This document shows positions 1-64,000 of a stretch of 64,000 nt of DNA, in pieces; position 1 is the stretch's first letter, and each line of letters begins with the position of its first letter. The notes beneath the pieces were generated by a model that was not told the DNA's origin, searched no databases, and saw only the letters and a list, made by a program, of their open reading frames with translations. The position numbers were made by a program, and so were the translations under genes. Source of the DNA: Verrucomicrobiaceae bacterium (GTDB taxonomy: Bacteria > Verrucomicrobiota > Verrucomicrobiia > Verrucomicrobiales > Verrucomicrobiaceae); assembly GCA_027489965.1 (NCBI GenBank), contig JAIXZA010000162.1, positions 186,001 through 250,000 of the forward strand, in the 5' to 3' direction.

Positions 1-368
1 TGAATGGCCACACCCGCAGACTCAGCTGCGGATAATAGCACATCGAGCAAAGTAGCCCTATGAGTGCCCGCACCATAAAGATCCTGCCCAAGTTCACTGT
101 AAGGTAAGTTGAGCAAAACGCGCCCCGAATGTGTTCGGCAATAGAGTTTGCTAATGGGTGCGATGTGAGGCAGCAACGCCTCACTTAGTCCCAACTGATG
201 TAACACGGCGAGTCCTGTGGGCTGCAAAAGAAAGCCAGCACCGACGCTTAGCTTTTTCTCAGCCCGCTCAAACAAAGTGACCTCATGTCCAGCGCGCGCG
301 AGAAAGATCGCCGCTGCCGGCCCAGCAGTGCCCGAGCCGATGATGCCAATGCGAAAAGAAGCAGACAT
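1..368 (-). CDS. FAD-dependent monooxygenase/oxidoreductase, 3' part outside window
   Basis: The reverse strand encodes an N-terminus beginning MSASFRIGIIGSGTAGPAAA, about 122 codons, which runs off the left edge. It carries a Rossmann dinucleotide-binding motif (GxGxxG written as GSGTAG) at residues 10-15, an acidic residue after the second strand (TLFER), and the GAGFLLQPTGLAVL stretch typical of the PHBH/UbiH-like flavin monooxygenase superfamily. The ORF track missed it because no stop lies inside the window. The ATG at 368 is the first start in frame that keeps the nucleotide-binding fold complete. It lies 83 bp downstream of the membrane-protein pair and could be the last gene of that unit. 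The substrate cannot be told from the N-terminal third. Confidence 0.8.
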   Translation of the reverse strand, partial: MSASFRIGIIGSGTAGPAAAIFLARAGHEVTLFERAEKKLSVGAGFLLQPTGLAVLHQLGLSEALLPHIAPISKLYCRTHSGRVLLNLPYSELGQDLYGAGTHRATLLDVLLSAAESAGVAI

Positions 369-451
369 TCCTGTTGTTCCACCGCATGACTGCTTTTAGC
401 AACAAAGGGAATCACTTTCGTCAGGGTTTAAGAGGAAATTCCACTGAGTTT

Positions 452-1186
452 TTATCGCGGCGGATTGTCTGAATCCAGGAAGTAAATCCAATGCTGCACA
501 AAGAAGCGTTTCTCAGTGGGTAGCAGTTCGTCCGCTGTGCCGATGAGCGGCCGCAGGGAAGTGGACATTTGCAGTGTGACTACGGTGAAAAGGATGATCC
601 ATAGCTTCAGGTAGCTTTTGCTTTGCAGGCCTAGACTGCCGGCCGCGTTAAGGAGCAGACGTGTGCCGAAGTACATGCCGATGACCCAAAAGATGAGGGC
701 TAAAAAGCCCATGAAACCAATGGAATCTGTTGAGGTGCTAAACACCCAGATAACCGGTGCAAAGCCGAGCATTAAGAGTCCGCTTAGTGCGACCATGCTG
801 AGCAAAACGGAGACGATTTGATGCAGGCGTGCATTCAGTCCGTCAAGGGCGCTGAAGATGTAAAGGCTCGGCAAACAAATCATCACGGCAACGATCATTC
901 CGACCGTGATTTTCAGCGGTGCCGCCCAAAGCTGGGTGCCGCCGGAGAAGCTGCCTAAAAGAAGACCAAAGACGGAGAGAGATACGATCATGATGATCAG
1001 CAGGCGTAGTGCGACAGCACTGTTTCCTGACTGACAGGCATGCAACAAACGACCTGGATGTTTGAGCAGGTTTTCCATGATGTTAGCGAGAGTCGTTGGA
1101 CCTTCCATAGGCTCGATTGCAAAGTTCGAGACTTGTTTTGGCAACGCAGATGGCGAAGCCGATTCTGGTGTGGGTTCTGTATTCAT
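452..1186 (-). CDS. Polytopic membrane protein, paralogue of the upstream gene
   Basis: The 244-residue protein has a polar N-terminus of about 60 residues followed by five or six hydrophobic spans, so it is an inner-membrane protein. Near the C-terminus it reads SLRPLIGT, and the neighbouring 1232-2023 protein has NLRPFFGN at the equivalent place before its last helix. The two therefore look like diverged paralogues. It follows that gene by 45 bp on the same strand, and the pair is probably co-transcribed from the promoter near 2040-2068. The layout resembles Yip1-like or other small integral-membrane families. I do not recognise a specific function, and there are no catalytic motifs or charged residues typical of transporters. 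Confidence 0.75.
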   Translation of the reverse strand: MNTEPTPESASPSALPKQVSNFAIEPMEGPTTLANIMENLLKHPGRLLHACQSGNSAVALRLLIIMIVSLSVFGLLLGSFSGGTQLWAAPLKITVGMIVAVMICLPSLYIFSALDGLNARLHQIVSVLLSMVALSGLLMLGFAPVIWVFSTSTDSIGFMGFLALIFWVIGMYFGTRLLLNAAGSLGLQSKSYLKLWIILFTVVTLQMSTSLRPLIGTADELLPTEKRFFVQHWIYFLDSDNPPR

Positions 1187-1231
1187 AGGGTTATGATGTT
1201 ATGGTTTATGGGATGTTTGAGCTGAGGAAAG

Positions 1232-2023
1232 TTAGCGTGCATTCAAGCGCCTTAGCGCCAAAAACATGGGCACGATGAGGGCGATCAGGAAGAGCCAGAG
1301 CATTAGACTGGTGATGGAACCGGAGGCCCCAGAAAGCATAGTCCAGACGGACTCATAAAAATTGCCATTAAAGGGATCAGCCCGCAGAAATTGAACCGGT
1401 AATTGAGGGTTCCCAAAAAAGGGACGCAGATTGTAAGAAAGCTGTGCTCCGACAAAAAGGTTGCCAGCTAGCCAAGAAATGAGCGTTCTCCAGCCGATGC
1501 TGACATTGCCGGAGAAGGTTTGGATCAGACGTAGCAGTTTGTGATTGGCCACGATGCCCGCAAAGGCAATGATGGCGGTGTTAAATAACAGAAACAGCCG
1601 ATACCAATCCGAGGCACCTGTTTGACCAGGTCGTGGTGAATCGATGACAAGAGCTATGATGATCGGGCTGAGCGAGCCAACGATGAGACCAAAGATGGCA
1701 AAGCTCATCAAGCAGGCAGTCATGGTTTGCTTAAATGACATTCCAGAGCCTAGCAACTGCCCCAACATGCCATTGATCATCCCATTCACGGCTAGAGTCA
1801 GAAAGATCAACAGGGGCATTTTTATAGCCACAAAAACACCTTGAAGTGGAGCCCTCCAAAGTCCGAGACCAAAGCCATAAGCCGCACATCCGGCGATGAT
1901 CGCCAGGATCAGTGGAGCCGCCGAATGGACAGTCAACGGCTCACGTAACCAAGCCGCTAATAGCGCAGGCTCACCACGTGCCAAAGTCTTCAGCTTGGAA
2001 AGAATGGCGGCTGGCGATCTCAT
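1232..2023 (-). CDS. Polytopic membrane protein under palindromic operator control
   Basis: The ORF track extends this gene to 2068, but the ATG at 2023 (MRSPAAIL) is preferred. A near-consensus promoter (TTGACA, 17 bp, TATAAC) occupies 2040-2068, so the first 15 codons of the longer ORF would be promoter DNA. The resulting 263-residue protein has about six transmembrane spans and ends in LALRRLNAR. The motif NLRPFFGN and the following FYESVW are shared in position with the downstream paralogue. With transcription starting near 2033, the leader is only about 10 nt and has no Shine-Dalgarno sequence. Function is unknown. A stress- or ligand-controlled membrane module is an inference from the operator structure. 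Confidence 0.75.
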   Translation of the reverse strand: MRSPAAILSKLKTLARGEPALLAAWLREPLTVHSAAPLILAIIAGCAAYGFGLGLWRAPLQGVFVAIKMPLLIFLTLAVNGMINGMLGQLLGSGMSFKQTMTACLMSFAIFGLIVGSLSPIIIALVIDSPRPGQTGASDWYRLFLLFNTAIIAFAGIVANHKLLRLIQTFSGNVSIGWRTLISWLAGNLFVGAQLSYNLRPFFGNPQLPVQFLRADPFNGNFYESVWTMLSGASGSITSLMLWLFLIALIVPMFLALRRLNAR

Positions 2024-2044
2024 AACTTTGTTGTGCAAAGTTAT
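2022..2044. promoter_or_regulatory. Operator O2: ATAACTTTG-N5-CAAAGTTAT palindrome over -10 and start codon
   Basis: There is a perfect 9-bp inverted repeat with a 5-base spacer (TTGTG). It shares the ACTTTG-N5-CAAAGT core with the neighbouring palindrome and spans from the -10 element to the initiator ATG. No regulator gene lies next to it within the window, so the cognate DNA-binding protein would act in trans. Confidence 0.65.
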
Positions 2045-2068
2045 ATACTTTGTGAAACAAAGTGTCAA
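2040..2068 (-). promoter_or_regulatory. Sigma70-type promoter for the membrane-protein operon
   Basis: On the minus strand TTGACA (2068-2063) is separated by exactly 17 bp from TATAAC (2045-2040), a 6/6 and a 5/6 match to the consensus. Transcription would start near 2033, about 10 nt before the ATG at 2023. The -35/-10 spacer is almost wholly filled by one palindrome, and the -10 is overlapped by a second, so repressor binding would block RNA polymerase directly. Confidence 0.7.
2047..2063. promoter_or_regulatory. Operator O1: ACTTTG-N5-CAAAGT palindrome in the promoter spacer
   Basis: The plus strand reads ACTTTGTGAAACAAAGT, a perfect inverted repeat with 7-bp arms around GAA (equivalently ACTTTG-N5-CAAAGT). 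It sits between the -35 and -10 elements. Its centre (2055) is 22 bp from the centre of the second palindrome, about two helical turns, so two dimers would bind the same face. Confidence 0.65.
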
Positions 2069-2255
2069 GACAAATAGATTTGAACACAGTTTCTGAAGCC
2101 GTGGTCAAAGCAGGCCACTCACAAAACCATCAAAAACGAACGAGAATTTAGTTATACTTCGCCGGCCGTTTGCTTGCTTATAAAAAAACTTGCGGAGTAA
2201 AGACTTAATAAAGAATTTAAATCGACAGAGTTCGTTAGGCCATGAGATAGAATGT

Positions 2256-2381
2256 TTACTGCAATGGAGTCGGACGCGAGGTCTGGAAGCCATAGGCCGG
2301 AATATTTCCTTTAGGGCTTTTGCAGGAAACGACCAAGAGAGAAGAGGCCACGATAAGGACGAGTGTGATGAGGGTTTTCAT
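2256..2381 (-). CDS. Small lipoprotein, 41 residues (not in ORF track)
   Basis: The reverse strand encodes a 41-residue protein starting MKTLITLVLIVASSLL and followed by VVSC. This is a positively charged start, a hydrophobic core and a lipobox with Cys at residue 20, after which only a short polar tail (KSPKGNIPAYG...) remains. The arrangement matches signal peptidase II substrates of entericidin size. It lies 49 bp downstream of pabB on the same strand. No good ribosome-binding site is visible upstream of the ATG, so translation initiation may be weak or leaderless. The call rests on the clean signal peptide and lipobox. Function is unknown. Confidence 0.55.
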   Translation of the reverse strand: MKTLITLVLIVASSLLVVSCKSPKGNIPAYGFQTSRPTPLQ

Positions 2382-2430
2382 GACTAGGAGTGACCGTGAG
2401 CGAGATGACAGCAAACGCAAGTCCAAGCTA

Positions 2431-3705
2431 TTAGGACCATGCTTTCAAAAGGCCAGACGCCTTGTGCAGCGTTTCCTCCCATTCACGCTCGGGAATGCTG
2501 TCAGCGACGATGCCAGAGCCGACATGAAAGCAAATCTGATCTTTATGTTTGACGGCTGTGCGGATGGCAATGTTCCACTGGCTGGTGCCATCAAAACCGA
2601 AGTAACCTATAGCGCCGGTATAGAGACCGCGCGGATGGGTTTCAAGCTCGCTGATGATTTCAAGTGCCCGCTTTTTCGGTGCACCACTGATACTGCCGCC
2701 TGGGAAACAGGCGCGGAAGGCATGGGCGTGATTGATCTCAGGTCTTAAGGTGCCAGTGACGGTTGAAACGAGATGGTAGACCTGTGCAAAGCATTCGACA
2801 CGCCAGAGATCAGGTGTCTGTACGCTACCGAACTCGCATACTTGGCCTAAATCATTCCTTTCAAGATCGGTAATCATGAGCAGTTCAGCGCGTTCTTTGT
2901 CGCAAGCAAGAAGATCGCGGGCCGATTGGGCATCCCGATGCAAATCATCGGCAAATCTGGGTCGTGTTCCTTTGATGGGTCGGGTGGTGATGTTGCGGCC
3001 TGACATTTTGAGAAACAATTCAGGGGATGCTGAAAAGATGGTCGTCCCAGCCTGATTCAAACAAGCAGCATATGGTGCCGGAGAGATTTGTCGGAGGCGC
3101 TCGTAAACAGCGAGAATGCTGGCTTCTTCTGCCCAATGAGCTAGCCAAGGATACGAAAGATTGACCTGATAAATGTCCCCTGCGGTGATATAATGCTGGG
3201 CGGCTTTCACACGGCTCAAGAATTCTTGCCGAGAGACCCGTGGCTCAAAGGGAAGAGAAGTGATTGATGGCGCTGGAGAGATGGAGCCAGCCTTAGGCAG
3301 ATCAAAATGACCTGTTTCAAACCAAGAACCAGAGGCATGATCATACTTCAGGACAGCTGGATAAAGCCCAAGCTGAAAGAGTCCGTCAAAATTGACCCAG
3401 CCAAACAATCCTCCCGTTCTTCCCTTTGATTGGCCATTTTCAAGAGCCTCCACCACTTTAGACCAATCCTGATCAATGTGGCCAGATAGTAAAAAACTAG
3501 GCTGAGCGGTGAGATAAGAGTAAGAACCTGGTTCAGAAGTGGCGGTGTCTAGCCATATGAATCCTTCATTTTCAGCCAATTGAGCGGCCATTTGAGATGG
3601 CGTTAAGGCTGAAGAAAGGGGAATCCAGCCGCTTTGGCTCACTGGGTCTTCCTCGGATGCAGCAGAAAGCTGAGCAAGAGAATGGGAGGAAGAGTTTTGG
3701 AGCAT
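2431..3705 (-). CDS. pabB: Aminodeoxychorismate synthase component I (PabB)
   Basis: This 424-residue chorismate-binding enzyme makes 4-amino-4-deoxychorismate from chorismate and ammonia for folate synthesis. The C-terminal two thirds carry the family blocks SASPELFLK (225-233), PIKGTRPR (243-250), LERNDLGQVCE, and CFPGGSISGAPKKRALEII. The lysine in PIKGT (K245) is the nucleophile that marks PabB. TrpE has alanine there (PIAGT), so anthranilate synthase is ruled out. The N-terminal region is shorter and more variable, as usual. No pabA or pabC is adjacent. The gene starts very close to the divergent gene on the plus strand, so their promoters must overlap. Confidence 0.9.
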   Translation of the reverse strand: MLQNSSSHSLAQLSAASEEDPVSQSGWIPLSSALTPSQMAAQLAENEGFIWLDTATSEPGSYSYLTAQPSFLLSGHIDQDWSKVVEALENGQSKGRTGGLFGWVNFDGLFQLGLYPAVLKYDHASGSWFETGHFDLPKAGSISPAPSITSLPFEPRVSRQEFLSRVKAAQHYITAGDIYQVNLSYPWLAHWAEEASILAVYERLRQISPAPYAACLNQAGTTIFSASPELFLKMSGRNITTRPIKGTRPRFADDLHRDAQSARDLLACDKERAELLMITDLERNDLGQVCEFGSVQTPDLWRVECFAQVYHLVSTVTGTLRPEINHAHAFRACFPGGSISGAPKKRALEIISELETHPRGLYTGAIGYFGFDGTSQWNIAIRTAVKHKDQICFHVGSGIVADSIPEREWEETLHKASGLLKAWS

Positions 3706-3756
3706 TGACAGTATGGAGTGTGGACCGTACCATACGATTTTCCTGCGGCAATCGGC

Positions 3757-4944
3757 ATGGCTTTCCCATTCTCCATTTTCAACGCTGATCGGGGCCGTGC
3801 AAGTCAGACGGCTCTTGGGATCCTATGCGCGCTTGTCCTCCTGCAAATGGGTTTAATGGCGCGCTTGTTATTGAAGGATGCTCCAATTGTCTCGAAAGAG
3901 CAGATCCCCGTAGCATCGCCAGGCTGGACTGCCCCGCCAGTGACGATCAGTCCACCTCCGGTGGGTCAGTTGGCTGCGTCCCCTGCTACTGCACCAGCGA
4001 CTAGCGCGCCCACGCCAGGCTTTGGGCCTCCACCCATTGGTAGCTTTCAAGCTCCGACGGCACCTGCTCCAGCGCCCACGTTTACTGCGCCACTAGCCTA
4101 TTCAAAACCTGCGGCAGCAATTCCGGCACCCGCGATAGCAAAGTCTGCTCCGGCGCCGAACAAAGGGAGCGATTCGGCTTCCAATATGCCCTTAACAGAA
4201 ATGGTGGATCTAGCAAAACAAGTGCGTGGTCTAGGAGACATGCAGGGTGCTTTGGAAGTGTTGAAACGAGCTGATCTGCAATATCCGGCATCTCCAGAAG
4301 TGATGTCCGAGACGGCTCAGTGCTATGAGCAAATGGGCTTGGGAGAGAAAGCTTCGACGCTGTGGATGCAGCTGGCCGGCATGGATGCCGTGCGTTCGGC
4401 TGGCTTTGGTGACCTGGCCAAACGTAAGCTCAAGGCTACGACGGGCTTGGACACGGCGGTTGCTCCGACAAGTGACTTTGCGCCGAAGATGTTATCTTTG
4501 GGCGCATGTCAGGCCAATCGTGATCTCTCAGTCAGCAATGGAGAAAAAGTCGTTCTGCGAGTTCCCATTTTGCGTCAGGGTAATGCGGTAATCGATCCTT
4601 CACAGGTCGATATTGATGTGTATTTTTTTGACCGAGTGAATGGCGAGAAAGTTGCCCAAACCATTGCCGATGAACCGCTCTCCACCTGGGGTGCGTTGCC
4701 AGTGGATTGGAGCGGTGTGGGTGAAGAGCCGCTCGATGTCGCCTATTTTCTGCCGGCATTGACGCCGGGTGAGATTGCAGCTCACGGACGCCGTTCCTAT
4801 CACGGCTACGTGGTCCGCCTCTACTACCAGCATAAGCTTCAAGATGTCGCCGCCGAGCCGCGTGACCTTTTGGACTTTGGTTCACACTCTGCCCCGACCG
4901 TGCCGGGCGGCGTGAATCCGCTGCTTCCACCCGTAACGAACTGA
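3757..4944 (+). CDS. Membrane-anchored protein with Pro/Ala-rich linker and TPR-like region
   Basis: The ORF opens at 3718, but the ATG at 3757 (MAFPFSIFNADRGR) is preferred because 3718 leaves only 12 bp to the divergent pabB start. A single transmembrane helix (GILCALVLLQMGLMARLLL) near residues 20-38 is followed by a long Pro/Ala/Thr-rich linker to about residue 130. Next comes a helical repeat segment (MVDLAKQVRGLGDMQGALEVL..., QCYEQMGLGEKASTLW) resembling tetratricopeptide repeats. The C-terminal part is a beta-rich domain of unknown type. It is the first gene of a four-gene signalling run, 21 bp before the pseudokinase fusion, so a scaffold or sensor role at the membrane is likely. Function is inferred only from context. 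Confidence 0.7.
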   Translation: MAFPFSIFNADRGRASQTALGILCALVLLQMGLMARLLLKDAPIVSKEQIPVASPGWTAPPVTISPPPVGQLAASPATAPATSAPTPGFGPPPIGSFQAPTAPAPAPTFTAPLAYSKPAAAIPAPAIAKSAPAPNKGSDSASNMPLTEMVDLAKQVRGLGDMQGALEVLKRADLQYPASPEVMSETAQCYEQMGLGEKASTLWMQLAGMDAVRSAGFGDLAKRKLKATTGLDTAVAPTSDFAPKMLSLGACQANRDLSVSNGEKVVLRVPILRQGNAVIDPSQVDIDVYFFDRVNGEKVAQTIADEPLSTWGALPVDWSGVGEEPLDVAYFLPALTPGEIAAHGRRSYHGYVVRLYYQHKLQDVAAEPRDLLDFGSHSAPTVPGGVNPLLPPVTN

Positions 4945-4965
4945 CGGCCTGCCCAGCAAGCCAAG

Positions 4966-6942
4966 ATGACCATTCTTTTTCTCGATTCTCAAACCACCAC
5001 TCGTGCAGAACGCTCCAGTGCCCTTAGCCGTCAGCTCGATTGGGATGTCACCACTGTGGCATCCCTCGCCGAGGCCCGTACCTGGCTGGCACAAACGAAG
5101 ACGCTCGATCTCCTGATCACAGAAGCCATCATTGATGCGCAAAATAGCGGCTTCGACTTACGTGATGCTGCACTAGCTCGCTTTCCAGAAGCGCGCGTGC
5201 TTTTCACCACACGTTATGATCTCAAAGGTTATGAGGCCAGCATCGCTGGCTGGCCAGTGCTACAGGACGCGCCTTATTCCGTTGGGAAGCTCATGATCAA
5301 AGCTCAGGCTGCTATGGAAAGCGCCGCGCCGACAGAGGCCTTACAAGCTGAGCCGCCTGCCTTTTTAGCACCAGGTACCATGCTAGGCAATTATCAGGTC
5401 CTGGAAAGGCTAACCTTAGAGAACGAATCTGAAACCTACCGCGCCATTCAAGTGACGGTGCAGCGCCCAGTGGCCTTGGTTTTGATGAGGCCTGAATTAC
5501 TCAGTCAGGTTGATTTGGTCGAGAATTTTAAAGCCCGCGAGCGCTTAAAAGCTTCCGTTTCGCATCCTCGTATAGCACCGCTTTATGAGGCAGGATCGGT
5601 GAATGGATACCTATTTTATACGCGTGAGTTGCCGCGTGGCCGAAGCTTGGACGAGATCTATGAGGCGGGCGAGACCCTTTCAGAACGACAAATCACGGAA
5701 CTCATCTATGGCGTCGCTGAAGCGATGGATTATGCCGTCGAACGTGGCTGCAATCATCGTCGTCTGAATGAGCGTGACATCTTTATCGATGCTGAAAATC
5801 AAGCAAGCATCGTGAATGTGTTCCGCCCAGGCGATAGACGCACGCGTGATCCAAAAGAAGAAGTCGCAGCCCTCATGCGCATGGTTGCACCCTTAGCTAG
5901 CGAAGGAAAAGCTCGAGGTCTGGTAACATCGCTCATTTCAGAATCTCGGGATTGGACTGGTATCTTGGAAGCTCTCGATGAAGTCCGTGATGCCATGAGA
6001 GATCGATCGATCATGCGTCGGATCGAGAAAGAAGAAATCTCACCTCAAGGAACAAGCGGTGCCCCATGGTGGCTTTGGACAATCGCTATTGCCTCATTGT
6101 TTGTGGTTTTTGGACTTGGTAATTTTATTGGTAAAGTGACTCCGACAACGACCACGAAATTGTCGATTACGAGTCAGGAAATGATCGCTATTCCTGCTGG
6201 ACCCTTTCAATATCAAAAGAAAGAACGACGTAACTTACCAGCTTTCTGGATCAGTCGCGATGAAGTGACCATCCATCAATATGCAGAGTTTTTGGCCGCG
6301 TTGAAGAAGCAACCGAACGCCAATTTCGATCATCCCGATCAACCGAAAACAAAGATCAGTCACACACCACCGAAGTGGACTGAAACCTACGCCGCGGCGA
6401 AGGCTGGCAGCACCTTTAACGGCCAAGTCATGAGTCTAAACACTCCTGTTACTCAGGTGGATTGGTGGGATGCTTACGCCTATGCAAAGTGGAAGGGTCA
6501 ACGTCTTCCGACCGAAGAAGAATGGGAAAAAGCGGCTCGTGGCGATAAAGGTTTGCTCTTTCCCTGGGGAGATCAACCCTCCAAAGACAACGCCAATCTG
6601 GGTGATGATTATGACGCCAACGGCACCAAAGGTGGAAACAAAGATGGTTATAATTTATGGGCACCCACGGACCGTAATTCTGAAGACATCAGTCCCTATG
6701 GCATCCGAGACATGGCGGGCAACGTCTCTGAGTGGACAGCTAGTGAGTTTAAGAATGAGCCGTGGCCCGCGCACCCCGATTACCCTGACTTGAGAGTTCC
6801 GGTCGTTCGCGGTGGCCACTTCGCTCTAAAAAGTAATAACGATTTACTCACTGCACGTTTCTTTGCTGAATCAGCTAATGAAACAACCCTTGCGCGCGGT
6901 TTTAGAACAGTGAGCGATACCGCACCTGTAGGACGTAAGTAA
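4966..6942 (+). CDS. Receiver-like / pseudokinase / FGE-sulfatase-like fusion protein
   Basis: The 658-residue protein has four parts. Residues 1-120 resemble a response-regulator receiver fold (LFLDSQ..., LDLLITEA). Residues 140-340 are a protein-kinase-like fold (LGNYQVLERLTL). A transmembrane helix lies at 366-388. Residues 405-650 form a formylglycine-generating-enzyme-like (SUMF1) domain with MIAIPAGPF, TQVDWWDAYAYAKWKGQRLPTEEEWEKAARG and NVSEWT. The kinase part looks inactive: the ATP-site lysine position reads VALVLM, HRDLKPxN is replaced by HRRLNERD, and DFG is replaced by NVF. The FGE part contains no cysteine pair, so it cannot be a true formylglycine generator and is more likely a ligand-binding or structural version. 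It is followed after 4 bp by a response regulator, which suggests a signalling role. Confidence 0.85.
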   Translation: MTILFLDSQTTTRAERSSALSRQLDWDVTTVASLAEARTWLAQTKTLDLLITEAIIDAQNSGFDLRDAALARFPEARVLFTTRYDLKGYEASIAGWPVLQDAPYSVGKLMIKAQAAMESAAPTEALQAEPPAFLAPGTMLGNYQVLERLTLENESETYRAIQVTVQRPVALVLMRPELLSQVDLVENFKARERLKASVSHPRIAPLYEAGSVNGYLFYTRELPRGRSLDEIYEAGETLSERQITELIYGVAEAMDYAVERGCNHRRLNERDIFIDAENQASIVNVFRPGDRRTRDPKEEVAALMRMVAPLASEGKARGLVTSLISESRDWTGILEALDEVRDAMRDRSIMRRIEKEEISPQGTSGAPWWLWTIAIASLFVVFGLGNFIGKVTPTTTTKLSITSQEMIAIPAGPFQYQKKERRNLPAFWISRDEVTIHQYAEFLAALKKQPNANFDHPDQPKTKISHTPPKWTETYAAAKAGSTFNGQVMSLNTPVTQVDWWDAYAYAKWKGQRLPTEEEWEKAARGDKGLLFPWGDQPSKDNANLGDDYDANGTKGGNKDGYNLWAPTDRNSEDISPYGIRDMAGNVSEWTASEFKNEPWPAHPDYPDLRVPVVRGGHFALKSNNDLLTARFFAESANETTLARGFRTVSDTAPVGRK

Positions 6943-6946
6943 TTGC

Positions 6947-7588
6947 ATGGCCACTAAACCGACGACCATCATGCTAGCCGATGACCATGCCGTGGTGCGT
7001 CAAGGCTTCCGCATGATCCTCGCTGCTCAGTGGGATATGGAAGTCGTCGCCGAAGTTTCCAATGGCCGTGAGGCGGTAGAGAAAGCCGAGGAACTCCAGC
7101 CTGATGTCTGTGTGATGGATGTGACGATGCCAGAGCTCAATGGCATTGAGGCGACTCGGCGGCTCACCAAGGTATCACCAAAGACGCGCGTCTTAGCGCT
7201 CTCGATGCATAAGGACAGCGTCTATGTGCGGGAGATCCTGCGGGCTGGAGCAAAGGGCTATCTGCTCAAAGATAGCAGCGAGACAGACTTCTTGAAGGCC
7301 GTGCGGGCGATAGCCCAGGGTAAAGGCTATCTCAGCCCAGAAGTCAGTGATGCTGTTTTAGAGGATTACCGCAAACATGTCACTAACCCTATTGACCTGC
7401 TTTCCACTCGTGAGCGTGAAGTGCTGCAAATGATTGCGGAGAGTAAGACGAATAAGGACATTGCCAATACTCTGAACTTGAGCGTTTACACCGTTGAAGC
7501 CCATCGTGGCCGCATCATGGAAAAGTTGAATTTGCACAGCATCGGCGAGCTCGTGCGTTTTTCTGTCCGCAATGGCTTGATCGATTGA
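6947..7588 (+). CDS. NarL/FixJ-family response regulator
   Basis: The 213-residue two-domain regulator has a receiver domain at residues 7-125 with acidic pocket ADDH (11-14), phospho-acceptor D58 in CVMDVTMP, the conserved S/T in LALSMHK, and K in YLLKDSS. A LuxR-type helix-turn-helix follows at 148-213 (LSTREREVLQMIAESKTNKDIANTLNLSVYTVEAHRGRIMEKL). The gene sits 4 bp after the pseudokinase fusion and 32 bp before its probable partner kinase, so the three form one operon. Its DNA targets are not evident from the window. Confidence 0.93.
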   Translation: MATKPTTIMLADDHAVVRQGFRMILAAQWDMEVVAEVSNGREAVEKAEELQPDVCVMDVTMPELNGIEATRRLTKVSPKTRVLALSMHKDSVYVREILRAGAKGYLLKDSSETDFLKAVRAIAQGKGYLSPEVSDAVLEDYRKHVTNPIDLLSTREREVLQMIAESKTNKDIANTLNLSVYTVEAHRGRIMEKLNLHSIGELVRFSVRNGLID

Positions 7589-7620
7589 GGCTTTAATTCG
7601 CCTAGCAAGGCCAACATCCG

Positions 7621-8931
7621 ATGACTTTTACGTTCTTTCGTATTACTCAAACCAACGTGTTACGCGGTCTAGCGCTAGGCTTTGTGTTGGTCATGGCATT
7701 GCTCGGTGCAGCGGGTCTGATTGCAGTAAGACAGAGTCAGCGCATTCGGCAGAGCGTGGCGCAGTTGGCAAGGGATCAACTGTTGATTGCCCGCTTGATA
7801 CATGATGTGCAGATGGAGGAAAATGCCATGACGGAGGTGCTGCACCAGTTGGCACAAGTTCAGGCCCAACAGCCAGATCAGGTCGTGCTTTTGGAAGACT
7901 TGGATAAGAGTGATCGGCAGCTAGCACGGCTATCGCAGGAGGCTCAGGAGGCGGCTGGCCAAGAACTCTGGCAGGATCTAGAGACTAGTTTCAGGTCGTT
8001 TACGGAAGAGGCCCACCGCGTACTGGAAACGAAGACAGCTGTGCCAAGAGAGAATTTAGAATCTTTGTTCAAGCATCATGATCATGTCGTCGATCTGGTG
8101 AACCAGCTCATCAAAGCAAGTTCTGAACGTCTAGCCGCAGCGGAGCGTGAGATCGAGCAGCAATCCAAGGATTTAGGCGATGATGCGGCGCTGCTTTTAG
8201 GGTCAAGTTTCATCCTTGCTGCTATCTGCGCTTTGCTCACGGTTGGCTTTGCACGACTGAGCATGCAGCGCATTCAGTGGCAATCGGAGGAACTCAATCG
8301 CGTGTCATGGCACATGCTACAGACGCAGGAAGAGACGGCACGGCGTTTTTCTCATGAACTTCACGACGAATTGGGGCAGTCACTGGCAGCGCTGCGCTCC
8401 AATTTGACCAAAGGAGCCACACGTGACTTTGACGCGCTACGGGCGGACTGCCTGCATCTTGTGGATGAATCCATCACCAATGTACGGGAGCTGTCGCAAC
8501 TTTTGCGGCCTGTGATTCTAGATGACTTTGGCCTGGATGCAGGTCTGCGCTGGCTGACTGAGAAATTTGGTCAGAGGGCGCGTGTCAGCGTTGAATACAC
8601 CTCCAATCTGACAGAGCGACTGCAAAGCGAGACGGAAACGCATCTCTTTCGCATTGCCCAGGAGGCATTAACAAACATTGCACGCCACTCTCAAGCGACA
8701 GAGGTTCAGATAGTCTTGGAAAAAAACCCTTCCAAAGTCCGCCTGAGTGTCCAGGACAATGGTTGCGGCCTGCCGCATGAGCGCCTTGAATCTTCGTCAA
8801 GTCTAGGACTCATTGGCATGAGAGCCCGAGCCCGTGAATGTGGCGGCACACTCGATCTCCAAATGGCACAGCCTAACGGCCTACGTATTGTCGTTGAGGT
8901 GCCGCTGCGGCTGGTAGAAACGGAAGAGTAA
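7621..8931 (+). CDS. Membrane histidine kinase of the HisKA_3/NarX type
   Basis: The 436-residue kinase has two transmembrane helices (about 16-36 and 190-211) flanking a helical periplasmic domain of the four-helix-bundle type with many Gln and Glu residues. The dimerisation block FSHELHDELGQSL places the phospho-accepting histidine at H248. The catalytic domain shows the N box (FRIAQEALTNIARHSQA), the D box (DNGCGL) and a G box (LGLIGMRARA). This type pairs with NarL-like regulators such as the gene 32 bp upstream. The sensor domain does not reveal its ligand. Confidence 0.92.
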   Translation: MTFTFFRITQTNVLRGLALGFVLVMALLGAAGLIAVRQSQRIRQSVAQLARDQLLIARLIHDVQMEENAMTEVLHQLAQVQAQQPDQVVLLEDLDKSDRQLARLSQEAQEAAGQELWQDLETSFRSFTEEAHRVLETKTAVPRENLESLFKHHDHVVDLVNQLIKASSERLAAAEREIEQQSKDLGDDAALLLGSSFILAAICALLTVGFARLSMQRIQWQSEELNRVSWHMLQTQEETARRFSHELHDELGQSLAALRSNLTKGATRDFDALRADCLHLVDESITNVRELSQLLRPVILDDFGLDAGLRWLTEKFGQRARVSVEYTSNLTERLQSETETHLFRIAQEALTNIARHSQATEVQIVLEKNPSKVRLSVQDNGCGLPHERLESSSSLGLIGMRARARECGGTLDLQMAQPNGLRIVVEVPLRLVETEE

Positions 8932-8946
8932 AGGCAATGCCCGGCC

Positions 8947-9684
8947 CTATTTACCGCTAAAAAACGGTGCGCTAGAAAGAAGCCAAATACTGATGGTGTG
9001 GTTTTGTTCCCATTTGTCACCACCGCGTTTTTGGATGGTTTGCTCCATGAAGCCGACCTCTAAACGTGTGAATGGTGTCAATTTGCGACCAATGCCAATG
9101 AAAGCACGGTTTTGGTCAAAATTGTTCTTTTTGACGTTACCGCCAAAGTTAAAGAAGACTTCATCCCAAAGGGAAAGGTAGGTTTTCTTGTCCTGTGTCA
9201 GTGGGATGCTGGTGCGTAGCATGTAGCGGATGCGGTTCTCACCGCGCCAGTTGATGGTCTCTCCGCTAACCTTAGCCTGCTCTTCAATCCAGCGCTGTTC
9301 CAGGCGGACGCGGTGCTGCCATTCGAGCCCGAAGAGATTCATTTTATAAACGGCTTGCTCCCAGATGCGGTGCTCGTCGAATTCGTGGAGAGAAGGAAAC
9401 TCACCGTAAGGGTAAGTTTTTACGTAGCCATAGCCTGCGCTGACAGTCAGTGTAGGACTGATGGTATAATTGATACCGGGACGAATGAGTAACTGTTGCC
9501 ATTCATTCCCCCAGTCTTCTCGTCGATTTTGAATTTCAAGGTGGAGGCCCCAAGGAGAATTGAGCAGAGGATGATCCCCCACATAGTTCAGCCAGAGATG
9601 GTATTGGTCTGCATGTTGATCAGCTGCATGAGCACTTACAAGGCTAGCGAGCGCGAGCCATAGATAAAGAAAACGGCTTTTCAT
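8947..9684 (-). CDS. DUF2490-type outer-membrane beta-barrel protein
   Basis: The ORF is open to 9753, but the ATG at 9684 gives a proper signal peptide (MKSRFLYLWLALASLVSAHA) ending at an AHA cleavage site, leaving a 245-residue precursor. The mature part alternates aromatic and polar residues (YHLWLNYVGDH, YRFL-like strands, WQHRVRLEQRW, RIRYMLR, FNFGG, ...) and ends with the last-strand pattern HTISIWLL. This matches the DUF2490 family, which is predicted to form an outer-membrane barrel. It starts 13 bp after the SulP transporter stop on the same strand, so it may serve the same substrate flow. Its role is inferred. Confidence 0.75.
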   Translation of the reverse strand: MKSRFLYLWLALASLVSAHAADQHADQYHLWLNYVGDHPLLNSPWGLHLEIQNRREDWGNEWQQLLIRPGINYTISPTLTVSAGYGYVKTYPYGEFPSLHEFDEHRIWEQAVYKMNLFGLEWQHRVRLEQRWIEEQAKVSGETINWRGENRIRYMLRTSIPLTQDKKTYLSLWDEVFFNFGGNVKKNNFDQNRAFIGIGRKLTPFTRLEVGFMEQTIQKRGGDKWEQNHTISIWLLSSAPFFSGK

Positions 9685-9697
9685 GGAAGAAGATGGG

Positions 9698-11311
9698 TTA
9701 AGCATGAAGACGGGCTGCGTGCGGGTGAGCTGATACAGGTTTAAATTCTTCAAGGCCAGCTAGATAAAGTTCACGATTTTCGAGTTTCCAATCTTGGGCA
9801 AGTTCTTCAAGCTTCTTGATCACGCTGTGATCGATAAAACTAGCAGATGAAAGGTCCACCGTCACTTTTTTGTGTGTGGACAATGTCACGATCACACCAC
9901 GTAAACCTAACCAGTTGCTGAAAATGGCGGCTTGCTCAATCTTAACGACGGGATGATCACCAGACTCATCCACGGAGGATTTGTGACTGAAAAGGTTCGA
10001 GATGCCTACTTTACCAGCAATGACATGCAGGATCAGTTTCATTAAAATCCCGACGGCTACTCCAATGAGAAGATCTGTGGCCAGGGTGGCGATTAAGGTG
10101 GTCACAAAGACGATCAGCTGACCTTTGCCGACTTCTAACATGTGCATAAACTCTTTTGGCGAGGCTAGATTGTAGCCGGTAAAGACGAGCATCGCTGCGA
10201 GTGCAGGGAGCGGGATCTTGTTTAGCAGGAAAGGAACGCTAGCTACCATGATGAGAAGGAAGGCACCATGCCAAAAATTTGCCCAGCGAGTGCGGGCACC
10301 GTTGCTTTTATTGGCGGAAGAACGGACGATTTCTGAGATCATGGGTAGGCCACCAATGCAGGATACCAGGGTATTGGCCGCGCCGACACCCAGAAGGTCA
10401 CGGCTCAGATTCGTGCGGCGTTGCCATGGGTCGAGTAAGTCGATAGCCTTTGCGCTCAGGAGTGACTCCAGGCTGCCGATAAGGGCAAACATGGCGATCC
10501 AGTAAATACCTGTGCTGCTAGCGATGCGGGAGAAATCAGGGAAGGCAATGCCATCTGCCATGTTAAGAGGCAGACTGACCAAGAAAGCCGAATCTAGTTT
10601 CAAATACATGCTCATGGGAATGCCATAAAGCAGCGCCCAAACCGGGCCAGGAATGAGCTGAACGATGCCCACTTTGATCCAAGGGCGCAGGAAGAGAATG
10701 GCCAGACAGCCCAGACCGACGATGGCTGCGCTTACATTCATATGGCTGAGGCTATCAGGGATTTTGCCGAGAAGTTCAAAAGCCTCACCGTGGGGATGAA
10801 GCGCCTTAATGGAGTTGCCCAACAGCATGACATGCACCTGTTTGGAAATGATGATGACGCCAATAGCCGCAAGCATGCCGTGAACGGCGGCGACTGGGAA
10901 AAACTCGGCCAACTTGCCCATTTTGAAGAGACCGAATAGCATCTGAATGACGCCAGCAACGACGCCCACTGCTAACATGCAGCGGTACCCCACTTGGTCG
11001 GGCTCACCAGGGACGGTGCTGAATGCAGCCACAGTTCCCAAGACAATCGCGATCATGCCAGCTGCCGGACCCTTAATGGTCAGTTCAGAATCACTCAAAA
11101 AGGTGGCTAGTAGTCCACCCACAATGGCTGTGAAAATACCTGCAATGGGTGGGCAGCCGCTTGCTTTTGAAATGGCGAGGCACAATGGCAACGCGATGAG
11201 GAAGACCAAAAATCCTGAAAGGATATCCTTGCTGAAGTAAGTTCTGAAGCCAGCTAGGTTGCCGATGGGTGTCGGGCCTTCGGGTTTTGAGGTGGGTGCA
11301 GGTGCAGACAT
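9698..11311 (-). CDS. SulP-family anion transporter with STAS domain, beside dabA
   Basis: The start at 11311 ([15 protein letters not shown]) is used rather than the track start at 11383, which adds an atypical leader. The 537-residue protein has the SulP hallmarks: the N-terminal block [38 protein letters not shown], about a dozen transmembrane spans, and a C-terminal STAS domain ([22 protein letters not shown]) in its last 100 residues. SulP proteins move sulfate, bicarbonate or other anions. Divergent placement next to dabA and the two NuoL-like genes favours bicarbonate, as in BicA, but the sequence alone does not settle the anion. A 13-bp gap couples it to the DUF2490 barrel. Confidence 0.85.
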
Positions 11312-11494
11312 GAGGGCAGTGTTGGTGAGGGTTATTCTGAACGTTAATATTGACGCCCAGACTTCAAAGAAAATACATCCCATCGGCAGGTTATAATAAA
11401 CCCCAGATCAGGGGTACTTCTCTTCAGGGCCGTAATACCCCCCGTGGAAGGGATGGCGCAGAGGCTGTAAGCCGTGTTCATTAGGCGTTACTAA
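11312..11494. promoter_or_regulatory. Divergent control region between sulP and dabA
   Basis: This 183-bp intergenic stretch must contain the promoters for both transcription units. A TATAAT box is present at 11392-11397 with only a weak -35 on the plus strand. An imperfect palindrome (ACCCC-AGATCA-GGGGT) follows at about 11400-11415, in a position where a regulator could bind. No regulator gene is adjacent. The assignment is tentative. Confidence 0.3.
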
Positions 11495-14419
11495 ATGAGC
11501 ACGCATTCCCATTCCGACACCTGTGGCCACGATCATACCCATGACGCTCATACGCCTGGGAATACACTGACGCACCTCCGCCATGTGGTGGATCATGCGG
11601 CGCATTTTTTACCTACACAGGGCCCTATCGGGGTCTTTGTTCATCATAACACTCTCCATTCTCTCCAGCACAAGCGCTTTGAGGAAGCTGTGAAGGAGGC
11701 AGCAGATATTTTTCAAGCCGAACCCTTCCTTTCCGAAGAGACTTATCAAGCCGAGCGTCTTCGCCATCGCATCCATGCTGAGGATATTGACGATATTCTC
11801 AATCACCAGCCAGATACGGAGATCCTTCCCGGTACACTCACTCGGCGTCAACTTCGGCGGGCCATGCTGATCCCCGGCGTGCGCAGAGTGAATGGCATTA
11901 ATATTTCATGGCAAATCGAAGAGGGCGACTGGCTCACGTCCTTTAGAGAAGATCTGTCAATGGCTGCTGCCGATATGCTCGGAGCGGATACACCGAAGGC
12001 GCTTTGGGATGCTTGTCTGGAGAGGGTAAAGCCGCAACCCGCTCCAGTCGCTGGAAAGCCTATTCGTCCGCGTGATGCTTTGCTTGCTAAGTTTGGGATT
12101 GATATGGATCTTATCATCCATCCACCGTTGATCCGCCTCACGGGAGCCTACCTTGATCAGGGTATCGCTTATTGGCCCATGCCTTTGCGGGAGAAAGGCT
12201 TGCTCGTGGCAGCACGTCAAATTATGCCACAAGCGCTGGCCATTTTTCCTGCGTATCTTACGGGCGTTCGTCAGCTGTTTCTGGATCAAGAGGCCAAAAA
12301 CATGGATGCTGAATCCGTCGTTTTGGAGGCCTTGCAGCAGCTAGCTATACCTGAAATAGAATGGGAGAAATTCATTACCGAAGAACTCGTCGCCCTTCGT
12401 GGTTGGGCTGGTATGATTCGAATGTTGGAAAACGACATTACTTTATGTCCTCATGATCGCGTGCGTTGCTCAATCATGGAGTTCCTTGCTTTACGGCTTA
12501 CTTACACGGTGGCTGCCCTTCGCGACATTGCTGGAGATACCACGAGCTGGCATAGCTTCGCTTTACCCAACCCAAGTTTTGATCCGCTTACCCACGTCGC
12601 TCGTGTGTTTGATGTCGCTCAACTTCTCGGCATCACGAGTCATATGATGCGTGTGCTTTCAAGCGAGGATCTCGTTCGATTAGATCACGAAATTCTTGAG
12701 TGCAATGAAATCGAGCGGCGCCGCATCCTGCACCTTGCCTACGAGCGCCGCCATGAACGTCGGATTTTGATTCCACTGGCTAAACACCGTGCCATGCCAC
12801 CTTTAGAGCCGATCAGTGACCGTCTGGCAGCTCAGGTTGTTTTCTGCATCGATGAACGTGAGGAATCTATTCGCCGTGCTCTTGAAGAAGTCGATCCGCA
12901 GATTGAAACTGTAGGTGCCGCCGGTTTCTTTGGCGTCGCCATTGATTATGCAGGGATCGATGATGCTGGGGGTGTTTCTCTCTGCCCAGTCGTCGTCAAA
13001 CCGGCTCATTCAGTGCGTGAGGTGCCGATCACCCAGGATACCCATTTGGATGAAAAGCGACAGAGCCTGCGTCGTGCCTGGGCCAAGCTGGTCCGAAATG
13101 GATTCATTTCATCACGCACTCTCGTTCGTGGTTGGATAAGCACGGCTTGTCTGGGCTTTCTCAGCCTCTTCCCTCTCGCGCTTCGTGTGCTTACGCCGCT
13201 TGGGTATGGACGCTTCATCAAGCGTCTCAATCGTGCCTTTCTGCCAGAGCCGAAAACGGAGTTCACCTTTATGCAGGACGATCTGGCATCTCGTAATGCC
13301 ACCAGTGGCCTTGTGAGTGGCTTCACCACACAGGAAATGGCGGATCGTGTGTACTCAGTGCTCGGACCCGCAGGCTTGCACAAAGCTCACGCGCGCCTTG
13401 TGGTCATTCTGGGTCACGGCTCGACTAGTTTGAACAATCCTTATGAATCAGCCTACTGTTGTGGAGCCTGCGGAGGCCGCACAGGTGCTCCAAATGCACG
13501 TTTGTTTGCCATCATCGCTAATCGTCCGGCCGTGCGTGAAGCCTTGCGACTTAAAGGTGTCATCATTCCCGAAGATACATGGTTCTTGGGCGGTTATCAT
13601 GATACTTGCAGCGATGACGTAGAATTCTTTGACATGGATCTAATGCCCGAAACTCACCGTGGCGATCTGATTCGCGTGCGTAAGTCTCTGGACAAAGCAC
13701 GCACGCTTAGTGCTCATGAGCGGACGCGGCGGTTTGAAGCAGCAAGCTCTGACTTTACCCCTGAACTTGGATTGCGGCATGTACAAGAACGTGCTGAGCA
13801 CATTGGTGAACCAAGGCCGGAATATGGTCACTGCACCAATGCCGTGGCATATGTGGGGCGTCGTGAGTTCACTCGTGGGCTGTTTATGGATCGTCGTGCT
13901 TTCCTCATCTCGTATGATGCGACGAAGGATCCAGACAATGGGGCACTTGGACGCGTGCTGGGTGCGGTGATTCCTGTCTGTGGCGGGATCAATTTGGAAT
14001 ATTACTTTTCGACCGTTGATAACGAAGCTTATGGTAGCGGTACCAAATTACCGCATAATATCAGCGGGCTCGTCGGTGTCATGAATGGATTTCAAGGTGA
14101 TCTACGCACCGGTTTGCCGGTGCAAACGGTCGAGATCCATGAGCCTGTTCGTATTCTTTTTGTTGTAGAATCAACTCCTGAGCGGCTGATGAGTGTGATC
14201 CAAAAAAATCCTGAGCTAACAGAGTTTGTTTGCAATCAGTGGATTCGTTTAGCCACCATGGATCCAGAGGATGGTCATATGGAAGTTTATCGTGACGGCG
14301 TTTTTGAAAAACTAGAAGGCAACGAAGAGCCGCTGCCAATTGCCCAAAACTCCAGGGCCTGGTATCGAGGCAAGATGGAGCACCTTGCACTGGCACGGAT
14401 CGACCCTAAAGCCGCCTGA
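11495..14419 (+). CDS. dabA: DabA, carbonic-anhydrase-like subunit of the DAC inorganic-carbon pump (DUF2309)
   Basis: The 974-residue protein belongs to PF10070 (DUF2309/UPF0753). It opens with a His-rich tail (HSHSDTCGHDHTHDAH) and then the conserved VFVHHNTLHSLQH block. The residues corresponding to the zinc and active site described for Halothiobacillus DabA2 (Cys, Asp two later, then His and Cys 15 apart) are all present: C451 and D453 in FCIDERE, H641 in GHGSTS, and C656 in YCCGACGG. In characterised DAC systems DabA hydrates CO2 to bicarbonate one-way, energised by the membrane partner DabB. Two NuoL-like genes follow 38 bp downstream. The His-rich tail may bind metal, which is an inference. 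Confidence 0.93.
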   Translation: MSTHSHSDTCGHDHTHDAHTPGNTLTHLRHVVDHAAHFLPTQGPIGVFVHHNTLHSLQHKRFEEAVKEAADIFQAEPFLSEETYQAERLRHRIHAEDIDDILNHQPDTEILPGTLTRRQLRRAMLIPGVRRVNGINISWQIEEGDWLTSFREDLSMAAADMLGADTPKALWDACLERVKPQPAPVAGKPIRPRDALLAKFGIDMDLIIHPPLIRLTGAYLDQGIAYWPMPLREKGLLVAARQIMPQALAIFPAYLTGVRQLFLDQEAKNMDAESVVLEALQQLAIPEIEWEKFITEELVALRGWAGMIRMLENDITLCPHDRVRCSIMEFLALRLTYTVAALRDIAGDTTSWHSFALPNPSFDPLTHVARVFDVAQLLGITSHMMRVLSSEDLVRLDHEILECNEIERRRILHLAYERRHERRILIPLAKHRAMPPLEPISDRLAAQVVFCIDEREESIRRALEEVDPQIETVGAAGFFGVAIDYAGIDDAGGVSLCPVVVKPAHSVREVPITQDTHLDEKRQSLRRAWAKLVRNGFISSRTLVRGWISTACLGFLSLFPLALRVLTPLGYGRFIKRLNRAFLPEPKTEFTFMQDDLASRNATSGLVSGFTTQEMADRVYSVLGPAGLHKAHARLVVILGHGSTSLNNPYESAYCCGACGGRTGAPNARLFAIIANRPAVREALRLKGVIIPEDTWFLGGYHDTCSDDVEFFDMDLMPETHRGDLIRVRKSLDKARTLSAHERTRRFEAASSDFTPELGLRHVQERAEHIGEPRPEYGHCTNAVAYVGRREFTRGLFMDRRAFLISYDATKDPDNGALGRVLGAVIPVCGGINLEYYFSTVDNEAYGSGTKLPHNISGLVGVMNGFQGDLRTGLPVQTVEIHEPVRILFVVESTPERLMSVIQKNPELTEFVCNQWIRLATMDPEDGHMEVYRDGVFEKLEGNEEPLPIAQNSRAWYRGKMEHLALARIDPKAA

Positions 14420-14457
14420 TCGTCTCAACTGTTATCACCCCAAATTCGATTTCCGCA

Positions 14458-15798
14458 ATGTCACTGCAAAACCTTATCCTTATCCTCATTGCCACTCCTG
14501 GCATGCTTTTCCTTGGCCTGAGTATCGTCTGGCTTTTAGGGGGGAATATTCCAGAGCGTGCCATGTCACGCTTGACGAAGGCTGTCTATTCCTTGCTTGC
14601 CGTCATCACGGCTTTAATCGGCTATCAAATGTGGAGTCAAGATTTGACGTCGGTCCATGTTTCGCTTGGAGATTGGTTTACCGTGGCGCACTACGGTTTT
14701 CCCCTCTCACTCTTAATAGATAAGCTTTCACTCCCATTGGTCGGAATCACCGTAGTACTCGCTGGCATTGTCGGATCATTTTCCGTCCGTTATCTGCACC
14801 GCGATCCAGGATTTTTTCGCTTTTTTCTGTTACTGCATCTTTTCACATTCGGCGCACTTCTTGTCTTCATTGCGGATTCACTTGATCTATTGATCGGTGG
14901 TTGGGAGCTTGTCGGGATTACCTCTGTGATGCTTATCGCTTTCTTTCAGTATCGTCCTGATCCGGTTCGGAATGCGCTTCGTGTTTTTGGTACTTATCGC
15001 ATTGCAGATTTATTCATGTTGGTGGCAGTCTTTCTTGCGCATCATTGGTTTGGCACAGCCTCCTGGGGTGGCATGTTTAGCGGAGATTGGCCAGGACACA
15101 TGAATAAGCTCGATGGTGGTGCGGCCAGTTTCATTGCCGTTCTCCTTGTTTTTGCCGCGAGTGGCAAAGCCTCACAAGGCCCCTTCTGTGGCTGGCTTCC
15201 GCGTGCCATGGAAGGCCCGACTCCATCAAGCGCTGTCTTTTATGGCGCTATCTCTGTCCACGCGGGGGCTTATCTACTGCTTCGCGTTCAGCCTCTCATT
15301 CATTCATCATGGATTGCTACGAGTTTAGTAATCTTTATTGGCCTGACGACAGCTTTTCTTGGCACAATGGTTCATCGCACGTGTGCAGATGCGAAGACTT
15401 CACTCGCCTATGCTTCGCAGACGCAGTTGGGTCTCATCTTTGCCGAGATCGGCTTTGGCTGGACGACCTTCGCAGTGATTCATCTCGTCAGTCATGCGAT
15501 GCTGCGCACCCTGCAGTTCCTGCGCTCCCCATCCATGTTGCGTGACTACAATCGTGTCCACGCAGCTGCTGGCGGCAAGATTGATCCCACAGGCGAATAC
15601 TTTGAATCATTGTTACCAAAATCGATTCAAATCTGGCTCTATCGCTTTGCCCTCGGTCGTGGTTTTTATGATGCCATTTTAGATCGCTTCATCATAGCCC
15701 CCGTAATGGCCGTTGCTCGTTTTCTAGCCATTTTTGATCCCGATATTTCGCCCCCCAAAGTTGAGCCGATTACTCAGCCAACGACTTTGAAGAACTAG
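14458..15798 (+). CDS. NuoL-like proton/cation-translocating subunit, DabB-type
   Basis: The 446-residue polytopic protein belongs to the complex I/Mrp antiporter family. Key residues of the proton path can be followed. The TM5 glutamate is present in GGWELVGITS and the TM7 lysine in GKASQGPFCGWLPRAMEGPTPSS. The TM8 lysine is in KTSLAYASQTQLG. The C-terminal channel position usually Lys in NuoL (HAFFKALLFL) reads HAMLRTLQFL, with arginine. It lacks the long NuoL lateral helix. Its position right after dabA makes it the DabB partner that couples ion movement to CO2 hydration. A second related gene follows 4-19 bp later, so the membrane part may be a heterodimer. Confidence 0.88.
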   Translation: MSLQNLILILIATPGMLFLGLSIVWLLGGNIPERAMSRLTKAVYSLLAVITALIGYQMWSQDLTSVHVSLGDWFTVAHYGFPLSLLIDKLSLPLVGITVVLAGIVGSFSVRYLHRDPGFFRFFLLLHLFTFGALLVFIADSLDLLIGGWELVGITSVMLIAFFQYRPDPVRNALRVFGTYRIADLFMLVAVFLAHHWFGTASWGGMFSGDWPGHMNKLDGGAASFIAVLLVFAASGKASQGPFCGWLPRAMEGPTPSSAVFYGAISVHAGAYLLLRVQPLIHSSWIATSLVIFIGLTTAFLGTMVHRTCADAKTSLAYASQTQLGLIFAEIGFGWTTFAVIHLVSHAMLRTLQFLRSPSMLRDYNRVHAAAGGKIDPTGEYFESLLPKSIQIWLYRFALGRGFYDAILDRFIIAPVMAVARFLAIFDPDISPPKVEPITQPTTLKN

Positions 15799-15817
15799 CC
15801 CATTGAAGCCCTTTCCC

Positions 15818-17224
15818 ATGCAATTCCTTTCGTTACCATACATCTCCATTGGCATTGGCTCCTTAATCATAGGTGCCTGCATTTCATTGCGTTCAAAAAG
15901 CCCACGTATGGGTGCCGTTTTGTCATCCATCATTGCCTTTTTGAGCTTTCTTTTAGCCGCACGTGAAGTGGCGCTCATCAATCATGGGCGCTTATTTGAC
16001 CCTTTCTTAACTTGGTTTGATGCCGATGGTTTAGATGCGGTCCCGATGGCGTTCTTTGCCGCATTAACCGTTATGTTTGTCACCGTTGCACCCAAACGCG
16101 ATGCGGGGGGGCGTTCTCTTGCGGGGATGCTGATCATCGCAGCCGCGACGCAGATTTCGTATGCTGGAGCAAATTTAGCTGTCTTGGCTACCGGCTGGTG
16201 GCTCACTTGCGCGCCTTTTATTCTGGGGATGTTTGGCAAATATCCCGGTCGGCGGTTTGAAAATACGTTTCTGATTGCTAGCTCCATCGCTCTGACTGCC
16301 GGCATTCTACTTTTGCACCACATTGAAATCGATGAACTTTCCCACACCTCCATGCTGGCCTTTGGGTTGCTCATCATAGCGGTTGTCTTGCGGAAAGGAG
16401 TGTTTCCTTTTCATGGCTGGATGGTGCACGCTTTTGAGTATGGCCCGCTTCTTCCCACCGCGCTTCTTTTTAATGGACATCTCGGGGCATTACTCATCGC
16501 CAGATCTGAGACGACGGCTTTACCAGTGACTGCCAAACATGCTCTTGATATTCTCGGTATGGTGGCCTTAGCAACCACGGTGATTACAAGTGTCCGCGCT
16601 TTTGCAGAGAAAAAGCCACGTCGTCTTCTCGCCTATCTATGTCTCAGTCAGGCTAGCTTTATTCTCGTTGGGTTTGCCACTGCGAATGTGCAGGGTATCA
16701 CTGGCGGACTGATTCACTGGCTTGTGGTCTCCACAGCGTCGGCGGGTCTCATCTGCATCGTTCGTATGCTGGAAGTGCGTTTGAGTGTGATTGATGATCC
16801 ATCTGGTCATCTGGGTCTTGCTACGAAAGCGCCAAGACTCGCCACTTTCTTCCTCGTATGTGGACTCGCTTTGATTGGCTTGCCAGGCACGCTTGGCTAC
16901 TGCGCAGAGGATCTGCTCTTTCACGGCGCTTTGGAAAATCATCCCTGGGTCGGTCTTTGTTTGCCTATAGCTACGGCCTTCAATGCCATCAATATCATGC
17001 GCCTCTTCAGCATCCTCTTCCTTGGCGTATTGCCGAAGCATGTCATTGATATTCCCGATGCTCTGCCAAGAGAGCGCTGGCCACTGGTGGCATGCGTTCT
17101 CTTTTTAGTGATAGGTGGACTGCTTCCTGCACGCATCGTCTCGTGGCGGTCTGATGCTGCAGATCAGATCTCTGGTGCTCTTGATTACCAAGAACCGCAT
17201 ACACCCTCTGCATCAGGGCATTAG
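15818..17224 (+). CDS. Second, divergent NuoL/NuoN-like membrane subunit of the DAC module
   Basis: The track starts at a TTG (15803). The ATG at 15818 (MQFLSLPYISIG) is preferred and gives 468 residues with about 13 hydrophobic spans. Antiporter-subunit blocks are recognisable: RKGVFPFHGWMVHAFEYGPLLPTALLFNGHLGALL around TM7 and KKPRRLLAYLCLSQASFILVGF around TM8. At the TM5 position, where the first subunit has GGWELVG, this protein reads TGWWLTCAP, so the glutamate is gone. It may be a structural or partly inactive half-channel paired with the preceding gene. Tight spacing (19 bp) indicates one transcript with dabA. Confidence 0.82.
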   Translation: MQFLSLPYISIGIGSLIIGACISLRSKSPRMGAVLSSIIAFLSFLLAAREVALINHGRLFDPFLTWFDADGLDAVPMAFFAALTVMFVTVAPKRDAGGRSLAGMLIIAAATQISYAGANLAVLATGWWLTCAPFILGMFGKYPGRRFENTFLIASSIALTAGILLLHHIEIDELSHTSMLAFGLLIIAVVLRKGVFPFHGWMVHAFEYGPLLPTALLFNGHLGALLIARSETTALPVTAKHALDILGMVALATTVITSVRAFAEKKPRRLLAYLCLSQASFILVGFATANVQGITGGLIHWLVVSTASAGLICIVRMLEVRLSVIDDPSGHLGLATKAPRLATFFLVCGLALIGLPGTLGYCAEDLLFHGALENHPWVGLCLPIATAFNAINIMRLFSILFLGVLPKHVIDIPDALPRERWPLVACVLFLVIGGLLPARIVSWRSDAADQISGALDYQEPHTPSASGH

Positions 17225-17234
17225 AACATCTAAC

Positions 17235-17867
17235 TCACTTTTTCTTTGTCTCCAGCTTATGCTTGATCACTTCAATGGCGATGGGTAGCACAGAGACAAA
17301 GATGATGAGTAAGGAGACGAGTTTGAAATTGCTTTTGATGATGGGGATGTTTCCAAGGGCGTAGCCGAGCATTGAAATACTGACCACCCAGAGCAATCCG
17401 CCACCCAGACTGAAAGTGAGAAACCGACCATAATCCATTCGGCCAAAGCCAGCCGTGAAAGGTGCAAAGGTGCGGACAATCGGCACAAATCGAGCAATGA
17501 TAATGGCGCGGCCACCGTGTTTCACAAAGAAGTGTTCGGTTTTGGCTAGATAGTCACGTTTGAACCAGCGCTGGGTGACGATCCAGGCACCTGATTTACG
17601 ACCGATCCAGTAATTCAAATTGTCACCAATGATCGCTGCCAGCATCAGTAGAGGAATGATGATCTCAATACGAAGCAGTCCCTGAGCAGCAAGGGCACCG
17701 ACGGCAAACAGGAGTGAATCTCCCGGAAGAAAGGGAGTAACGACCAGACCCGTCTCACAGAAGACGATGGCAAACAGCAGGATGTAAATGGCCGTGCGAT
17801 GCTCTTCGGCAAAGCCTTGGAGATGTTTATCCACATGGAGAACGTAATCAATGAACTGACTAATCAT
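17235..17867 (-). CDS. DedA-family membrane protein (SNARE-associated/VTT domain)
   Basis: The 210-residue protein has the DedA signature: FLPGDSLLFAVGALAAQG with its re-entrant loop acidic residue, GDNLNYWIGRKSGAW, the FxxRFxPxxRTFxPFxAG motif (IIARFVPIVRTFAPFTAGFGRMDYGRF) with the conserved arginines, and several transmembrane spans. Members support membrane homeostasis, and some flip undecaprenyl phosphate or phospholipids. It converges with the DAC operon at 10 bp spacing and is not part of it by orientation. The precise substrate in this organism is unknown. Confidence 0.9.
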   Translation of the reverse strand: MISQFIDYVLHVDKHLQGFAEEHRTAIYILLFAIVFCETGLVVTPFLPGDSLLFAVGALAAQGLLRIEIIIPLLMLAAIIGDNLNYWIGRKSGAWIVTQRWFKRDYLAKTEHFFVKHGGRAIIIARFVPIVRTFAPFTAGFGRMDYGRFLTFSLGGGLLWVVSISMLGYALGNIPIIKSNFKLVSLLIIFVSVLPIAIEVIKHKLETKKK

Positions 17868-17966
17868 GAGGCCGCGACTGTCCGTTCTTTGTGCTTAGCA
17901 GCAAATGGAAAAGTACAAGCATATTCACACTTGCAGAACCCTTGTATTCCGTCCCAAGATGAGAGT

Positions 17967-18464
17967 ATGGAATCCCACGAAGTCATTCGCAACGCTTTAT
18001 CCAAGGCCCACGTTAAGGAAGTCGCTGAAAAGATGGGCGTGTCCCTTTCACTCGTTTACAAGTGGGGTGAAGGAGCTGATCCCAAAAGTGGCAGCGGCAC
18101 GAGTAATCCTTTAGATCGTGTCCATGACCTCTACGAAAACACGCAGGATGATCATTTGATCCAATGGCTATGCAATAAAGCCGATGGATATTTTGTCAAA
18201 AATCCGCCTACTAATAAAAAGCCAGGTAGAGAGGTCATGCCAGCAACCCAGGAGATCGTACAGCAATTCGCGGACCTGCTTTCAGCTATCAGTCACGCTG
18301 CTTCTGATAATAGCATCAGCGTCGCCGAATCAGGCCACATTCGTCATGAGTGGGATGAACTAAAGCGTCTGACTGAGCGCTTTGTCAAATGGTGTGAGGT
18401 GGGTGATTTCGTTCACCTCGCCGATGATCTTAAAGTGAATCGCAGCAGTGGATCAAAGCTTTAA
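17967..18464 (+). CDS. Phage CII-like helix-turn-helix regulatory protein
   Basis: The ORF is open from 17799, overlapping dedA, but translation most likely begins at the ATG at 17967 (MESHEVIRNAL), which has GAGAG just upstream and yields 165 residues. Residues 10-35 form a helix-turn-helix (HVKEVAEKMGVSLSLVYKWGE), followed by a helical domain. The layout matches the CII/CP76 regulatory family (PF06892), which is seen in phages but also as single chromosomal genes. No integrase, structural gene or attachment site is visible nearby, so this is probably a domesticated orphan regulator. Targets are unknown. Confidence 0.65.
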   Translation: MESHEVIRNALSKAHVKEVAEKMGVSLSLVYKWGEGADPKSGSGTSNPLDRVHDLYENTQDDHLIQWLCNKADGYFVKNPPTNKKPGREVMPATQEIVQQFADLLSAISHAASDNSISVAESGHIRHEWDELKRLTERFVKWCEVGDFVHLADDLKVNRSSGSKL

Positions 18465-18525
18465 ATCGTTTGGTCATTCTTTGAGACGTACGTGTTAAGT
18501 AACTTCTTCTTGGTACAAGAGACTC

Positions 18526-18897
18526 TCACTTCAGGCCTTTGACCTCAAATCCTTCGGCTTCAAGAACAGTTCGTATTTTGGCAGGTTGATCGCCTTGGAT
18601 TTCGATGCGTTTATCTTTGACGGTTCCACCACAACCACAAGCTGAACGCACGCGTTTGGCAATCTTTTCTATGACTGAAACAGGTAGATGGGTGGCGAAG
18701 TCTTTGATTACAATGACCGTTTTTCCCCCACGATGCGCTGTCTCACGTTGGAGAGTGACGCGGCCCATTTTCCACAGTCTCTGTGGAGAGCCTTCAGTGC
18801 CCTTCTCTGGTGGGCCAGGAGGCAAATCAGGGATGCTAAGATTGGCGAATGGATTGATGCTGGAGTCCGGTTTCATGGCTTTGGATTGGCTAACCAT
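18526..18897 (-). CDS. SUI1/eIF1-family translation factor (YciH-like)
   Basis: The 123-residue protein has a disordered Pro-rich N-terminus and a C-terminal SUI1 fold: GKTVIVIKDFATHLPVSVIEKIAKRVRSACGCGGTVKDKRIEIQGDQPAKIRTVLEAEGF. The CGCGGTVK...IEIQGD block is diagnostic for the bacterial YciH/eIF1 group, which binds the small ribosomal subunit near the P site. The first ATG (18897) has a weak GAAGTGA upstream. An alternative ATG at 18876 would remove seven residues. It is a single gene with no obvious operon partner. Confidence 0.88.
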   Translation of the reverse strand: MVSQSKAMKPDSSINPFANLSIPDLPPGPPEKGTEGSPQRLWKMGRVTLQRETAHRGGKTVIVIKDFATHLPVSVIEKIAKRVRSACGCGGTVKDKRIEIQGDQPAKIRTVLEAEGFEVKGLK

Positions 18898-19012
18898 TCA
18901 CTTCAAGTTTAAGCCAAATCGGTTCAAGAGAGAAACATTTCATAGGCATAAAAATGGCAATGACCGATCTTCTGGATCCAATCATTGCCGCTTTCGAAGA
19001 TTAAAGGCGTCT

Positions 19013-19783
19013 CTATTTCATCAATTCGGCCACTTTAGGACCGATGGCATCTGCCCAGATTTGGTAGCCCGCAGCTGATAGGTGCAGGAAGTCGGGCATG
19101 ATGTCTTTTGTCAGACTGCCATCAGGTTTCAGAAACTTTTCGCCGATATCCAGGAAGTGGATGTTTTGACCATCATGCAGTTTGGCAATGATCGCATTCA
19201 CCTGTTTCAACTTATCGCGCCCTGGATTGGGAGCAGCCTTTTCTCCACGAGGAAAGACAGCGAGCAACAGGATCTTTGCCTGGGGTTGCTTGGCGCGAAT
19301 GGTTTCCACAATGACGGTTACACCTTTGGCGATTCCATTAGCCGGATCGCTGCCAGAATTGTTGGTGCCGATCATGAGTACAACGGCCTTTGGTTTAATG
19401 CCGTCTAATTCGCCATTAGTGATGCGCCAAAGGACATGCTGAGTGCGGTCGCCACCGATACCGAAGTTGGCGGGCTTGTATGGACCAAAGGCTTTGTCCC
19501 AAATGTCTTTCTTACCTCCCCATCCTGCGGTGATGGAGTCTCCCAGAAAAATCAATTCTGCTTGGCCTTCCTGGGCTATTTTCACGAAGCGCTCGTGGGC
19601 AGCTTTGAAGCCGGGATTCACTTTGCCATCAGCACCGAATTTTTCGGCTGCGATATCTGGAGCCTGTGCTGGTAAAACGACGATCGGTTTGGCTACAGGC
19701 TTGATGGCTGGAGACGTGGTCTCCGCCTGTAAGCTAGTGGCGATTAAAAAAACCGAGGCAAGAGTAAGGGTGCTTTTTTTCAT
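19013..19783 (-). CDS. Secreted SGNH/GDSL-type esterase (PAF-acetylhydrolase-like)
   Basis: The start at 19783 gives a clear signal peptide (MKKSTLTLASVFLIATSLQA) and a 256-residue precursor, while the track start adds eight residues in front. The SGNH blocks are present: IFLGDSITAGWGG (nucleophile Ser), NFGIGGDRTQHVLWRI (Gly), VLMIGTNN (Asn) and the C-terminal DFLHLSAAGYQIWADAI (Asp and His). This pattern matches the family with PAF-acetylhydrolase-like members, many of which deacetylate carbohydrates in this phylum. It is expected to act in the periplasm. The exact ester substrate is unknown. Confidence 0.9.
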   Translation of the reverse strand: MKKSTLTLASVFLIATSLQAETTSPAIKPVAKPIVVLPAQAPDIAAEKFGADGKVNPGFKAAHERFVKIAQEGQAELIFLGDSITAGWGGKKDIWDKAFGPYKPANFGIGGDRTQHVLWRITNGELDGIKPKAVVLMIGTNNSGSDPANGIAKGVTVIVETIRAKQPQAKILLLAVFPRGEKAAPNPGRDKLKQVNAIIAKLHDGQNIHFLDIGEKFLKPDGSLTKDIMPDFLHLSAAGYQIWADAIGPKVAELMK

Positions 19784-19966
19784 GCAAAACCCAGTGTGAT
19801 CAGCCACAGAATCACTGACAAGGCTATTTTCATCCGAGGGTGAACTTATTCATGAAACTCTTTTCCGAGTTGTGACAAGACTACGTGGCTGGCGTCTTTT
19901 TGAAGACTTACTTGCATGAGTCAGGCTAACAGTTGCTAATGCGGCAGAATGCATTGAATTGGCAGC

Positions 19967-21631
19967 ATGCGATTCACTTTCATTCTGTGTTATGCAGTCA
20001 TGATGCTGACGGCAGTGGTGGGAGCTTGTTTTGGGCAGGTCTCGGTACAACCAGCGCCGGTAGTATTGCCTGCACCTCTTTCGCAGGAGGCACCGCCTGA
20101 TAAAAAGGAGACCCTGCGTGCGCTTTTACAAACACGAGATGGCATCCGAGCCGCCATGGATGAACAGCGAAAAAAGATCCAGACGACCATGGGTGACTCT
20201 GCGAAGTTGGAGATTCAGCAGCAAATTGAAATTTTAGACAAGCGGCGACAAGAGGTAGAGCGGGACTTCACGGTGTTGGTTACAGGTCTGCAATCCACCA
20301 ATGCTTCAGGTAGTCCCACACAAAAAGTGACACCCTTAAGCATCCAGGATGAGATGAGTCAGCTGCTAACGCCGATTTTTACCGATTTGCGAGCCCTGAC
20401 ACAGAAGTCGCGTGCCTTTCAGGAGTTGGCGGAGGAGTTGGTCAGGCTCAAAGAGCGGGAGGAGCAAGAAAAACGAGCGGTGGCAGAAATTGATAAATTG
20501 TTAGCTGAGGTCAAAGCTTCAAAGACACCGGATCCAGTTTTGCGTTCTGCTTTAAATGAAACGCGCAAGGCATTTCAAGGACGTCTCGATGAGGTAACGA
20601 GTCGAACCGCCGCCGTGCAGCACCAACTAGGTGAGTTGAAAATTACGGGGGTGTCATTTTGGAAAGATCTTGGGTTGCAGGTAAAGCACTTCGTCTTCAT
20701 TCGCGGCACAAACATTCTTTTGGCGCTGCTCGTGTTCATGGTGATTTTCTTCGGACTGCGTACCGCGTATGCCTATTTCATGAAAGTCATCGCAGTGCGT
20801 AAATATCAGCGTCTGAGCTTTATGCTGCGTGTCCTAGATGTTGCGCATGAAGGTGGTGCCTTGTTGTTGGGTCTTTCTGCTGCGCTTTTGGTTTTGTATG
20901 CGCGGGGTGATTGGTTGCTTGGCGGCTTAAGCCTCCTAGCTTTGGGTGGTCTGCTAATGACTGCAAAGACAGGCATCGCTAGGCATTTAGAGCAGTTGCA
21001 ATTTCTTCTGAATCTCGGTCAGGTGCGTGAAGGTGAGCGGGTCATCATTGCGGGTGTGCCTTGGCGTGTGGGCACCATTTATATGTTCACTCAGCTCACA
21101 AACCCAGCCATGCCAGGAGCCAGTTTGCGACTTCCCTTGCAGACTTTAGCTGCCATGACCTCCCGGCCGAGTAAGCTGGGCGAAGCTTGGTTTCCCTGTG
21201 AGATAGGTTCTTGGATTTTAGTCAATGGCAGCACGCTAGCTCAGGTGACTGACATCACACCAGAACATGTCGTCATCTCTTATCAGGGAGGATTAAAGCG
21301 ATGGATTCCCTTGGCTACTTTCATCACTATGGACACAGCTTCTCTAAGTGGAGGCTTCTCCCGCAGTATTACTCTCGATTATCATGTCAGCGATGAATCG
21401 ATGGGAACAGTTGATGTCGTGAAGCGTCTGAAAACAGCTATCCGTGAGTGTTTACTTCGAAGCATCAGATCCGAAGAATTGCGTGATTTGAAGGTTGAGT
21501 TACAAAACAGCCAAGGGGCCACTCATGTTTATGAGGTGACCGCGCAGTTCACAGCTGCTCTAGCCCCACAATACCAAAGTCTCCAAGCAATGCTTCAGCA
21601 TGCAGCGGCAGAAGCGAGCAACCGACTTTGA
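19967..21631 (+). CDS. MscS-like mechanosensitive channel with coiled-coil periplasmic region
   Basis: The 554-residue protein starts with a signal-like segment (MRFTFILCYAVMMLTAVVGA). Residues 45-215 are Gln/Glu/Lys-rich and likely coiled-coil (DEQRKKIQTTM, LVRLKEREEQEKRAVAEID). Three or four membrane spans follow (230-340), and then a beta-rich cytosolic part (EIGSWILVNGSTLAQVTDITPEHVVISYQGGLKRWIPLATFI) resembling the MscS beta domain with its membrane-proximal hydrophobic strands. Length and layout fit MscK/MscS-like proteins with an N-terminal extension. The pore-helix glycine/alanine pattern is only partly visible, so conduction is not proven. Confidence 0.65.
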   Translation: MRFTFILCYAVMMLTAVVGACFGQVSVQPAPVVLPAPLSQEAPPDKKETLRALLQTRDGIRAAMDEQRKKIQTTMGDSAKLEIQQQIEILDKRRQEVERDFTVLVTGLQSTNASGSPTQKVTPLSIQDEMSQLLTPIFTDLRALTQKSRAFQELAEELVRLKEREEQEKRAVAEIDKLLAEVKASKTPDPVLRSALNETRKAFQGRLDEVTSRTAAVQHQLGELKITGVSFWKDLGLQVKHFVFIRGTNILLALLVFMVIFFGLRTAYAYFMKVIAVRKYQRLSFMLRVLDVAHEGGALLLGLSAALLVLYARGDWLLGGLSLLALGGLLMTAKTGIARHLEQLQFLLNLGQVREGERVIIAGVPWRVGTIYMFTQLTNPAMPGASLRLPLQTLAAMTSRPSKLGEAWFPCEIGSWILVNGSTLAQVTDITPEHVVISYQGGLKRWIPLATFITMDTASLSGGFSRSITLDYHVSDESMGTVDVVKRLKTAIRECLLRSIRSEELRDLKVELQNSQGATHVYEVTAQFTAALAPQYQSLQAMLQHAAAEASNRL

Positions 21632-21657
21632 GATCCTGCATTCAAAGCTGGCTGCCT

Positions 21658-21900
21658 TCAAGGCTTCGAAAGTTCGGTGATGTTGGAAGCAAGCGCATCG
21701 AAAGAGAGGCGGTCACTGTTGTTCTTACCGACGTAGCGAATGACTTCATTGCCACTTGGATCGAGCAGGAAAGTGTGCCGTTTGACCGTGAAAGGCATAG
21801 CCATCCGGAATGTCGAAGTCCTTGGCTAGTCTGGCCTTGGGATCACGATCTACAGTGCAGAAGATGCCGACTGGAGAGTCACGCTGGTCGAGTTAGTCTT
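21658..21900 (-). pseudogene. Peroxiredoxin-like remnant, 5'-truncated and frameshifted
   Basis: Directly downstream of the clpX stop the minus strand reads DSPVGIFCTVDRDPKARLAKDFDIPDGYA in one frame. Near 21795 it continues in another frame as PFTVKRHTFLLDPSGNEVIRY...SKP and then a stop at 21658. The two pieces together match the C-terminal half of AhpC/TSA-superfamily redoxins, where the motif (R)xTFLIDPxGxI precedes the last helix. The N-terminal catalytic Cys region is missing and a stop lies in each single frame, so this is a decayed remnant rather than a gene. The 21628-21960 plus-strand ORF is a shadow of it. Confidence 0.6.
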
Positions 21901-21904
21901 GAGG

Positions 21905-23185
21905 CTAAGCAGCATTGCGCTCGATGCGCTTTTTCAGTATTGGAGGCCGCTCGCCTTTAACGACGGCTTCATTGATGGAGACTGATTTTACATCCGCACG
22001 GCTGGGCACCTCATACATCACGTCCAGCATGATGCGCTCAAAGATGCTGCGCAGTCCACGAGCACCTGTGCCGCGCTTCACGGCCTCGCGGGCCATTGCT
22101 AGTAGGCCGTCTTTATTGACGGAGAGATCCACGCTCTCCATGCTCAGCAGCTTTGCGTATTGTTTTAGCAGGGCGTTCTTTGGCTCAGTCAAGACGCGCA
22201 CTAGCTCCTGCTCGGTCAGCTCTAGCAGCGAGCAGACAACTGGGATACGACCCACAAATTCTGGGATCATTCCGTAACTTACCAGATCCTCAGGCTCCAC
22301 TTCCAGCGGGCCGTCTGTTTTTGATTTAGTCTCGGTTATTGGAGGATTGCTAAAACCCATGGTGCGGCTGCCTTTACGGCGCTTCACGACTTGGTCCAGG
22401 CCGACAAAGGCACCGCCGCAGATGAACAGGATGTTTTCTGTGTTTACCTGAATGTATTCCTGCTGCGGATGTTTCCGTCCTCCCTGTGGTGGCACATTGC
22501 AGACGGTGCCCTCAATGATTTTTAGCAGTGCTTGCTGTACGCCTTCACCAGACACGTCACGGGTGATGCTGACATTGCCTGTGCTGCGGCCGATCTTGTC
22601 GATCTCATCAATGTAGATGATGCCGATCTCTGCACGAGCCACATCAAAGTCCGCAGCCTGGAGCAGGCGCAGGATGATGTTTTCCACATCTTCACCGACG
22701 TAACCTGCCTCGGTCAGCGTTGTGGCATCGGCGATGCTGAAAGGTACATTTAATATCTTGGCTAGGGAGCGGGCGAGCAATGTCTTCCCGCAGCCGGTCG
22801 GGCCGAGCAGCAACACGTTGCTCTTTTCGATGTCCACTTCATGGGCATCTGACATCTTGCGCGGGCTGTTGTCTCGGCGCATGGCCTGCTGGCGACTGTG
22901 GACAATACGTTTGTAATGATTATGCACGGCCACGCTGAGCACCTTTTTTGCCTGAGCTTGGCCGATCACATGTTGATCTAGAATGGCAGCGATGTCCGCC
23001 GGTTTGGGTACAATGAGGCCCTGAGGTTGATCGGCCTCCTGAGCGTTTTCTTTATCCAGGATGTTTTTACACACCCCGATGCAGCTATCACAAATGAAGA
23101 CCCCAGGTCCAGCGATGAGCTTTCTCACCTCGGCATGACTTTTACCGCAAAAGGAGCAGAGGGTGACAGTGGAGGTGCGTGGCAT
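21905..23185 (-). CDS. clpX: ATP-dependent Clp protease ATP-binding subunit ClpX
   Basis: The start at 23185 ([20 protein letters not shown]) is chosen because it places the four-cysteine zinc finger (CSFC...CDSC) at the N-terminus as in other ClpX proteins, giving 426 residues. The AAA+ core shows Walker A (GPTGCGKT), Walker B ([10 protein letters not shown]), the pore loop [10 protein letters not shown], the RKH loop ([15 protein letters not shown]) and sensor II ([12 protein letters not shown]). ClpX unfolds tagged proteins for ClpP. No clpP or tig gene lies beside it here, unlike the common tig-clpP-clpX order. A peroxiredoxin remnant follows immediately. Confidence 0.96.
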
Positions 23186-23297
23186 GTGAATGGTCGCAAT
23201 CTCGCACGCGTCAGCTCGTATCGTCAAGACAAGACAAGCCGTGAAACATTTTCGCGACGTAATCCATGGATATGCTCTACATTACCACTTTAATTCC

Positions 23298-24902
23298 ATG
23301 AATGACTTCGACTTTATTATCGTCGGCAGCGGCGCAGGCGGACTTAGCGCGGCGCTGCATGCTAGCGAACACGGACGTGTGGCCGTGGTCACTAAGCGTG
23401 GCGCGCTGGACTCGAATTCAAACTGGGCACAGGGTGGGATCGCCTGTGTGACGAGTGAGGTGGACAGTATCGAGCAGCATGTGAGTGATACCTTGATCGC
23501 TGGGGCCGGTCTGTGTAACGAGGAGGCCGTGCGCGTCATCGTGACCGAGGGGCCGGATCGGATCGCTGAGCTGGTGAAGTGGGGAGTGGACTTCGATCAG
23601 CGTCCTGCTTCAGATGGACATTTGGAGTTTGATCTAACTAAAGAAGGCGGCCACTCCCAGAGACGCGTGCTTCATGCAGCTGATGCCACGGGGCGGGAGA
23701 TCACAGAGAAGTTGCTGGCGGAGGTGCGCACGCGGCCAAACATCACGCTTTATGAAAATCACTTCGCCGTGGACATCATCACCACGACAAAGCTCGGCTT
23801 TGTTTCTGAAGATCGCGTCCTGGGACTTTATGTGCTGAATGAGGAGACGCGGGAAGTCCTGACTTTCCGCTCGGACCGCGTGGTGCTGGCCACAGGTGGC
23901 TGCGGACGCGTGTATCTTTATACGACAAATCCCCGTGTGGCCACTGGTGACGGCGTGGCCTTGGCCTGGAGAGCAGGTGCCAGCGTGGCAAACATGGAGT
24001 TCATCCAATTTCACCCTACCTGCCTCTACCACCCCGAAAAGCGCTCCTTCCTCATCACTGAAGCCATGCGTGGAGAAGGCGCACGTTTGATCGGCGCGGA
24101 TGGGAAGGACTTCATGCAAAATTACGATAAACGCGGAACATTGGCGCCCCGTGACATCGTGGCTCGTGCGATCGACCACGAGATCAAGCGTACGGGCGGA
24201 CCTTGTGTGTATCTCGACATTTCTCACAAGCCTGCGGACTTCATTCTTAGCCATTTCCCCAATATTCATAAAGCCTGCCTGGAGGTGGATATTGACATTA
24301 CCAAACAGCCAATTCCGGTCGTCCCCGCCGCGCATTATCAGTGTGGTGGTGTGGTCACCGATGTGAATGGAGCGACTCGTATCCGCGGCCTTTGCGCTGT
24401 GGGAGAAGTCGGCTGCACGGGCCTGCATGGCGCGAACCGACTGGCCAGCAATTCATTGCTGGAGTGCTTGGTCATCTCTCACCGAGCCGTCGAGCACATG
24501 CTGCGGAAGATGCCCATCGGCAAAGAATCCGAGCAAGTGTACACCGTGCCGCCCTGGCAAAGTGGCGTGGCGGTGGACAATGACGAACTCGTCGTCATTT
24601 ACCATAACTGGGATGAAATCCGCCGCCTGATGTGGGACTACGTCTCCATCGTCCGCACTGGCAAACGTCTGCAACGCGCCGCCGCTCGCTTGCGCAATCT
24701 GAAGCGAGAAGTGCAGGAGTTTTACTGGAACTTCCGCATTACCAGCGAGCTTCTAGAGCTGCGTAATTTGGTAGAAACAGCCTCCCTCATCGTCGAGTGC
24801 GCCATCCGTCGTCATGAAAGTCGCGGCCTGCATTACACGCTGGATTTCCCAGACAAAGACGAAACCCGAGCGCCGGTAGATACGACACTGAGGCGGTATT
24901 AG
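23298..24902 (+). CDS. nadB: L-aspartate oxidase (NadB)
   Basis: The ATG at 23298 (MNDFDFIIVGSGAGG) places the FAD-binding GxGxxG at the N-terminus, while the track start adds 36 unrelated residues. The 534-residue enzyme shows SNWAQGGIACV, the RRVLHAADATGREI segment, FIQFHPTCLY, ITEAMRGEGARLI, APRDIVARAID, AAHYQCGGVVTD and the flavin-binding GANRLASNSLLE, all typical of NadB of the succinate dehydrogenase/fumarate reductase flavoprotein family. It oxidises L-aspartate to iminoaspartate in de novo NAD synthesis. nadA and nadC are not in the window. The 3' end overlaps the converging amidohydrolase gene by 4 bp. Confidence 0.95.
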   Translation: MNDFDFIIVGSGAGGLSAALHASEHGRVAVVTKRGALDSNSNWAQGGIACVTSEVDSIEQHVSDTLIAGAGLCNEEAVRVIVTEGPDRIAELVKWGVDFDQRPASDGHLEFDLTKEGGHSQRRVLHAADATGREITEKLLAEVRTRPNITLYENHFAVDIITTTKLGFVSEDRVLGLYVLNEETREVLTFRSDRVVLATGGCGRVYLYTTNPRVATGDGVALAWRAGASVANMEFIQFHPTCLYHPEKRSFLITEAMRGEGARLIGADGKDFMQNYDKRGTLAPRDIVARAIDHEIKRTGGPCVYLDISHKPADFILSHFPNIHKACLEVDIDITKQPIPVVPAAHYQCGGVVTDVNGATRIRGLCAVGEVGCTGLHGANRLASNSLLECLVISHRAVEHMLRKMPIGKESEQVYTVPPWQSGVAVDNDELVVIYHNWDEIRRLMWDYVSIVRTGKRLQRAAARLRNLKREVQEFYWNFRITSELLELRNLVETASLIVECAIRRHESRGLHYTLDFPDKDETRAPVDTTLRRY

Positions 24903-25816
24903 TTAAAGAAGACTTTCTCGGCAGTCTTTCGTAACATCCAGGCTTTGTCGCTTTCGCTGAGAAAGTCTAGGCGATCGCGGATGAGCGAGATGGAGTCATG
25001 GTAGTTATGTCCTGGATCGACTTGAAAGGGGCAATCACTGGCCCACATGAGTCGATCCGAGCCGAAAGAGCCGCGACACTCTCGGATCATCTGGCCAAGA
25101 TCCAAGTACGGCGCTGTTTTTTTACCCAGTGCATAAAAGGCGGAGGTTTTCAGAGTGACTTTCGGATACTTGGACAAATGCAGCAGGCGATCCAAGTGCG
25201 CACGTGTGACGGGACCTGCCATGCCAACCCGTGCGAAGTGGTCGATAACGACGGGTGTCTGCGGATGCTTGGCGCACATTTTCGCGACCGGACCGAGTGC
25301 CTCAGGATTGATTAGCAGGCACAGGTTGAGTCCTTCTTCGGCACCCACGCGCCACATCTCTTCTATGCCAGGAGAAGCTAACCAAGCCGCTACGTCTTTG
25401 CCTTTGGGAGACAGTCTGAAACCACGTACACCTTGCTTTGCCAGCAGCTTCATCTGAGCTCTTACATCGGCTGCTGTTTCATCAATGATGGCTACGCCGG
25501 AAAAAATGCCCGGATGCGCGGCCATCATGTCCAGCATGTAGCGGTTATCCGTTTTGTAATAACTCATCTGGATGAGCACGATACGCGTCACGCCTTCAGG
25601 CTTGGTATACGCAAAGAGCTGATCTGGCGTGAAGCTGGGCGGAGCCATGTCCTTTTGCTCAAAGCCTGCTGCGAGTGGATAGGTCTGCGTGTCAGGCGTC
25701 CAGACATGCACATGGGCATCAATAAACGAACTTTTCATCGTCGTGGCGCAGGTGGCCAATGGAGCGCTCAATACGGAACTAATACTGGTAGTGATGAAGT
25801 GACGACGGCTGGTCAT
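24899..25816 (-). CDS. Amidohydrolase-2 family TIM-barrel hydrolase, exported
   Basis: The 305-residue protein begins MTSRRHFITTSISSVLSAPL, a twin-arginine-like signal. The mature part has the metal-binding DAHVHVW near its start, GVRGFRLSPKG, VVIDHFAR (His) and WASDCPF (Asp) near the C-terminus. These are the metal and catalytic positions of the amidohydrolase 2 family (PF04909), which includes lactonases and decarboxylases such as L-rhamnono-lactonase. The start at 25816 is the only ATG giving the twin-arginine leader. Its downstream end overlaps nadB tail to tail. The natural substrate is not evident. Confidence 0.87.
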   Translation of the reverse strand: MTSRRHFITTSISSVLSAPLATCATTMKSSFIDAHVHVWTPDTQTYPLAAGFEQKDMAPPSFTPDQLFAYTKPEGVTRIVLIQMSYYKTDNRYMLDMMAAHPGIFSGVAIIDETAADVRAQMKLLAKQGVRGFRLSPKGKDVAAWLASPGIEEMWRVGAEEGLNLCLLINPEALGPVAKMCAKHPQTPVVIDHFARVGMAGPVTRAHLDRLLHLSKYPKVTLKTSAFYALGKKTAPYLDLGQMIRECRGSFGSDRLMWASDCPFQVDPGHNYHDSISLIRDRLDFLSESDKAWMLRKTAEKVFFN

Positions 25817-25828
25817 GTGATTCAGCTA

Positions 25829-26956
25829 TTACTCGAAGTTTAGCAGGAATCTTCTCTGAAACTCTAGGGCCTGCTCCACCTGATCTAACTCCACAGACTC
25901 ATCGGCGGTGTGTGCCCGGTCGATGCTACCCGGTCCAAACACGATACTCGGAATGCCAGCACGGGAAAGCTTACTGGCATCACAACCGAAGGGTACGCCG
26001 CAGGGTTCAGGGTTTAAGCCGAGATCACGTAAGATTTGGGAAGCTGTCTGAGCCACGGCTGATTCAGCGGGTGTATCCAGCGCCTCATCGACGAGAAGAA
26101 GCGGCTCTTCAATCTCGGCTGAGATTCCAGGCAATTGATTCAAAAGCTGCTCATAGTGTGCCACAGCGCTGGCTGCAGTCTCGCCTGGCAGCAGGCGGCG
26201 GTCGATCTCGATAGCACAGCGATCGGGTACAAAATTCACCTGCACGCCACCGCTGATCACCCCCACATTGCAGGTGCCGAAGCCGACCAAAGGATGCTGG
26301 ATTCCTGCTAACCGCGCATTGTCTGCTTCAATGGCGGCAAGGACCTGCATCATGTGCGTGATGGCATTCACTCCAAGATGTGGTTTTGAACTATGCGCTG
26401 ATTTTCCATGCACCACAATCCGGCAGCGTAGCACGCCTTTAGTAGCGATCACGGCCCGCATTTCTGTGGGTTCGGCCACAATGGCCGCGTCTGCTTTGAG
26501 GCTTTGGCAAAGCTTCACCACGCCACGATAGGAGTGCTCTTCATCCACGACAGCCGCTAAGACCACTTCACATGGCGGTGTGATGCCAGCTTCTTTCAAA
26601 GAAAGCATGGCGTGCATCATCGTGGCTAAGCCTGCTTTCGTATCGCAAGAACCCCGACCATACATTTGACCATTCCTGATGATGGGATCAAAAGGCGGGA
26701 TAGTCATGCCTTTGACGGAAACGGTGTCTGTATGGGCTTCAAGTAAAAGACGCCGATGCAGTTGGCGGCCAGGAAGGCGTGCCATGATGTTGGGACGTCC
26801 TGGGAAGACCTCTTCTTCCCAGGTCTCGATCCCATGCAACTGGAAAAAGCGCCGCACATAGGTCGCCACTTCCCGCTCACCTGGCCCGCCCTTATAGGAC
26901 GAGTTCACGCTGTTGATGCGGACTAGCTCTGCGAGGGTTTTGACAAGGGGCGACAT
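25829..26956 (-). CDS. M20-family metallopeptidase (ArgE/DapE/acetylornithine deacetylase-like)
   Basis: The internal ATG at 26956 (MSPLVKTLAELVRINSVNSS) is preferred to 26980. The 375-residue enzyme has the M20 metal and catalytic blocks: LLLEAHTDTVSVKG (His, Asp), MYGRGSCDTKAGLATMMHAM (bridging Asp), AAVVDEEHSYRGV (Glu-Glu pair), VAEPTE and, at the C-terminus, VFGPGSIDRAHTADESVELDQV with the last metal His. The dimerisation domain includes GKSAHSSKPHLGVNAI. The group hydrolyses N-acyl amino acids or dipeptides. It runs in the same direction as the exported amidohydrolase (12 bp apart). The exact substrate is unresolved. Confidence 0.92.
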   Translation of the reverse strand: MSPLVKTLAELVRINSVNSSYKGGPGEREVATYVRRFFQLHGIETWEEEVFPGRPNIMARLPGRQLHRRLLLEAHTDTVSVKGMTIPPFDPIIRNGQMYGRGSCDTKAGLATMMHAMLSLKEAGITPPCEVVLAAVVDEEHSYRGVVKLCQSLKADAAIVAEPTEMRAVIATKGVLRCRIVVHGKSAHSSKPHLGVNAITHMMQVLAAIEADNARLAGIQHPLVGFGTCNVGVISGGVQVNFVPDRCAIEIDRRLLPGETAASAVAHYEQLLNQLPGISAEIEEPLLLVDEALDTPAESAVAQTASQILRDLGLNPEPCGVPFGCDASKLSRAGIPSIVFGPGSIDRAHTADESVELDQVEQALEFQRRFLLNFE

Positions 26957-27004
26957 GGCTCGATGATGAGCCGTAGCCATCGCGATGGCAACTTTTAGCG
27001 GAAG

Positions 27005-28189
27005 TTATTCACTGACCAAGGCATCGAGTAGATACTTCGAGGGCTGGAAGTGCTCGATGAGGATCTCCTGCTGACTGCCGCGATTCATGCGAACCTGACG
27101 GATGTCAAAGTTAGGCGTTTTATGCGGAGCAAAGAGGATGTCGTCGTGAGTCGCGTTTTGATGCCGCTTGAACTGAGCCGGAGTGATGTGACCCCCGAGA
27201 TGGTCGTCGCGACCGGTAGCCAGATGGCAGGTGCCGAGCACTTTTTCATCTTGGATATCAGAACCAGAAACAGGCAGCACTTGGGTGCCGAAACCAAGTT
27301 CACCTAGAACGCCTGTCATAGGATCGTCCAGCAGCTTGGCGTTATGCGCATCAATGGTGGCCTGATCTCCGCCGATCAGCTCGCTCTTGATGATGCAGCC
27401 ACCGGTAACGGTGAGTTTCCCCAGCGTGCCGTCCTCATATTTCATGGGGAAGAAGCCCTCAGCTCCAGTCGGGACGAAGTACACCTCGCCAGCGGGCAGA
27501 TTGGCCACGTCTGGTGTGGTGCCACGGCAGAGTCCATGAGACTTTTGAGCCTCTTGAGCACTGAGTTCCAGCTTAGCAGTGAGCACTTCACCGGTTTCCA
27601 GCGCAAAGTCGATCTCCACACTGTCAGCGCGTGTCATGGCAAGACGCAACTTCTCAGCATCACGGCTGACTTCTTCGTAATCGACAGCGAGTCCGCTATT
27701 TAAAATCACCTCATTGACGCCATGTAGTGTCGCCCCACGGAAGCCATATTTTTTGGCAAATGCCGTCAGGGGTGCCGTGGCAGAGAAGGTCGAGATGCAG
27801 AGGATGATGTCGTAATTCGTGTAGATATCCCCTTCTAGGCTGAGCTTGTTACCGTGCATGTCCACGCATTCATCAGGCATGTCCAGATTGCTGCCAGTGG
27901 TCTGGGTATAGGCAAACATCTCGCCGCCCTTCAATGCTAGCTCATCCAGGACGCCATTTTGCAGGCCCTGATAAAAGTATTTGTAGGCGCGGCCTTGGAT
28001 TGCGCGGGCTGGATTTTGGAGAAAAGCCATGCCTTTGGCTTCAGCTAGGTCTGGCAGGTCGATCAAAATGCAGATCTTGCAGCCGAAGGTGGGCTGAAAC
28101 ACGGTGTGCAGGAGACGATAAAGGTCGAACTTCGGGAACTTACGATTGTCGGCAGTAGTCTGAACGGTTGGCATTGGGGGGTGCATCAT
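27005..28189 (-). CDS. M29 aminopeptidase-like protein, divergent
   Basis: The 394-residue protein is recognisable in its C-terminal half as a distant relative of the M29 thermophilic aminopeptidases: LPAGEVYFVPTGAEG, GELGFGT, KVLGTCHLATGRDDHLGG and THDDILF line up in order with the metal-ligand positions (Glu, Glu, His, His-x-Asp) of the gene at 60587. The N-terminal half is different and shorter in conserved blocks. The full-length ORF starts MMHPPMPTVQTTADN, and a later ATG (MPTVQ) is possible. A true M29 peptidase would use Co or Zn, but activity here is uncertain because the tyrosine normally between the two histidines is not seen. Confidence 0.6.
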   Translation of the reverse strand: MMHPPMPTVQTTADNRKFPKFDLYRLLHTVFQPTFGCKICILIDLPDLAEAKGMAFLQNPARAIQGRAYKYFYQGLQNGVLDELALKGGEMFAYTQTTGSNLDMPDECVDMHGNKLSLEGDIYTNYDIILCISTFSATAPLTAFAKKYGFRGATLHGVNEVILNSGLAVDYEEVSRDAEKLRLAMTRADSVEIDFALETGEVLTAKLELSAQEAQKSHGLCRGTTPDVANLPAGEVYFVPTGAEGFFPMKYEDGTLGKLTVTGGCIIKSELIGGDQATIDAHNAKLLDDPMTGVLGELGFGTQVLPVSGSDIQDEKVLGTCHLATGRDDHLGGHITPAQFKRHQNATHDDILFAPHKTPNFDIRQVRMNRGSQQEILIEHFQPSKYLLDALVSE

Positions 28190-28351
28190 GTCGGGGATAA
28201 TTGCAATTTGGTAGAGCTTTTTACGGCGGTCGTGCGAAAATCAGCTGCTCTTTTCTTTTTTGAAATTTTGACGGAATCGTTGTAAATGGTCAAAATAGTC
28301 TGAATACAGCGGTCGCCGCTCTCGTCTCTACCCTCTGCCATCCTCTAAAAC

Positions 28352-28963
28352 ATGCCCGCCTCCACTGCGCCTGAATCTGGCGAAGTCTCGGACTCCGACC
28401 TGGTCAAGCGCTGCCAGGCGGGCGACACCCGTGCGTTCGACGTGCTCGTGAACCGTTACCGAGGGAAGGTCTATGCTATGACTTACCACATGATCCAGAA
28501 TGAGACAGAGGCCTGGGACCTCGCGCAGGAGGCTTTTATCAAAGCCTGGCGCGCCATGCCGAATTTCAAGCTGGACTCAGCCTTCTACACCTGGCTCTAC
28601 CGGATCACGCACAACGTGACCTACGATTGGCTGCGGAAAAAAAAGATTCAAGGTGACGGAGAGTTTGATGACTCCCACACCGACCATCGTGTGGCCGCTG
28701 GCGCTGAGGCTGTGGCCCGCCATGAACCCGCACCCGACACGGCTTTAAAAAATGCTGAACTGGGTGCCCGAATCCACGAAGCCATCGCTAAACTAAGCCC
28801 AGATCATAAGCAGGTGATCCTGCTCCGTGAGGTGGAAGGCATGGCTTATGAAGAGATTGCGGAGATCATCCCCTGCACGCTCGGCACAGTGATGAGTCGA
28901 CTCTTCTACGCCCGCAAGAAACTGCAAGAAATGTTGAAAGACACTTATGAAAACGCCCTCTGA
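28352..28963 (+). CDS. ECF-family RNA polymerase sigma factor
   Basis: The 203-residue protein carries sigma region 2 (FDVLVNRYRGKVYAMTYHMIQNETEAWDLAQEAFIKAWRAMPNF, with the RYRGKVY and DLAQEAF blocks, and WLYRITHNVTYDWLRKKK) and region 4 (LSPDHKQVILLREVEGMAYEEIAEIIPCTLGTVMSRLFYARKKLQ). It lacks region 3, as ECF sigmas do. The start ATGCCCGCC at 28352 leaves a short variable N-terminus. The stop overlaps the start of the next gene by 17 bp, and that gene is the anti-sigma factor. Its regulon cannot be read here, and I could not find a clean ECF promoter upstream. Confidence 0.95.
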   Translation: MPASTAPESGEVSDSDLVKRCQAGDTRAFDVLVNRYRGKVYAMTYHMIQNETEAWDLAQEAFIKAWRAMPNFKLDSAFYTWLYRITHNVTYDWLRKKKIQGDGEFDDSHTDHRVAAGAEAVARHEPAPDTALKNAELGARIHEAIAKLSPDHKQVILLREVEGMAYEEIAEIIPCTLGTVMSRLFYARKKLQEMLKDTYENAL

Positions 28964-29582
28964 AGACCATGATCTGATCCGTTTCCTGGACGGTGAAATG
29001 AGCGACGCTGAACGCGCCAGCTTCGAAGCACGCATGGCAGCTGACCCAATGCTCAATTCGGAAGTGACCATGATGCAGCGCATGAGTGCTGATCTACGCA
29101 CTCACTTACCTGCGGAGATGCCAGTACCCTATGCTGACTTCTTCAATAGCCAAATCCAGGTTCGTATCGCCCAGGAAGAGCCAGTGACTCTGCCTGCCGC
29201 GCGCTCTTCATGGCTCGACTGGCTGCGCATTCCGACCCTGATCACCGCAGCAGCAGCGGTGGCCATTGGCGGATTCATGATTTTGCAAAAGCAGAATCAG
29301 CCGGCAAACAACAGCGTCGTTCACAGCATTTATGTGCCGAATCCAGCTGTTCAGGCTCGCAGCTTCCATTCAGCCGAAGCCCAAGCAACAGTGCTGATTC
29401 TAGATGGCGTCGAGGCCATGCCTGCAGATCGCAAGATTGTCGGTTTCCACGTCGAGCGCACAGAGTCAGACCAAGAAGTGGCGACCACCACGCTGTTTGG
29501 CGAAAGCGGTCAAATCCTGGCCGTTGTCGCCAAGGATGCACGCAATCAACCCCGCTTGCTGTCAGCGAATCCACGCGGATGA
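28947..29582 (+). CDS. Membrane anti-sigma factor
   Basis: The 211-residue protein overlaps the sigma gene by 17 bp and is therefore translationally coupled. Its N-terminal 50 residues (HDLIRFLDGEMSDAERASFEARMAADP) have the helical pattern of anti-sigma domains, but the zinc motif HxxxCxxC is absent. A single transmembrane helix (IPTLITAAAAVAIGGFMIL) at about residues 91-110 leads to a periplasmic domain of 100 residues with a repeated beta pattern. It probably sequesters the upstream ECF factor at the membrane and releases it on an envelope signal. The signal is unknown. Confidence 0.82.
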   Translation: MKTPSEDHDLIRFLDGEMSDAERASFEARMAADPMLNSEVTMMQRMSADLRTHLPAEMPVPYADFFNSQIQVRIAQEEPVTLPAARSSWLDWLRIPTLITAAAAVAIGGFMILQKQNQPANNSVVHSIYVPNPAVQARSFHSAEAQATVLILDGVEAMPADRKIVGFHVERTESDQEVATTTLFGESGQILAVVAKDARNQPRLLSANPRG

Positions 29583-30088
29583 AATTGGCCTCTACTCTAG
29601 CTTTATGGATTCTTACGCTTGGCTGCGTCAAGGCCCAGCAACCCGTCGCTCCGCCAGTCGAATCATTGCCCGCAGTCAAGCCTGCCACTGATGGTAAAGT
29701 CTGGGGCGCGCTCGTGTATGCCACAAATGACATCAAAGGGCTCACGGGTTCCACGGAGGTCGCACCTATTGACTTCGCTGATATTCCAGGCAGACTTGGA
29801 ATGGTCTTTCCCTTTCAGCGGTTCGAGATCCTCGGCCAACACCTTCAAGACGTCTTCCGTGAATATGAATCCTGGGTCGTACCGACAAAGGATCTGTTTT
29901 TGAAAGTGGACTCTAAAGGCCCTGCTGATGGTGGCGGCATGAATTTGCACCTGCAATTCTGGCGAGATCAGCAGGTGCTGGTAAAAACAGACGCCGTGCT
30001 CAAAGAAGGCAGCCCCCTTTTCATTGGTGGTCCAAAGTGGCGAGAAGGTCAGCTTTTATTCGTACTTGTGCTCCAAAAGAGCCGCTGA
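29579..30088 (+). CDS. Secreted protein of the sigma/anti-sigma operon
   Basis: The ORF track opens this frame at 29210, inside the anti-sigma gene. The supported start is ATG 29579, which shares ATGA with the anti-sigma stop. The 169-residue precursor begins MKLASTLALWILTLGCVKAQ, a signal peptide (a cysteine precedes the AQ, so a lipoprotein is not excluded). The mature part is beta-rich (VWGALVYATNDIK, LHLQFWRDQQVLVKTDA) and ends LLFVLVLQKSR. It matches nothing I recognise. Coupling to the sigma/anti-sigma pair suggests a periplasmic sensor or client of that system. This is an inference from position only. Confidence 0.72.
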   Translation: MKLASTLALWILTLGCVKAQQPVAPPVESLPAVKPATDGKVWGALVYATNDIKGLTGSTEVAPIDFADIPGRLGMVFPFQRFEILGQHLQDVFREYESWVVPTKDLFLKVDSKGPADGGGMNLHLQFWRDQQVLVKTDAVLKEGSPLFIGGPKWREGQLLFVLVLQKSR

Positions 30089-30682
30089 TCAGTCGATATC
30101 GTTCACATTCGGTTCCTTGCCCAGGAACATAGCCAGCACGAGTCCGACGAGCGTCCACTCAATGAAGTGATCGGCCACGTTAACGATGAGATCACGCAGA
30201 GGTAGCTCAAACCAGATCCACTGTTGTGCATCCACCGCTAATCCAGCAAAAGCACCAAAAGCAGCGGCAAAACAAACGCGTCCAGGAAAGGCGAGTACGA
30301 GCGGATTCATAAGTGCACCAATGAGCAGACAACCGATTAAAGAGCGCACAAAGCTTCGAATGAGGCTTTGTTTCATATCGCCATCTCTTTTGCCCGGCCG
30401 CACGATGGCATACATGTAAGGTCCTTCAGCATTGGCATCATCGACCTTCTTCCGCTGCTCGGCCTTTTCTTCTTCAGAAGCGATGTCTAAGGCCTCTCTC
30501 GGAAATGGCAAAACGTAGATGCCGCGGCCATTCGTTGCGTTTTCTTTGAGCACCTCAGCCACTGCGGCTTCATTTTTAAACTCGAACATGCCAGCCTGAT
30601 GCCAGCTAAGCTGCATCCAGGAAACGTAGCCCCAGGTAAAAGAAACCAGGGCAGCAAGAACAATAGCGAGAAAGAATTTCAT
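30089..30682 (-). CDS. Four-helix membrane protein of unknown function
   Basis: The internal ATG at 30682 (MKFFLAIVLAALVSFTW) starts the protein at its first membrane helix; the track start adds 13 residues. The 197-residue protein has one N-terminal helix, a soluble stretch of about 75 residues with Asn/Glu-rich segments (VLKENATNGRGIYVLPFPREAL), then three hydrophobic spans (SLIGCLLIGALMNPLVLAF, AFGAFAGLAVDAQQW, WTLVGLVLAMFL). It ends directly against the converging sigma operon. The layout of soluble sandwich then membrane bundle occurs in several hypothetical proteins of the phylum. No function is visible. Confidence 0.65.
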   Translation of the reverse strand: MKFFLAIVLAALVSFTWGYVSWMQLSWHQAGMFEFKNEAAVAEVLKENATNGRGIYVLPFPREALDIASEEEKAEQRKKVDDANAEGPYMYAIVRPGKRDGDMKQSLIRSFVRSLIGCLLIGALMNPLVLAFPGRVCFAAAFGAFAGLAVDAQQWIWFELPLRDLIVNVADHFIEWTLVGLVLAMFLGKEPNVNDID

Positions 30683-30949
30683 CCACGCAATCGTGCAACC
30701 CATTGCCACAATCGCAAGCATTCATCTGCATTGAAAGTCTATGCGAAGGCTTAATTAGGCACTTTTTCAAAGGCCAACGACTGTCCAATTTTAGATGATC
30801 CTGGAGATGCTTTGCTGGATCCCTCATCGCATTCCTTCTGTTGCTTGAGTCGCTTCAAATGAGTCGGGGATTGAGAGCTCAGGCACGGATTCCGAGAAAC
30901 CTTTCTCTTCTGTCAGAGTTGGATTGTTGCAAATCTGACTTTGATTCCT

Positions 30950-33457
30950 ATGAAAGCACTTACCGCACTTTTCATTCTGCCACTGGCCGCTCTTGCGGCT
31001 GATGAAGAGTCTATGACGATGGCCCATGCTGGTATTTCGGCTGATCAGCTGAACTTCTTTGAAAAGAACATTCGGCCAGTATTGGTGGAGCATTGCTATA
31101 AATGTCACTCTTCAGAATCAGAGAAAATCAAAGGTGGACTGACGCTGGATACAAAGCAGGGCAGTTTACTTGGTGGTGAGTCGGGGCATCCGGGCATCAC
31201 ACCGGGCAGTTTGGCGGAAAGCTCCATCTATGAGGCCATGACCTGGGCCAATGATGAGATGCAAATGCCTCCAAAAAACAAGCTGCCAGCTGATGTGGTG
31301 GCGCTCTTTAAACAATGGATCGAGATGGGTGCCCCCGATCCGCGTGGGCAAAAAGCAGCCAATGCCAGCGGTGGCAAACGTGAGATCAACATGGATGAAG
31401 GGCGCAAGCACTGGTCCCTCGTTAAACCTGTAAAAACGTCCTTGCCAGCGGTGAAAACCGAGGGCTGGGTCAAAACAGACATGGATGCTTTCATCCTCGC
31501 AGGGCTGGAAGCTCAAGGTCTTAAGCCCAATCGGGACGCTGATCGGGCTACCTTGATCCGCCGCATTGCCTTTGATCTGACAGGCCTGCCTCCGACACCC
31601 GATGAAGTTAAAGCTTTTCTAGCCGACACTTCACCTGACGCTTTAAAGCGTGTAATCGATCAATATCTAGACTCGCCTCGTTATGGTGAACGCTGGGGCC
31701 GCCATTGGCTAGATGTAGCGCGCTACGCCGAGAGCAGCGGTAAGGAAGTCAACATTCTCTACCCCCATGCCTGGCGCTATCGCGACTACGTGATTGATGC
31801 CTTTAATCGCGACAAACCTTATGATCAGTTTCTCAAAGAGCAGATCGCAGGCGACCTCATGAAATCGGAAAATAAGCGTGATCAGGCCGAGAAAATTGTT
31901 GCGACCGGCTTCCTAGCCATTGGCCCAAAAGGCCATAACAATCGTGATAAGCGGCAGTTCACCATGGATGTCGTCGATGAGCAGATCGACACCGTTTCCC
32001 AGTCCATGCTAGGACTGACTCTAGCCTGCGCACGCTGTCATGATCACAAGTTTGATCCAGTGACGCAGCGCGATTACTACGCATTGGCAGGGATCTTCAT
32101 GAGCAGTGAGACACTGTTTGGCACCTACAGCCAGCTTCAAAATGCCAACAGTAGCACACTGATTGAGCTGGACCGCGCAGCTGCTTTACCATTGGCGCTG
32201 GGCCATATCTCCAGCTCAGAATACGTGAGTTTAAAAACAAAGTATGATGAGGCCAATGCCACTGCTCAAAACATCCGCGATCAGGTCCGCAGCATGAGTG
32301 AGGACCAGCGTGGGCAACAAAACGCGCAGAATTTTCTGCGCATTCGCAGCTCTGAAGATCGTGCACAGGCGGTGAAGGCGGATTTGGATCTATTTGAAAA
32401 AGACGGCACGCCGAGGACTCTTGCCATGGGTGTGCTGGACAATGAGCGCCCCATGAATAGTCCCATTTTGGTTCGTGGTGATATCAAGCAGCCGGGCGAT
32501 ATCGTGCCGCGCGGGCTTGTTGAAGTGCTTTGTGCCAAAGGTGAGCCGCTGAACATTAGCCAAGGCAGTGGACGTCTGGATCTGGCCTATTTCATTGCTT
32601 CGAGGGACAATCCGCTGACAGCGCGAGTCATGGTGAATCGCCTGTGGTTAAAGTTGATGGGAAGTGGCATCGTCGCCACGCCAGATAACTTCGGTGTCAT
32701 GGGCATGAAGCCCTCACACCCAGAACTGTTGGATCATCTGGCTGTCACCTTCATGGAAAAGGGCTGGTCTGTGAAACAAATGATCCGCGAGATCATGCTT
32801 AGCCGAGCTTATCAAATGAGCTCCAGTTATGTGGCCCATAACGATGCGGTGGATCCTGAAAACAAGCTGCACTGGCGCATGAGTCAGCGCCGTCTGGATG
32901 CTGAAGCGATCCGAGATAGCATGCTTGCTGTTGCAGGGTCTCTGAATTTGTATCCTGTGGATGGATCACCTGTGGCGCGTGCCGGTGAAGGGAGAGAAGG
33001 CATTCTGAATATGGCCCGGGAAATGACCAAGCCCGTAACTCACCGCAGTGTCTATCTACCGATCATTCGTGATCAGGTGCCGGAAGTTTTGACGGTCTTT
33101 GATTTCCCTGACGCCAGTCTGGTGAACGGTGAGCGTGACTCGACGAATGTTCCCAGCCAAAGCCTCTTCCTCATGAACAACCCGCAGGCTATTAGTGCAG
33201 CAGATGCCTTTGCTCAAAGGTTGGCCAAGCATGAAGGAACGCCCCTGGAGCGTCTCGTGTATGCCTATCAGCTGGCCTTTGCCCGCGCACCAAAAGAACA
33301 GGAGATGGCTGCGATTAAACGTTTTTGGTTCCAATTCCCGCAGCAAGTTGCTGGCGGAAAAAGCACTCAAGAAGCCCGAGATAAATCTCAAGCCGCCGCG
33401 TTATCGGCCTTTTGCCAATCGCTCATCGCTAGCGCTGAGTTCCGTTATTTGAACTGA
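30950..33457 (+). CDS. PSCyt1-DUF1549-DUF1553 exported cytochrome-like protein
   Basis: The track begins at a TTG (30941). The ATG at 30950 gives signal peptide MKALTALFILPLAALAADEE and 835 residues. The order of domains is: a cytochrome c-like PSCyt1 segment (EHCYKCHSSESEKIKGGL, heme motif CxxCH, at residues 45-130), a DUF1549 block (LIRRIAFDLTGLPPTPDEVKAFL..., RYGERWGRHWLDVARYAESSGKE), LACARCHDHKFDP with a second CxxCH, and a C-terminal DUF1553 block (LPRDNPLTARVMVNRLW-like, SASSNPELL). Such proteins are abundant in Planctomycetes and Verrucomicrobia and sit at the cell surface or periplasm. Their substrate is unknown. It converges with the next operon. Confidence 0.9.
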   Translation: MKALTALFILPLAALAADEESMTMAHAGISADQLNFFEKNIRPVLVEHCYKCHSSESEKIKGGLTLDTKQGSLLGGESGHPGITPGSLAESSIYEAMTWANDEMQMPPKNKLPADVVALFKQWIEMGAPDPRGQKAANASGGKREINMDEGRKHWSLVKPVKTSLPAVKTEGWVKTDMDAFILAGLEAQGLKPNRDADRATLIRRIAFDLTGLPPTPDEVKAFLADTSPDALKRVIDQYLDSPRYGERWGRHWLDVARYAESSGKEVNILYPHAWRYRDYVIDAFNRDKPYDQFLKEQIAGDLMKSENKRDQAEKIVATGFLAIGPKGHNNRDKRQFTMDVVDEQIDTVSQSMLGLTLACARCHDHKFDPVTQRDYYALAGIFMSSETLFGTYSQLQNANSSTLIELDRAAALPLALGHISSSEYVSLKTKYDEANATAQNIRDQVRSMSEDQRGQQNAQNFLRIRSSEDRAQAVKADLDLFEKDGTPRTLAMGVLDNERPMNSPILVRGDIKQPGDIVPRGLVEVLCAKGEPLNISQGSGRLDLAYFIASRDNPLTARVMVNRLWLKLMGSGIVATPDNFGVMGMKPSHPELLDHLAVTFMEKGWSVKQMIREIMLSRAYQMSSSYVAHNDAVDPENKLHWRMSQRRLDAEAIRDSMLAVAGSLNLYPVDGSPVARAGEGREGILNMAREMTKPVTHRSVYLPIIRDQVPEVLTVFDFPDASLVNGERDSTNVPSQSLFLMNNPQAISAADAFAQRLAKHEGTPLERLVYAYQLAFARAPKEQEMAAIKRFWFQFPQQVAGGKSTQEARDKSQAAALSAFCQSLIASAEFRYLN

Positions 33458-33462
33458 GCGGC

Positions 33463-35850
33463 TCACCTCACCGCTACACCTGCAGCCTTCCGGATCTTCA
33501 TCAGGATCGGGAAACTCGTCTGCAATCCAGCGCTATCGTGCTCGTTCCTCGCGGAGCTGATGGCACCATGGCAGAACTTGTCTTGGTCTTTGACCCAGTT
33601 GGCAGCACGGAAGAAGATGGGGCGCTCAGTTTCACCTTCGCGGATTTGCACGCCATTGAGGCCGATGTCGTCGATGATGACGCCATGCGGCAGGCCATGT
33701 ACGTCGAGGTTGATGATTCCTTTGTCATTCAGGCGCACGGCTCGTAGCCAGGCTTTCACGCTTTGACCGGGGGCAAGGGTGAGTTCGAGCGGTTTCATTT
33801 CTTCCGCGAGATCGCGCATCACGGGCTTTCCACCCACGTCAGGCTCTAAAACAATGATGAACTTCGGTTTCGCACCGAGCGTGACCTTGCCGAAGGTGCC
33901 GGCGTCGTGGGTGATGGCTTTGCCTTTGGCTGTGATCTTGAGTTTGGACCAGTCGACGTCGGTTTTCGCTTCCGGTGCGGCATGCAGCGAGCCACTGATG
34001 AGGTCGTGACCGGCTTCGATGATGAGCGGCGAGGTGGCCCAGTAACCAGCTGGCAGGCCTGTGATCTCGATCTGGATGGGCTCGTCGAAGTTGTCCGTGC
34101 GCTCGGCGCGGAAGGAGAAGCCCACGGAGGCTCCAGGCATGACGGTGGGATTCATGCCTGCGAGTTTGACGCTGAAGTATGGCTTCTGCTCGCGGATGGC
34201 GAGCGAGTACACAAACCGCTCGCCGCCCCAGCCGCGGGTGTCGGTGACTTTGACGACAAATCGGCCATCGGCAGGCGCAGTGAAGGTGATGCTGGAGTCG
34301 CGGCCTGTTTTGCGGCTGCCGCTATCATCATTTTGATAGTTTACGGTAAAGACGGGCAGACCGTTTGGCACGATGTGACTGCCGACGGCATGTGGCTCCA
34401 CAATGTAGCAAGGTTCATCCAGCGAGTGGGAGGTGGCGCTGGTATCAAAGTAGGCTCGGCGTTTGCCATCTTTGATGTAGAAGAAGCAGCCAGCATCCGG
34501 CCCGCGTGGCATGCGGATGATCTTCATGATGTCGCCGTTGAACCAGACATACTCGTTCAGCTCCATCTCCTCCCAGTTTTGCAGGCGGATGTCCGCGTTG
34601 TTGGCATCGACGCTGCGGAAGTTGTTGTAGCTGTCGCGCACGGCCTGCATAAGCAAACGAGCGACGGGTTTGCCATCTGGGTGCAGCACTTCGAGCTTCG
34701 TATCCGCTGGTGAACCAGCCTGGGCAGCGAGCGTTTCGATGATCCACGTTTGGCCTTTTTTGGCATCAAAGGCGAAGTGATCCGCGTCGGCCTTCCCGTA
34801 ACCCAGGCTACCATTTACGTTGGCTGGCACGCTCACCACCTGCGCCTTCGTGATCTCGTCATTTTCCTCTATCTCGCTGACCTGCGGCTGCGTGCTAACG
34901 CGTAGGCTTGGACGGCTACGGTAGCGACTGTCACGCGAGCCGAGTGCTAGCGGCATCATACCTTCTTTGGTAGGCGTTACGGTGATTGTGTCTTTGCCAC
35001 TCAAATGATGGCCAATAAGCTTCACGGTGGTTGGCTCGCCCAACTTGGCAGTCAGCGGTGAGAAGGCCGTAACATACGGCAGTACACCAAGCGTGAGACG
35101 ATAGAAATGGTTCGCGCTGCCATCCATGGTGGTATTACTCACGAGCACGGTGAAATCGCCATCACTTGGGGCTTTCCAGGCGAGGAAAGGATCGCTGCCA
35201 CTATCGAGACCGCGATTCACCACGAGAACAATACCGCTGCCGTCCATGATCTCCAGTGTGGGAGCCTTGGCCGCACTGCCGACCTCGCTGATGGCGAGAT
35301 CAAACACGAGCTCCTCGCCTGCTTTGGCAGTGAAGAGATAAGCGTCATGCTGCCCAGTCTCAGTGAGCGTGCCCCAGAGGCTAGCGGGCAATTTGGCTAC
35401 CTTTACAGGTCCACCTTTAAAGTCCGCTGCTGTCCTTGTTTGCGGGGAGAGGTCGTCAGCATAGACTTTCAGCTTAGAGGTCTCGCCACTCGCTGTTTTG
35501 ACCCAAACGTCATGACTGCCACGTCCGAGCTTTTCGGGAGTTTGGAGCTTAAACACAACCTTTGTGGCTGTGCTAGCTGCCACATCAATCACGGGCTTAA
35601 TGTCTGCGTGGGAGGTGAGGATCGTCGCCCCTGTCAAATCTTTCCCCATGATGGTAAACACCTGCTCCATACCACAATGCAGCCCACGTGGAGACAGCGT
35701 GGTAATGGTCGGCAGCGCAGGCTTTGGAGCTACAGTGGGCTTTGCAGCCATCTTGGCTACTGCTGCAGGTGGCTTTGGTGTTTTTGCATTCTGAGCATCT
35801 ACAGCCGATAAGCTAAGGCCAAAAATAAGAATGGAGAGGAGATGTTTCAT
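33463..35850 (-). CDS. Exported multi-domain protein with IPT/TIG and PPC-like domains
   Basis: The 795-residue precursor has a signal peptide (MKHLLSILIFGLSLSAVDA) and a Pro/Ala-rich linker, then beta-sandwich modules: an IPT/TIG-like domain (SPRGLHCGMEQVFTIMGKDL), pre-peptidase C-terminal-like repeats (LTETGQHDAYLFTAKAGEELVFDLAI, GYGKADADHFAFDAKKGQTWII, GRFVVKVTDTRGWGG) and several Ig-like stretches. No catalytic domain is seen. It is the last gene of a minus-strand operon with the PSCyt1-WD40 and DUF1549 proteins (22-33 bp gaps), a grouping typical of PVC genomes. It is probably a surface or periplasmic scaffold or adhesive partner, which is inferred from the domains. Confidence 0.8.
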   Translation of the reverse strand: MKHLLSILIFGLSLSAVDAQNAKTPKPPAAVAKMAAKPTVAPKPALPTITTLSPRGLHCGMEQVFTIMGKDLTGATILTSHADIKPVIDVAASTATKVVFKLQTPEKLGRGSHDVWVKTASGETSKLKVYADDLSPQTRTAADFKGGPVKVAKLPASLWGTLTETGQHDAYLFTAKAGEELVFDLAISEVGSAAKAPTLEIMDGSGIVLVVNRGLDSGSDPFLAWKAPSDGDFTVLVSNTTMDGSANHFYRLTLGVLPYVTAFSPLTAKLGEPTTVKLIGHHLSGKDTITVTPTKEGMMPLALGSRDSRYRSRPSLRVSTQPQVSEIEENDEITKAQVVSVPANVNGSLGYGKADADHFAFDAKKGQTWIIETLAAQAGSPADTKLEVLHPDGKPVARLLMQAVRDSYNNFRSVDANNADIRLQNWEEMELNEYVWFNGDIMKIIRMPRGPDAGCFFYIKDGKRRAYFDTSATSHSLDEPCYIVEPHAVGSHIVPNGLPVFTVNYQNDDSGSRKTGRDSSITFTAPADGRFVVKVTDTRGWGGERFVYSLAIREQKPYFSVKLAGMNPTVMPGASVGFSFRAERTDNFDEPIQIEITGLPAGYWATSPLIIEAGHDLISGSLHAAPEAKTDVDWSKLKITAKGKAITHDAGTFGKVTLGAKPKFIIVLEPDVGGKPVMRDLAEEMKPLELTLAPGQSVKAWLRAVRLNDKGIINLDVHGLPHGVIIDDIGLNGVQIREGETERPIFFRAANWVKDQDKFCHGAISSARNEHDSAGLQTSFPILMKIRKAAGVAVR

Positions 35851-35872
35851 AAGTTTAAATGTTTATTCTTCT

Positions 35873-37189
35873 TCACTTGGATTGATTGACCGACTCATAA
35901 ACATCCCATGTGCCATCCACCCGCCCTGCGATGAGTTGCGCCTTCTCGGTAAATGCGAGGCCTGGGGACCAATCGAGCTGTTTTTCAAGAGGTAACTTTT
36001 CGGTTAGATCAGCGGTGTTCCACAGTTTGAGCGTTTTGTCTGTCGCTGTCGAAGCCAGCAGTTTACCATCGGCAGAGAGGGCCAGATTTAAGATGCCGCC
36101 TTCATGAGCGAAGCGGCTGGTAAGGATCTTGTTCGTGCCTTCTTTGGCGCTGGCGCTGATGGCCCAGACACGGATGCGGTTATCACCACCAGCACCGAAG
36201 AGTGTTTTGCCATCGACGCTGAAAACGACGCTCGTCTGCTCCTTCGTCGGCTGCGAGAGCGTGTCGAGCCGCTGGCCTGTCGGGATGCTCCACAGCTTTA
36301 CCGTGCGGTCCGCGCTGGCACTGGCGAGCACCTTGCCATCGGGGCGGAAGCTGAGGCCGTTCACCGCGCCGTTGTGGCCTTTGAGGAGAGCGATCTCCTT
36401 GCCTGTCGAGGTGTCCCAAAGGCGGATTTTTTGATCGTAGGCTCCCGTGGCGATCCATTTGCCATCGGGCGAAACCGCGAGCGCATACGCGGCATCCGTG
36501 TGACCTTCAAACGAGCGCAGCGCCGTGCCATCGCTCGTTTTCCAACTCCGCACGATGCCCACGATGCCCGCCTCGCCACCGGCGGCATAGACCGTCTCGC
36601 CACCAGGCGAGAACGCGACGGCGTTCACCTTGCCGGTGAAGCCGGTGAGTTTCCGAACGGTGACTTGATTGACCGGATTGACGAGTTCCACCTCGCCGTA
36701 GCGTGCAGTGGCGATGAGCTGCGCCTTTGGCGAAAACGCCACGGCCTGGATCGAGCGCTTCGGTGGCACCGTGGGCGCGATTTTCGGCGTGATGACCTCC
36801 TTTGGCATCGGTTTCGCCTCCGCGACGAGCGGACCTTTCGCACCCGCGTTGATCCACGCTTTGATCAGCGCGATCTCCTCGGCCTTCAGCTTCTCGCGCT
36901 TGCCCGGTGGCATGAACTCATTCTTCCCGCCACGACCCGAGCGACCTTCGAGAAACTTCACCAGCAGCGACTCCTCTGCCTTCCCCGCCACGATCGCCGT
37001 GCCTTCCTCGCCGCCCTTCATCAGCGCCGCAAACGTGTCCAACGCGAATTCGCCATCCGAGTCGTCCGCGCTGTGGCAGTCGATGCAGTAGGTGTCCCAC
37101 AGCGGCGCGATCTGCTTCGTGTAGTCCACGGTTTGGGCGTGAGACGACGCAGCAAAGAGTCCAAACAGAATGAGAGTGATGAGGCGCAT
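35873..37189 (-). CDS. PSCyt1 cytochrome c-like protein with WD40 beta-propeller
   Basis: The internal ATG at 37189 gives signal peptide MRLITLILFGLFAASSHAQ and 438 residues. Residues 20-115 are a PSCyt1 domain with heme motif CIDCHSADDSDGEFALD (CxxCH). Residues 150-430 hold about seven WD40 repeats, with repeated LAVSPDGKWIATGAYDQKIRLWDTSTGKEI, FRPDGKVLASASADRTVKLWSIPTGQ and SADGKLLASTATDKTLKLWNTAD. The fusion of a cytochrome domain to a propeller is typical of Planctomycetes and Verrucomicrobia. The propeller probably carries protein or glycan binding. It lies between the DUF1549/Big_2 gene and the IPT/PPC protein in one operon. Confidence 0.9.
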   Translation of the reverse strand: MRLITLILFGLFAASSHAQTVDYTKQIAPLWDTYCIDCHSADDSDGEFALDTFAALMKGGEEGTAIVAGKAEESLLVKFLEGRSGRGGKNEFMPPGKREKLKAEEIALIKAWINAGAKGPLVAEAKPMPKEVITPKIAPTVPPKRSIQAVAFSPKAQLIATARYGEVELVNPVNQVTVRKLTGFTGKVNAVAFSPGGETVYAAGGEAGIVGIVRSWKTSDGTALRSFEGHTDAAYALAVSPDGKWIATGAYDQKIRLWDTSTGKEIALLKGHNGAVNGLSFRPDGKVLASASADRTVKLWSIPTGQRLDTLSQPTKEQTSVVFSVDGKTLFGAGGDNRIRVWAISASAKEGTNKILTSRFAHEGGILNLALSADGKLLASTATDKTLKLWNTADLTEKLPLEKQLDWSPGLAFTEKAQLIAGRVDGTWDVYESVNQSK

Positions 37190-37222
37190 GGGACGAATTG
37201 AGTGAGGGCTGCGACTCATGGT

Positions 37223-39427
37223 TTAGTGATTAAACAAAAACTCCTTCGAGCTCATCAGGCTCCAAAACAGATCTTCCAGCGTGACGCGGCGGTCTTCGGG
37301 TTTGGCGCTCGTGAGCAGCGCGGTTGCTTTTTCGAGTTCGCGAGCGGTGGGGGTGCGGGTAAGGGTGAGTAGGTAGGCTTCTTCGATGATCTTGACGTCG
37401 GGCTGCTGGCTGGTGAGCAGGGCGTCGAGACGGTTGTCTTTTTGGGCGAGCTTGAGGTTCAGGGTGTCGCCATTCGCGATGTGGAGGGCTTGGGCCATGC
37501 TGGGCTCGTTGGTGCGCTCGCATTCGCAGGTGGCGACGCGGTCGGCGCGGCCGAAACTCTTCAAAAAGTAGCTGGCGATGTTGCTGTCGGGCAGTTGCAG
37601 GGCGCGGAAGCCCATGGGGTAGGCGTCGGCGGTGCCGCGGTTGGCGTTGCGGCGATCAATTTTGAAGGTGGTGGGCGCGGCGGTGACTTGGCTCACGGTG
37701 TCGAGCAACACCTCGGCCTTCAGTCGGCGCGGGACGTAGTGCGAGCCGTAGCGGAGGTCGGTGATGTTTTCGGGAAGGGTGATGCTGCTGCGCTGATAGG
37801 TCTCGCTTTGCAGGATGGTGCGCATGAGGGCCTTCAGGTCGAATTTTTGCTTCACGAGATGCTCGCAAGCGGCGGCGAAGAGCGGTTCGTTGCTGGCAGG
37901 ATTGGTGACGCGGAGGTCATCGACGGCTTCGACGAGGCCGCTGCCGAAGAAGTTCGCCCACACGCGGTTCACGATGGCGCGTTGGAAGAGTTTGTTGTTG
38001 GCGCTGGTGAGCCAGTTCGCGAGCGTGATGCGGCGATCCTCGGTGGAGGTCATCGAGATGTGCTGCACGGCATCGAGCGGGCGCGGTGGCTGCGGTTTGC
38101 CAGTGAGTGGCGTGATGATCTCGCCCTGCGTGTCGCTGAAAAGCACGCGCTCATTGGCCTGCGTGCCGTTTTTGGACCGGATGCGGGCGAAGAGGTTCGC
38201 GAAGGCATAGTACTGATCGTGCGTCCATTTTTCCATCGGGTGGTTGTGACACTTCGCACAGGCGATGGAGGTGCCCATGAAGGCCACGCTGACGGTCTCG
38301 GCGCATTTGGTGGGCTCGTCGTTGAGGACGAAGAAATTGCCGCCGCCATGCTCCAGCGTGCTGCCGCTGGCGGTGAGCAGATCACGCACCATGGCGTCCC
38401 ACGGCGTGTTCGCGGCGACGTGGCGGCGGATCCAGTTGTAGTAGGCCCACATGGCCTCAGGCATCAATTTGTCGCCATTGACGAGCAGTAGATCGCTCCA
38501 GCGGTGCGACCAGTAATCGACGAACTCGGGCCGTTTCAAAAGCGTGTCGATGAGGCGGTCACGTTTGTCGGCAGCTTTGTCGGTGAGAAATGCGCGAGCT
38601 TCATCGGTCGTGGGCAAAACGCCGATGGTGTCGAGAAAGGCACGTCGGATGAATTCGGCATCGCTCGCCCGATCTGACGGTGGGATGTTCAGCTCGCGAA
38701 GTTTCGTCAAAACATGCTCGTCGATGAAGTTTCGCGGCTTGAGCACGGCAAAGGCGGCAGGTTCGAGCTTGTTCGGCTGCGGCACGGTGACGGTGGTGAC
38801 GCTCAGCAGGCTCAAATACCACGCACTGACCGTTGCCTCACCGCTGCCGGTGGTCTTGATGAGGCCCGCATCATCCACGGTGGCCACGCTGGCGTTGGTG
38901 GCGTTGTATTTGCACCAGCGCGTCACGTCCTCGCTATGCCCGTCGCTGAATTTCGCGGTCACTTTGAGCTGCAGGCTCTTGCCGGCCTGCGTGACGAGAT
39001 GCGGCTCCGACACGCTGAGCGACACGATGCGCGGATCATCCGCCTTCGGCCCCGGCGCACCCGCCGCGATCCAATCCGCGATGGCTTTGTACTCCGGCGA
39101 GTTCACCTCGAAGCGCTTGTCACCCTTGTGCGGCACCGTTTTGACCGCTTTGAGGAGAAAGAGGCTACGTGCTGGATCTTCGAGTGTCAGGCGGCGGCCA
39201 TTCGCACTGCGCGTGATCGAAAGCCAGTCGCCCTCATCATCGAAGCCACGCAGCGAAAGCCGGAAGCCGCCTTGTCCTGCTGCGGCACCATGGCAGGCAC
39301 CCATCGCACAACCGTACCGCGTGAGGATGGGCTGAATGGTGTTGCGGAAGGAGGGGACTTCGGCGGCTGGCAAATCCGGTCCAAAGGACAAAACACCGGC
39401 AATAAGGCTGGTCAGGGCGCGTTTCAT
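37223..39427 (-). CDS. PSCyt1-like/Big_2/DUF1549/DUF1553 exported protein
   Basis: The 734-residue protein starts MKRALTSLIAGVLSFGPDLPAAEV (signal peptide). The N-terminal cytochrome-like segment has CAMGACHG, that is C-x4-CH rather than the canonical C-x2-CH heme motif. A Big_2-like Ig domain (residues 145-220: QLKVTAKFSDGHSEDVTRWCKYNATNAS) precedes the DUF1549 block (FIRRAFLDTIGVLPTTDEARAFL, DYWSHRWSDLLLVNGD) with a CAKCHNHP motif, and the DUF1553 block (QRAIVNRVWANFFGSGLVEAVDDLR). It is the first gene of the three-gene minus-strand operon. The DNA is richer in GC than its surroundings. Substrate unknown. Confidence 0.88.
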   Translation of the reverse strand: MKRALTSLIAGVLSFGPDLPAAEVPSFRNTIQPILTRYGCAMGACHGAAAGQGGFRLSLRGFDDEGDWLSITRSANGRRLTLEDPARSLFLLKAVKTVPHKGDKRFEVNSPEYKAIADWIAAGAPGPKADDPRIVSLSVSEPHLVTQAGKSLQLKVTAKFSDGHSEDVTRWCKYNATNASVATVDDAGLIKTTGSGEATVSAWYLSLLSVTTVTVPQPNKLEPAAFAVLKPRNFIDEHVLTKLRELNIPPSDRASDAEFIRRAFLDTIGVLPTTDEARAFLTDKAADKRDRLIDTLLKRPEFVDYWSHRWSDLLLVNGDKLMPEAMWAYYNWIRRHVAANTPWDAMVRDLLTASGSTLEHGGGNFFVLNDEPTKCAETVSVAFMGTSIACAKCHNHPMEKWTHDQYYAFANLFARIRSKNGTQANERVLFSDTQGEIITPLTGKPQPPRPLDAVQHISMTSTEDRRITLANWLTSANNKLFQRAIVNRVWANFFGSGLVEAVDDLRVTNPASNEPLFAAACEHLVKQKFDLKALMRTILQSETYQRSSITLPENITDLRYGSHYVPRRLKAEVLLDTVSQVTAAPTTFKIDRRNANRGTADAYPMGFRALQLPDSNIASYFLKSFGRADRVATCECERTNEPSMAQALHIANGDTLNLKLAQKDNRLDALLTSQQPDVKIIEEAYLLTLTRTPTARELEKATALLTSAKPEDRRVTLEDLFWSLMSSKEFLFNH

Positions 39428-39462
39428 GGAATGGTACTACCTACGCACCTATTCCGATTATT

Positions 39463-41748
39463 CTAAATGGACGATTCCGCCGTTTTTTTGAGCCTATCCC
39501 GCCCCTTGGGTGAATAAGATTCGGCGAGGTAACGTGAGATCTTTGAGAGGAGCGATGACTTCTGGACCGGTTTGCTGAGGTGATCGCTCATGCCTGATGC
39601 ATAACACTCTGCGATGAATCCAGTCTCGACATTAGCGGTGAGAGCGATGATGGGGACTCGACCGCGCTTGCTCGGCAGCCTTCGAATGCGCCGTGTGGCT
39701 TCGTAACCGTCCATGCCTGGCATCTGGCAGTCCATGAGGATGGCATCGTAATGACCTTTTTTGACTTTGCTGACGGCCTCCGCACCATCGCAGGCAAGAT
39801 CCACTGTCAATCCAACAGGATCCATCATGAGCTTCGCCACGGTGCGGCTTGTCTGACTGTCATCCACCACGAGAATTCGTCCAGTGAGCCGTTCAGGAAT
39901 GGTAGCAGGCAGATCGTTTTCCGACAAAAGCGTTAATGTGCCATGGCTCGCACGGGGCAGCGTTAAAACGAATCGGAATTCAGCGCCGGCACCCTTCACA
40001 CTGGCCACCGTAATGTCACCCCCCATCAGCCGGACGATTGACTGAGAGATAGCCAGACCGAGGCCTGTGCCGGTATTAGTGCCGGTATTGGTGCGGCCGT
40101 TGTCATGCGCGTCACCTTGGTTGAACGGTTCAAACAAATGCTCCAAGGCTTGCGTTGAGATGCCGATGCCTGTGTCCGTGATGCGGAAGCTGAACGAATG
40201 CCGATTGATGGCTCCACGGCCCTTTTCCACTACAAGCTTCACACTGCCGCGGTCGGTGAACTTGATGGCATTGCCAATCAGATTGATCAGAACTTGGCGC
40301 AGCCGCCCTTCATCACCGAGAACGATGCACTCTCGTTGCTCCGGCATATGGCATTCGAGTAGGATGCCCTTGGCCTCGGCGCGGTGGCACATAAGCTCGA
40401 TGACATTTTTCACGAGGACTTGGAGGTCGAAGGGCTTCTGTTGGATCTCCACCTTACCTGCCTCGACCTTAGAGATATCAAGAATGTCGCCGATGATGTT
40501 GAGAAGCGCCGTGGCGGATTGTTCCGCAATTGTGACGAGGGAAGACTGAGCTGGTGAAAGTGTGGTATCTTGAAGTAACTGCAGCATGCCGATGACGCCA
40601 TTCATCGGTGTGCGTATCTCATGACTCATGCTAGCCACGAAGATGCTTTTTGCCTGGTTGGAGGATTCAGCTTGTTGACGTGCCTGGCGCTGAAGCTCCT
40701 CCGCTTCGCGTAGCCGTTCTTCGAGGGCCTTCTGGCGTGAGATGTCGAGATGCGTGCCGACAAAACGCCGAGCTTGACCTTTTTCATCCCGCAGAGCACG
40801 ACCACGTGCCATGATCCATACGTAATAGCCGTCCTTGTGACGAAGGCGGTGCAGATTCTCGTATGTTTCCGTCTTGCCAGCCATGTGATCAGCCACGAGC
40901 TGCAAGCTGCGGTCAATATCTTCAGGATGAATTCGAGAATGCCAAGCGTCTGGATTGTCGACGATCTCCTCATCACGATAACCTAGCATCGCCTTCCATT
41001 CGTGGGAGAGAACGATGGTGCCTTCAACCACAGACCAATCCCAGAAACCGATTTCACTGCCTTTAACGGCGAGGGTAAGCCGCTCTTCCGATTCATGTAG
41101 ATCGATCATCTGCGTCTGTATGATCGCGGCGCTGGCACGGTTCGCATGGAAGGCTGCTACCTGCGCCGTGAAGACACGGAATGACTGCGCTTCATTCTCG
41201 CTCAGCGCCTCGTGAAAATCTGCGGCCGCCTGCGTGATGCCGGTAATCAGCAGCGCAAGCGGTTTCCCGTCGGGATGCCTACAACAACCGGCGAGCATGT
41301 AAGAGAAATCAAGTCCTGCCTGCTGGAGCTCGATACTCTCCGCGGCAAAAAAGCAGCTCTTGTTCTGTTGTACCGTGATGCGCGAATCGAGCCAGGAGCG
41401 AATGCTCGCAAAGGACACATGGCCTATTCGAAAACCTGATGAGGCGACAGGCTCAGGCAGCAGGTGACCTTGCTCGTCAAAGAGCCAGAACAAGCCCACT
41501 TCCAGCTCGAAGACATCGAGGAGGGCGTCCGCCACCAGGACGGCGAATGCCTCATCAGAGGTTGCCTGCAGCGCCTGAGTGCTAAAGGCATGAATGCGGC
41601 CGAAGCGCCCTAGCTCGCAGTCAAGCCTGTTACGGGTGTCGATGAGATCCTGCTCGACCACGGAGAATCGCGTCACGCGCCGCTGCAACTCTTCGTAGCG
41701 TTGTTTCAGTGCCTCAAGGGCGGGCATTTCTTCGTTTTCAGCCATCAT
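39463..41748 (-). CDS. PAS-containing hybrid histidine kinase/response regulator
   Basis: The track ORF extends to 41862, overlapping the FIST gene, but the Met pair at 41748/41745 (MMAENEEMPALEALKQ) begins 14 bp after its stop and is used here. The 761-residue protein has a coiled-coil start, a GAF-like domain (about 60-220), a PAS fold (GSEIGFWDWSVVEGTIVLS...), a HisKA box (SMSHEIRTPMNGVIGML), an HATPase domain (NLIGNAIKFTDRG, DTGIGIS, GTGLGLAISQ) and a C-terminal receiver (ILVVDDSQTSR..., ILMDCQMPGMDGYEA). There is no membrane span, so it senses in the cytoplasm, probably with the FIST protein encoded just upstream. Confidence 0.9.
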   Translation of the reverse strand: MMAENEEMPALEALKQRYEELQRRVTRFSVVEQDLIDTRNRLDCELGRFGRIHAFSTQALQATSDEAFAVLVADALLDVFELEVGLFWLFDEQGHLLPEPVASSGFRIGHVSFASIRSWLDSRITVQQNKSCFFAAESIELQQAGLDFSYMLAGCCRHPDGKPLALLITGITQAAADFHEALSENEAQSFRVFTAQVAAFHANRASAAIIQTQMIDLHESEERLTLAVKGSEIGFWDWSVVEGTIVLSHEWKAMLGYRDEEIVDNPDAWHSRIHPEDIDRSLQLVADHMAGKTETYENLHRLRHKDGYYVWIMARGRALRDEKGQARRFVGTHLDISRQKALEERLREAEELQRQARQQAESSNQAKSIFVASMSHEIRTPMNGVIGMLQLLQDTTLSPAQSSLVTIAEQSATALLNIIGDILDISKVEAGKVEIQQKPFDLQVLVKNVIELMCHRAEAKGILLECHMPEQRECIVLGDEGRLRQVLINLIGNAIKFTDRGSVKLVVEKGRGAINRHSFSFRITDTGIGISTQALEHLFEPFNQGDAHDNGRTNTGTNTGTGLGLAISQSIVRLMGGDITVASVKGAGAEFRFVLTLPRASHGTLTLLSENDLPATIPERLTGRILVVDDSQTSRTVAKLMMDPVGLTVDLACDGAEAVSKVKKGHYDAILMDCQMPGMDGYEATRRIRRLPSKRGRVPIIALTANVETGFIAECYASGMSDHLSKPVQKSSLLSKISRYLAESYSPKGRDRLKKTAESSI

Positions 41749-41762
41749 CTGAAGAGGCCCGC

Positions 41763-42953
41763 TTAACGGCGATAAACGGCATAAATGGCGGTGGTGTAAT
41801 TGTGGTAGGTGTTGACACCACCCAATCGCGCGAACTCTCCAAAGCCGTACATACCCAGCCACGGCGGCACGACATTGTCACTGCTTAGCGGGAACTGCAT
41901 GCGGCCAACGAGTTCCTCCTTCATCACACGATCGAAGAGGTAGCGGCCACGAGCGAGGCAGTCGGCATGAAAGACGACCACTGGCCGGCGCCCACCGGCC
42001 CGCATTGTCATCGCAGCCATCATTCGGTCCATGTCGGCAAAAATACGTTCCTCATCGCGCACGGTGAGCCAAAGTCGTGTTCCTTCGCGGATCGTCGTCG
42101 CATAGTGCATGGTCCCGTCTGCGTCGCGTTTGGTCACCACGCGCAGGATGTGCGGGTTACCGTACTCCTCCGCCAGCGCAGATGGAAGTTCCTCGGCCAG
42201 CGCACCCACAGGGATGGAGTCACCACAGGTGGCTTTTTCACTATCCAGGCCCAGGCGGTTGGTGTACTCCTGCCACGCTGGGCGGCCGTTCAATTCTAGA
42301 ATGCGCGTGCCTTCGGACCGTGTCACCACCATTGGCTCGCCCACGGCTAAAAAGCCGTGCGTGGCCTGGGTGTCCACCTCCAGGGATGGATCGGCAAATC
42401 CTACAGCCCATGCACCATGCTCAAAAACCTGCTCATCGACGATCTGGTAGCTGACCAAGCCGCGCATATTGTCCGAGGAAGTCGCGCCAAAAATCGTCAC
42501 CTCTGGTCCAAAAACCGATTCTATGCCCGCGATAGCCCTGTCGTTGGCGATGTCGATTCCTGAGGCCAGGAAGTGAATCATGGTGATTCCGGACTGCTGA
42601 GCCTTGAGCTGCAGCGCCAGTTCCACCGCCTTTTCGAAAGAATTATGGCCGTTAATGCCGTCCACATGGGCGACGGCCAGTTCTGGCCCGCGGACCGCCA
42701 TCAGTGCCACGTCCTTCATCGACTCGCTCACGCCTTCGCTGCCTACGATCCCACAACAAGAGGCTCCCACTACACGTACGCCTGGGATCTGCCGCCTTAC
42801 CTCATCCGCCAAGGTTTGATAATCATGTCCGATCGAGGCATGCAGCATGACAAGGTCACATTTTTTATTGGATCCGAGTGCCGCTTCTAGGCATTCCAAG
42901 ATGGCATGCCTAGAATTGACCATGCGGGTGCTGGCGGAAAAGAATTCGAGCAC
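41763..42953 (-). CDS. FIST domain signal-input protein
   Basis: The 396-residue protein has a FIST N-domain (CDLVMLHASIGHDYQTLADEVRRQIPGVRVVGASCCGIVG) and a FIST C-domain (TRLWLTVRDEERIFADMDRMMAAM, PVVVFHADCLARGRYLF, GFGEFARLGGVNTYHNYTTAIYAV). FIST proteins bind small ligands and report to sensor kinases and chemotaxis systems. Its gene is transcribed just before the hybrid kinase with a 14-bp gap, supporting a partnership. The start MLEFFSAST is the first Met and gives a usual length. Two inverted repeats (42991-43006 and 43024-43048) lie in its upstream region. Confidence 0.88.
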   Translation of the reverse strand: MLEFFSASTRMVNSRHAILECLEAALGSNKKCDLVMLHASIGHDYQTLADEVRRQIPGVRVVGASCCGIVGSEGVSESMKDVALMAVRGPELAVAHVDGINGHNSFEKAVELALQLKAQQSGITMIHFLASGIDIANDRAIAGIESVFGPEVTIFGATSSDNMRGLVSYQIVDEQVFEHGAWAVGFADPSLEVDTQATHGFLAVGEPMVVTRSEGTRILELNGRPAWQEYTNRLGLDSEKATCGDSIPVGALAEELPSALAEEYGNPHILRVVTKRDADGTMHYATTIREGTRLWLTVRDEERIFADMDRMMAAMTMRAGGRRPVVVFHADCLARGRYLFDRVMKEELVGRMQFPLSSDNVVPPWLGMYGFGEFARLGGVNTYHNYTTAIYAVYRR

Positions 42954-42990
42954 AGGAAGATAGGTTTGAGGATTGAACAGAAAGAAGAGC

Positions 42991-43048
42991 GTTGCAGTGA
43001 TGCAACACTCGCTAACGTGTTAACCTAGCTTAATGCAGCCTAGCTAGG
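42991..43048. promoter_or_regulatory. Two inverted repeats upstream of the FIST-kinase operon
   Basis: GTTGCA-GTGA-TGCAAC (42991-43006) and CCTAGCT-N11-AGCTAGG (43024-43048) are perfect inverted repeats within the 170-bp gap between the FIST gene and the DUF1501 gene. The second is followed on the plus strand by a short T run. They could be operators for the FIST-kinase unit or part of a terminator for the DUF1501 transcript. The sequence does not decide between these. Confidence 0.3.
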
Positions 43049-43123
43049 TCGACATTTTTTGGGTTAACTCAATTCGGATCCGTTCTCCTCATTTGAAGTG
43101 GGGCCAGTACTTCCGTGCCGCTA

Positions 43124-44503
43124 TCATGCAAACAGTTCCTTGATCGCTTGCGTGCCGAAATCCACCACTGGGTAGGGCCTTCCCTGCGGGCCGGGAAGTT
43201 CGGTGTGGAGATCGATGCCCATAGCCTGGTAAATCGTGGCGACGATTTCTTTTGGAGCCACCGGTCGCTCAGTGGGATAGCCGCCGATGTCGTCACTTTT
43301 ACCAACGACTTCGCCGCCTTTGACGCCGCCGCCAGCGAAATTGACGGTCCAGCAGTTCGGCCAGTGGTCGCGACCACCAGCAGGATTGATTTTTGGCGTG
43401 CGGCCGAATTCGGCGAGGCAGGTGACCATGGTATCATCGAGCATGCCGCGTTGGAAAAGATCCTCGATGAGGGCGCTGTAGCCCTGGTCATACATCGGGG
43501 CGACGATGTCTCTCATGCCTTCGATGCTGGTGAAGGGTTTGGAGCCGTGAATGTCCCAGGTGATCTCGCCAAACACGGTAATGAAGGTGTTCACGGTGAC
43601 AAAACGCACGCCGCGCTCAACCAGACGACGCGCGAGCAGGCAGCTTTGGCCAAAGCGGTTCAAACCGTAGCGCTCGCGCACTTTGAGCGGCTCCTTCGTC
43701 AGATCGAAAGCCTCGCGGGCCTGCGTGCTGGTCATGATGCGGTAGGCGGATTCGAAATTCGAGTCCATGAGCTTCGCCTGCTCGCTGTATTCGAAATTGC
43801 GCACGCTGCTATCCACCAGTTCGCGCATTCCGCGGCGGCGCTCCATTCGCACCTCGCTGATCTCTCTTGGCGGCAGTAGATCGGGCACTTTGAAGTCCTT
43901 CTCCGATGGATTCGCGTTTAGGACAAAAGGATCATAGGCCTTGCCAAGGAAGCCCGCGTCTTGGCCATGCGGCATGTTGCCACCAGTGGGGCCCATCGAC
44001 TCAGGCAGAATGATATGAGCTGGTAGATCGCTGCGGCGGCCTTGGAGGAACTCAAGCGCACTGCCGACATGCGGGGTGTTCACGCCACCCGTGAAAAGGC
44101 GGCCCGTTTGCATCATCTGATGCCCGGTGTCATGCACGGCAGCGGCCGTGTGATAGCAGGAGCGCACAAGGCTGAATTTGTCCGCGATCTTCGCGTGCAT
44201 CGGCAGGATCTCGGAGATCTCGAAAGCATTGCTTTTCGTACGGATGGGTTTGAACGGGCCGCGAATCTCGCTCGGCGCATCCGGTTTCATGTCCCAGAGA
44301 TCCTGCTGACTCGGCGCACCGAGGTTGAAGATCATGATGCAGGCCTTGTTGCCCTTCTTTGGATCCACCTTGCCTTCGGCCTTCAGCTTGGCAAATCCGG
44401 GCATTGTAAGACCGATAGCGCTCAAAGCACCCGCAGAAAGAAAATCACGACGCGTCACTCCATCGCAGGTCGTGACGGCGGCTTTATCGGTGAAGGTGAA
44501 CAT
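43124..44503 (-). CDS. DUF1501 family Tat-exported protein
   Basis: The 459-residue protein carries a twin-arginine motif (GVTRRDFLSAGALSAIGL) followed by the DUF1501 blocks NKACIMIFNLGAPSQQDLWDMKPDAPSEIRGPF, LVRSCYHTAAAVHDTGHQMMQTGRLF, PHVGSALEFLQGRR and the C-terminal GRTPKINPAGGRDHWPNCWTVNFAGGG. The fold resembles sulfatase/alkaline-phosphatase superfamily members with few of their metal residues. In PVC genomes it usually accompanies DUF1549 proteins such as those elsewhere in this window. Its enzymatic role is unknown, and it stands alone here. Confidence 0.9.
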   Translation of the reverse strand: MFTFTDKAAVTTCDGVTRRDFLSAGALSAIGLTMPGFAKLKAEGKVDPKKGNKACIMIFNLGAPSQQDLWDMKPDAPSEIRGPFKPIRTKSNAFEISEILPMHAKIADKFSLVRSCYHTAAAVHDTGHQMMQTGRLFTGGVNTPHVGSALEFLQGRRSDLPAHIILPESMGPTGGNMPHGQDAGFLGKAYDPFVLNANPSEKDFKVPDLLPPREISEVRMERRRGMRELVDSSVRNFEYSEQAKLMDSNFESAYRIMTSTQAREAFDLTKEPLKVRERYGLNRFGQSCLLARRLVERGVRFVTVNTFITVFGEITWDIHGSKPFTSIEGMRDIVAPMYDQGYSALIEDLFQRGMLDDTMVTCLAEFGRTPKINPAGGRDHWPNCWTVNFAGGGVKGGEVVGKSDDIGGYPTERPVAPKEIVATIYQAMGIDLHTELPGPQGRPYPVVDFGTQAIKELFA

Positions 44504-44776
44504 AGGCGTGAGAGGTGAACTGATGAATGAGCTAAACGGAGTGAGATGCAGACTATGATTCAGAATTTGGATTCAAGTCTTCATCCTTTGCCGATAGCCA
44601 AAATCATACGCCGCCAAGATGAAATCTTGAATGGACAATCCAGCTTTCTTGAATGGTTCTTTCGAACAGGCAAAACCAATCCCAAATCGATATTTTAAAC
44701 AATTCCGCTCACATTCTAGCAGGTCGTGATACACCGACGGTTGCCAAAGATGGTCAGAGGTCGCATTCATGAAGTC

Positions 44777-45127
44777 ATGACTATTGAAGAAATCACTGCG
44801 CGCATTTGTGCCTTTCGCGATGCACGCGACTGGCAGCAATTTCATAACCCTAAAGACATGGCTGTCGCTATCGCTGCAGAGGCTGGGGAATTGATGCAGC
44901 ATTTTGTCTGGAAGACACCAGAACAGATCCCACAGGTGATCATCGATAAGCGGGCTGAACTTACAGATGAAATAGCAGACGTTGCCATTCTGCTTTTTGA
45001 ATTAGCCCATAATTTAGATGTTCCGCTGGCCGTGGCCATGCAGGCAAAGTTGGATCGTAATGAAAAGCGTTACCCAGCCGATAAGGCACGTGGCAATAAT
45101 TTGAAATACAATGAGCTCGGAGCCTGA
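44777..45127 (+). CDS. MazG-like nucleotide pyrophosphohydrolase
   Basis: The start at ATG 44777 (MTIEEITARICAFRDAR) is used rather than the GTG at 44726. The 116-residue single-domain protein shows the MazG/DCTPP fold: RDWQQFHNPKDMAVAIAAEAGELMQHFVW with the first EAGE..Q metal block, and RAELTDEIADVAILLFELAHNL with the second (E..DE..D). It resembles RS21-C6/iMazG enzymes that hydrolyse modified or excess dNTPs to NMP and pyrophosphate. Its stop overlaps the start of rsmH by 17 bp, so the two genes are co-translated. Substrate specificity is not readable. Confidence 0.88.
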   Translation: MTIEEITARICAFRDARDWQQFHNPKDMAVAIAAEAGELMQHFVWKTPEQIPQVIIDKRAELTDEIADVAILLFELAHNLDVPLAVAMQAKLDRNEKRYPADKARGNNLKYNELGA

Positions 45128-46172
45128 GTCTAGCCCTTCAAAAGTCCACAAACGACGTGTCCGCTACAGCGGCAAAAACCCGCGCCGGTTTGATCAGAAA
45201 TATAAGGAGCTGAATGCGGAGCAGTATCCCGATGAAGTCGCCAAAGTCCGCGCCTCTGGCAAAACACCAGCAGGCCAGCATGTGCCGATCATGGTGAATG
45301 AGGTCTTGGAATGTCTGCGCACAGAAGCCGGTGATCAAGTGGTGGACTGTACACTCGGCTACGGCGGGCACAGCCGGGCTCTGTGGCAGGCATGTCAGCC
45401 CGCTGGGCATTTGCTGAGCCTGGATGTGGACCCAATCGAACTCGCACGCACAGAAGCAAGACTGCGCACGTCGGGCCTGAGTGAAGACTCATTCAGCACA
45501 CGACGCTGCAACTTTGCTGGCCTATCCAAAGCCTTGGCTGAGCAAGGCTGGCATGAAGGAGTGAATGTCATTTTTGCCGACCTTGGGTTATCTTCGATGC
45601 AGATCGATAATCCAGCGCGCGGCTTTACCTTCAAGGCCGATGGCCCTTTGGACATGCGCATGAATCCCGAGCGCGGTGTTTCCGCCGCGCAATGGTTGAC
45701 GGATGTGTCGGTAATGAAGCTGACCTCTTTACTCCAAGAAAACGCGGATGAACCGAACGCCACACTTTTGGCGGAAGCGCTGACAAAAAGAGTCTCTCAA
45801 GCCCCCATCAACTCCACGCGGGCATTAGCAGAAGCCATCAAACAAGCTCTGCCTCTACGAACCGGTAGCGATGATGTCGATGCAACGGTGCGGCGAGTTT
45901 TTCAAGCCATCCGCATCGCAGTGAACGAAGAGTTCAGTGCACTGGACAGTCTGATGCGCGCCATTCCAGCCGCTTTAAAAAGTGGCGGACGTGTGGCCTT
46001 ACTGACCTTTCACTCTGGCGAAGATCGCCGAGTCAAAAAAGCCTTTCAGGAAGGCTTACGTTCCGGTGTCTTTTCTGCCGTCTCAGATGAAGTCATCCGA
46101 GCTAGCATGGAGGAACAACGTGCGAATCCACGCTCATCGTCTGCCAAGCTTCGGTGGGCAGTGAAAGCCTAG
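45111..46172 (+). CDS. rsmH: 16S rRNA (cytosine(1402)-N(4))-methyltransferase RsmH
   Basis: The 353-residue methyltransferase has the RsmH blocks HVPIMVNEVLECL (target of the SAM fold), VVDCTLGYGGHSRALW (SAM motif I), LSLDVDPIELARTEARL, VIFADLGLSSMQIDNPARGFTF, ADGPLDMRMNP and VALLTFHSGEDRRVKKAFQ, and so methylates C1402 of 16S rRNA at N4. An extra 55-60 residues rich in Arg and Lys (KRRVRYSGKNPRRFDQKY...) precede the usual start. They may be real because the start ATG overlaps the previous gene by 17 bp, but a shorter product from an internal start is not excluded. The gene is not in a division-cell-wall cluster here. Confidence 0.94.
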   Translation: MSSEPESSPSKVHKRRVRYSGKNPRRFDQKYKELNAEQYPDEVAKVRASGKTPAGQHVPIMVNEVLECLRTEAGDQVVDCTLGYGGHSRALWQACQPAGHLLSLDVDPIELARTEARLRTSGLSEDSFSTRRCNFAGLSKALAEQGWHEGVNVIFADLGLSSMQIDNPARGFTFKADGPLDMRMNPERGVSAAQWLTDVSVMKLTSLLQENADEPNATLLAEALTKRVSQAPINSTRALAEAIKQALPLRTGSDDVDATVRRVFQAIRIAVNEEFSALDSLMRAIPAALKSGGRVALLTFHSGEDRRVKKAFQEGLRSGVFSAVSDEVIRASMEEQRANPRSSSAKLRWAVKA

Positions 46173-46174
46173 AT

Positions 46175-47089
46175 TCATCCAAAGAATGGCGAAAGAACAT
46201 TACGGGCCACTTTCAGCGCCTTGATGCGACCTTCCAGCGTTTTACCGAAGGTGTCATCTTCGACTTCGATGCAAAGAGGTCCCTCATAACCGATGCGCAT
46301 CAGTTCAGCCATGAAGGCCGCCCAGTTGATGTCGCCATAGCCAGGAATACGCGGCTGATGCCAATTGAGAGGGAAATCAAAACGACCCACTTCGTTAAGC
46401 GCAGCATGGTTGATCTTCACATCTTTGGCGTGCAGATGAAAGAGCTTGGATTTGAATTCAGCCAACGGACTTAGTGGGTCCATGCCTTGCAGGATGAAGT
46501 GCGAAGGATCGTAATTCAGTCCGAAATTCGGTGAATCAATATCATTAAATGCCCTGCGCCAGATGGCCGGCGTAGTCATGAGGTTTTTGCCCCCTGGCCA
46601 TTCATCCCGCGTGAATGACATGGGACAATTTTCGATGCCGATCTTCACGTCATGCGCTTCCGCATATTCAATGATCGGCTTCCAGATCTTCAGGAAGCGA
46701 GGCCAGTTTTCATCCACCGTTTTTGTCCAGTCACGACCGACGAATCCATTGACGTTTTTTAAGCCTAGGAGTGGTGCGGCTTTGATCACCTTTTTAAAAT
46801 GAGCGACTGCTTGGCGCGAGACCTCAGGATTTGGATCCAGCATATTTGGATAATACCCGAGAGCGCTGATCTCGACGCCTTGATCCTGACAGCGTGCCAG
46901 AATGTCCTGCGCCAGGGTCTTGGTCAGTGAAGTCACATCGATATGAGTAACACCAGCGTATTTGCGTTCGGCCTTCCCAACGGGCCAACACGCCACTTCG
47001 ATGCAGTGAAAGCTTTCGTGGCGTGCAAAAGAAAGAACATTTTCGAAATCAAGTTCAGGTAGGATAGCTGTGACAAATCCGAGTTTCAT
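46175..47089 (-). CDS. Sugar phosphate isomerase/epimerase (xylose isomerase-like TIM barrel)
   Basis: The ATG at 47089 (MKLGFVTAILPELDFENVL) is preferred to the track start 47155, which precedes a segment overlapping the neighbour. The 304-residue protein has the AP-endonuclease-2 fold: CIEVACWPVGK, DVTSLTKTLAQDIL, VKIGIENCPMS (metal Glu), FGLNYDPSHFILQGM (Asp and His), LFHLHAKDVKI (His) and GPLCIEVEDD (Glu). These are the metal-binding residues of the family. It is encoded 50 bp after the Gfo/Idh/MocA dehydrogenase, a common pairing for inositol or sugar breakdown. The sugar is unknown. Confidence 0.9.
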   Translation of the reverse strand: MKLGFVTAILPELDFENVLSFARHESFHCIEVACWPVGKAERKYAGVTHIDVTSLTKTLAQDILARCQDQGVEISALGYYPNMLDPNPEVSRQAVAHFKKVIKAAPLLGLKNVNGFVGRDWTKTVDENWPRFLKIWKPIIEYAEAHDVKIGIENCPMSFTRDEWPGGKNLMTTPAIWRRAFNDIDSPNFGLNYDPSHFILQGMDPLSPLAEFKSKLFHLHAKDVKINHAALNEVGRFDFPLNWHQPRIPGYGDINWAAFMAELMRIGYEGPLCIEVEDDTFGKTLEGRIKALKVARNVLSPFFG

Positions 47090-47139
47090 AGGGTTCCTGG
47101 AAGGAGGTTTGATGATAGGTGAAATGAAGCCGTTGAAGG

Positions 47140-48318
47140 TTAGATTTTCACCCAAGTCTTCGAACTGCTGCTTTGAAGAATGGCTTCACAAAGCTTCACC
47201 TCATGGTGACCGTCTTCCGCAGTGGCAAAAAGCGCAGGTGTTTTTTTACCGCTGGCGATGTGCTCATAAACGGCGCGGTAGTGCATTTTATGGGCGTCGC
47301 TGAAGCCTTCGGGATGTCCTCCCGGGTAGTCGGTGAAGTTAGCCACGTCTTCCAGGAAGCCGGGAGTGCCACGTTGAAGAATTTGATTGGGTTCATCACG
47401 GCGGCCCACGAGGATCTCATTGGGTTGCTGGAGATCCCACTGCACACTTCCCTTGGTTCCATAAATGCCAAGACCAAGGCTGCACTTCCAGCCTGCGGCC
47501 ACTTGCGAGATGCTGGCATTGGCATGGACGCCATTCACATAGCCGTGCTTGGCCTTGCCAAACTTTAAAAGCACACTGCCAAAGTCTTCGGTATCGACCT
47601 TGTAAGGAACCAAGGTCTTGGGATCGACTTTGGCAAAGGTTTTGACTTCGCCTTTCGGACGCAGACGCTCTTTGTGAAAGGTTTCAATGTGAGCAAAGAC
47701 GTTGGTCGCTTTGGCACCGAGAATGAAGCTCACCGCATCGATCCAGTGGGTGCCGATGTCACCCACGGCACGCAGTTTGCCGCCTTCACTAGCGAGGACA
47801 CGCCAGTTATAATCGGTCTGATGCAGGAGCCAATCCTGAAAGAAATGTCCCTGCACATGGATGATCTCTCCGAGGTCTCCACGCTCCACCATGGCGCGCA
47901 TTTGCAGCACCGCAGGGAAGAAGCGGCACATGTAATTGACGGCAAAGACGGGTCCGTTTTTGCCACCTTGTTTAACAGCAGCGACGACGAGGGCTGTCTC
48001 TGCCGTGGTCATGCCCAGAGGCTTTTCGCAAATGACATGCTTGCCCATTTCTAGGGCTTGCAGGCACTGCTCCACATGCACTTTATTGGGTGATGTGATA
48101 TGAACGACATCGACATTCGGACTGGCATACATGGCTTCATGATCGTAGTCGCCATAGGCTTCTGGGATGCCCCACATTTCTGCCGTTTGAACGGCGCTCT
48201 TGGATGATCCGCAAATGGCGGTGACTTGAATACCGAGACGTTTCAAAGCCTCGATATGCACTGGGCCGATAAAACCGGTGCCGATAATGCCTGCGCGGAG
48301 ATGGTGGAGTGGAGTCAT
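47140..48318 (-). CDS. Gfo/Idh/MocA family oxidoreductase
   Basis: The 392-residue NAD(P)-dependent dehydrogenase begins MTPLHHLRAGIIGTGFIGPVHIEAL, with the nucleotide-binding GxGxxG. The family signature EKPLGMTT (K in EKP) follows at about residue 99, and GDIGTHWIDAVSFILG (with catalytic His) in the C-terminal domain. Such enzymes oxidise sugars, inositols or related polyols and are often secreted or cytosolic partners of isomerases in Verrucomicrobia. It is co-directional with the isomerase gene downstream (50 bp gap). The substrate is not identified. Confidence 0.92.
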   Translation of the reverse strand: MTPLHHLRAGIIGTGFIGPVHIEALKRLGIQVTAICGSSKSAVQTAEMWGIPEAYGDYDHEAMYASPNVDVVHITSPNKVHVEQCLQALEMGKHVICEKPLGMTTAETALVVAAVKQGGKNGPVFAVNYMCRFFPAVLQMRAMVERGDLGEIIHVQGHFFQDWLLHQTDYNWRVLASEGGKLRAVGDIGTHWIDAVSFILGAKATNVFAHIETFHKERLRPKGEVKTFAKVDPKTLVPYKVDTEDFGSVLLKFGKAKHGYVNGVHANASISQVAAGWKCSLGLGIYGTKGSVQWDLQQPNEILVGRRDEPNQILQRGTPGFLEDVANFTDYPGGHPEGFSDAHKMHYRAVYEHIASGKKTPALFATAEDGHHEVKLCEAILQSSSSKTWVKI

Positions 48319-48377
48319 GAAGGAAGCTCTCCAGCTAGGATGAGATGTCGATGCAGGACAATGACGAATGCACTTTT

Positions 48378-51300
48378 TTATCGACGCATGAGGAACTCGT
48401 CCAGATTCATGACGACGTTAGCGACAGTGGTCCAGGCAGCGAGTTCTGCGATGTCGGCGTCTTTTGGCGCTGGACCGATGGGGTCTGTGGCCATTTGAGT
48501 GGCTGATGCTTGATCTTGTTTGTAGAAAGCTAGACTTTCAGCGTGGAGTTTCATCAAAGCTGCGCGCTCATTGGCGCTGGGTTCGCGGGAGACGCAGAGG
48601 CGATACATCAGGCTGATTTTGTCAGCGGCATTCATCACTTTGCGGGCCATTGCTTGATGGGTCTCGATAAAGACGGGATCGTTGAGTGTCACAAAGGCTT
48701 GCAACGGAGTGTTGGTGCGACCTCGGCGAATCATGCAGACTTCACGATTGCCAGCATCAAAGGTGGCGAAGCTAGGATAAGGGCTGTTGCGACGAATCTC
48801 GGTATATAGACTGCGGCGGTGTTTGTCTTCTCCTTCACTGAGAGCCCAATCGTTGCTGCGGCCGAAGGCGGTGCTTAAACCAATGTTCGGAGCGATGGGA
48901 CGAACGCCAGGACCGTACATTTTCGCGCTCAATAGACCACTCACCGCGAGCGCCTGATCACGCAGCAATTCGCCAGTGGGTCTGAAACGAGGGCCGCGCG
49001 CTAGCAGTCGATTATCAGGATCACGCTCGGCCAGATCAGCTGAGGTGATCGATGTTTGACGGTAGGCACGGGTCATCACCATGAGTTTGATCATGTGTTT
49101 GATATCCCATCCGCTATCCATCAGCTCGGCAGCTAGCCAATCCAGGAGTTCGGGATGAAAGGGAAGCTCTCCTTGGCTGCCAAACTCCTCGCTGGTTCTC
49201 ACAATACCAACGCCAAAAAGGGTTTCCCACAAACGATTTACTTGGACGCGTGCTGTAAGAGGATTGTCACGGCTCACAAGCCATTTAGCCATGCTGAGCC
49301 GGTTCTTTGGCGCGTCTTTAGGCAGGGGATGAAATACAGCAGGCGTTGCCTCATTCACTGCATCTCCGAGTGCCTGCCAGTTGCCGCGAAGTTGTACTTT
49401 CGTGACTCGGCGCTGTTTGGAATCAAGATCACGCATGATCGGCACGGTGACAGGTTTGATGGCAGCAAGTTCTTGGTTCGCATCCGCAAGGCGCTTGCGC
49501 TCAGGAGCGGATTCCTTGGCGATGTTCCGCAGATAGTAGTCGGTGACGAGCTTTTGCTGGTCGGGTGTGCGTTTCGGTTGTGTTAACGCCGCGATGACGT
49601 TGGCAGGTGTTTTTGCAGCCTTCTCCACGCGGGCATCACCGCTGACGCTGAGGCGGAAGTTGCCGAGTGTGTGCTGCTTGTGCTCGCTCTTCTGGTCCAT
49701 CGTGACCCGTAGCATCGCTCCTTTAGGCACGGCGATGGGTGAGCTGGTCAAAAGGGTCAGCGTGTGCGGTTTGTCGTGAGCTCCGCCGACGGCCCAGCCC
49801 TTGCTTTTTGCCGATAGGAAGTTGGACGCCTCAAAACCGCTCTGTTCATAATCCGCCAAGGCCGCAGTGAAGCTTATCGACACTGGGCCAGCAGTTGCAA
49901 AGGCTCTATCTTTTTCGGGCGCGGGCGTGGGGCCGCTCTTCCACAGAATCTGCCGCTTTTCATCAAGCAGCAGGACCTGAAAGCCGTCTAGTCGGCTGCG
50001 TGCAGCTCCGTCGGTGCGGTTCCATACCACGATGCGCTCGACGGGAGCCGTCGCATCCAATCGCACTTCCCAATAAGTCCCTGTGTCCTCACCGCCTGTA
50101 TGAGCCACGCTGCCTTTGTGATAATCGCCGTCTGTGTTGTTGTCGATGGCGCGGCGGGCCACGGCACTCGTATAGGTACTGCTTTGACTCGCCTTACCGG
50201 CCGGCGCGATGTTTTTGCCGTTGCTGAAAACTTGTACCTCAGCCAGTTGCAGCATCTTTTTCGCACCTGGCAGCTCCACGCGGACAATTCTGGCCAGCGG
50301 AGCCGCTTTCAAATCCGGCGGCACAACTTCAGCCTTGAGGCCAGTGAGCACAAAATTGCCGAAACCAGCCTGCGGAGCTGTTTCTAGTCTGACAGCACTC
50401 AGTTTATCGCCCGTGAGCGGCAGTTCGACCGTGTAGCTCGCGGTGTCTTTATTCTTTGCAATCAGGATTCGACCATCGTTTTTGATCTTCGCATCGCTTT
50501 CGCTCATTTTGGCCGGCTTCGGACTCTGCCAGCCCAAATCACGCGCAAAACCGCGATCCCAGGCTTCGAGACCTACGAGCCATTTTGCGTCCGGTTGAGT
50601 GAATTTCGATTCCAATGCAGCGATCTCGGCCTTGAGCGAGTCACGCAGTTTTTTCAGGTCTGGCGTGTCGAAGGCATGGTAGGGAGCTTCGTCCTTTTTG
50701 TCCGCATCGGCGCTTTGATTGAGGAAGGCGTAGAACTGAAAGTACTCATTGATCGTGAGCGGATCGTATTTGTGCGTGTGACACTGGGCACAGGCCATGG
50801 TGGTGCCCATCCACACGGCAAAGGTGGTATTCACTCGATCAATCACCGCCGCATTGCGGAACTCTTCATCATCCGTGCCACCTTCGTTTTGAGTCATTGT
50901 GTTGCGGTGAAATGCGGTGGCAATGAGCTGATCATCAGTTGGCTTTGGCAACAGGTCACCCGCCAGCTGCTCAATGGTGAATTGATCAAAGCGCATGTTG
51001 GAATTTAGAGCCCGAATGACCCAATCGCGATAGGCCCAGATCTCACGCGGTTGATCGCTCGGATAACCAGAACTGTCCGCATATCGGGCAAGGTCTAGCC
51101 ATTGAGAAGCCCAGTGCTCGCCGAAGGTTGGTTTGGCTAGGAAGTGATCGACGAGTTCAGTGTAAGTTTTGGGTGATAAGTTTTGAGTGTTTAAATCGGG
51201 GCGAAAGCGTGCAAGCTCATCCAGTGTCGGAGGCAAGCCGGTAAGATCGAGGGCGACACGCCGAACCAAGATAGCCGCATCAGCTTCAGGTGAGAAAGTG

Positions 51301-51770
51301 AGCTTTTCTTTGCCGAGCCGCTGCCCCAAAAAGGCATCAATGGGCGTTATATCCTCGGACTTCCCACTCGGTTTCAACACTGGTACTTCGGATCTCTTCA
51401 CTACCTCATAACTCCAGTGCTTTCCCCAGGGCGCGCCTTGTTTGATCCATTGCTTCAATAAAGCGATCTGAGCCGCTGAGATCGTTTTGTGTTGCTTGGG
51501 TGGCGGCATGATCTCGTCTGGATCTGTCGTTACAATGCGCTGGATCAGCGAACTCTTCACTGGATCACCAGGAACCACGGCAACGACGCCTTTGTTATCA
51601 GCCTTGGCCGCCGCCTCATCATCCAGCCTCAGCCCAGCCTCACGCTTCTTTTCATCGGGACCATGACAGAAGAAACAGTTCTCTGACAAGATCGGCCGGA
51701 TCTCACGAGAGAAATCAACGGCCTTGGCAAAACCAGATAGAGAGAGGAAAAGGACTAGAGCGTGGCGCAT
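48378..51770 (-). CDS. PSCyt1-DUF1549-discoidin-like-DUF1553 exported protein
   Basis: The ATG at 51770 gives signal peptide MRHALVLFLSLSGFAKA and 1130 residues; the track start adds six residues. PSCyt1 comes first (ILSENCFFCHGPDEKKREAGLRLDD, CxxCH), followed by a DUF1549 block (LVRRVALDLTGLPPTLDELARF, FGEHWASQWLDLARYADSSGYPSD), CAQCHTHKYDPL, then a long middle segment with a discoidin/F5-8-like domain (AEVQVFSNGKNIAPAGKASQSS, YWEVRLDATAPVERIVVWNR) at about 510-640, and C-terminal DUF1553 (NPLTARVQVNRLWETLFGVGIV). The discoidin part suggests polysaccharide binding. The partner substrate is unknown. Confidence 0.9.
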   Translation of the reverse strand: MRHALVLFLSLSGFAKAVDFSREIRPILSENCFFCHGPDEKKREAGLRLDDEAAAKADNKGVVAVVPGDPVKSSLIQRIVTTDPDEIMPPPKQHKTISAAQIALLKQWIKQGAPWGKHWSYEVVKRSEVPVLKPSGKSEDITPIDAFLGQRLGKEKLTFSPEADAAILVRRVALDLTGLPPTLDELARFRPDLNTQNLSPKTYTELVDHFLAKPTFGEHWASQWLDLARYADSSGYPSDQPREIWAYRDWVIRALNSNMRFDQFTIEQLAGDLLPKPTDDQLIATAFHRNTMTQNEGGTDDEEFRNAAVIDRVNTTFAVWMGTTMACAQCHTHKYDPLTINEYFQFYAFLNQSADADKKDEAPYHAFDTPDLKKLRDSLKAEIAALESKFTQPDAKWLVGLEAWDRGFARDLGWQSPKPAKMSESDAKIKNDGRILIAKNKDTASYTVELPLTGDKLSAVRLETAPQAGFGNFVLTGLKAEVVPPDLKAAPLARIVRVELPGAKKMLQLAEVQVFSNGKNIAPAGKASQSSTYTSAVARRAIDNNTDGDYHKGSVAHTGGEDTGTYWEVRLDATAPVERIVVWNRTDGAARSRLDGFQVLLLDEKRQILWKSGPTPAPEKDRAFATAGPVSISFTAALADYEQSGFEASNFLSAKSKGWAVGGAHDKPHTLTLLTSSPIAVPKGAMLRVTMDQKSEHKQHTLGNFRLSVSGDARVEKAAKTPANVIAALTQPKRTPDQQKLVTDYYLRNIAKESAPERKRLADANQELAAIKPVTVPIMRDLDSKQRRVTKVQLRGNWQALGDAVNEATPAVFHPLPKDAPKNRLSMAKWLVSRDNPLTARVQVNRLWETLFGVGIVRTSEEFGSQGELPFHPELLDWLAAELMDSGWDIKHMIKLMVMTRAYRQTSITSADLAERDPDNRLLARGPRFRPTGELLRDQALAVSGLLSAKMYGPGVRPIAPNIGLSTAFGRSNDWALSEGEDKHRRSLYTEIRRNSPYPSFATFDAGNREVCMIRRGRTNTPLQAFVTLNDPVFIETHQAMARKVMNAADKISLMYRLCVSREPSANERAALMKLHAESLAFYKQDQASATQMATDPIGPAPKDADIAELAAWTTVANVVMNLDEFLMRR

Positions 51771-51871
51771 GAGTACGGTGAGGGGCAAAAGATACGGGCT
51801 TCAGCATCTATTCTTAACTCACAAAATGATGCCCCAAGCTTGATTCGCTCAATCTTTGGTAGGATAGCGCT

Positions 51872-52309
51872 TCATTTTTTCTCAGTTTCAGGTTTGCATT
51901 TGCAGAGCCATTCGGCATTGGAACATTCCTCACAATTGGCCGTGTTGTATTCCAGACGGGCAGTGATGGCTTTGGCTTCAGTCGTGTTTTTGTATTGCAG
52001 GATGAGCCATTCACCAGCCTTGACGACTGGAAGGACGAAACCCTTGGCATCCTTTTCTACGGTCAACTTTTGAGGTGCGGCACGATCTCCGGTTACAGCA
52101 GTGAGCGTCTGCTCATTTATCGTGACGGGTTTCATGTTCTTATCCAGCACGGCGATGTGAAATTTGTCGCCCTTCACGGTGAGTTCACCATGCATGGTTT
52201 CATCTTTACTGAACTCTAAAATGCGACCGCCATTAGGGCCAAGTTCGACGCCTTCATGAGCGAAGGAGAGCGTGGTGATGAAGCTGAGGAGGAGGAGTGT
52301 TTTTTTCAT
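51872..52309 (-). CDS. Secreted protein of the metal-efflux operon with Cys-rich tail
   Basis: The 145-residue precursor has a signal peptide (MKKTLLLLSFITTLSFAHEG) and an immunoglobulin-like body (GGRILEFSKDETMHGELTVKGDKFHIAVLDKNMKPV). The C-terminal 20 residues carry five cysteines (NCEECSNAEWLCKCKPE), a plausible metal-binding tail. Its start shares ATGA with the stop of the RND pump gene, so it is the last gene of that transcript. It may be a periplasmic metal chaperone or sensor, which is an inference from the tail and position. Confidence 0.75.
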   Translation of the reverse strand: MKKTLLLLSFITTLSFAHEGVELGPNGGRILEFSKDETMHGELTVKGDKFHIAVLDKNMKPVTINEQTLTAVTGDRAAPQKLTVEKDAKGFVLPVVKAGEWLILQYKNTTEAKAITARLEYNTANCEECSNAEWLCKCKPETEKK

Positions 52310-55300
52310 GGATTTTGGGGTTGGGTTTGGATGTATCTAAGCGCGGCTTTTTGGCCGAAAAGATAAAAGACAGCGGGCGTGACCATCAGATCAAGCAAGG
52401 TGCTGCTGACGAGTCCACCGACAATGACGACGGCGACAGGATGAAGAATTTCTTTGCCAGGTTCATGAGCTGCCAGCAACAAAGGAATAAGCGCAATGCC
52501 AGCACTGAGCGCCGTCATTAAAACAGGCACTAGCCGCTCAAGCGTGCCGCGCACAATCATCTGCCGTGTAAAGCCTTCTCCTTCATGCTCGATCAAATGC
52601 AGATAATGGCCGATCATCATGATGCCATTGCGGGCAGCGACACCACCCACAGCGATGAAGCCTACAATCGTGGCAATGCTGATATTATTGATCAGTATCC
52701 AGGTCAGCGCTAAACCACCCATGAGGGCTAGGGGGATGTTTAGCATGACTTGCAGGGCTAGTGATAGACTGCGGAAGTAGCTGTATAGCAGCACTGCAAC
52801 AGCGATGAGAACGAGGCTGAAGTAAAAAGTGATGCGTTGTGTCGCAGCTTGCTGGGCTTGAAACTCGCCTTCAAATCGCAGGAAGTAACCTTCGGGTAAG
52901 ATGACCTGTTCTTGCACCAGAGACTGCCATTGCTGGACGAGTGACTCCAAGTTTCGGTCGCTTGTGTTGGCTCCGATCACAATTCGACGCAGCGTATCTT
53001 CGCGATTGATGACGTTGGGTCCTTTGCCTTCGCGGATCTCCGCCACGAGACGCAAAGGGATCCGTTGCCCGCTATTCGTTTCGATGAGTAACTCGCCTAT
53101 CTTCTCGGGTGAATTCCGCGACGATTCCGGCAAGCGCATCACGAGGTCAATGGTGCGCTGTCCTTCCCGAAGTTCAGCGAGTGTTTTTCCGCCGAGCAAG
53201 GTAGAGACTTGTTCATTCAGCGCACCTGGCTGCACGCCATAGGCGAGGGCTCGTTCGCGATTAATCTCGATCTTGATTTGGGGGATCGGCACCTGTGCTT
53301 CCAAATTCACGTCCGTTAACCCAGGGATCTTTTTTGCCAAATCGCGGACCTGAGCCCCCTTCTCACGCAGCACCGATAAATCGGGACCAAAGATCTTCAC
53401 GGCGATCTTTGCCGAGACACCGCTAAGCATGTGGGAGAGGCGATGGCTGATGGGCTGCCCGACATTGAGAAAAGTGCCAGGAATCGTTTTCAGCAGAGTG
53501 CGGATCTCCGCAAAAACGATTTCACGCGATCTGCCTCCTTCGAAGAACTCGACATCAAATTCATTCACACTCACGGGCATCACATGATCGTCTTTCTCAG
53601 CACGACCAGCACGACGTCCGACACTTTTGACTTCAGGGATACTCCTTAAAAGACGGGTGCCTACTTCTCCAATTTCGTTGGATTGGGCTAAGGAGGTGCC
53701 GGGTGCGCTGGCCAGGGAGATGGTGGCACTGCCTTCATTAAAAGCTGGCAGGAACTCTTTTCCCATCATCGGATACAGCATGAATGAGCCGATCAATAAA
53801 ATGCCGGCAAATGCCAACACGAACATGGGCGCGCCAAGGGCTGCGCGTAGGAAGGTGTGGCGCACAGCCCATTTCATGCAGCGAACTAAAACTCCATCCG
53901 AATGCACGCCAATCTTTGGTTTTAAAAACAGTGAACAAAGCACAGGAATGACCGTGAGACTGACAATGAACGAAGCCGCCATGCTCGTGATCGTAGCAAT
54001 GGCGATGGGTGTAAACAGACGACCTTCAATCCCCTCTAAACCCAAGAGAGGAAGAAAGACCAAGATGATCAAAACCGTGGCATAAAGAATCGAGTTCCTG
54101 ACTTCTGCCGAGGCGCTGGCAATCACTTCAAGCATGGAACGTGGCTGTGGATCACTTCGGCTTTCACGCAATCTGCGCCACACGTTTTCAACATCGACAA
54201 TAGCATCATCGACGACCATGCCGATGGCAACAGCGAGCCCACCGAGGGTCATGGAATTGACGCTCACACCAAAGGCTTTGAAGATCAGAATCGTCACAGC
54301 AAAAGACAACGGCATGGCCATGAGAGTGATGGCCGTTGTTCGGAAGTTGAGCAAAAAGAGAAACAAAATGATCGCGACCATGATCGCGCCATCACGGATG
54401 GCTTCCTTGAGATTGCCGATGGCATGTTCAATGAAGTCGCCTTGGCGAAATAGGATCTCTGCGGTCACTCCAGCAGGCAATGTTGGACGCAGTTCAATCA
54501 AGGCTGCTTCGATACTGCGAGTGAGTAATAGGGTATCGTATCCCGGTGCTTTATCGATGCTAAGCACGACCCCCATGGTGCCATTCACGCTGGCATCTCC
54601 GCGCATGGGTTGCACGGCGTTTTTGACCTCTGCCACGTCACTGATAAGTACAGGCCGATCATCAACTATTTTGATGACGGTTTTGGCGATGTCTTCAAGA
54701 CGGGTCGTCATGCCAAGATTACGAACCATGATTTCGCGGGGTCCAGCTTGCAGGTAGCCACTGGTGGCATTGCCCGCTGACTTACTAACGGCTGCCTCGA
54801 CCTCTGCAAAGGTGAGGCCAAAGGCGGCCAGACGATTGGGAATGGGCTGCACCTGAATCTGCTTCACGCCGCCACCAATGGTCAGGACTTCGGCAACGCC
54901 GCGAATGCTTTGAAGACGGCGTTTGATGGTCCAGTCAGCCAGTGTCCGCAAATCCACTGGTGCAATCTTTCCATCCTGACTACGCAGCCCTACAAGCAGG
55001 ATCTCGCCCATCAGCGAGGAAACGGGAGTCAAGCCTGGCTTGGCCTCTTCAGGTAAGGCACTAAGTACCGATTGTATCCGCTCCTGCACCAGTTGTCTGG
55101 CCCGATAGATGTCTGTGCCCCAGCCAAATTCTGCAAACACAAGCGACAGACCCACATCCGAATTGGAACGTAAGCGATCCAATCCACCGACCCCTTGGAT
55201 AGCACTTTCCAGAGGCTGCGTGACGAGCGTTTCCACTTCTTCTGGCGCCAGCCCAGGTGCTTCTGTCAAAAGGGTGACCGTTGGCTTCGTCATGTCAGGC

Positions 55301-55416
55301 AGCACCTCGACAGGTAACTGCGTCAAAGTTTGCCAACCAAACACAAGCACGACCAAGGCCAGCATCAGAACCAGCGGTCGATGATGGAGAGAGAACCGGA
55401 TGAGATGATTTAACAT
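52306..55416 (-). CDS. Heavy-metal efflux RND permease (CzcA/CusA family)
   Basis: The 1036-residue inner-membrane pump has the HME-RND layout of twelve spans and two large periplasmic loops. It starts MLNHLIRFSLHHRPLVLML, with LTEAPGLAPEEVETLVTQPLE in the porter part. In TM4 the motif reads AIGMVVDDAIVDVEN; the DFG of CzcA-type zinc and cobalt pumps is absent, so the transported metal is uncertain and could be a monovalent one. An AGGAGG Shine-Dalgarno lies 7 nt before the ATG. The fusion protein CzcB and outer-membrane CzcC genes are upstream on the same strand but separated from it by an inserted toxin-antitoxin pair. Confidence 0.93.
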   Translation of the reverse strand: MLNHLIRFSLHHRPLVLMLALVVLVFGWQTLTQLPVEVLPDMTKPTVTLLTEAPGLAPEEVETLVTQPLESAIQGVGGLDRLRSNSDVGLSLVFAEFGWGTDIYRARQLVQERIQSVLSALPEEAKPGLTPVSSLMGEILLVGLRSQDGKIAPVDLRTLADWTIKRRLQSIRGVAEVLTIGGGVKQIQVQPIPNRLAAFGLTFAEVEAAVSKSAGNATSGYLQAGPREIMVRNLGMTTRLEDIAKTVIKIVDDRPVLISDVAEVKNAVQPMRGDASVNGTMGVVLSIDKAPGYDTLLLTRSIEAALIELRPTLPAGVTAEILFRQGDFIEHAIGNLKEAIRDGAIMVAIILFLFLLNFRTTAITLMAMPLSFAVTILIFKAFGVSVNSMTLGGLAVAIGMVVDDAIVDVENVWRRLRESRSDPQPRSMLEVIASASAEVRNSILYATVLIILVFLPLLGLEGIEGRLFTPIAIATITSMAASFIVSLTVIPVLCSLFLKPKIGVHSDGVLVRCMKWAVRHTFLRAALGAPMFVLAFAGILLIGSFMLYPMMGKEFLPAFNEGSATISLASAPGTSLAQSNEIGEVGTRLLRSIPEVKSVGRRAGRAEKDDHVMPVSVNEFDVEFFEGGRSREIVFAEIRTLLKTIPGTFLNVGQPISHRLSHMLSGVSAKIAVKIFGPDLSVLREKGAQVRDLAKKIPGLTDVNLEAQVPIPQIKIEINRERALAYGVQPGALNEQVSTLLGGKTLAELREGQRTIDLVMRLPESSRNSPEKIGELLIETNSGQRIPLRLVAEIREGKGPNVINREDTLRRIVIGANTSDRNLESLVQQWQSLVQEQVILPEGYFLRFEGEFQAQQAATQRITFYFSLVLIAVAVLLYSYFRSLSLALQVMLNIPLALMGGLALTWILINNISIATIVGFIAVGGVAARNGIMMIGHYLHLIEHEGEGFTRQMIVRGTLERLVPVLMTALSAGIALIPLLLAAHEPGKEILHPVAVVIVGGLVSSTLLDLMVTPAVFYLFGQKAALRYIQTQPQNP

Positions 55417-55423
55417 TGGGATG

Positions 55424-55429
55424 CCTCCT
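55424..55429 (-). promoter_or_regulatory. Shine-Dalgarno AGGAGG of the RND permease
   Basis: AGGAGG (plus-strand CCTCCT) is 7 nt before the ATG at 55416. It is one of the few strong Shine-Dalgarno sites seen in the window and supports the start of the pump gene. Confidence 0.7.
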
Positions 55430-55458
55430 GTGTCCGAATCCTGGGTTGACTTGTATTG

Positions 55459-55472
55459 ACTGCAGAAGCAGT
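55459..55472 (+). promoter_or_regulatory. Inverted repeat upstream of the FitA-like antitoxin gene
   Basis: ACTGC-AGAA-GCAGT is a perfect inverted repeat just before the antitoxin start, in the 63-bp gap shared with the divergent pump gene. Ribbon-helix-helix antitoxins usually autoregulate by binding such repeats. This is an inference from position. Confidence 0.35.
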
Positions 55473-55479
55473 TTTGAAC

Positions 55480-55746
55480 ATGTCAAAGTTACTGATTGAA
55501 AATGTGGATGATGAACTGGTGCTCAAGCTGCGCAGCCAAGCCATTGAGCATGGCGTCTCGGTCGAGGAAGAGCATCTCAGCATCCTTGCCAAAGCTTTAC
55601 AATATGAGCCGCAAGCCATTGCAGCAGGCGCAAGGAGACACAGCCTTGTGGAGTTTCTGCTCAATGGAGGAGTTCCATGGCCAGAGGATTTCCTTCCAGT
55701 GCGGTCCAGTGACACGGGTGAACATCGCCAAGTGAACTTTGCATGA
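55480..55746 (+). CDS. FitA-like ribbon-helix-helix antitoxin
   Basis: The track opens at a TTG (55456). The ATG at 55480 (MSKLLIENVDDELVLKLRSQAIEHG) gives 88 residues with the short beta strand and two helices of Arc/MetJ-type antitoxins, followed by a tail (EFLLNGGVPWPEDFLP) that would bind the toxin. It overlaps the PIN toxin gene by 4 bp (ATGA). Such pairs are VapBC/FitAB-type modules. The location between the pump and its fusion-protein gene is unusual. Confidence 0.8.
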   Translation: MSKLLIENVDDELVLKLRSQAIEHGVSVEEEHLSILAKALQYEPQAIAAGARRHSLVEFLLNGGVPWPEDFLPVRSSDTGEHRQVNFA

Positions 55747-56153
55747 GTTTCCTTCTGGACACAAACGTCGTCTCTGAGCTGCGAAAGAGTGCGAAGTGCC
55801 ACCCCAAGGTGCTGGCGTGGACACAGGCGAACTTGGACGTTGGGCATTTCCTCAGTGTCATGACTCTGGGAGAGATCCGAAACGGGATCGAATTGCTGAG
55901 AAGAAAGGACGTCAGCAGGGCCGAGCTCATCGAGCAATGGCTGAATCGGTTTTGTGTGGATTACGCAGACGCGATCCTGCCCGTGACGCCTGAAATTGCG
56001 GATTGCTGGGGCAGATTGAACATTCCAAAGACTTTGCCTACCACGGACAGCTTGATTGCCGCTACTGCCGTGGTGCATGAGCTGACGGTAGTCACGCGGA
56101 ACGTGGATGATTTTTTGCGATGCGGAGTCCCTGTGGTGAATCCTTTTAATTGA
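55743..56153 (+). CDS. PIN-domain ribonuclease toxin (VapC/FitB-like)
   Basis: The 136-residue PIN-domain protein keeps the acidic residues of the active site: LLDTNVVSEL (first Asp), TLGEIRNGIELL (Glu), TTDSLIAATA (Asp) and VTRNVDDF (Asp). It belongs to the VapC/FitB endoribonuclease group that cleaves tRNA or rRNA when its antitoxin is degraded. ATGA overlap couples its translation to the FitA-like gene. The gene ends 8 bp before the stop of the converging efflux fusion-protein gene, so the module is inserted tightly into the metal locus. Confidence 0.9.
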   Translation: MSFLLDTNVVSELRKSAKCHPKVLAWTQANLDVGHFLSVMTLGEIRNGIELLRRKDVSRAELIEQWLNRFCVDYADAILPVTPEIADCWGRLNIPKTLPTTDSLIAATAVVHELTVVTRNVDDFLRCGVPVVNPFN

Positions 56154-56161
56154 ATCAGATC

Positions 56162-57283
56162 TCATGCTGCTACCTCCTTGCGCTTTAGAAGTTCGACGAT
56201 CAGCAGAACCAGTAGCAGGCCACTGGTGCCTGCAAAGAAGGTCGTGAGTTGTGTCCAGTTCTCGCTGTCGTGTTCATGAGCATGACCATCGTCATTGCCC
56301 TTTGCCGCGAGTTGTTCTTTGCTCATCTCCGTTCCATCTTCGTTGTGTGCGTGGCCATGAGCGGCATCCAGTGCTTCTTTGAGTGAAACACTGCCTTTAC
56401 CTGCAAAGGCAAGGGCATAAGCACCACGAGTGACCACTTCATCTCCGGGGAAGAGGCCTTTCACGACTTCAACATACTGGTCATTCTGTGCGCCGAGAAC
56501 GATGCTGATTTTGACAAAGGCGTTTTTCAAATCGTAGTCTTTGATATACACAAAACGCTCTGCGGCATCCCCCTGCACAGCTGAGCGTGGAATGGACATC
56601 ACGCCTTCACGCTGATTCACGACGAGGCTGAACTCGGCCTTCATGCCTGGACGCAGGAGCTTGTCTGGATTCGGCACATGAAAAGCGGCTTCCAACGTTC
56701 CAGACGTTTCGTCAGCGATGGCTGCGGTGTGCACGAGTTTCGCTTCAAAGACTTGCTCGGGCAGCGCATTGACGCGGATATGAGCTTTGTTGCCAATCTT
56801 TAACTTACCCGCGAGATGCTGGGGCACATGAGCTACGGCTTCGACAGTATTCAGGTCTATGATTTCGATGAGCTCCTGATCCGGCGAAATGGGCTGACCT
56901 TGGGCGATGTTTACTTTTGAAACCATGCCGCTGATAGGAGCTGTGAGCTTGATCACAGGTGGCGGATCACCTGGTTGACGGCTCTCGACCCAGGCAACTT
57001 CAGCATCCACTTCGACCTCTTGATGAGGTATGACCAATACCGAAAAGGCTCGCCCTGGAATGCGGCTGCTTACAATGGCTCGATTACCCGGCAAGACCTC
57101 AATGTGACCGAGGGAAAAGAGGGTTTCTTCAAACGTGGTTTCTTCGGCTTCGACGAACTCCAGTTGCAGATTGACCACCGCAGCGGGCTCAAGAATGACA
57201 GTATTGTCCAAGCGTGCAGAATCAGCAGCATGGAGGATGACAGCTGGTAGCAGCATTAAAAAGAAGAGCGATTTTAAAGACAT
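56162..57283 (-). CDS. RND efflux periplasmic adaptor (CzcB/CusB-type membrane fusion protein)
   Basis: The 373-residue adaptor has a signal sequence (MSLKSLFFLMLLPAVILHAA), a lipoyl/barrel-sandwich region (LTAPISGMVSKVNIAQGQPISPDQELIEI), a beta-barrel and membrane-proximal domain (RPGMKAEFSLVVNQREGVMSIPRSAVQ, FVYIKDYDLKNAFVKISIVLGA, VKGLFPGDEVVTRGAYAL), and a C-terminal His-rich stretch (AHGHAHNEDG, HAHEHD) ending in a transmembrane helix (FFAGTSGLLLVLLIVELL). The His-rich tail and final helix are unusual additions and may assist metal capture. It belongs to the same metal-efflux unit as the pump and the outer-membrane channel. Confidence 0.9.
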   Translation of the reverse strand: MSLKSLFFLMLLPAVILHAADSARLDNTVILEPAAVVNLQLEFVEAEETTFEETLFSLGHIEVLPGNRAIVSSRIPGRAFSVLVIPHQEVEVDAEVAWVESRQPGDPPPVIKLTAPISGMVSKVNIAQGQPISPDQELIEIIDLNTVEAVAHVPQHLAGKLKIGNKAHIRVNALPEQVFEAKLVHTAAIADETSGTLEAAFHVPNPDKLLRPGMKAEFSLVVNQREGVMSIPRSAVQGDAAERFVYIKDYDLKNAFVKISIVLGAQNDQYVEVVKGLFPGDEVVTRGAYALAFAGKGSVSLKEALDAAHGHAHNEDGTEMSKEQLAAKGNDDGHAHEHDSENWTQLTTFFAGTSGLLLVLLIVELLKRKEVAA

Positions 57284-57293
57284 GGAGAGACGA

Positions 57294-57644
57294 TTAAAGA
57301 TTCACACCAGCGATTTTCAGCAGGCGCATGGTGAGGAAGTAGAGAACCACGGTGAGGATGATTCCCGTGCCAAAGGCAGGCCAGAAACCGCCGAGTTTTT
57401 TGATCAGCCAAGGCATCATGATAAACATGGGTAGCGTGGGCAGGACGAACCAAAAGGTGCCGAACGCATGTCGCCCGATGAGCGCGGAATCCTTGGTCTC
57501 TGCATACAGCCAGATGAAGGCAAGCAGTGATGTCAGGGGCAATGAGTGGATGATGCTGGCCGCGGCGTTGTTACGCTTCGCAATTTCGGTCACGAGGACG
57601 ATGACTCCTGCACTGAGGAAGAGTTTGATCAGGTAGTAGGACAT
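57294..57644 (-). CDS. DUF3147-type small membrane protein
   Basis: The 116-residue protein has four transmembrane spans (LIKLFLSAGVIVLVTEIAKR, SIIHSLPLTSLLAFIWLYAE, FVLPTLPMFIMMPWLIKKLGGF, IILTVVLYFLTMRLL), with the KRNNAAASIIHSLPL segment typical of DUF3147. The start ATG at 57644 and the 10-bp distance to the adaptor gene place it within the metal-efflux operon. In other genomes it accompanies efflux or stress genes but its role is unknown. Confidence 0.7.
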   Translation of the reverse strand: MSYYLIKLFLSAGVIVLVTEIAKRNNAAASIIHSLPLTSLLAFIWLYAETKDSALIGRHAFGTFWFVLPTLPMFIMMPWLIKKLGGFWPAFGTGIILTVVLYFLTMRLLKIAGVNL

Positions 57645-57652
57645 GATGGAAA

Positions 57653-57693
57653 AATGACGAATGAGTAAATCCGAATGACGAAAGAATGACGAA
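57653..57693. repeat. AATGACGAA short repeats (three copies)
   Basis: AATGACGAA occurs at 57653-57661, 57674-57682 and 57685-57693, within the gap between the DUF3147 gene and the TolC-like gene. Spacing is 21 and 11 bp. Strings of this kind are, as I recall, scattered in intergenic regions of planctomycete and verrucomicrobial genomes. That recollection has not been checked here. Confidence 0.5.
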
Positions 57694-57705
57694 GGCTTGA
57701 AAGTG

Positions 57706-58917
57706 CTATTTGGAGGTTCGTATTCCCACGGCGGCTTCGTAGCGAATCTTGGCGAGGTGGAAATCTCTCACCGCATCCAGAGCGGCGGATTCTAGCTGTA
57801 AGCGCTGCTCGCGAGCGCGTAGCACGGTGAGGAGATCGGTTTGTCCCGTTTCGTAGGCTTTCTCCAATTTGCTCGTTTGTTCGATAACGAGCGGCAGGAG
57901 CTTGCCCCGTGTGTCGTTGACGAGTGCTGCATTGGCCTCCATTTCACGGCGAGCAGTATCGGCTTCACTACTGATCTGAGCGGCTAGAGCGTCAGACTCC
58001 AATTTGGCCCGTTCAGCGGTGGCGGCTTTTTCGGCGATCTCTCCCTGATTGCGATTCCAAAAGGGTATAGGAATGGATAAGCGGAAGCCGACAAAGCCCG
58101 TGCGCTCGGTATGAACAGGCGTGGTGTCCTGCTGCTCGCGCGAGGCAAAAAAGCCTGCACTGACATCTGGCATACGCTTGGCTTTGGCGAGCGCTGCCTC
58201 TGTCTCTGCTGCCGCGATCTTGGTCTGGGCTAGCTGAAAATCCGCACGTTGTTGCCAGGCCTGTGATGGCGGCAGCGCTAAGGAGGGCAGCTCGCCGCTG
58301 AGCGCTAAAGAATCTTGAGGCTTCAGACCGAGCATGGGTTTGAGTTCGCCGCGCAGACTTACGCTTTCGATCTCGATGCGGCGTGCATCCAGGAGCAAGC
58401 GCTGAGCATCCACCTGAGCCTGTGCGGCATCCAGCGGTGATAGTTCACCTGCTTTGGCTCGGTCTTTGGCAAAATCGGATAACTTTTGCGCCAACGCTGT
58501 CTGCTGCTGCCGCAAAGACTGTTGTTTATCCAGGGCGTAGAGCTTCACCGCAAGGCTACGCGCGACTGCGATGTAGCGGCGCTCGACGTCACTCACCTCC
58601 TGCTCAGCGGCGGTGACGAGTTGACTGTTGAGTTTTTTCTCCAGGCTGAGGCGCTTGGTCAGTGGGAAAGATTGATCAATGCCAAACACCGTCGTGCGTG
58701 GACTGACTCGGCTTTCGTTTTGGAAGCTGGTATCCAGTGTCGGATTACTCAGCCTACCCGCCCCGAGCTGTCGCCCACGGGCCTCCTCAATACTCAGGCG
58801 TGCGGCCTTCAGGGCTGGGTGATGATTCCGCACTCGCGCAGCGATTTCCGGTAGCGAAAGGGTGGTGGCTGAGGTGGCCAAAGGGAAAAGAAGAACAATG
58901 AAAAGAGAACGAAACAT
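57706..58917 (-). CDS. TolC-family outer-membrane efflux channel (CzcC-like)
   Basis: The internal ATG at 58917 (MFRSLFIVLLFPLATSAT) gives a signal peptide; upstream Met codons add unsuitable residues. The 403-residue protein has two long helical repeats of the OEP family (ARLSIEEARGRQLGAGRLSNPTLDTSFQNE, AETEAALAKAKRMPDVSAGFFASREQQ) and the YETGQTDLLTVLRAREQRLQLESAALDAVRDFHLAKIRYEAAVG block near the end. It completes the tripartite efflux pump with the adaptor and the RND permease. Confidence 0.88.
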   Translation of the reverse strand: MFRSLFIVLLFPLATSATTLSLPEIAARVRNHHPALKAARLSIEEARGRQLGAGRLSNPTLDTSFQNESRVSPRTTVFGIDQSFPLTKRLSLEKKLNSQLVTAAEQEVSDVERRYIAVARSLAVKLYALDKQQSLRQQQTALAQKLSDFAKDRAKAGELSPLDAAQAQVDAQRLLLDARRIEIESVSLRGELKPMLGLKPQDSLALSGELPSLALPPSQAWQQRADFQLAQTKIAAAETEAALAKAKRMPDVSAGFFASREQQDTTPVHTERTGFVGFRLSIPIPFWNRNQGEIAEKAATAERAKLESDALAAQISSEADTARREMEANAALVNDTRGKLLPLVIEQTSKLEKAYETGQTDLLTVLRAREQRLQLESAALDAVRDFHLAKIRYEAAVGIRTSK

Positions 58918-59015
58918 AAGGATAAGCATTGAAGAATTCAGAGCATGCAAAATCATGCCTTTAAGGTAGCCACAACATCACCTGCCATCATCGTGGATGG
59001 AGGTGTTCAGCGATC

Positions 59016-59447
59016 TCAAACTCTCAATGCAATGCTGCGCGTCATCACCTGCGGCCATCGTCGTCCCCACTCCACCTTCTGCCATGACCTCAAAAGATTT
59101 AGGGACAGAGGCTGAACAAGAGTGCGACTAAAAACGAAGGCTTCCAGATCCGTTACTATGGCTGAAATGGCGGTCAGTTGCGGAAAGGAAAGTTCCTGTG
59201 ACTCTGGGCTATCCTTGAGCACTGCATGTTCGTGAGTGTCATCGCCCTCATGTTTCTCATGAGAATGCAGAGGCTCCTCGTCATGGTGGCAGCCAAAGCC
59301 TTCCAAGCTGTGACAGTGATCAAACTGCGTGATCTCCTGCGTGCCAGAGCAACTGCAAACATAACCGCGTGTCAGGCCAAAGACTTGAGCCCAGCAAAGT
59401 GCAAACATCGCAAAAGCGATGAAGCATGAGTGGGCTTGGCGTGACAT
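59016..59447 (-). CDS. Secreted His-rich protein at the head of the metal locus
   Basis: The 143-residue protein begins with a hydrophobic leader (MSRQAHSCFIAFAMFALCWAQVFGL) and a CSCSG motif. A metal-like stretch (HCHSLEGFGCHHDEEPLHSHEKHEGDDTHEHA) holds ten His residues in the first half. The second half is hydrophobic-polar without clear spans. It is the first gene on the minus strand in the efflux region, about 100 bp before the channel gene. A periplasmic metal-binding role is inferred from the His and Cys pattern. I do not recognise a named family. Confidence 0.65.
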   Translation of the reverse strand: MSRQAHSCFIAFAMFALCWAQVFGLTRGYVCSCSGTQEITQFDHCHSLEGFGCHHDEEPLHSHEKHEGDDTHEHAVLKDSPESQELSFPQLTAISAIVTDLEAFVFSRTLVQPLSLNLLRSWQKVEWGRRWPQVMTRSIALRV

Positions 59448-59493
59448 TTGGCAACGATGCTAAGCTTCCAGAGTTTCGTCAATGGCTAAATCC

Positions 59494-60579
59494 TTACTTT
59501 CTAGGAGCCGGCTTGGATGCAGGCGTTAGTGGCGTTTTCACCGGCAGCTCAGGCAGCCATGCCTCTGGAGCACCCGCTTTTGTCAGCACTTCACGAATCT
59601 GAACTGCTTTACCATTTTGACGTTTGCTCTCCTGGGCAGCTTCCATGAAAGCATAGATCTCCAGTGTTTGCTTAGCCGTTAGTGGAGCCTGCTTGGTCTG
59701 GAAAAACTTCACGATCTCACGCAGCAGCGGCGTGTAGTCGCCTTGGCTCTTTTGCTCGGTGATCGTCTCCTGGCCAAAGCGTATCAGCTTGTAACTGGTA
59801 GAGCCCATTGGCAGCGTATGCAGGGCGTGAACTGTGCCGAGTCGCCCGCCTTGCCAAGTGCCGGTGCAGACGGAAGTATCAGGGGTGGAGGTGCGCTCGA
59901 CACTCAGGCAACCAGAGCCCATGACGGTGAACAGCGCCTCGACTGAATGGACGCCGTAAAAGAACAGATCTGGATGAAACGGCAGCTCAGGAGATGGACC
60001 ATAGACCAGCGCGGATCGTGCGGGAAGTGGATCTGCTGTGGCGACCTCGATCACCCCAGGCCACCAGCGGGTAGCGCTAGCGCTAAAGAAAGGCACTTTG
60101 GCTTTTTCAGCCAGTTGATAGATCTCCACCGCATCTTTCAGACTTGCTGCGACTGGCTTGTCTAAAAAGAAAGGCTTTCCACTAGCGATGACGCTGATGG
60201 CCTGATCGAGATGCGGGCGGCCATCGACGCTGAGGATCATCACCGCATCCACAGCTGCGCACACTTCCTGGATGGTTGGCATGATCTTCACACCATATTT
60301 ATCACGGAGTGTGGTGGTGAAGCCTTCGACGCGTGTGGCGCTCTCTGGCAGATCAGGACTACCACCAGCAAAGGCCGCAATGACACGCGCTCCAGGGATA
60401 TGGTTCGGATTGGCCGGATCATTCAGCCTGAGGGTGAATTGCTCGGAGTGTGAAGAATCCAAGCCCACGATGCCGATACGAAGATTGTCTGCCATGAGAG
60501 AAAGTGGGGAAAACAAACCTGCTGCCATCGTCAAGACGAGAGCAAAAGAGATATGGATGTTGAATGGCCCCAGCCGCAT
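59494..60579 (-). CDS. Gfo/Idh/MocA-like oxidoreductase, exported
   Basis: The ATG at 60579 (MRLGPFNIHISFALVLTMAAGL) follows directly after the M29 gene stop; the track start at 60669 would overlap it. The 361-residue protein has a signal-like leader, an N-terminal Rossmann half (NLRIGIVGLDSSHSEQF, LDKPVAASLKDAVEIYQLAEK) and an unusual GxGxxG replacement (VGLDSSH). It is divergent from ordinary Gfo/Idh/MocA members but keeps the LDKP motif. Together with the leader it suggests a periplasmic sugar oxidoreductase. The substrate is unknown. Confidence 0.75.
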   Translation of the reverse strand: MRLGPFNIHISFALVLTMAAGLFSPLSLMADNLRIGIVGLDSSHSEQFTLRLNDPANPNHIPGARVIAAFAGGSPDLPESATRVEGFTTTLRDKYGVKIMPTIQEVCAAVDAVMILSVDGRPHLDQAISVIASGKPFFLDKPVAASLKDAVEIYQLAEKAKVPFFSASATRWWPGVIEVATADPLPARSALVYGPSPELPFHPDLFFYGVHSVEALFTVMGSGCLSVERTSTPDTSVCTGTWQGGRLGTVHALHTLPMGSTSYKLIRFGQETITEQKSQGDYTPLLREIVKFFQTKQAPLTAKQTLEIYAFMEAAQESKRQNGKAVQIREVLTKAGAPEAWLPELPVKTPLTPASKPAPRK

Positions 60580-60586
60580 GACGTGA

Positions 60587-61684
60587 TCAGTTGAGCGGCT
60601 TGAGTTCTGGGGCCAGGAACTTGCCATCTTTGCGGATGAGCTGGTCATCAAACCAGATCTCCCCACCACCGTAATCGGGGCGTTGGATATTCACGAGATC
60701 CCAGTGAACCTGACTGCGATTGCCATTGTCAGCCACGCCTTCATAAGCCTGGCCCGGCGTGAAGTGGAAGCTACCGGCGATCTTTTCATCAAAGAGAATG
60801 TCGCGCATCGGCTCTTTGATTTCGCTATTAAAGCCAATGGCAAACTCGCCGATGTAGCGTGCGCCTTCGTCACTGTCGAAGATCTTGTTGATAGCTGCCG
60901 TGTTGTTGGCTGTGGCATTGACGATTTTCCCTTTGGAAAACTCCAGCTTCACGCTGTCAAAGGCGATGCCCTGATAAATCGTCGGCGCATTGTAGCTGAT
61001 CACGCCCTCCACACTATCCTTCACTGGGGCGCTGAAGACTTCGCCATCGGGAATGTTATGGCGGCCACCACAAACGATGGACTTCAAGCCTTTTAAGCTA
61101 AAGCGCAGATCTGTGCCGGGGCCTTTGATGTGCACGTCTTTGGCCTTATCCATCAGCTTTTTGAGCTGGTTCATGGCAGGAATAAGCGCCGCATAGTCGA
61201 GCAGGCAGACTTTGAAATAGAAGTCTTCGAAGGCTTGTGTGCTCATGCCTGCTTGCTGAGCCATGGCAGAGGTGGGCCAGCGCAGCACACACCAGCGTGT
61301 TTCATTCACACGCTGATTTTGCAAAGGTCTCAGCTTGGCCATGATCATCTTCATTTGCTCTGCTGGCACGTCGCTGTTTTCGGTGATGTTGTTACTGCCG
61401 CGAATAGCGATGTAGCAGTCCATCTTTTTCATCAGCTCCAGTTGATGCTGGCCGATCAAATCATACTGCGCCTCCTGCCCATGAATCATCATTTCCCGAG
61501 TGACGGTCGTGTCATGCAGATGGATAAGCGGATGCGCTTTGGCTGCGACCACAGCGCGGATCATTGCCTGAGCGACACTGGCAGGCACGTCAAAGCAGTC
61601 GATCCAGACAAAATCCCCCTTCTTTACCTGGGTGGAGTAACGGACGAGTTGACGGGCGAGTTGGTCGATGCGGGGGTCGTGCAT
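60587..61684 (-). CDS. M29-family aminopeptidase (AmpS/AmpT-like)
   Basis: The 365-residue metallopeptidase has its N-terminal non-metal domain and a C-terminal metal domain with RHNIPDGEVFSAPVKDSVEG (Glu), YIGEFAIGFN (Glu), AGSFHFTPGQAYEG (His, Tyr), NRSQVHWDLV (His and Asp), ordered as in the thermophilic M29 aminopeptidases. The family is cytosolic, binds two metals and releases N-terminal residues. Compared with the gene at 27005, all ligand positions are recognisable here. It lies just upstream of the Gfo/Idh/MocA gene. Confidence 0.9.
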   Translation of the reverse strand: MHDPRIDQLARQLVRYSTQVKKGDFVWIDCFDVPASVAQAMIRAVVAAKAHPLIHLHDTTVTREMMIHGQEAQYDLIGQHQLELMKKMDCYIAIRGSNNITENSDVPAEQMKMIMAKLRPLQNQRVNETRWCVLRWPTSAMAQQAGMSTQAFEDFYFKVCLLDYAALIPAMNQLKKLMDKAKDVHIKGPGTDLRFSLKGLKSIVCGGRHNIPDGEVFSAPVKDSVEGVISYNAPTIYQGIAFDSVKLEFSKGKIVNATANNTAAINKIFDSDEGARYIGEFAIGFNSEIKEPMRDILFDEKIAGSFHFTPGQAYEGVADNGNRSQVHWDLVNIQRPDYGGGEIWFDDQLIRKDGKFLAPELKPLN

Positions 61685-61754
61685 GGTAGCTTATAAACGA
61701 GCCTGACCTCATGCAGCAAACATGTTTTTTACCTAGGACAGGTTTTCTACCACA

Positions 61755-62912
61755 TTATCCGCGTTTTAAGCCTGCTACCAGCTTCTCGCCAGCTGCACGG
61801 AGGGTCTCCTCTTTTTTGGCAAAGTGGAAGCGGATATAGCGGTGCTCAGGCTCGCGAAAGAAGCTGCTGCCTGGCACACCTGTGATACCGACTTCGCGGG
61901 TCATCCACTCTGCGGCCTCCGTATCCTTTTTGAAACCTAGGCTGGAGATGTCTAGCAGCGTGTAATAGGCTCCCTGCGGCTCGGTGAATGGTAAGCCGGT
62001 TTGGCGCAGGTAATCGAGAAAGAGGTCCCGCTTGTCATCATATTCACGCTGAAGGTCTGTGTAGTAGCTGTCTGGGAACTCCAGAGCGGTGACGGCAGCC
62101 TCCTGCAGTGGCGCCGCAGCACCAACGGTCAGGAAATCATGGACCTTGCGTGCACGGGCAATCAGGTTTTCTGGAGCAATGACGTGCCCAAGTCGCCAGC
62201 CCGTGATTGAATAAGTCTTCGAAAGCGACCCACAGCTCAGTGTCCGCTCCCACATGCCTGGCAGCGTGGCAAAATAAGTGTGCTCATGGGGCGCATACAC
62301 AATGTGCTCATACACCTCATCCATCAGCACAAACGCATCATATTCCTCAGCTAGTCCCGCAATGTAGAGCAGCTCGTCTCGCGTGAAAACCTTGCCGCTC
62401 GGGTTGGCTGGATTGCAGATGACGATGGCCTTCGCCCCACCAGCAAAAGCGCGGCGCAGCTCTTCACGATCAAAGGTGAACTCTGGTGCGTGAAGCGGCA
62501 CATGTACTGGGATAGCACCCGTCAGGATCGCATCAGCCGCGTAGTTTTCATAAAAGGGCGAAAAGACGATCACCTTGTCACCCGGATCGCAGGCCGTCAT
62601 CATCGAGACCATCATCGCCTCTGTGCTGCCGCAAGTGACGACGAGATGACGATCAGGATCAATCTCCAGTCCCGTGAAGCGCTGATGCTTTTTAGCCAAA
62701 GCCTGGCGAAAACGCGGCGCGCCCCAAGTCACCGCATACTGATGATACGGACCACGAATCGCTACTGCCAGCGCATCAATGAGCGCTTCTGGCGGATTAA
62801 AGTCAGGAAACCCCTGAGCCAGATTGATCGAACCATGACGGTTCGAAAGACGTGTCATCTCGCGAATGACAGATTCAGTGAAAACTTCGAGTCGGCGGGC
62901 TGGCTGAGGCAT
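61755..62912 (-). CDS. PLP-dependent class I/II aminotransferase
   Basis: The 385-residue enzyme begins MPQPARRLEVFTESVIREMTRLSNRHGSINLAQGFPDFNPPE. The PLP lysine is in CGSLSKTYSITGWRLGHVIAPE, the PLP-phosphate and pyridine contacts are in NPANPSGKVFT and VLMDEVYEHIVYAPHEH, and RYIRFHFAKKEETL holds the carboxylate-binding Arg. The QGFPDF and GWRLG blocks resemble the kynurenine/methionine aminotransferase (YbdL/KAT) group, which converts aromatic or sulphur amino acids to keto acids. The substrate is not certain. Confidence 0.92.
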   Translation of the reverse strand: MPQPARRLEVFTESVIREMTRLSNRHGSINLAQGFPDFNPPEALIDALAVAIRGPYHQYAVTWGAPRFRQALAKKHQRFTGLEIDPDRHLVVTCGSTEAMMVSMMTACDPGDKVIVFSPFYENYAADAILTGAIPVHVPLHAPEFTFDREELRRAFAGGAKAIVICNPANPSGKVFTRDELLYIAGLAEEYDAFVLMDEVYEHIVYAPHEHTYFATLPGMWERTLSCGSLSKTYSITGWRLGHVIAPENLIARARKVHDFLTVGAAAPLQEAAVTALEFPDSYYTDLQREYDDKRDLFLDYLRQTGLPFTEPQGAYYTLLDISSLGFKKDTEAAEWMTREVGITGVPGSSFFREPEHRYIRFHFAKKEETLRAAGEKLVAGLKRG

Positions 62913-62946
62913 AGTGGATTCCTTTTTAAAACAGGATTTCAGGAAT

Positions 62947-62996
62947 AACAGGATTGAAGTTTGAACTTTTCTTCAGGTGGGCCAAAAAGACTAGGT
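62947..62996. repeat. Left 50-bp direct repeat flanking the HNH cassette
   Basis: The 50-bp string starting AACAGGATTGAAGTTTGAAC recurs at 63763-63812 with one mismatch (C/T at 62991/63807). An extra TTTAAAACAGGAT copy lies just left at 62925-62937 and another overlaps the start of the right repeat. The pair brackets the HNH cassette. Confidence 0.9.
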
Positions 62997-63010
62997 TCGG
63001 CGGAGACCTG

Positions 63011-63412
63011 TCAAAGCTGTTCACCGGCATCTAGCAATTCCTGCCGTAATTCGACTCGCTCATCACTGTTCATTTCCAGGAGCCAAACCGTGGTTCTGCC
63101 AATCGCCGTCTTACCAACGATCCTGGCTCCTAGATGTTCAAAGCTCTCTTGCCAATCGTCTGTGCGCGGATTGAACAAGCGCTCCAACTGATTCGAATCT
63201 GGATCAATGCCCGCCAGATTGGTTCCTTTATAGACATTACAATTGAAGCAAGCTAGGGCGAGGTTACTTAGCTCACTGAGGCCTCCATGAAACTGCGCGA
63301 TGATGTGCTCGACATGAAATTTAACAAGAGGCTCATGCTGTTGCCGAAGTCCGCAATATTCACAACGATAGTTAGCGCGCTCACGCACCAGATGCTTCGT
63401 CTCTGCCTTCAT
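63011..63412 (-). CDS. HNH endonuclease
   Basis: The 133-residue protein has two CxxC zinc knuckles around the catalytic motif: RANYRCEYCGLRQQ, VKFHVEHIIAQFHGG (HNH histidines), LACFNCNVYKG. It resembles small bacterial HNH nucleases of the PF01844 class. The start shares ATGA with the stop of the small protein before it. Together they form a two-gene cassette flanked by direct repeats. DNA cleavage is expected, but the target is unknown. Confidence 0.88.
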   Translation of the reverse strand: MKAETKHLVRERANYRCEYCGLRQQHEPLVKFHVEHIIAQFHGGLSELSNLALACFNCNVYKGTNLAGIDPDSNQLERLFNPRTDDWQESFEHLGARIVGKTAIGRTTVWLLEMNSDERVELRQELLDAGEQL

Positions 63413-63675
63413 TTGGCTTGACCGAGCTGGCGAAGATGACGGCGGGCCTTCGCTTGCAGCAAAGAAATCACAGCAATGGCATTTGCGTAACTTAAGTATT
63501 GCCGTTGCTCTTCAGCGGACAATAGGCCCTCTCGTGACCTATCGGCAAGATCCTCAATGTAGGCCTGAGTTTCATCATCCGCACGCAGCTCGACCAGGGC
63601 CTTGGCTGCATGCTCATCCAGAGAATCAGAAAATGGCGTTAACAAGCGGTCAAGAAGGCCGGTCGAGGTATTCAT
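63409..63675 (-). CDS. Small helical partner of the HNH nuclease
   Basis: The 88-residue acidic helical protein (LSDEHAAKALVELRADDETQ-like stretch, EDLADRSREGLLSAEEQRQYLSYANAIAVISLLQAKARRHL) has no membrane span and no family I recognise. ATGA overlap with the HNH gene implies an equimolar pair, in the manner of an immunity or regulatory protein. A promoter (TTGCCA, 16 bp, TACATT) is visible upstream. Function is inferred from coupling only. Confidence 0.65.
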   Translation of the reverse strand: MNTSTGLLDRLLTPFSDSLDEHAAKALVELRADDETQAYIEDLADRSREGLLSAEEQRQYLSYANAIAVISLLQAKARRHLRQLGQAK

Positions 63676-63682
63676 GGCACAG

Positions 63683-63710
63683 AATGTAACTGGTTGATTG
63701 CTCTTGGCAA
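63683..63710 (-). promoter_or_regulatory. Promoter of the HNH cassette
   Basis: TTGCCA (5/6 of the consensus) at 63710-63705 and TACATT (4/6) at 63688-63683 are separated by 16 bp on the minus strand. The -35 overlaps ATTGC-TCTTG-GCAAT, an inverted repeat, and a second hairpin (CCCACCTTAA...GGTGGG) lies just upstream at about 63712-63742. Confidence 0.4.
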
Positions 63711-63762
63711 TCCCACCTTAAGTCTGAATTTAAGGCGGTGGGTTCCGATGCAATCCATTTAA

Positions 63763-63812
63763 AACAGGATTGAAGTTTGAACTTTTCTTCAGGTGGGCCA
63801 AAAAGATTAGGT
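63763..63812. repeat. Right 50-bp direct repeat, ending at the rarD-like start
   Basis: This is the second copy of the left repeat (62947-62996), with one mismatch. It ends 2 bp before the ATG of the RarD-like gene, so this copy forms that gene's immediate leader. Confidence 0.9.
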
Positions 63813-63814
63813 CC

Positions 63815-64000
63815 ATGCAGCGCCTTCCTATTTCAGCCATTCTCAGTGCCGTCTTTGCTTTTGGCTTCTGGGGTCTGTTGCCGATTTACTGGAAGCAACT
63901 CGGCCATCTCGGCTCCGACGTTGCCGTGGCGCAGAGGGTGATTTGGACGCTCCTGGTAGCTACTCTTTTACTCCTGTGGAAGGGCGAGACTCGGTCCTGG
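63815..64000 (+). CDS. EamA/RarD-like permease, 5' part
   Basis: The first 62 codons (MQRLPISAILSAVFAFGFWGLLPIYWKQL, then VAQRVIWTLLVATLLLLW) match the start of the RarD branch of the DMT superfamily: the FWGLLPIYWK and RVIW blocks at the first two membrane helices. The gene runs off the right edge. The immediate upstream DNA is the right direct repeat. The substrate is unknown, and the call is limited by the short visible part. Confidence 0.8.
   Translation, partial: MQRLPISAILSAVFAFGFWGLLPIYWKQLGHLGSDVAVAQRVIWTLLVATLLLLWKGETRSW

Follow-up and report, generated by a model that had tools for sequence, protein, structure and literature searches.

Repressors of the PadR, ArsR and MarR types are dimeric winged-helix proteins that recognize paired half-sites and whose operators overlap promoter elements. 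The system described here appears to follow the same logic, although its candidate regulator, which we denote R, fits the PadR and ArsR models less well than HTH_34 (PF13601). Like the HTH_34 protein PH1061 (PDB 1ub9), which is the closest and only match to R among solved structures, R is a single-domain winged-helix protein of approximately 100 aa. HTH_34 is a family delimited by sequence, and our search of the literature for HTH_34, PF13601 and PH1061 returned nothing relevant and no described operator or regulon.

With respect to gene order, a described counterpart is the SdpR-SdpI system of Bacillus subtilis, in which an ArsR-type autorepressor acts on its own operon, sdpRI (PMC6818787). 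Here, too, the gene of a membrane protein (M) adjoins that of a small, repressor-like one (R). The putative operators lie upstream of M. Nevertheless, R is not a member of the SdpR family (21 bits against the NF033789 cut-off of 100), M could be matched to no family, and SdpC-like toxin genes were not observed. Another point of comparison is the CreBC-CreD (Cet) system, of which the CreD protein is required for envelope integrity in Stenotrophomonas (PMC4689548). In Bacteroidota CreD belongs to the R operon, and in some Verrucomicrobiales it follows tandem operators, but CreBC exerts two-component control whereas here the control would be that of a one-component winged-helix protein, and in the genome studied here the putative targets are, unlike in the Cre system, a pair of membrane protein genes, A-B, and ispH.

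In the window, i.e., the whole stretch of 64,000 nucleotides that was analysed, two perfect 17-base copies of the palindrome ACTTTG-N5-CAAAGT are located 22 bp apart upstream of gene A, as had been noticed. The features of the locus, in the direction of transcription, are as follows.

Positions 2063..2068, minus strand: -35 hexamer TTGACA, assigned from the sequence; TTGACA with a 17-bp spacer is also found in L018, L019, L021 and L022.
Positions 2047..2063, minus strand: putative operator 1, ACTTTGTTTCACAAAGT, in the -35/-10 spacer, assigned from the sequence and from the layout in relatives.
Positions 2040..2045, minus strand: -10 hexamer TATAAC, assigned from the sequence; orthologues have TATAAC, TTATAC or AATTAC at this place.
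Positions 2025..2041, minus strand: putative operator 2, ACTTTGCACAACAAAGT, extending from the end of the -10 hexamer to 1 base before the ATG.
Positions 1232..2023, minus strand: gene A, encoding a 263-aa multi-spanning membrane protein.
Positions 452..1186, minus strand: gene B, second in the A-B operon, encoding a 244-aa membrane protein, a distant paralogue of A.

The minus strand reads TTGACA, CTTTG-TTTCA-CAAAGT, A and TATAAC, in agreement with the TTGACA-17-TATAAC promoter noticed earlier, with one palindrome in its spacer: operator 1 fills the 17-bp spacer (2062-2046) and shares the last base of the -35 hexamer. Operator 2 (ACTTTG-CACAA-CAAAGT), which had been placed over both the -10 hexamer and the start codon, does overlap the final two bases of the -10 hexamer and spans the likely start point, but abuts the start codon rather than covering it, stopping 1 base before the ATG (2023-2021) of the sequence ATG AGA TCG. 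An open reading frame start at a TTG codon (2068), which would place both operators inside the coding region, turned out to be wrong: the start is assigned to the ATG at 2023 because, in the orthologues, the ATG lies 0-2 bases past operator 2 and nothing is conserved at the protein level before it. This near-consensus promoter is missing from the promoter-scan output because the scanner requires T as the last base of the -10 hexamer.

The palindromes are real and occur far beyond chance. The expectation for perfect ACTTTG-N5-CAAAGT copies is 0.003 per window and 0.29 per genome, and that for an adjacent pair is approximately 5e-9; the 6.5-Mb genome contains only 3 copies, namely the A-B pair and a single one beside R. 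The window contains 21 perfect palindromes of the 6-N5-6 form, whatever their sequence, and the A-B pair is the only one with the same arms within 60 bp; such a pair appeared in none of 60 simulated windows. One-mismatch copies elsewhere in the genome are located mostly inside ORFs and were treated as chance occurrences. It is highly improbable that the palindromes work in RNA or represent chance or a mobile repeat. Each half could give rise to a short hairpin, and a similar palindrome is repeated with a 40-bp period in Saccharibacillus (L151, L183), but any transcript from the A-B promoter would start downstream of the 5' operator, and the sites are single, promoter-linked and undispersed in the genome, and keep their position while N5 changes.

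The third perfect site (C36:321834) is located on the same contig, 134 kb from the A-B pair, between the gene for R and ispH (lytB). R is a 101-aa winged-helix protein that matches HTH_34 with 77.4 bits (cut-off 27, E = 1e-21), and its residues 16-94 align to positions 2-80 of the 80-position profile, i.e., over the whole domain, as expected of a member of this family. A homologue search of the genome retrieves a single match, R itself. The gene for the membrane protein M is immediately upstream of R and is preceded by two one-mismatch sites, the order of the operon being M-R-ispH-diiron protein. A ferritin/AurF-like protein ends the R operon in Verrucomicrobiota and in Mucilaginibacter (L004:5139-5915, L244:5558-6310). 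The AlphaFold2 model of M (pLDDT 76) is all-helical, and a search of the PDB with this predicted fold gave no match at E <= 0.001. The genome encodes two IspH proteins, one of the bacterial type (283 aa; C36:320954-321772, L313) behind the R-linked operator, and a plant/cyanobacterial-like one (412 aa; C108:6271-7290, L314) that has no operator. The presence of this second gene elsewhere without an operator suggests that the R-linked IspH is a regulated isozyme.

Taken together with the comparative data below, we consider it very likely that the palindromes are tandem operators of R, which would be the autoregulated repressor in charge of a regulon for envelope and isoprenoid functions. A dimeric regulator that is not encoded nearby had been proposed, and an HTH_34 gene with the same sites at a distance of 134 kb fits this proposal in the window genome; the same does not hold in one genus (g33) where R is adjacent to A-B. 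In that genus, the order is operator-M-R-operator-ispH-A-B (G142 and G164; in G211 the operon can be followed up to A, where the contig ends), and therefore A-B is physically tied to R.

In related genomes, the palindromes co-occur with R. Across 56 relatives, perfect sites are present in 34 of the 37 genomes with an intact R versus 2 of the 19 without it, and in both of the latter genomes the sites lie inside ORFs (Fisher p = 2e-9, a value that overstates independence given the relatedness of the genomes). Within the genus, almost every R locus contains a pair of sites 33-35 bp apart before M and one more, about 1 kb later, in the R-ispH gap. In the consensus of 82 sites, which were collected at <=1 mismatch, a choice favouring the core, CTTTG...CAAAG is nearly invariant and T-flanked, followed by [TC]...[AG] within N5.

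Upstream of the orthologues of A, where the palindromes were expected to recur, they are indeed found in close relatives, albeit with losses. The A promoter with its 17-bp spacer and the 22-bp operator spacing are kept in three genomes (G024, G034 and G019) in which N5 has changed; the same 22-bp spacing of sites is found upstream of A in G081, a single site is retained in G005, G187 and G151, and a 17-bp-spaced pair is located farther upstream of A in G037, G050 and G097. The operators at A-B were lost in two genomes of the same genus that possess R (G028 and G012) and in most R-containing members of family f2, and there is none at A-B in G044, where R is broken, or in G041, where it is absent. 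In G220, an 87% complete draft in 1230 contigs, the operators are present and R was undetected. Altogether, an upstream operator accompanies 17 of the 33 A-B loci in genomes with R versus 1 of the 14 in genomes without it (p = 0.004, ignoring relatedness). This conservation upstream of close orthologues supports the identification of the tandem operators, and the position of the sites is what would make their action repressive. The converse, that R binds but activates, or alternates between activation and repression, appears unlikely: in other families (G045, G050, G037) some sites precede A by 100-200 bp, and one lies inside the R-ispH gap, but at A-B the sites occupy the spacer and the region over the -10 hexamer and the start of a promoter close to consensus, an arrangement that would repress.

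Homologues of gene A are present in 111 of the 289 genomes of the order. A and B stay paired wherever both could be checked, and the surrounding genes mostly vary among genomes. The motif LRP(F/L)(F/I)G, noticed originally as common to both proteins, is found as LRPFFG and LRPLIG; their relationship as paralogues, which is weak in direct BLAST comparison (22%, E = 0.04), is supported by homologues in G049 that match both A and B. Neither A nor B nor M has a significant match in Pfam or NCBIfam, which led us to abandon an initial assignment to a YIP1-like family. The AlphaFold2 model of A, built from three sequences, is too poor for use (pLDDT 48).

When a collection covering 84,980 species was scanned for pairs of perfect sites within 30 bp, at least 118 stretches were retrieved. 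Homologues of both M and R occur in Verrucomicrobiota, Bacteroidota, an Acidobacterium MAG and Planctomycetota; no operator site was found in the planctomycete M-R loci examined. Most of the examined Bacteroidota have sites before M and again behind R, ahead of the gene that follows it. In Mucilaginibacter and a Pedobacter, this following gene encodes CreD. The operon ends with a diiron-like protein that shows homology to its counterpart in the window genome (26%, E = 9e-21). The Acidobacterium MAG combines M-R with tandem sites and uppS, and in Henriciella (Alphaproteobacteria) a site accompanies M-R. In Eremiobacterota, sites are present at an R-ispH locus and operators also border M-R, and in Actinobacteria tandem sites are found near R homologues together with an unrelated membrane gene.

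Several loci deserve separate mention. In other Verrucomicrobiales (L105, 4733-4784; L129, L137 and L171), perfect tandem operators are located upstream of CreD, beside the gene for an ABC-3 metal transporter permease. In five Bacteroidota loci (L130, L138, L144, L148 and L149), tandem sites precede genes for a small membrane protein, a beta-lactamase-like serine hydrolase and a membrane protein of about 414 aa, which may be further targets of R. The tandem matches in Saccharibacillus, Desulfobulbaceae and Clostridium were judged unrelated to R. Those of Saccharibacillus (L151:6312-6448, L183:5335-5431) are arrays of 40-bp period with ACTTTGCTTCGCAAAGT, located in L151 between the genes for the ATP synthase alpha and gamma subunits, and in Clostridium polynesiense (L163:5035-5072) a tandem ACTTTGACTATCAAAGT, FabT-operator-like, adjoins genes for fatty-acid synthesis as well as one of the MarR type.

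The palindromes might also be bound by another regulator, of the MarR/FabT or PadR type, the nearness to R merely reflecting shared use. Some tandem matches in other phyla do adjoin other regulators, such as the MarR-like gene at ACTTTGACTATCAAAGT in C. polynesiense (L163), and R itself is weakly ArsR- and PadR-like. R scores 27.4 bits with PadR PF03551 (cut-off 27), far under its HTH_34 score, and does not reach the cut-off of TIGR03433. On the other hand, the sequence of the Clostridium site is of the type TTTGA-NNN-TCAAA, whereas the R-linked sites prefer TTTG[TC]...[AG]CAAA, and among the relatives the sites occur together with R, whose gene they border in several phyla, so that we regard a different regulator as quite unlikely.

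With R as the regulator, we propose the following mechanism. R, presumably dimeric on each palindrome as the palindromic form of the sites suggests, would bind the A-B promoter, and its occupancy of the spacer and the start region together would repress this promoter, probably by blocking RNA polymerase given that the operators sit on promoter elements. By means of two further copies of the site, R would also repress its own M-R-ispH-diiron operon. Under this scenario, A-B would be an accessory member of an inner-membrane/isoprenoid-supply regulon; the recurrence of CreD, IspH and UppS as neighbours suggests a function in envelope/isoprenoid-carrier homeostasis. A signal from the inner membrane might reach R via M, its upstream-encoded neighbour, which is favoured as the source because R lacks a ligand domain of its own and is constantly accompanied by M. 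Taken by itself, such a sensor role of M, for which gene order provides the basis, is conceivable but somewhat doubtful.

Tandem operators as such are of a known kind. The M-R module, its operator and their spread across phyla are undescribed in the literature searched, which is not proof of novelty. It is a reasonable, if still tentative, possibility that they represent an ancient, multi-phylum, one-component envelope-response module, in which M, a protein of an unassigned fold family, would control the HTH_34 repressor R that reads ACTTTG-N5-CAAAGT, and in which the lineage-specific targets, namely CreD, an alternative IspH, UppS and A-B, would jointly adjust the inner membrane and the supply of isoprenoid carrier.

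What had been an orphan promoter motif is now linked to a specific regulator gene, and the uncharacterised membrane protein families A, B and M are connected with CreD, a second IspH and UppS. The operator and R together provide a search key for the regulon in several phyla, including the poorly studied Verrucomicrobiota, and whether envelope stress or isoprenoid supply is handled by a single small repressor becomes directly testable.
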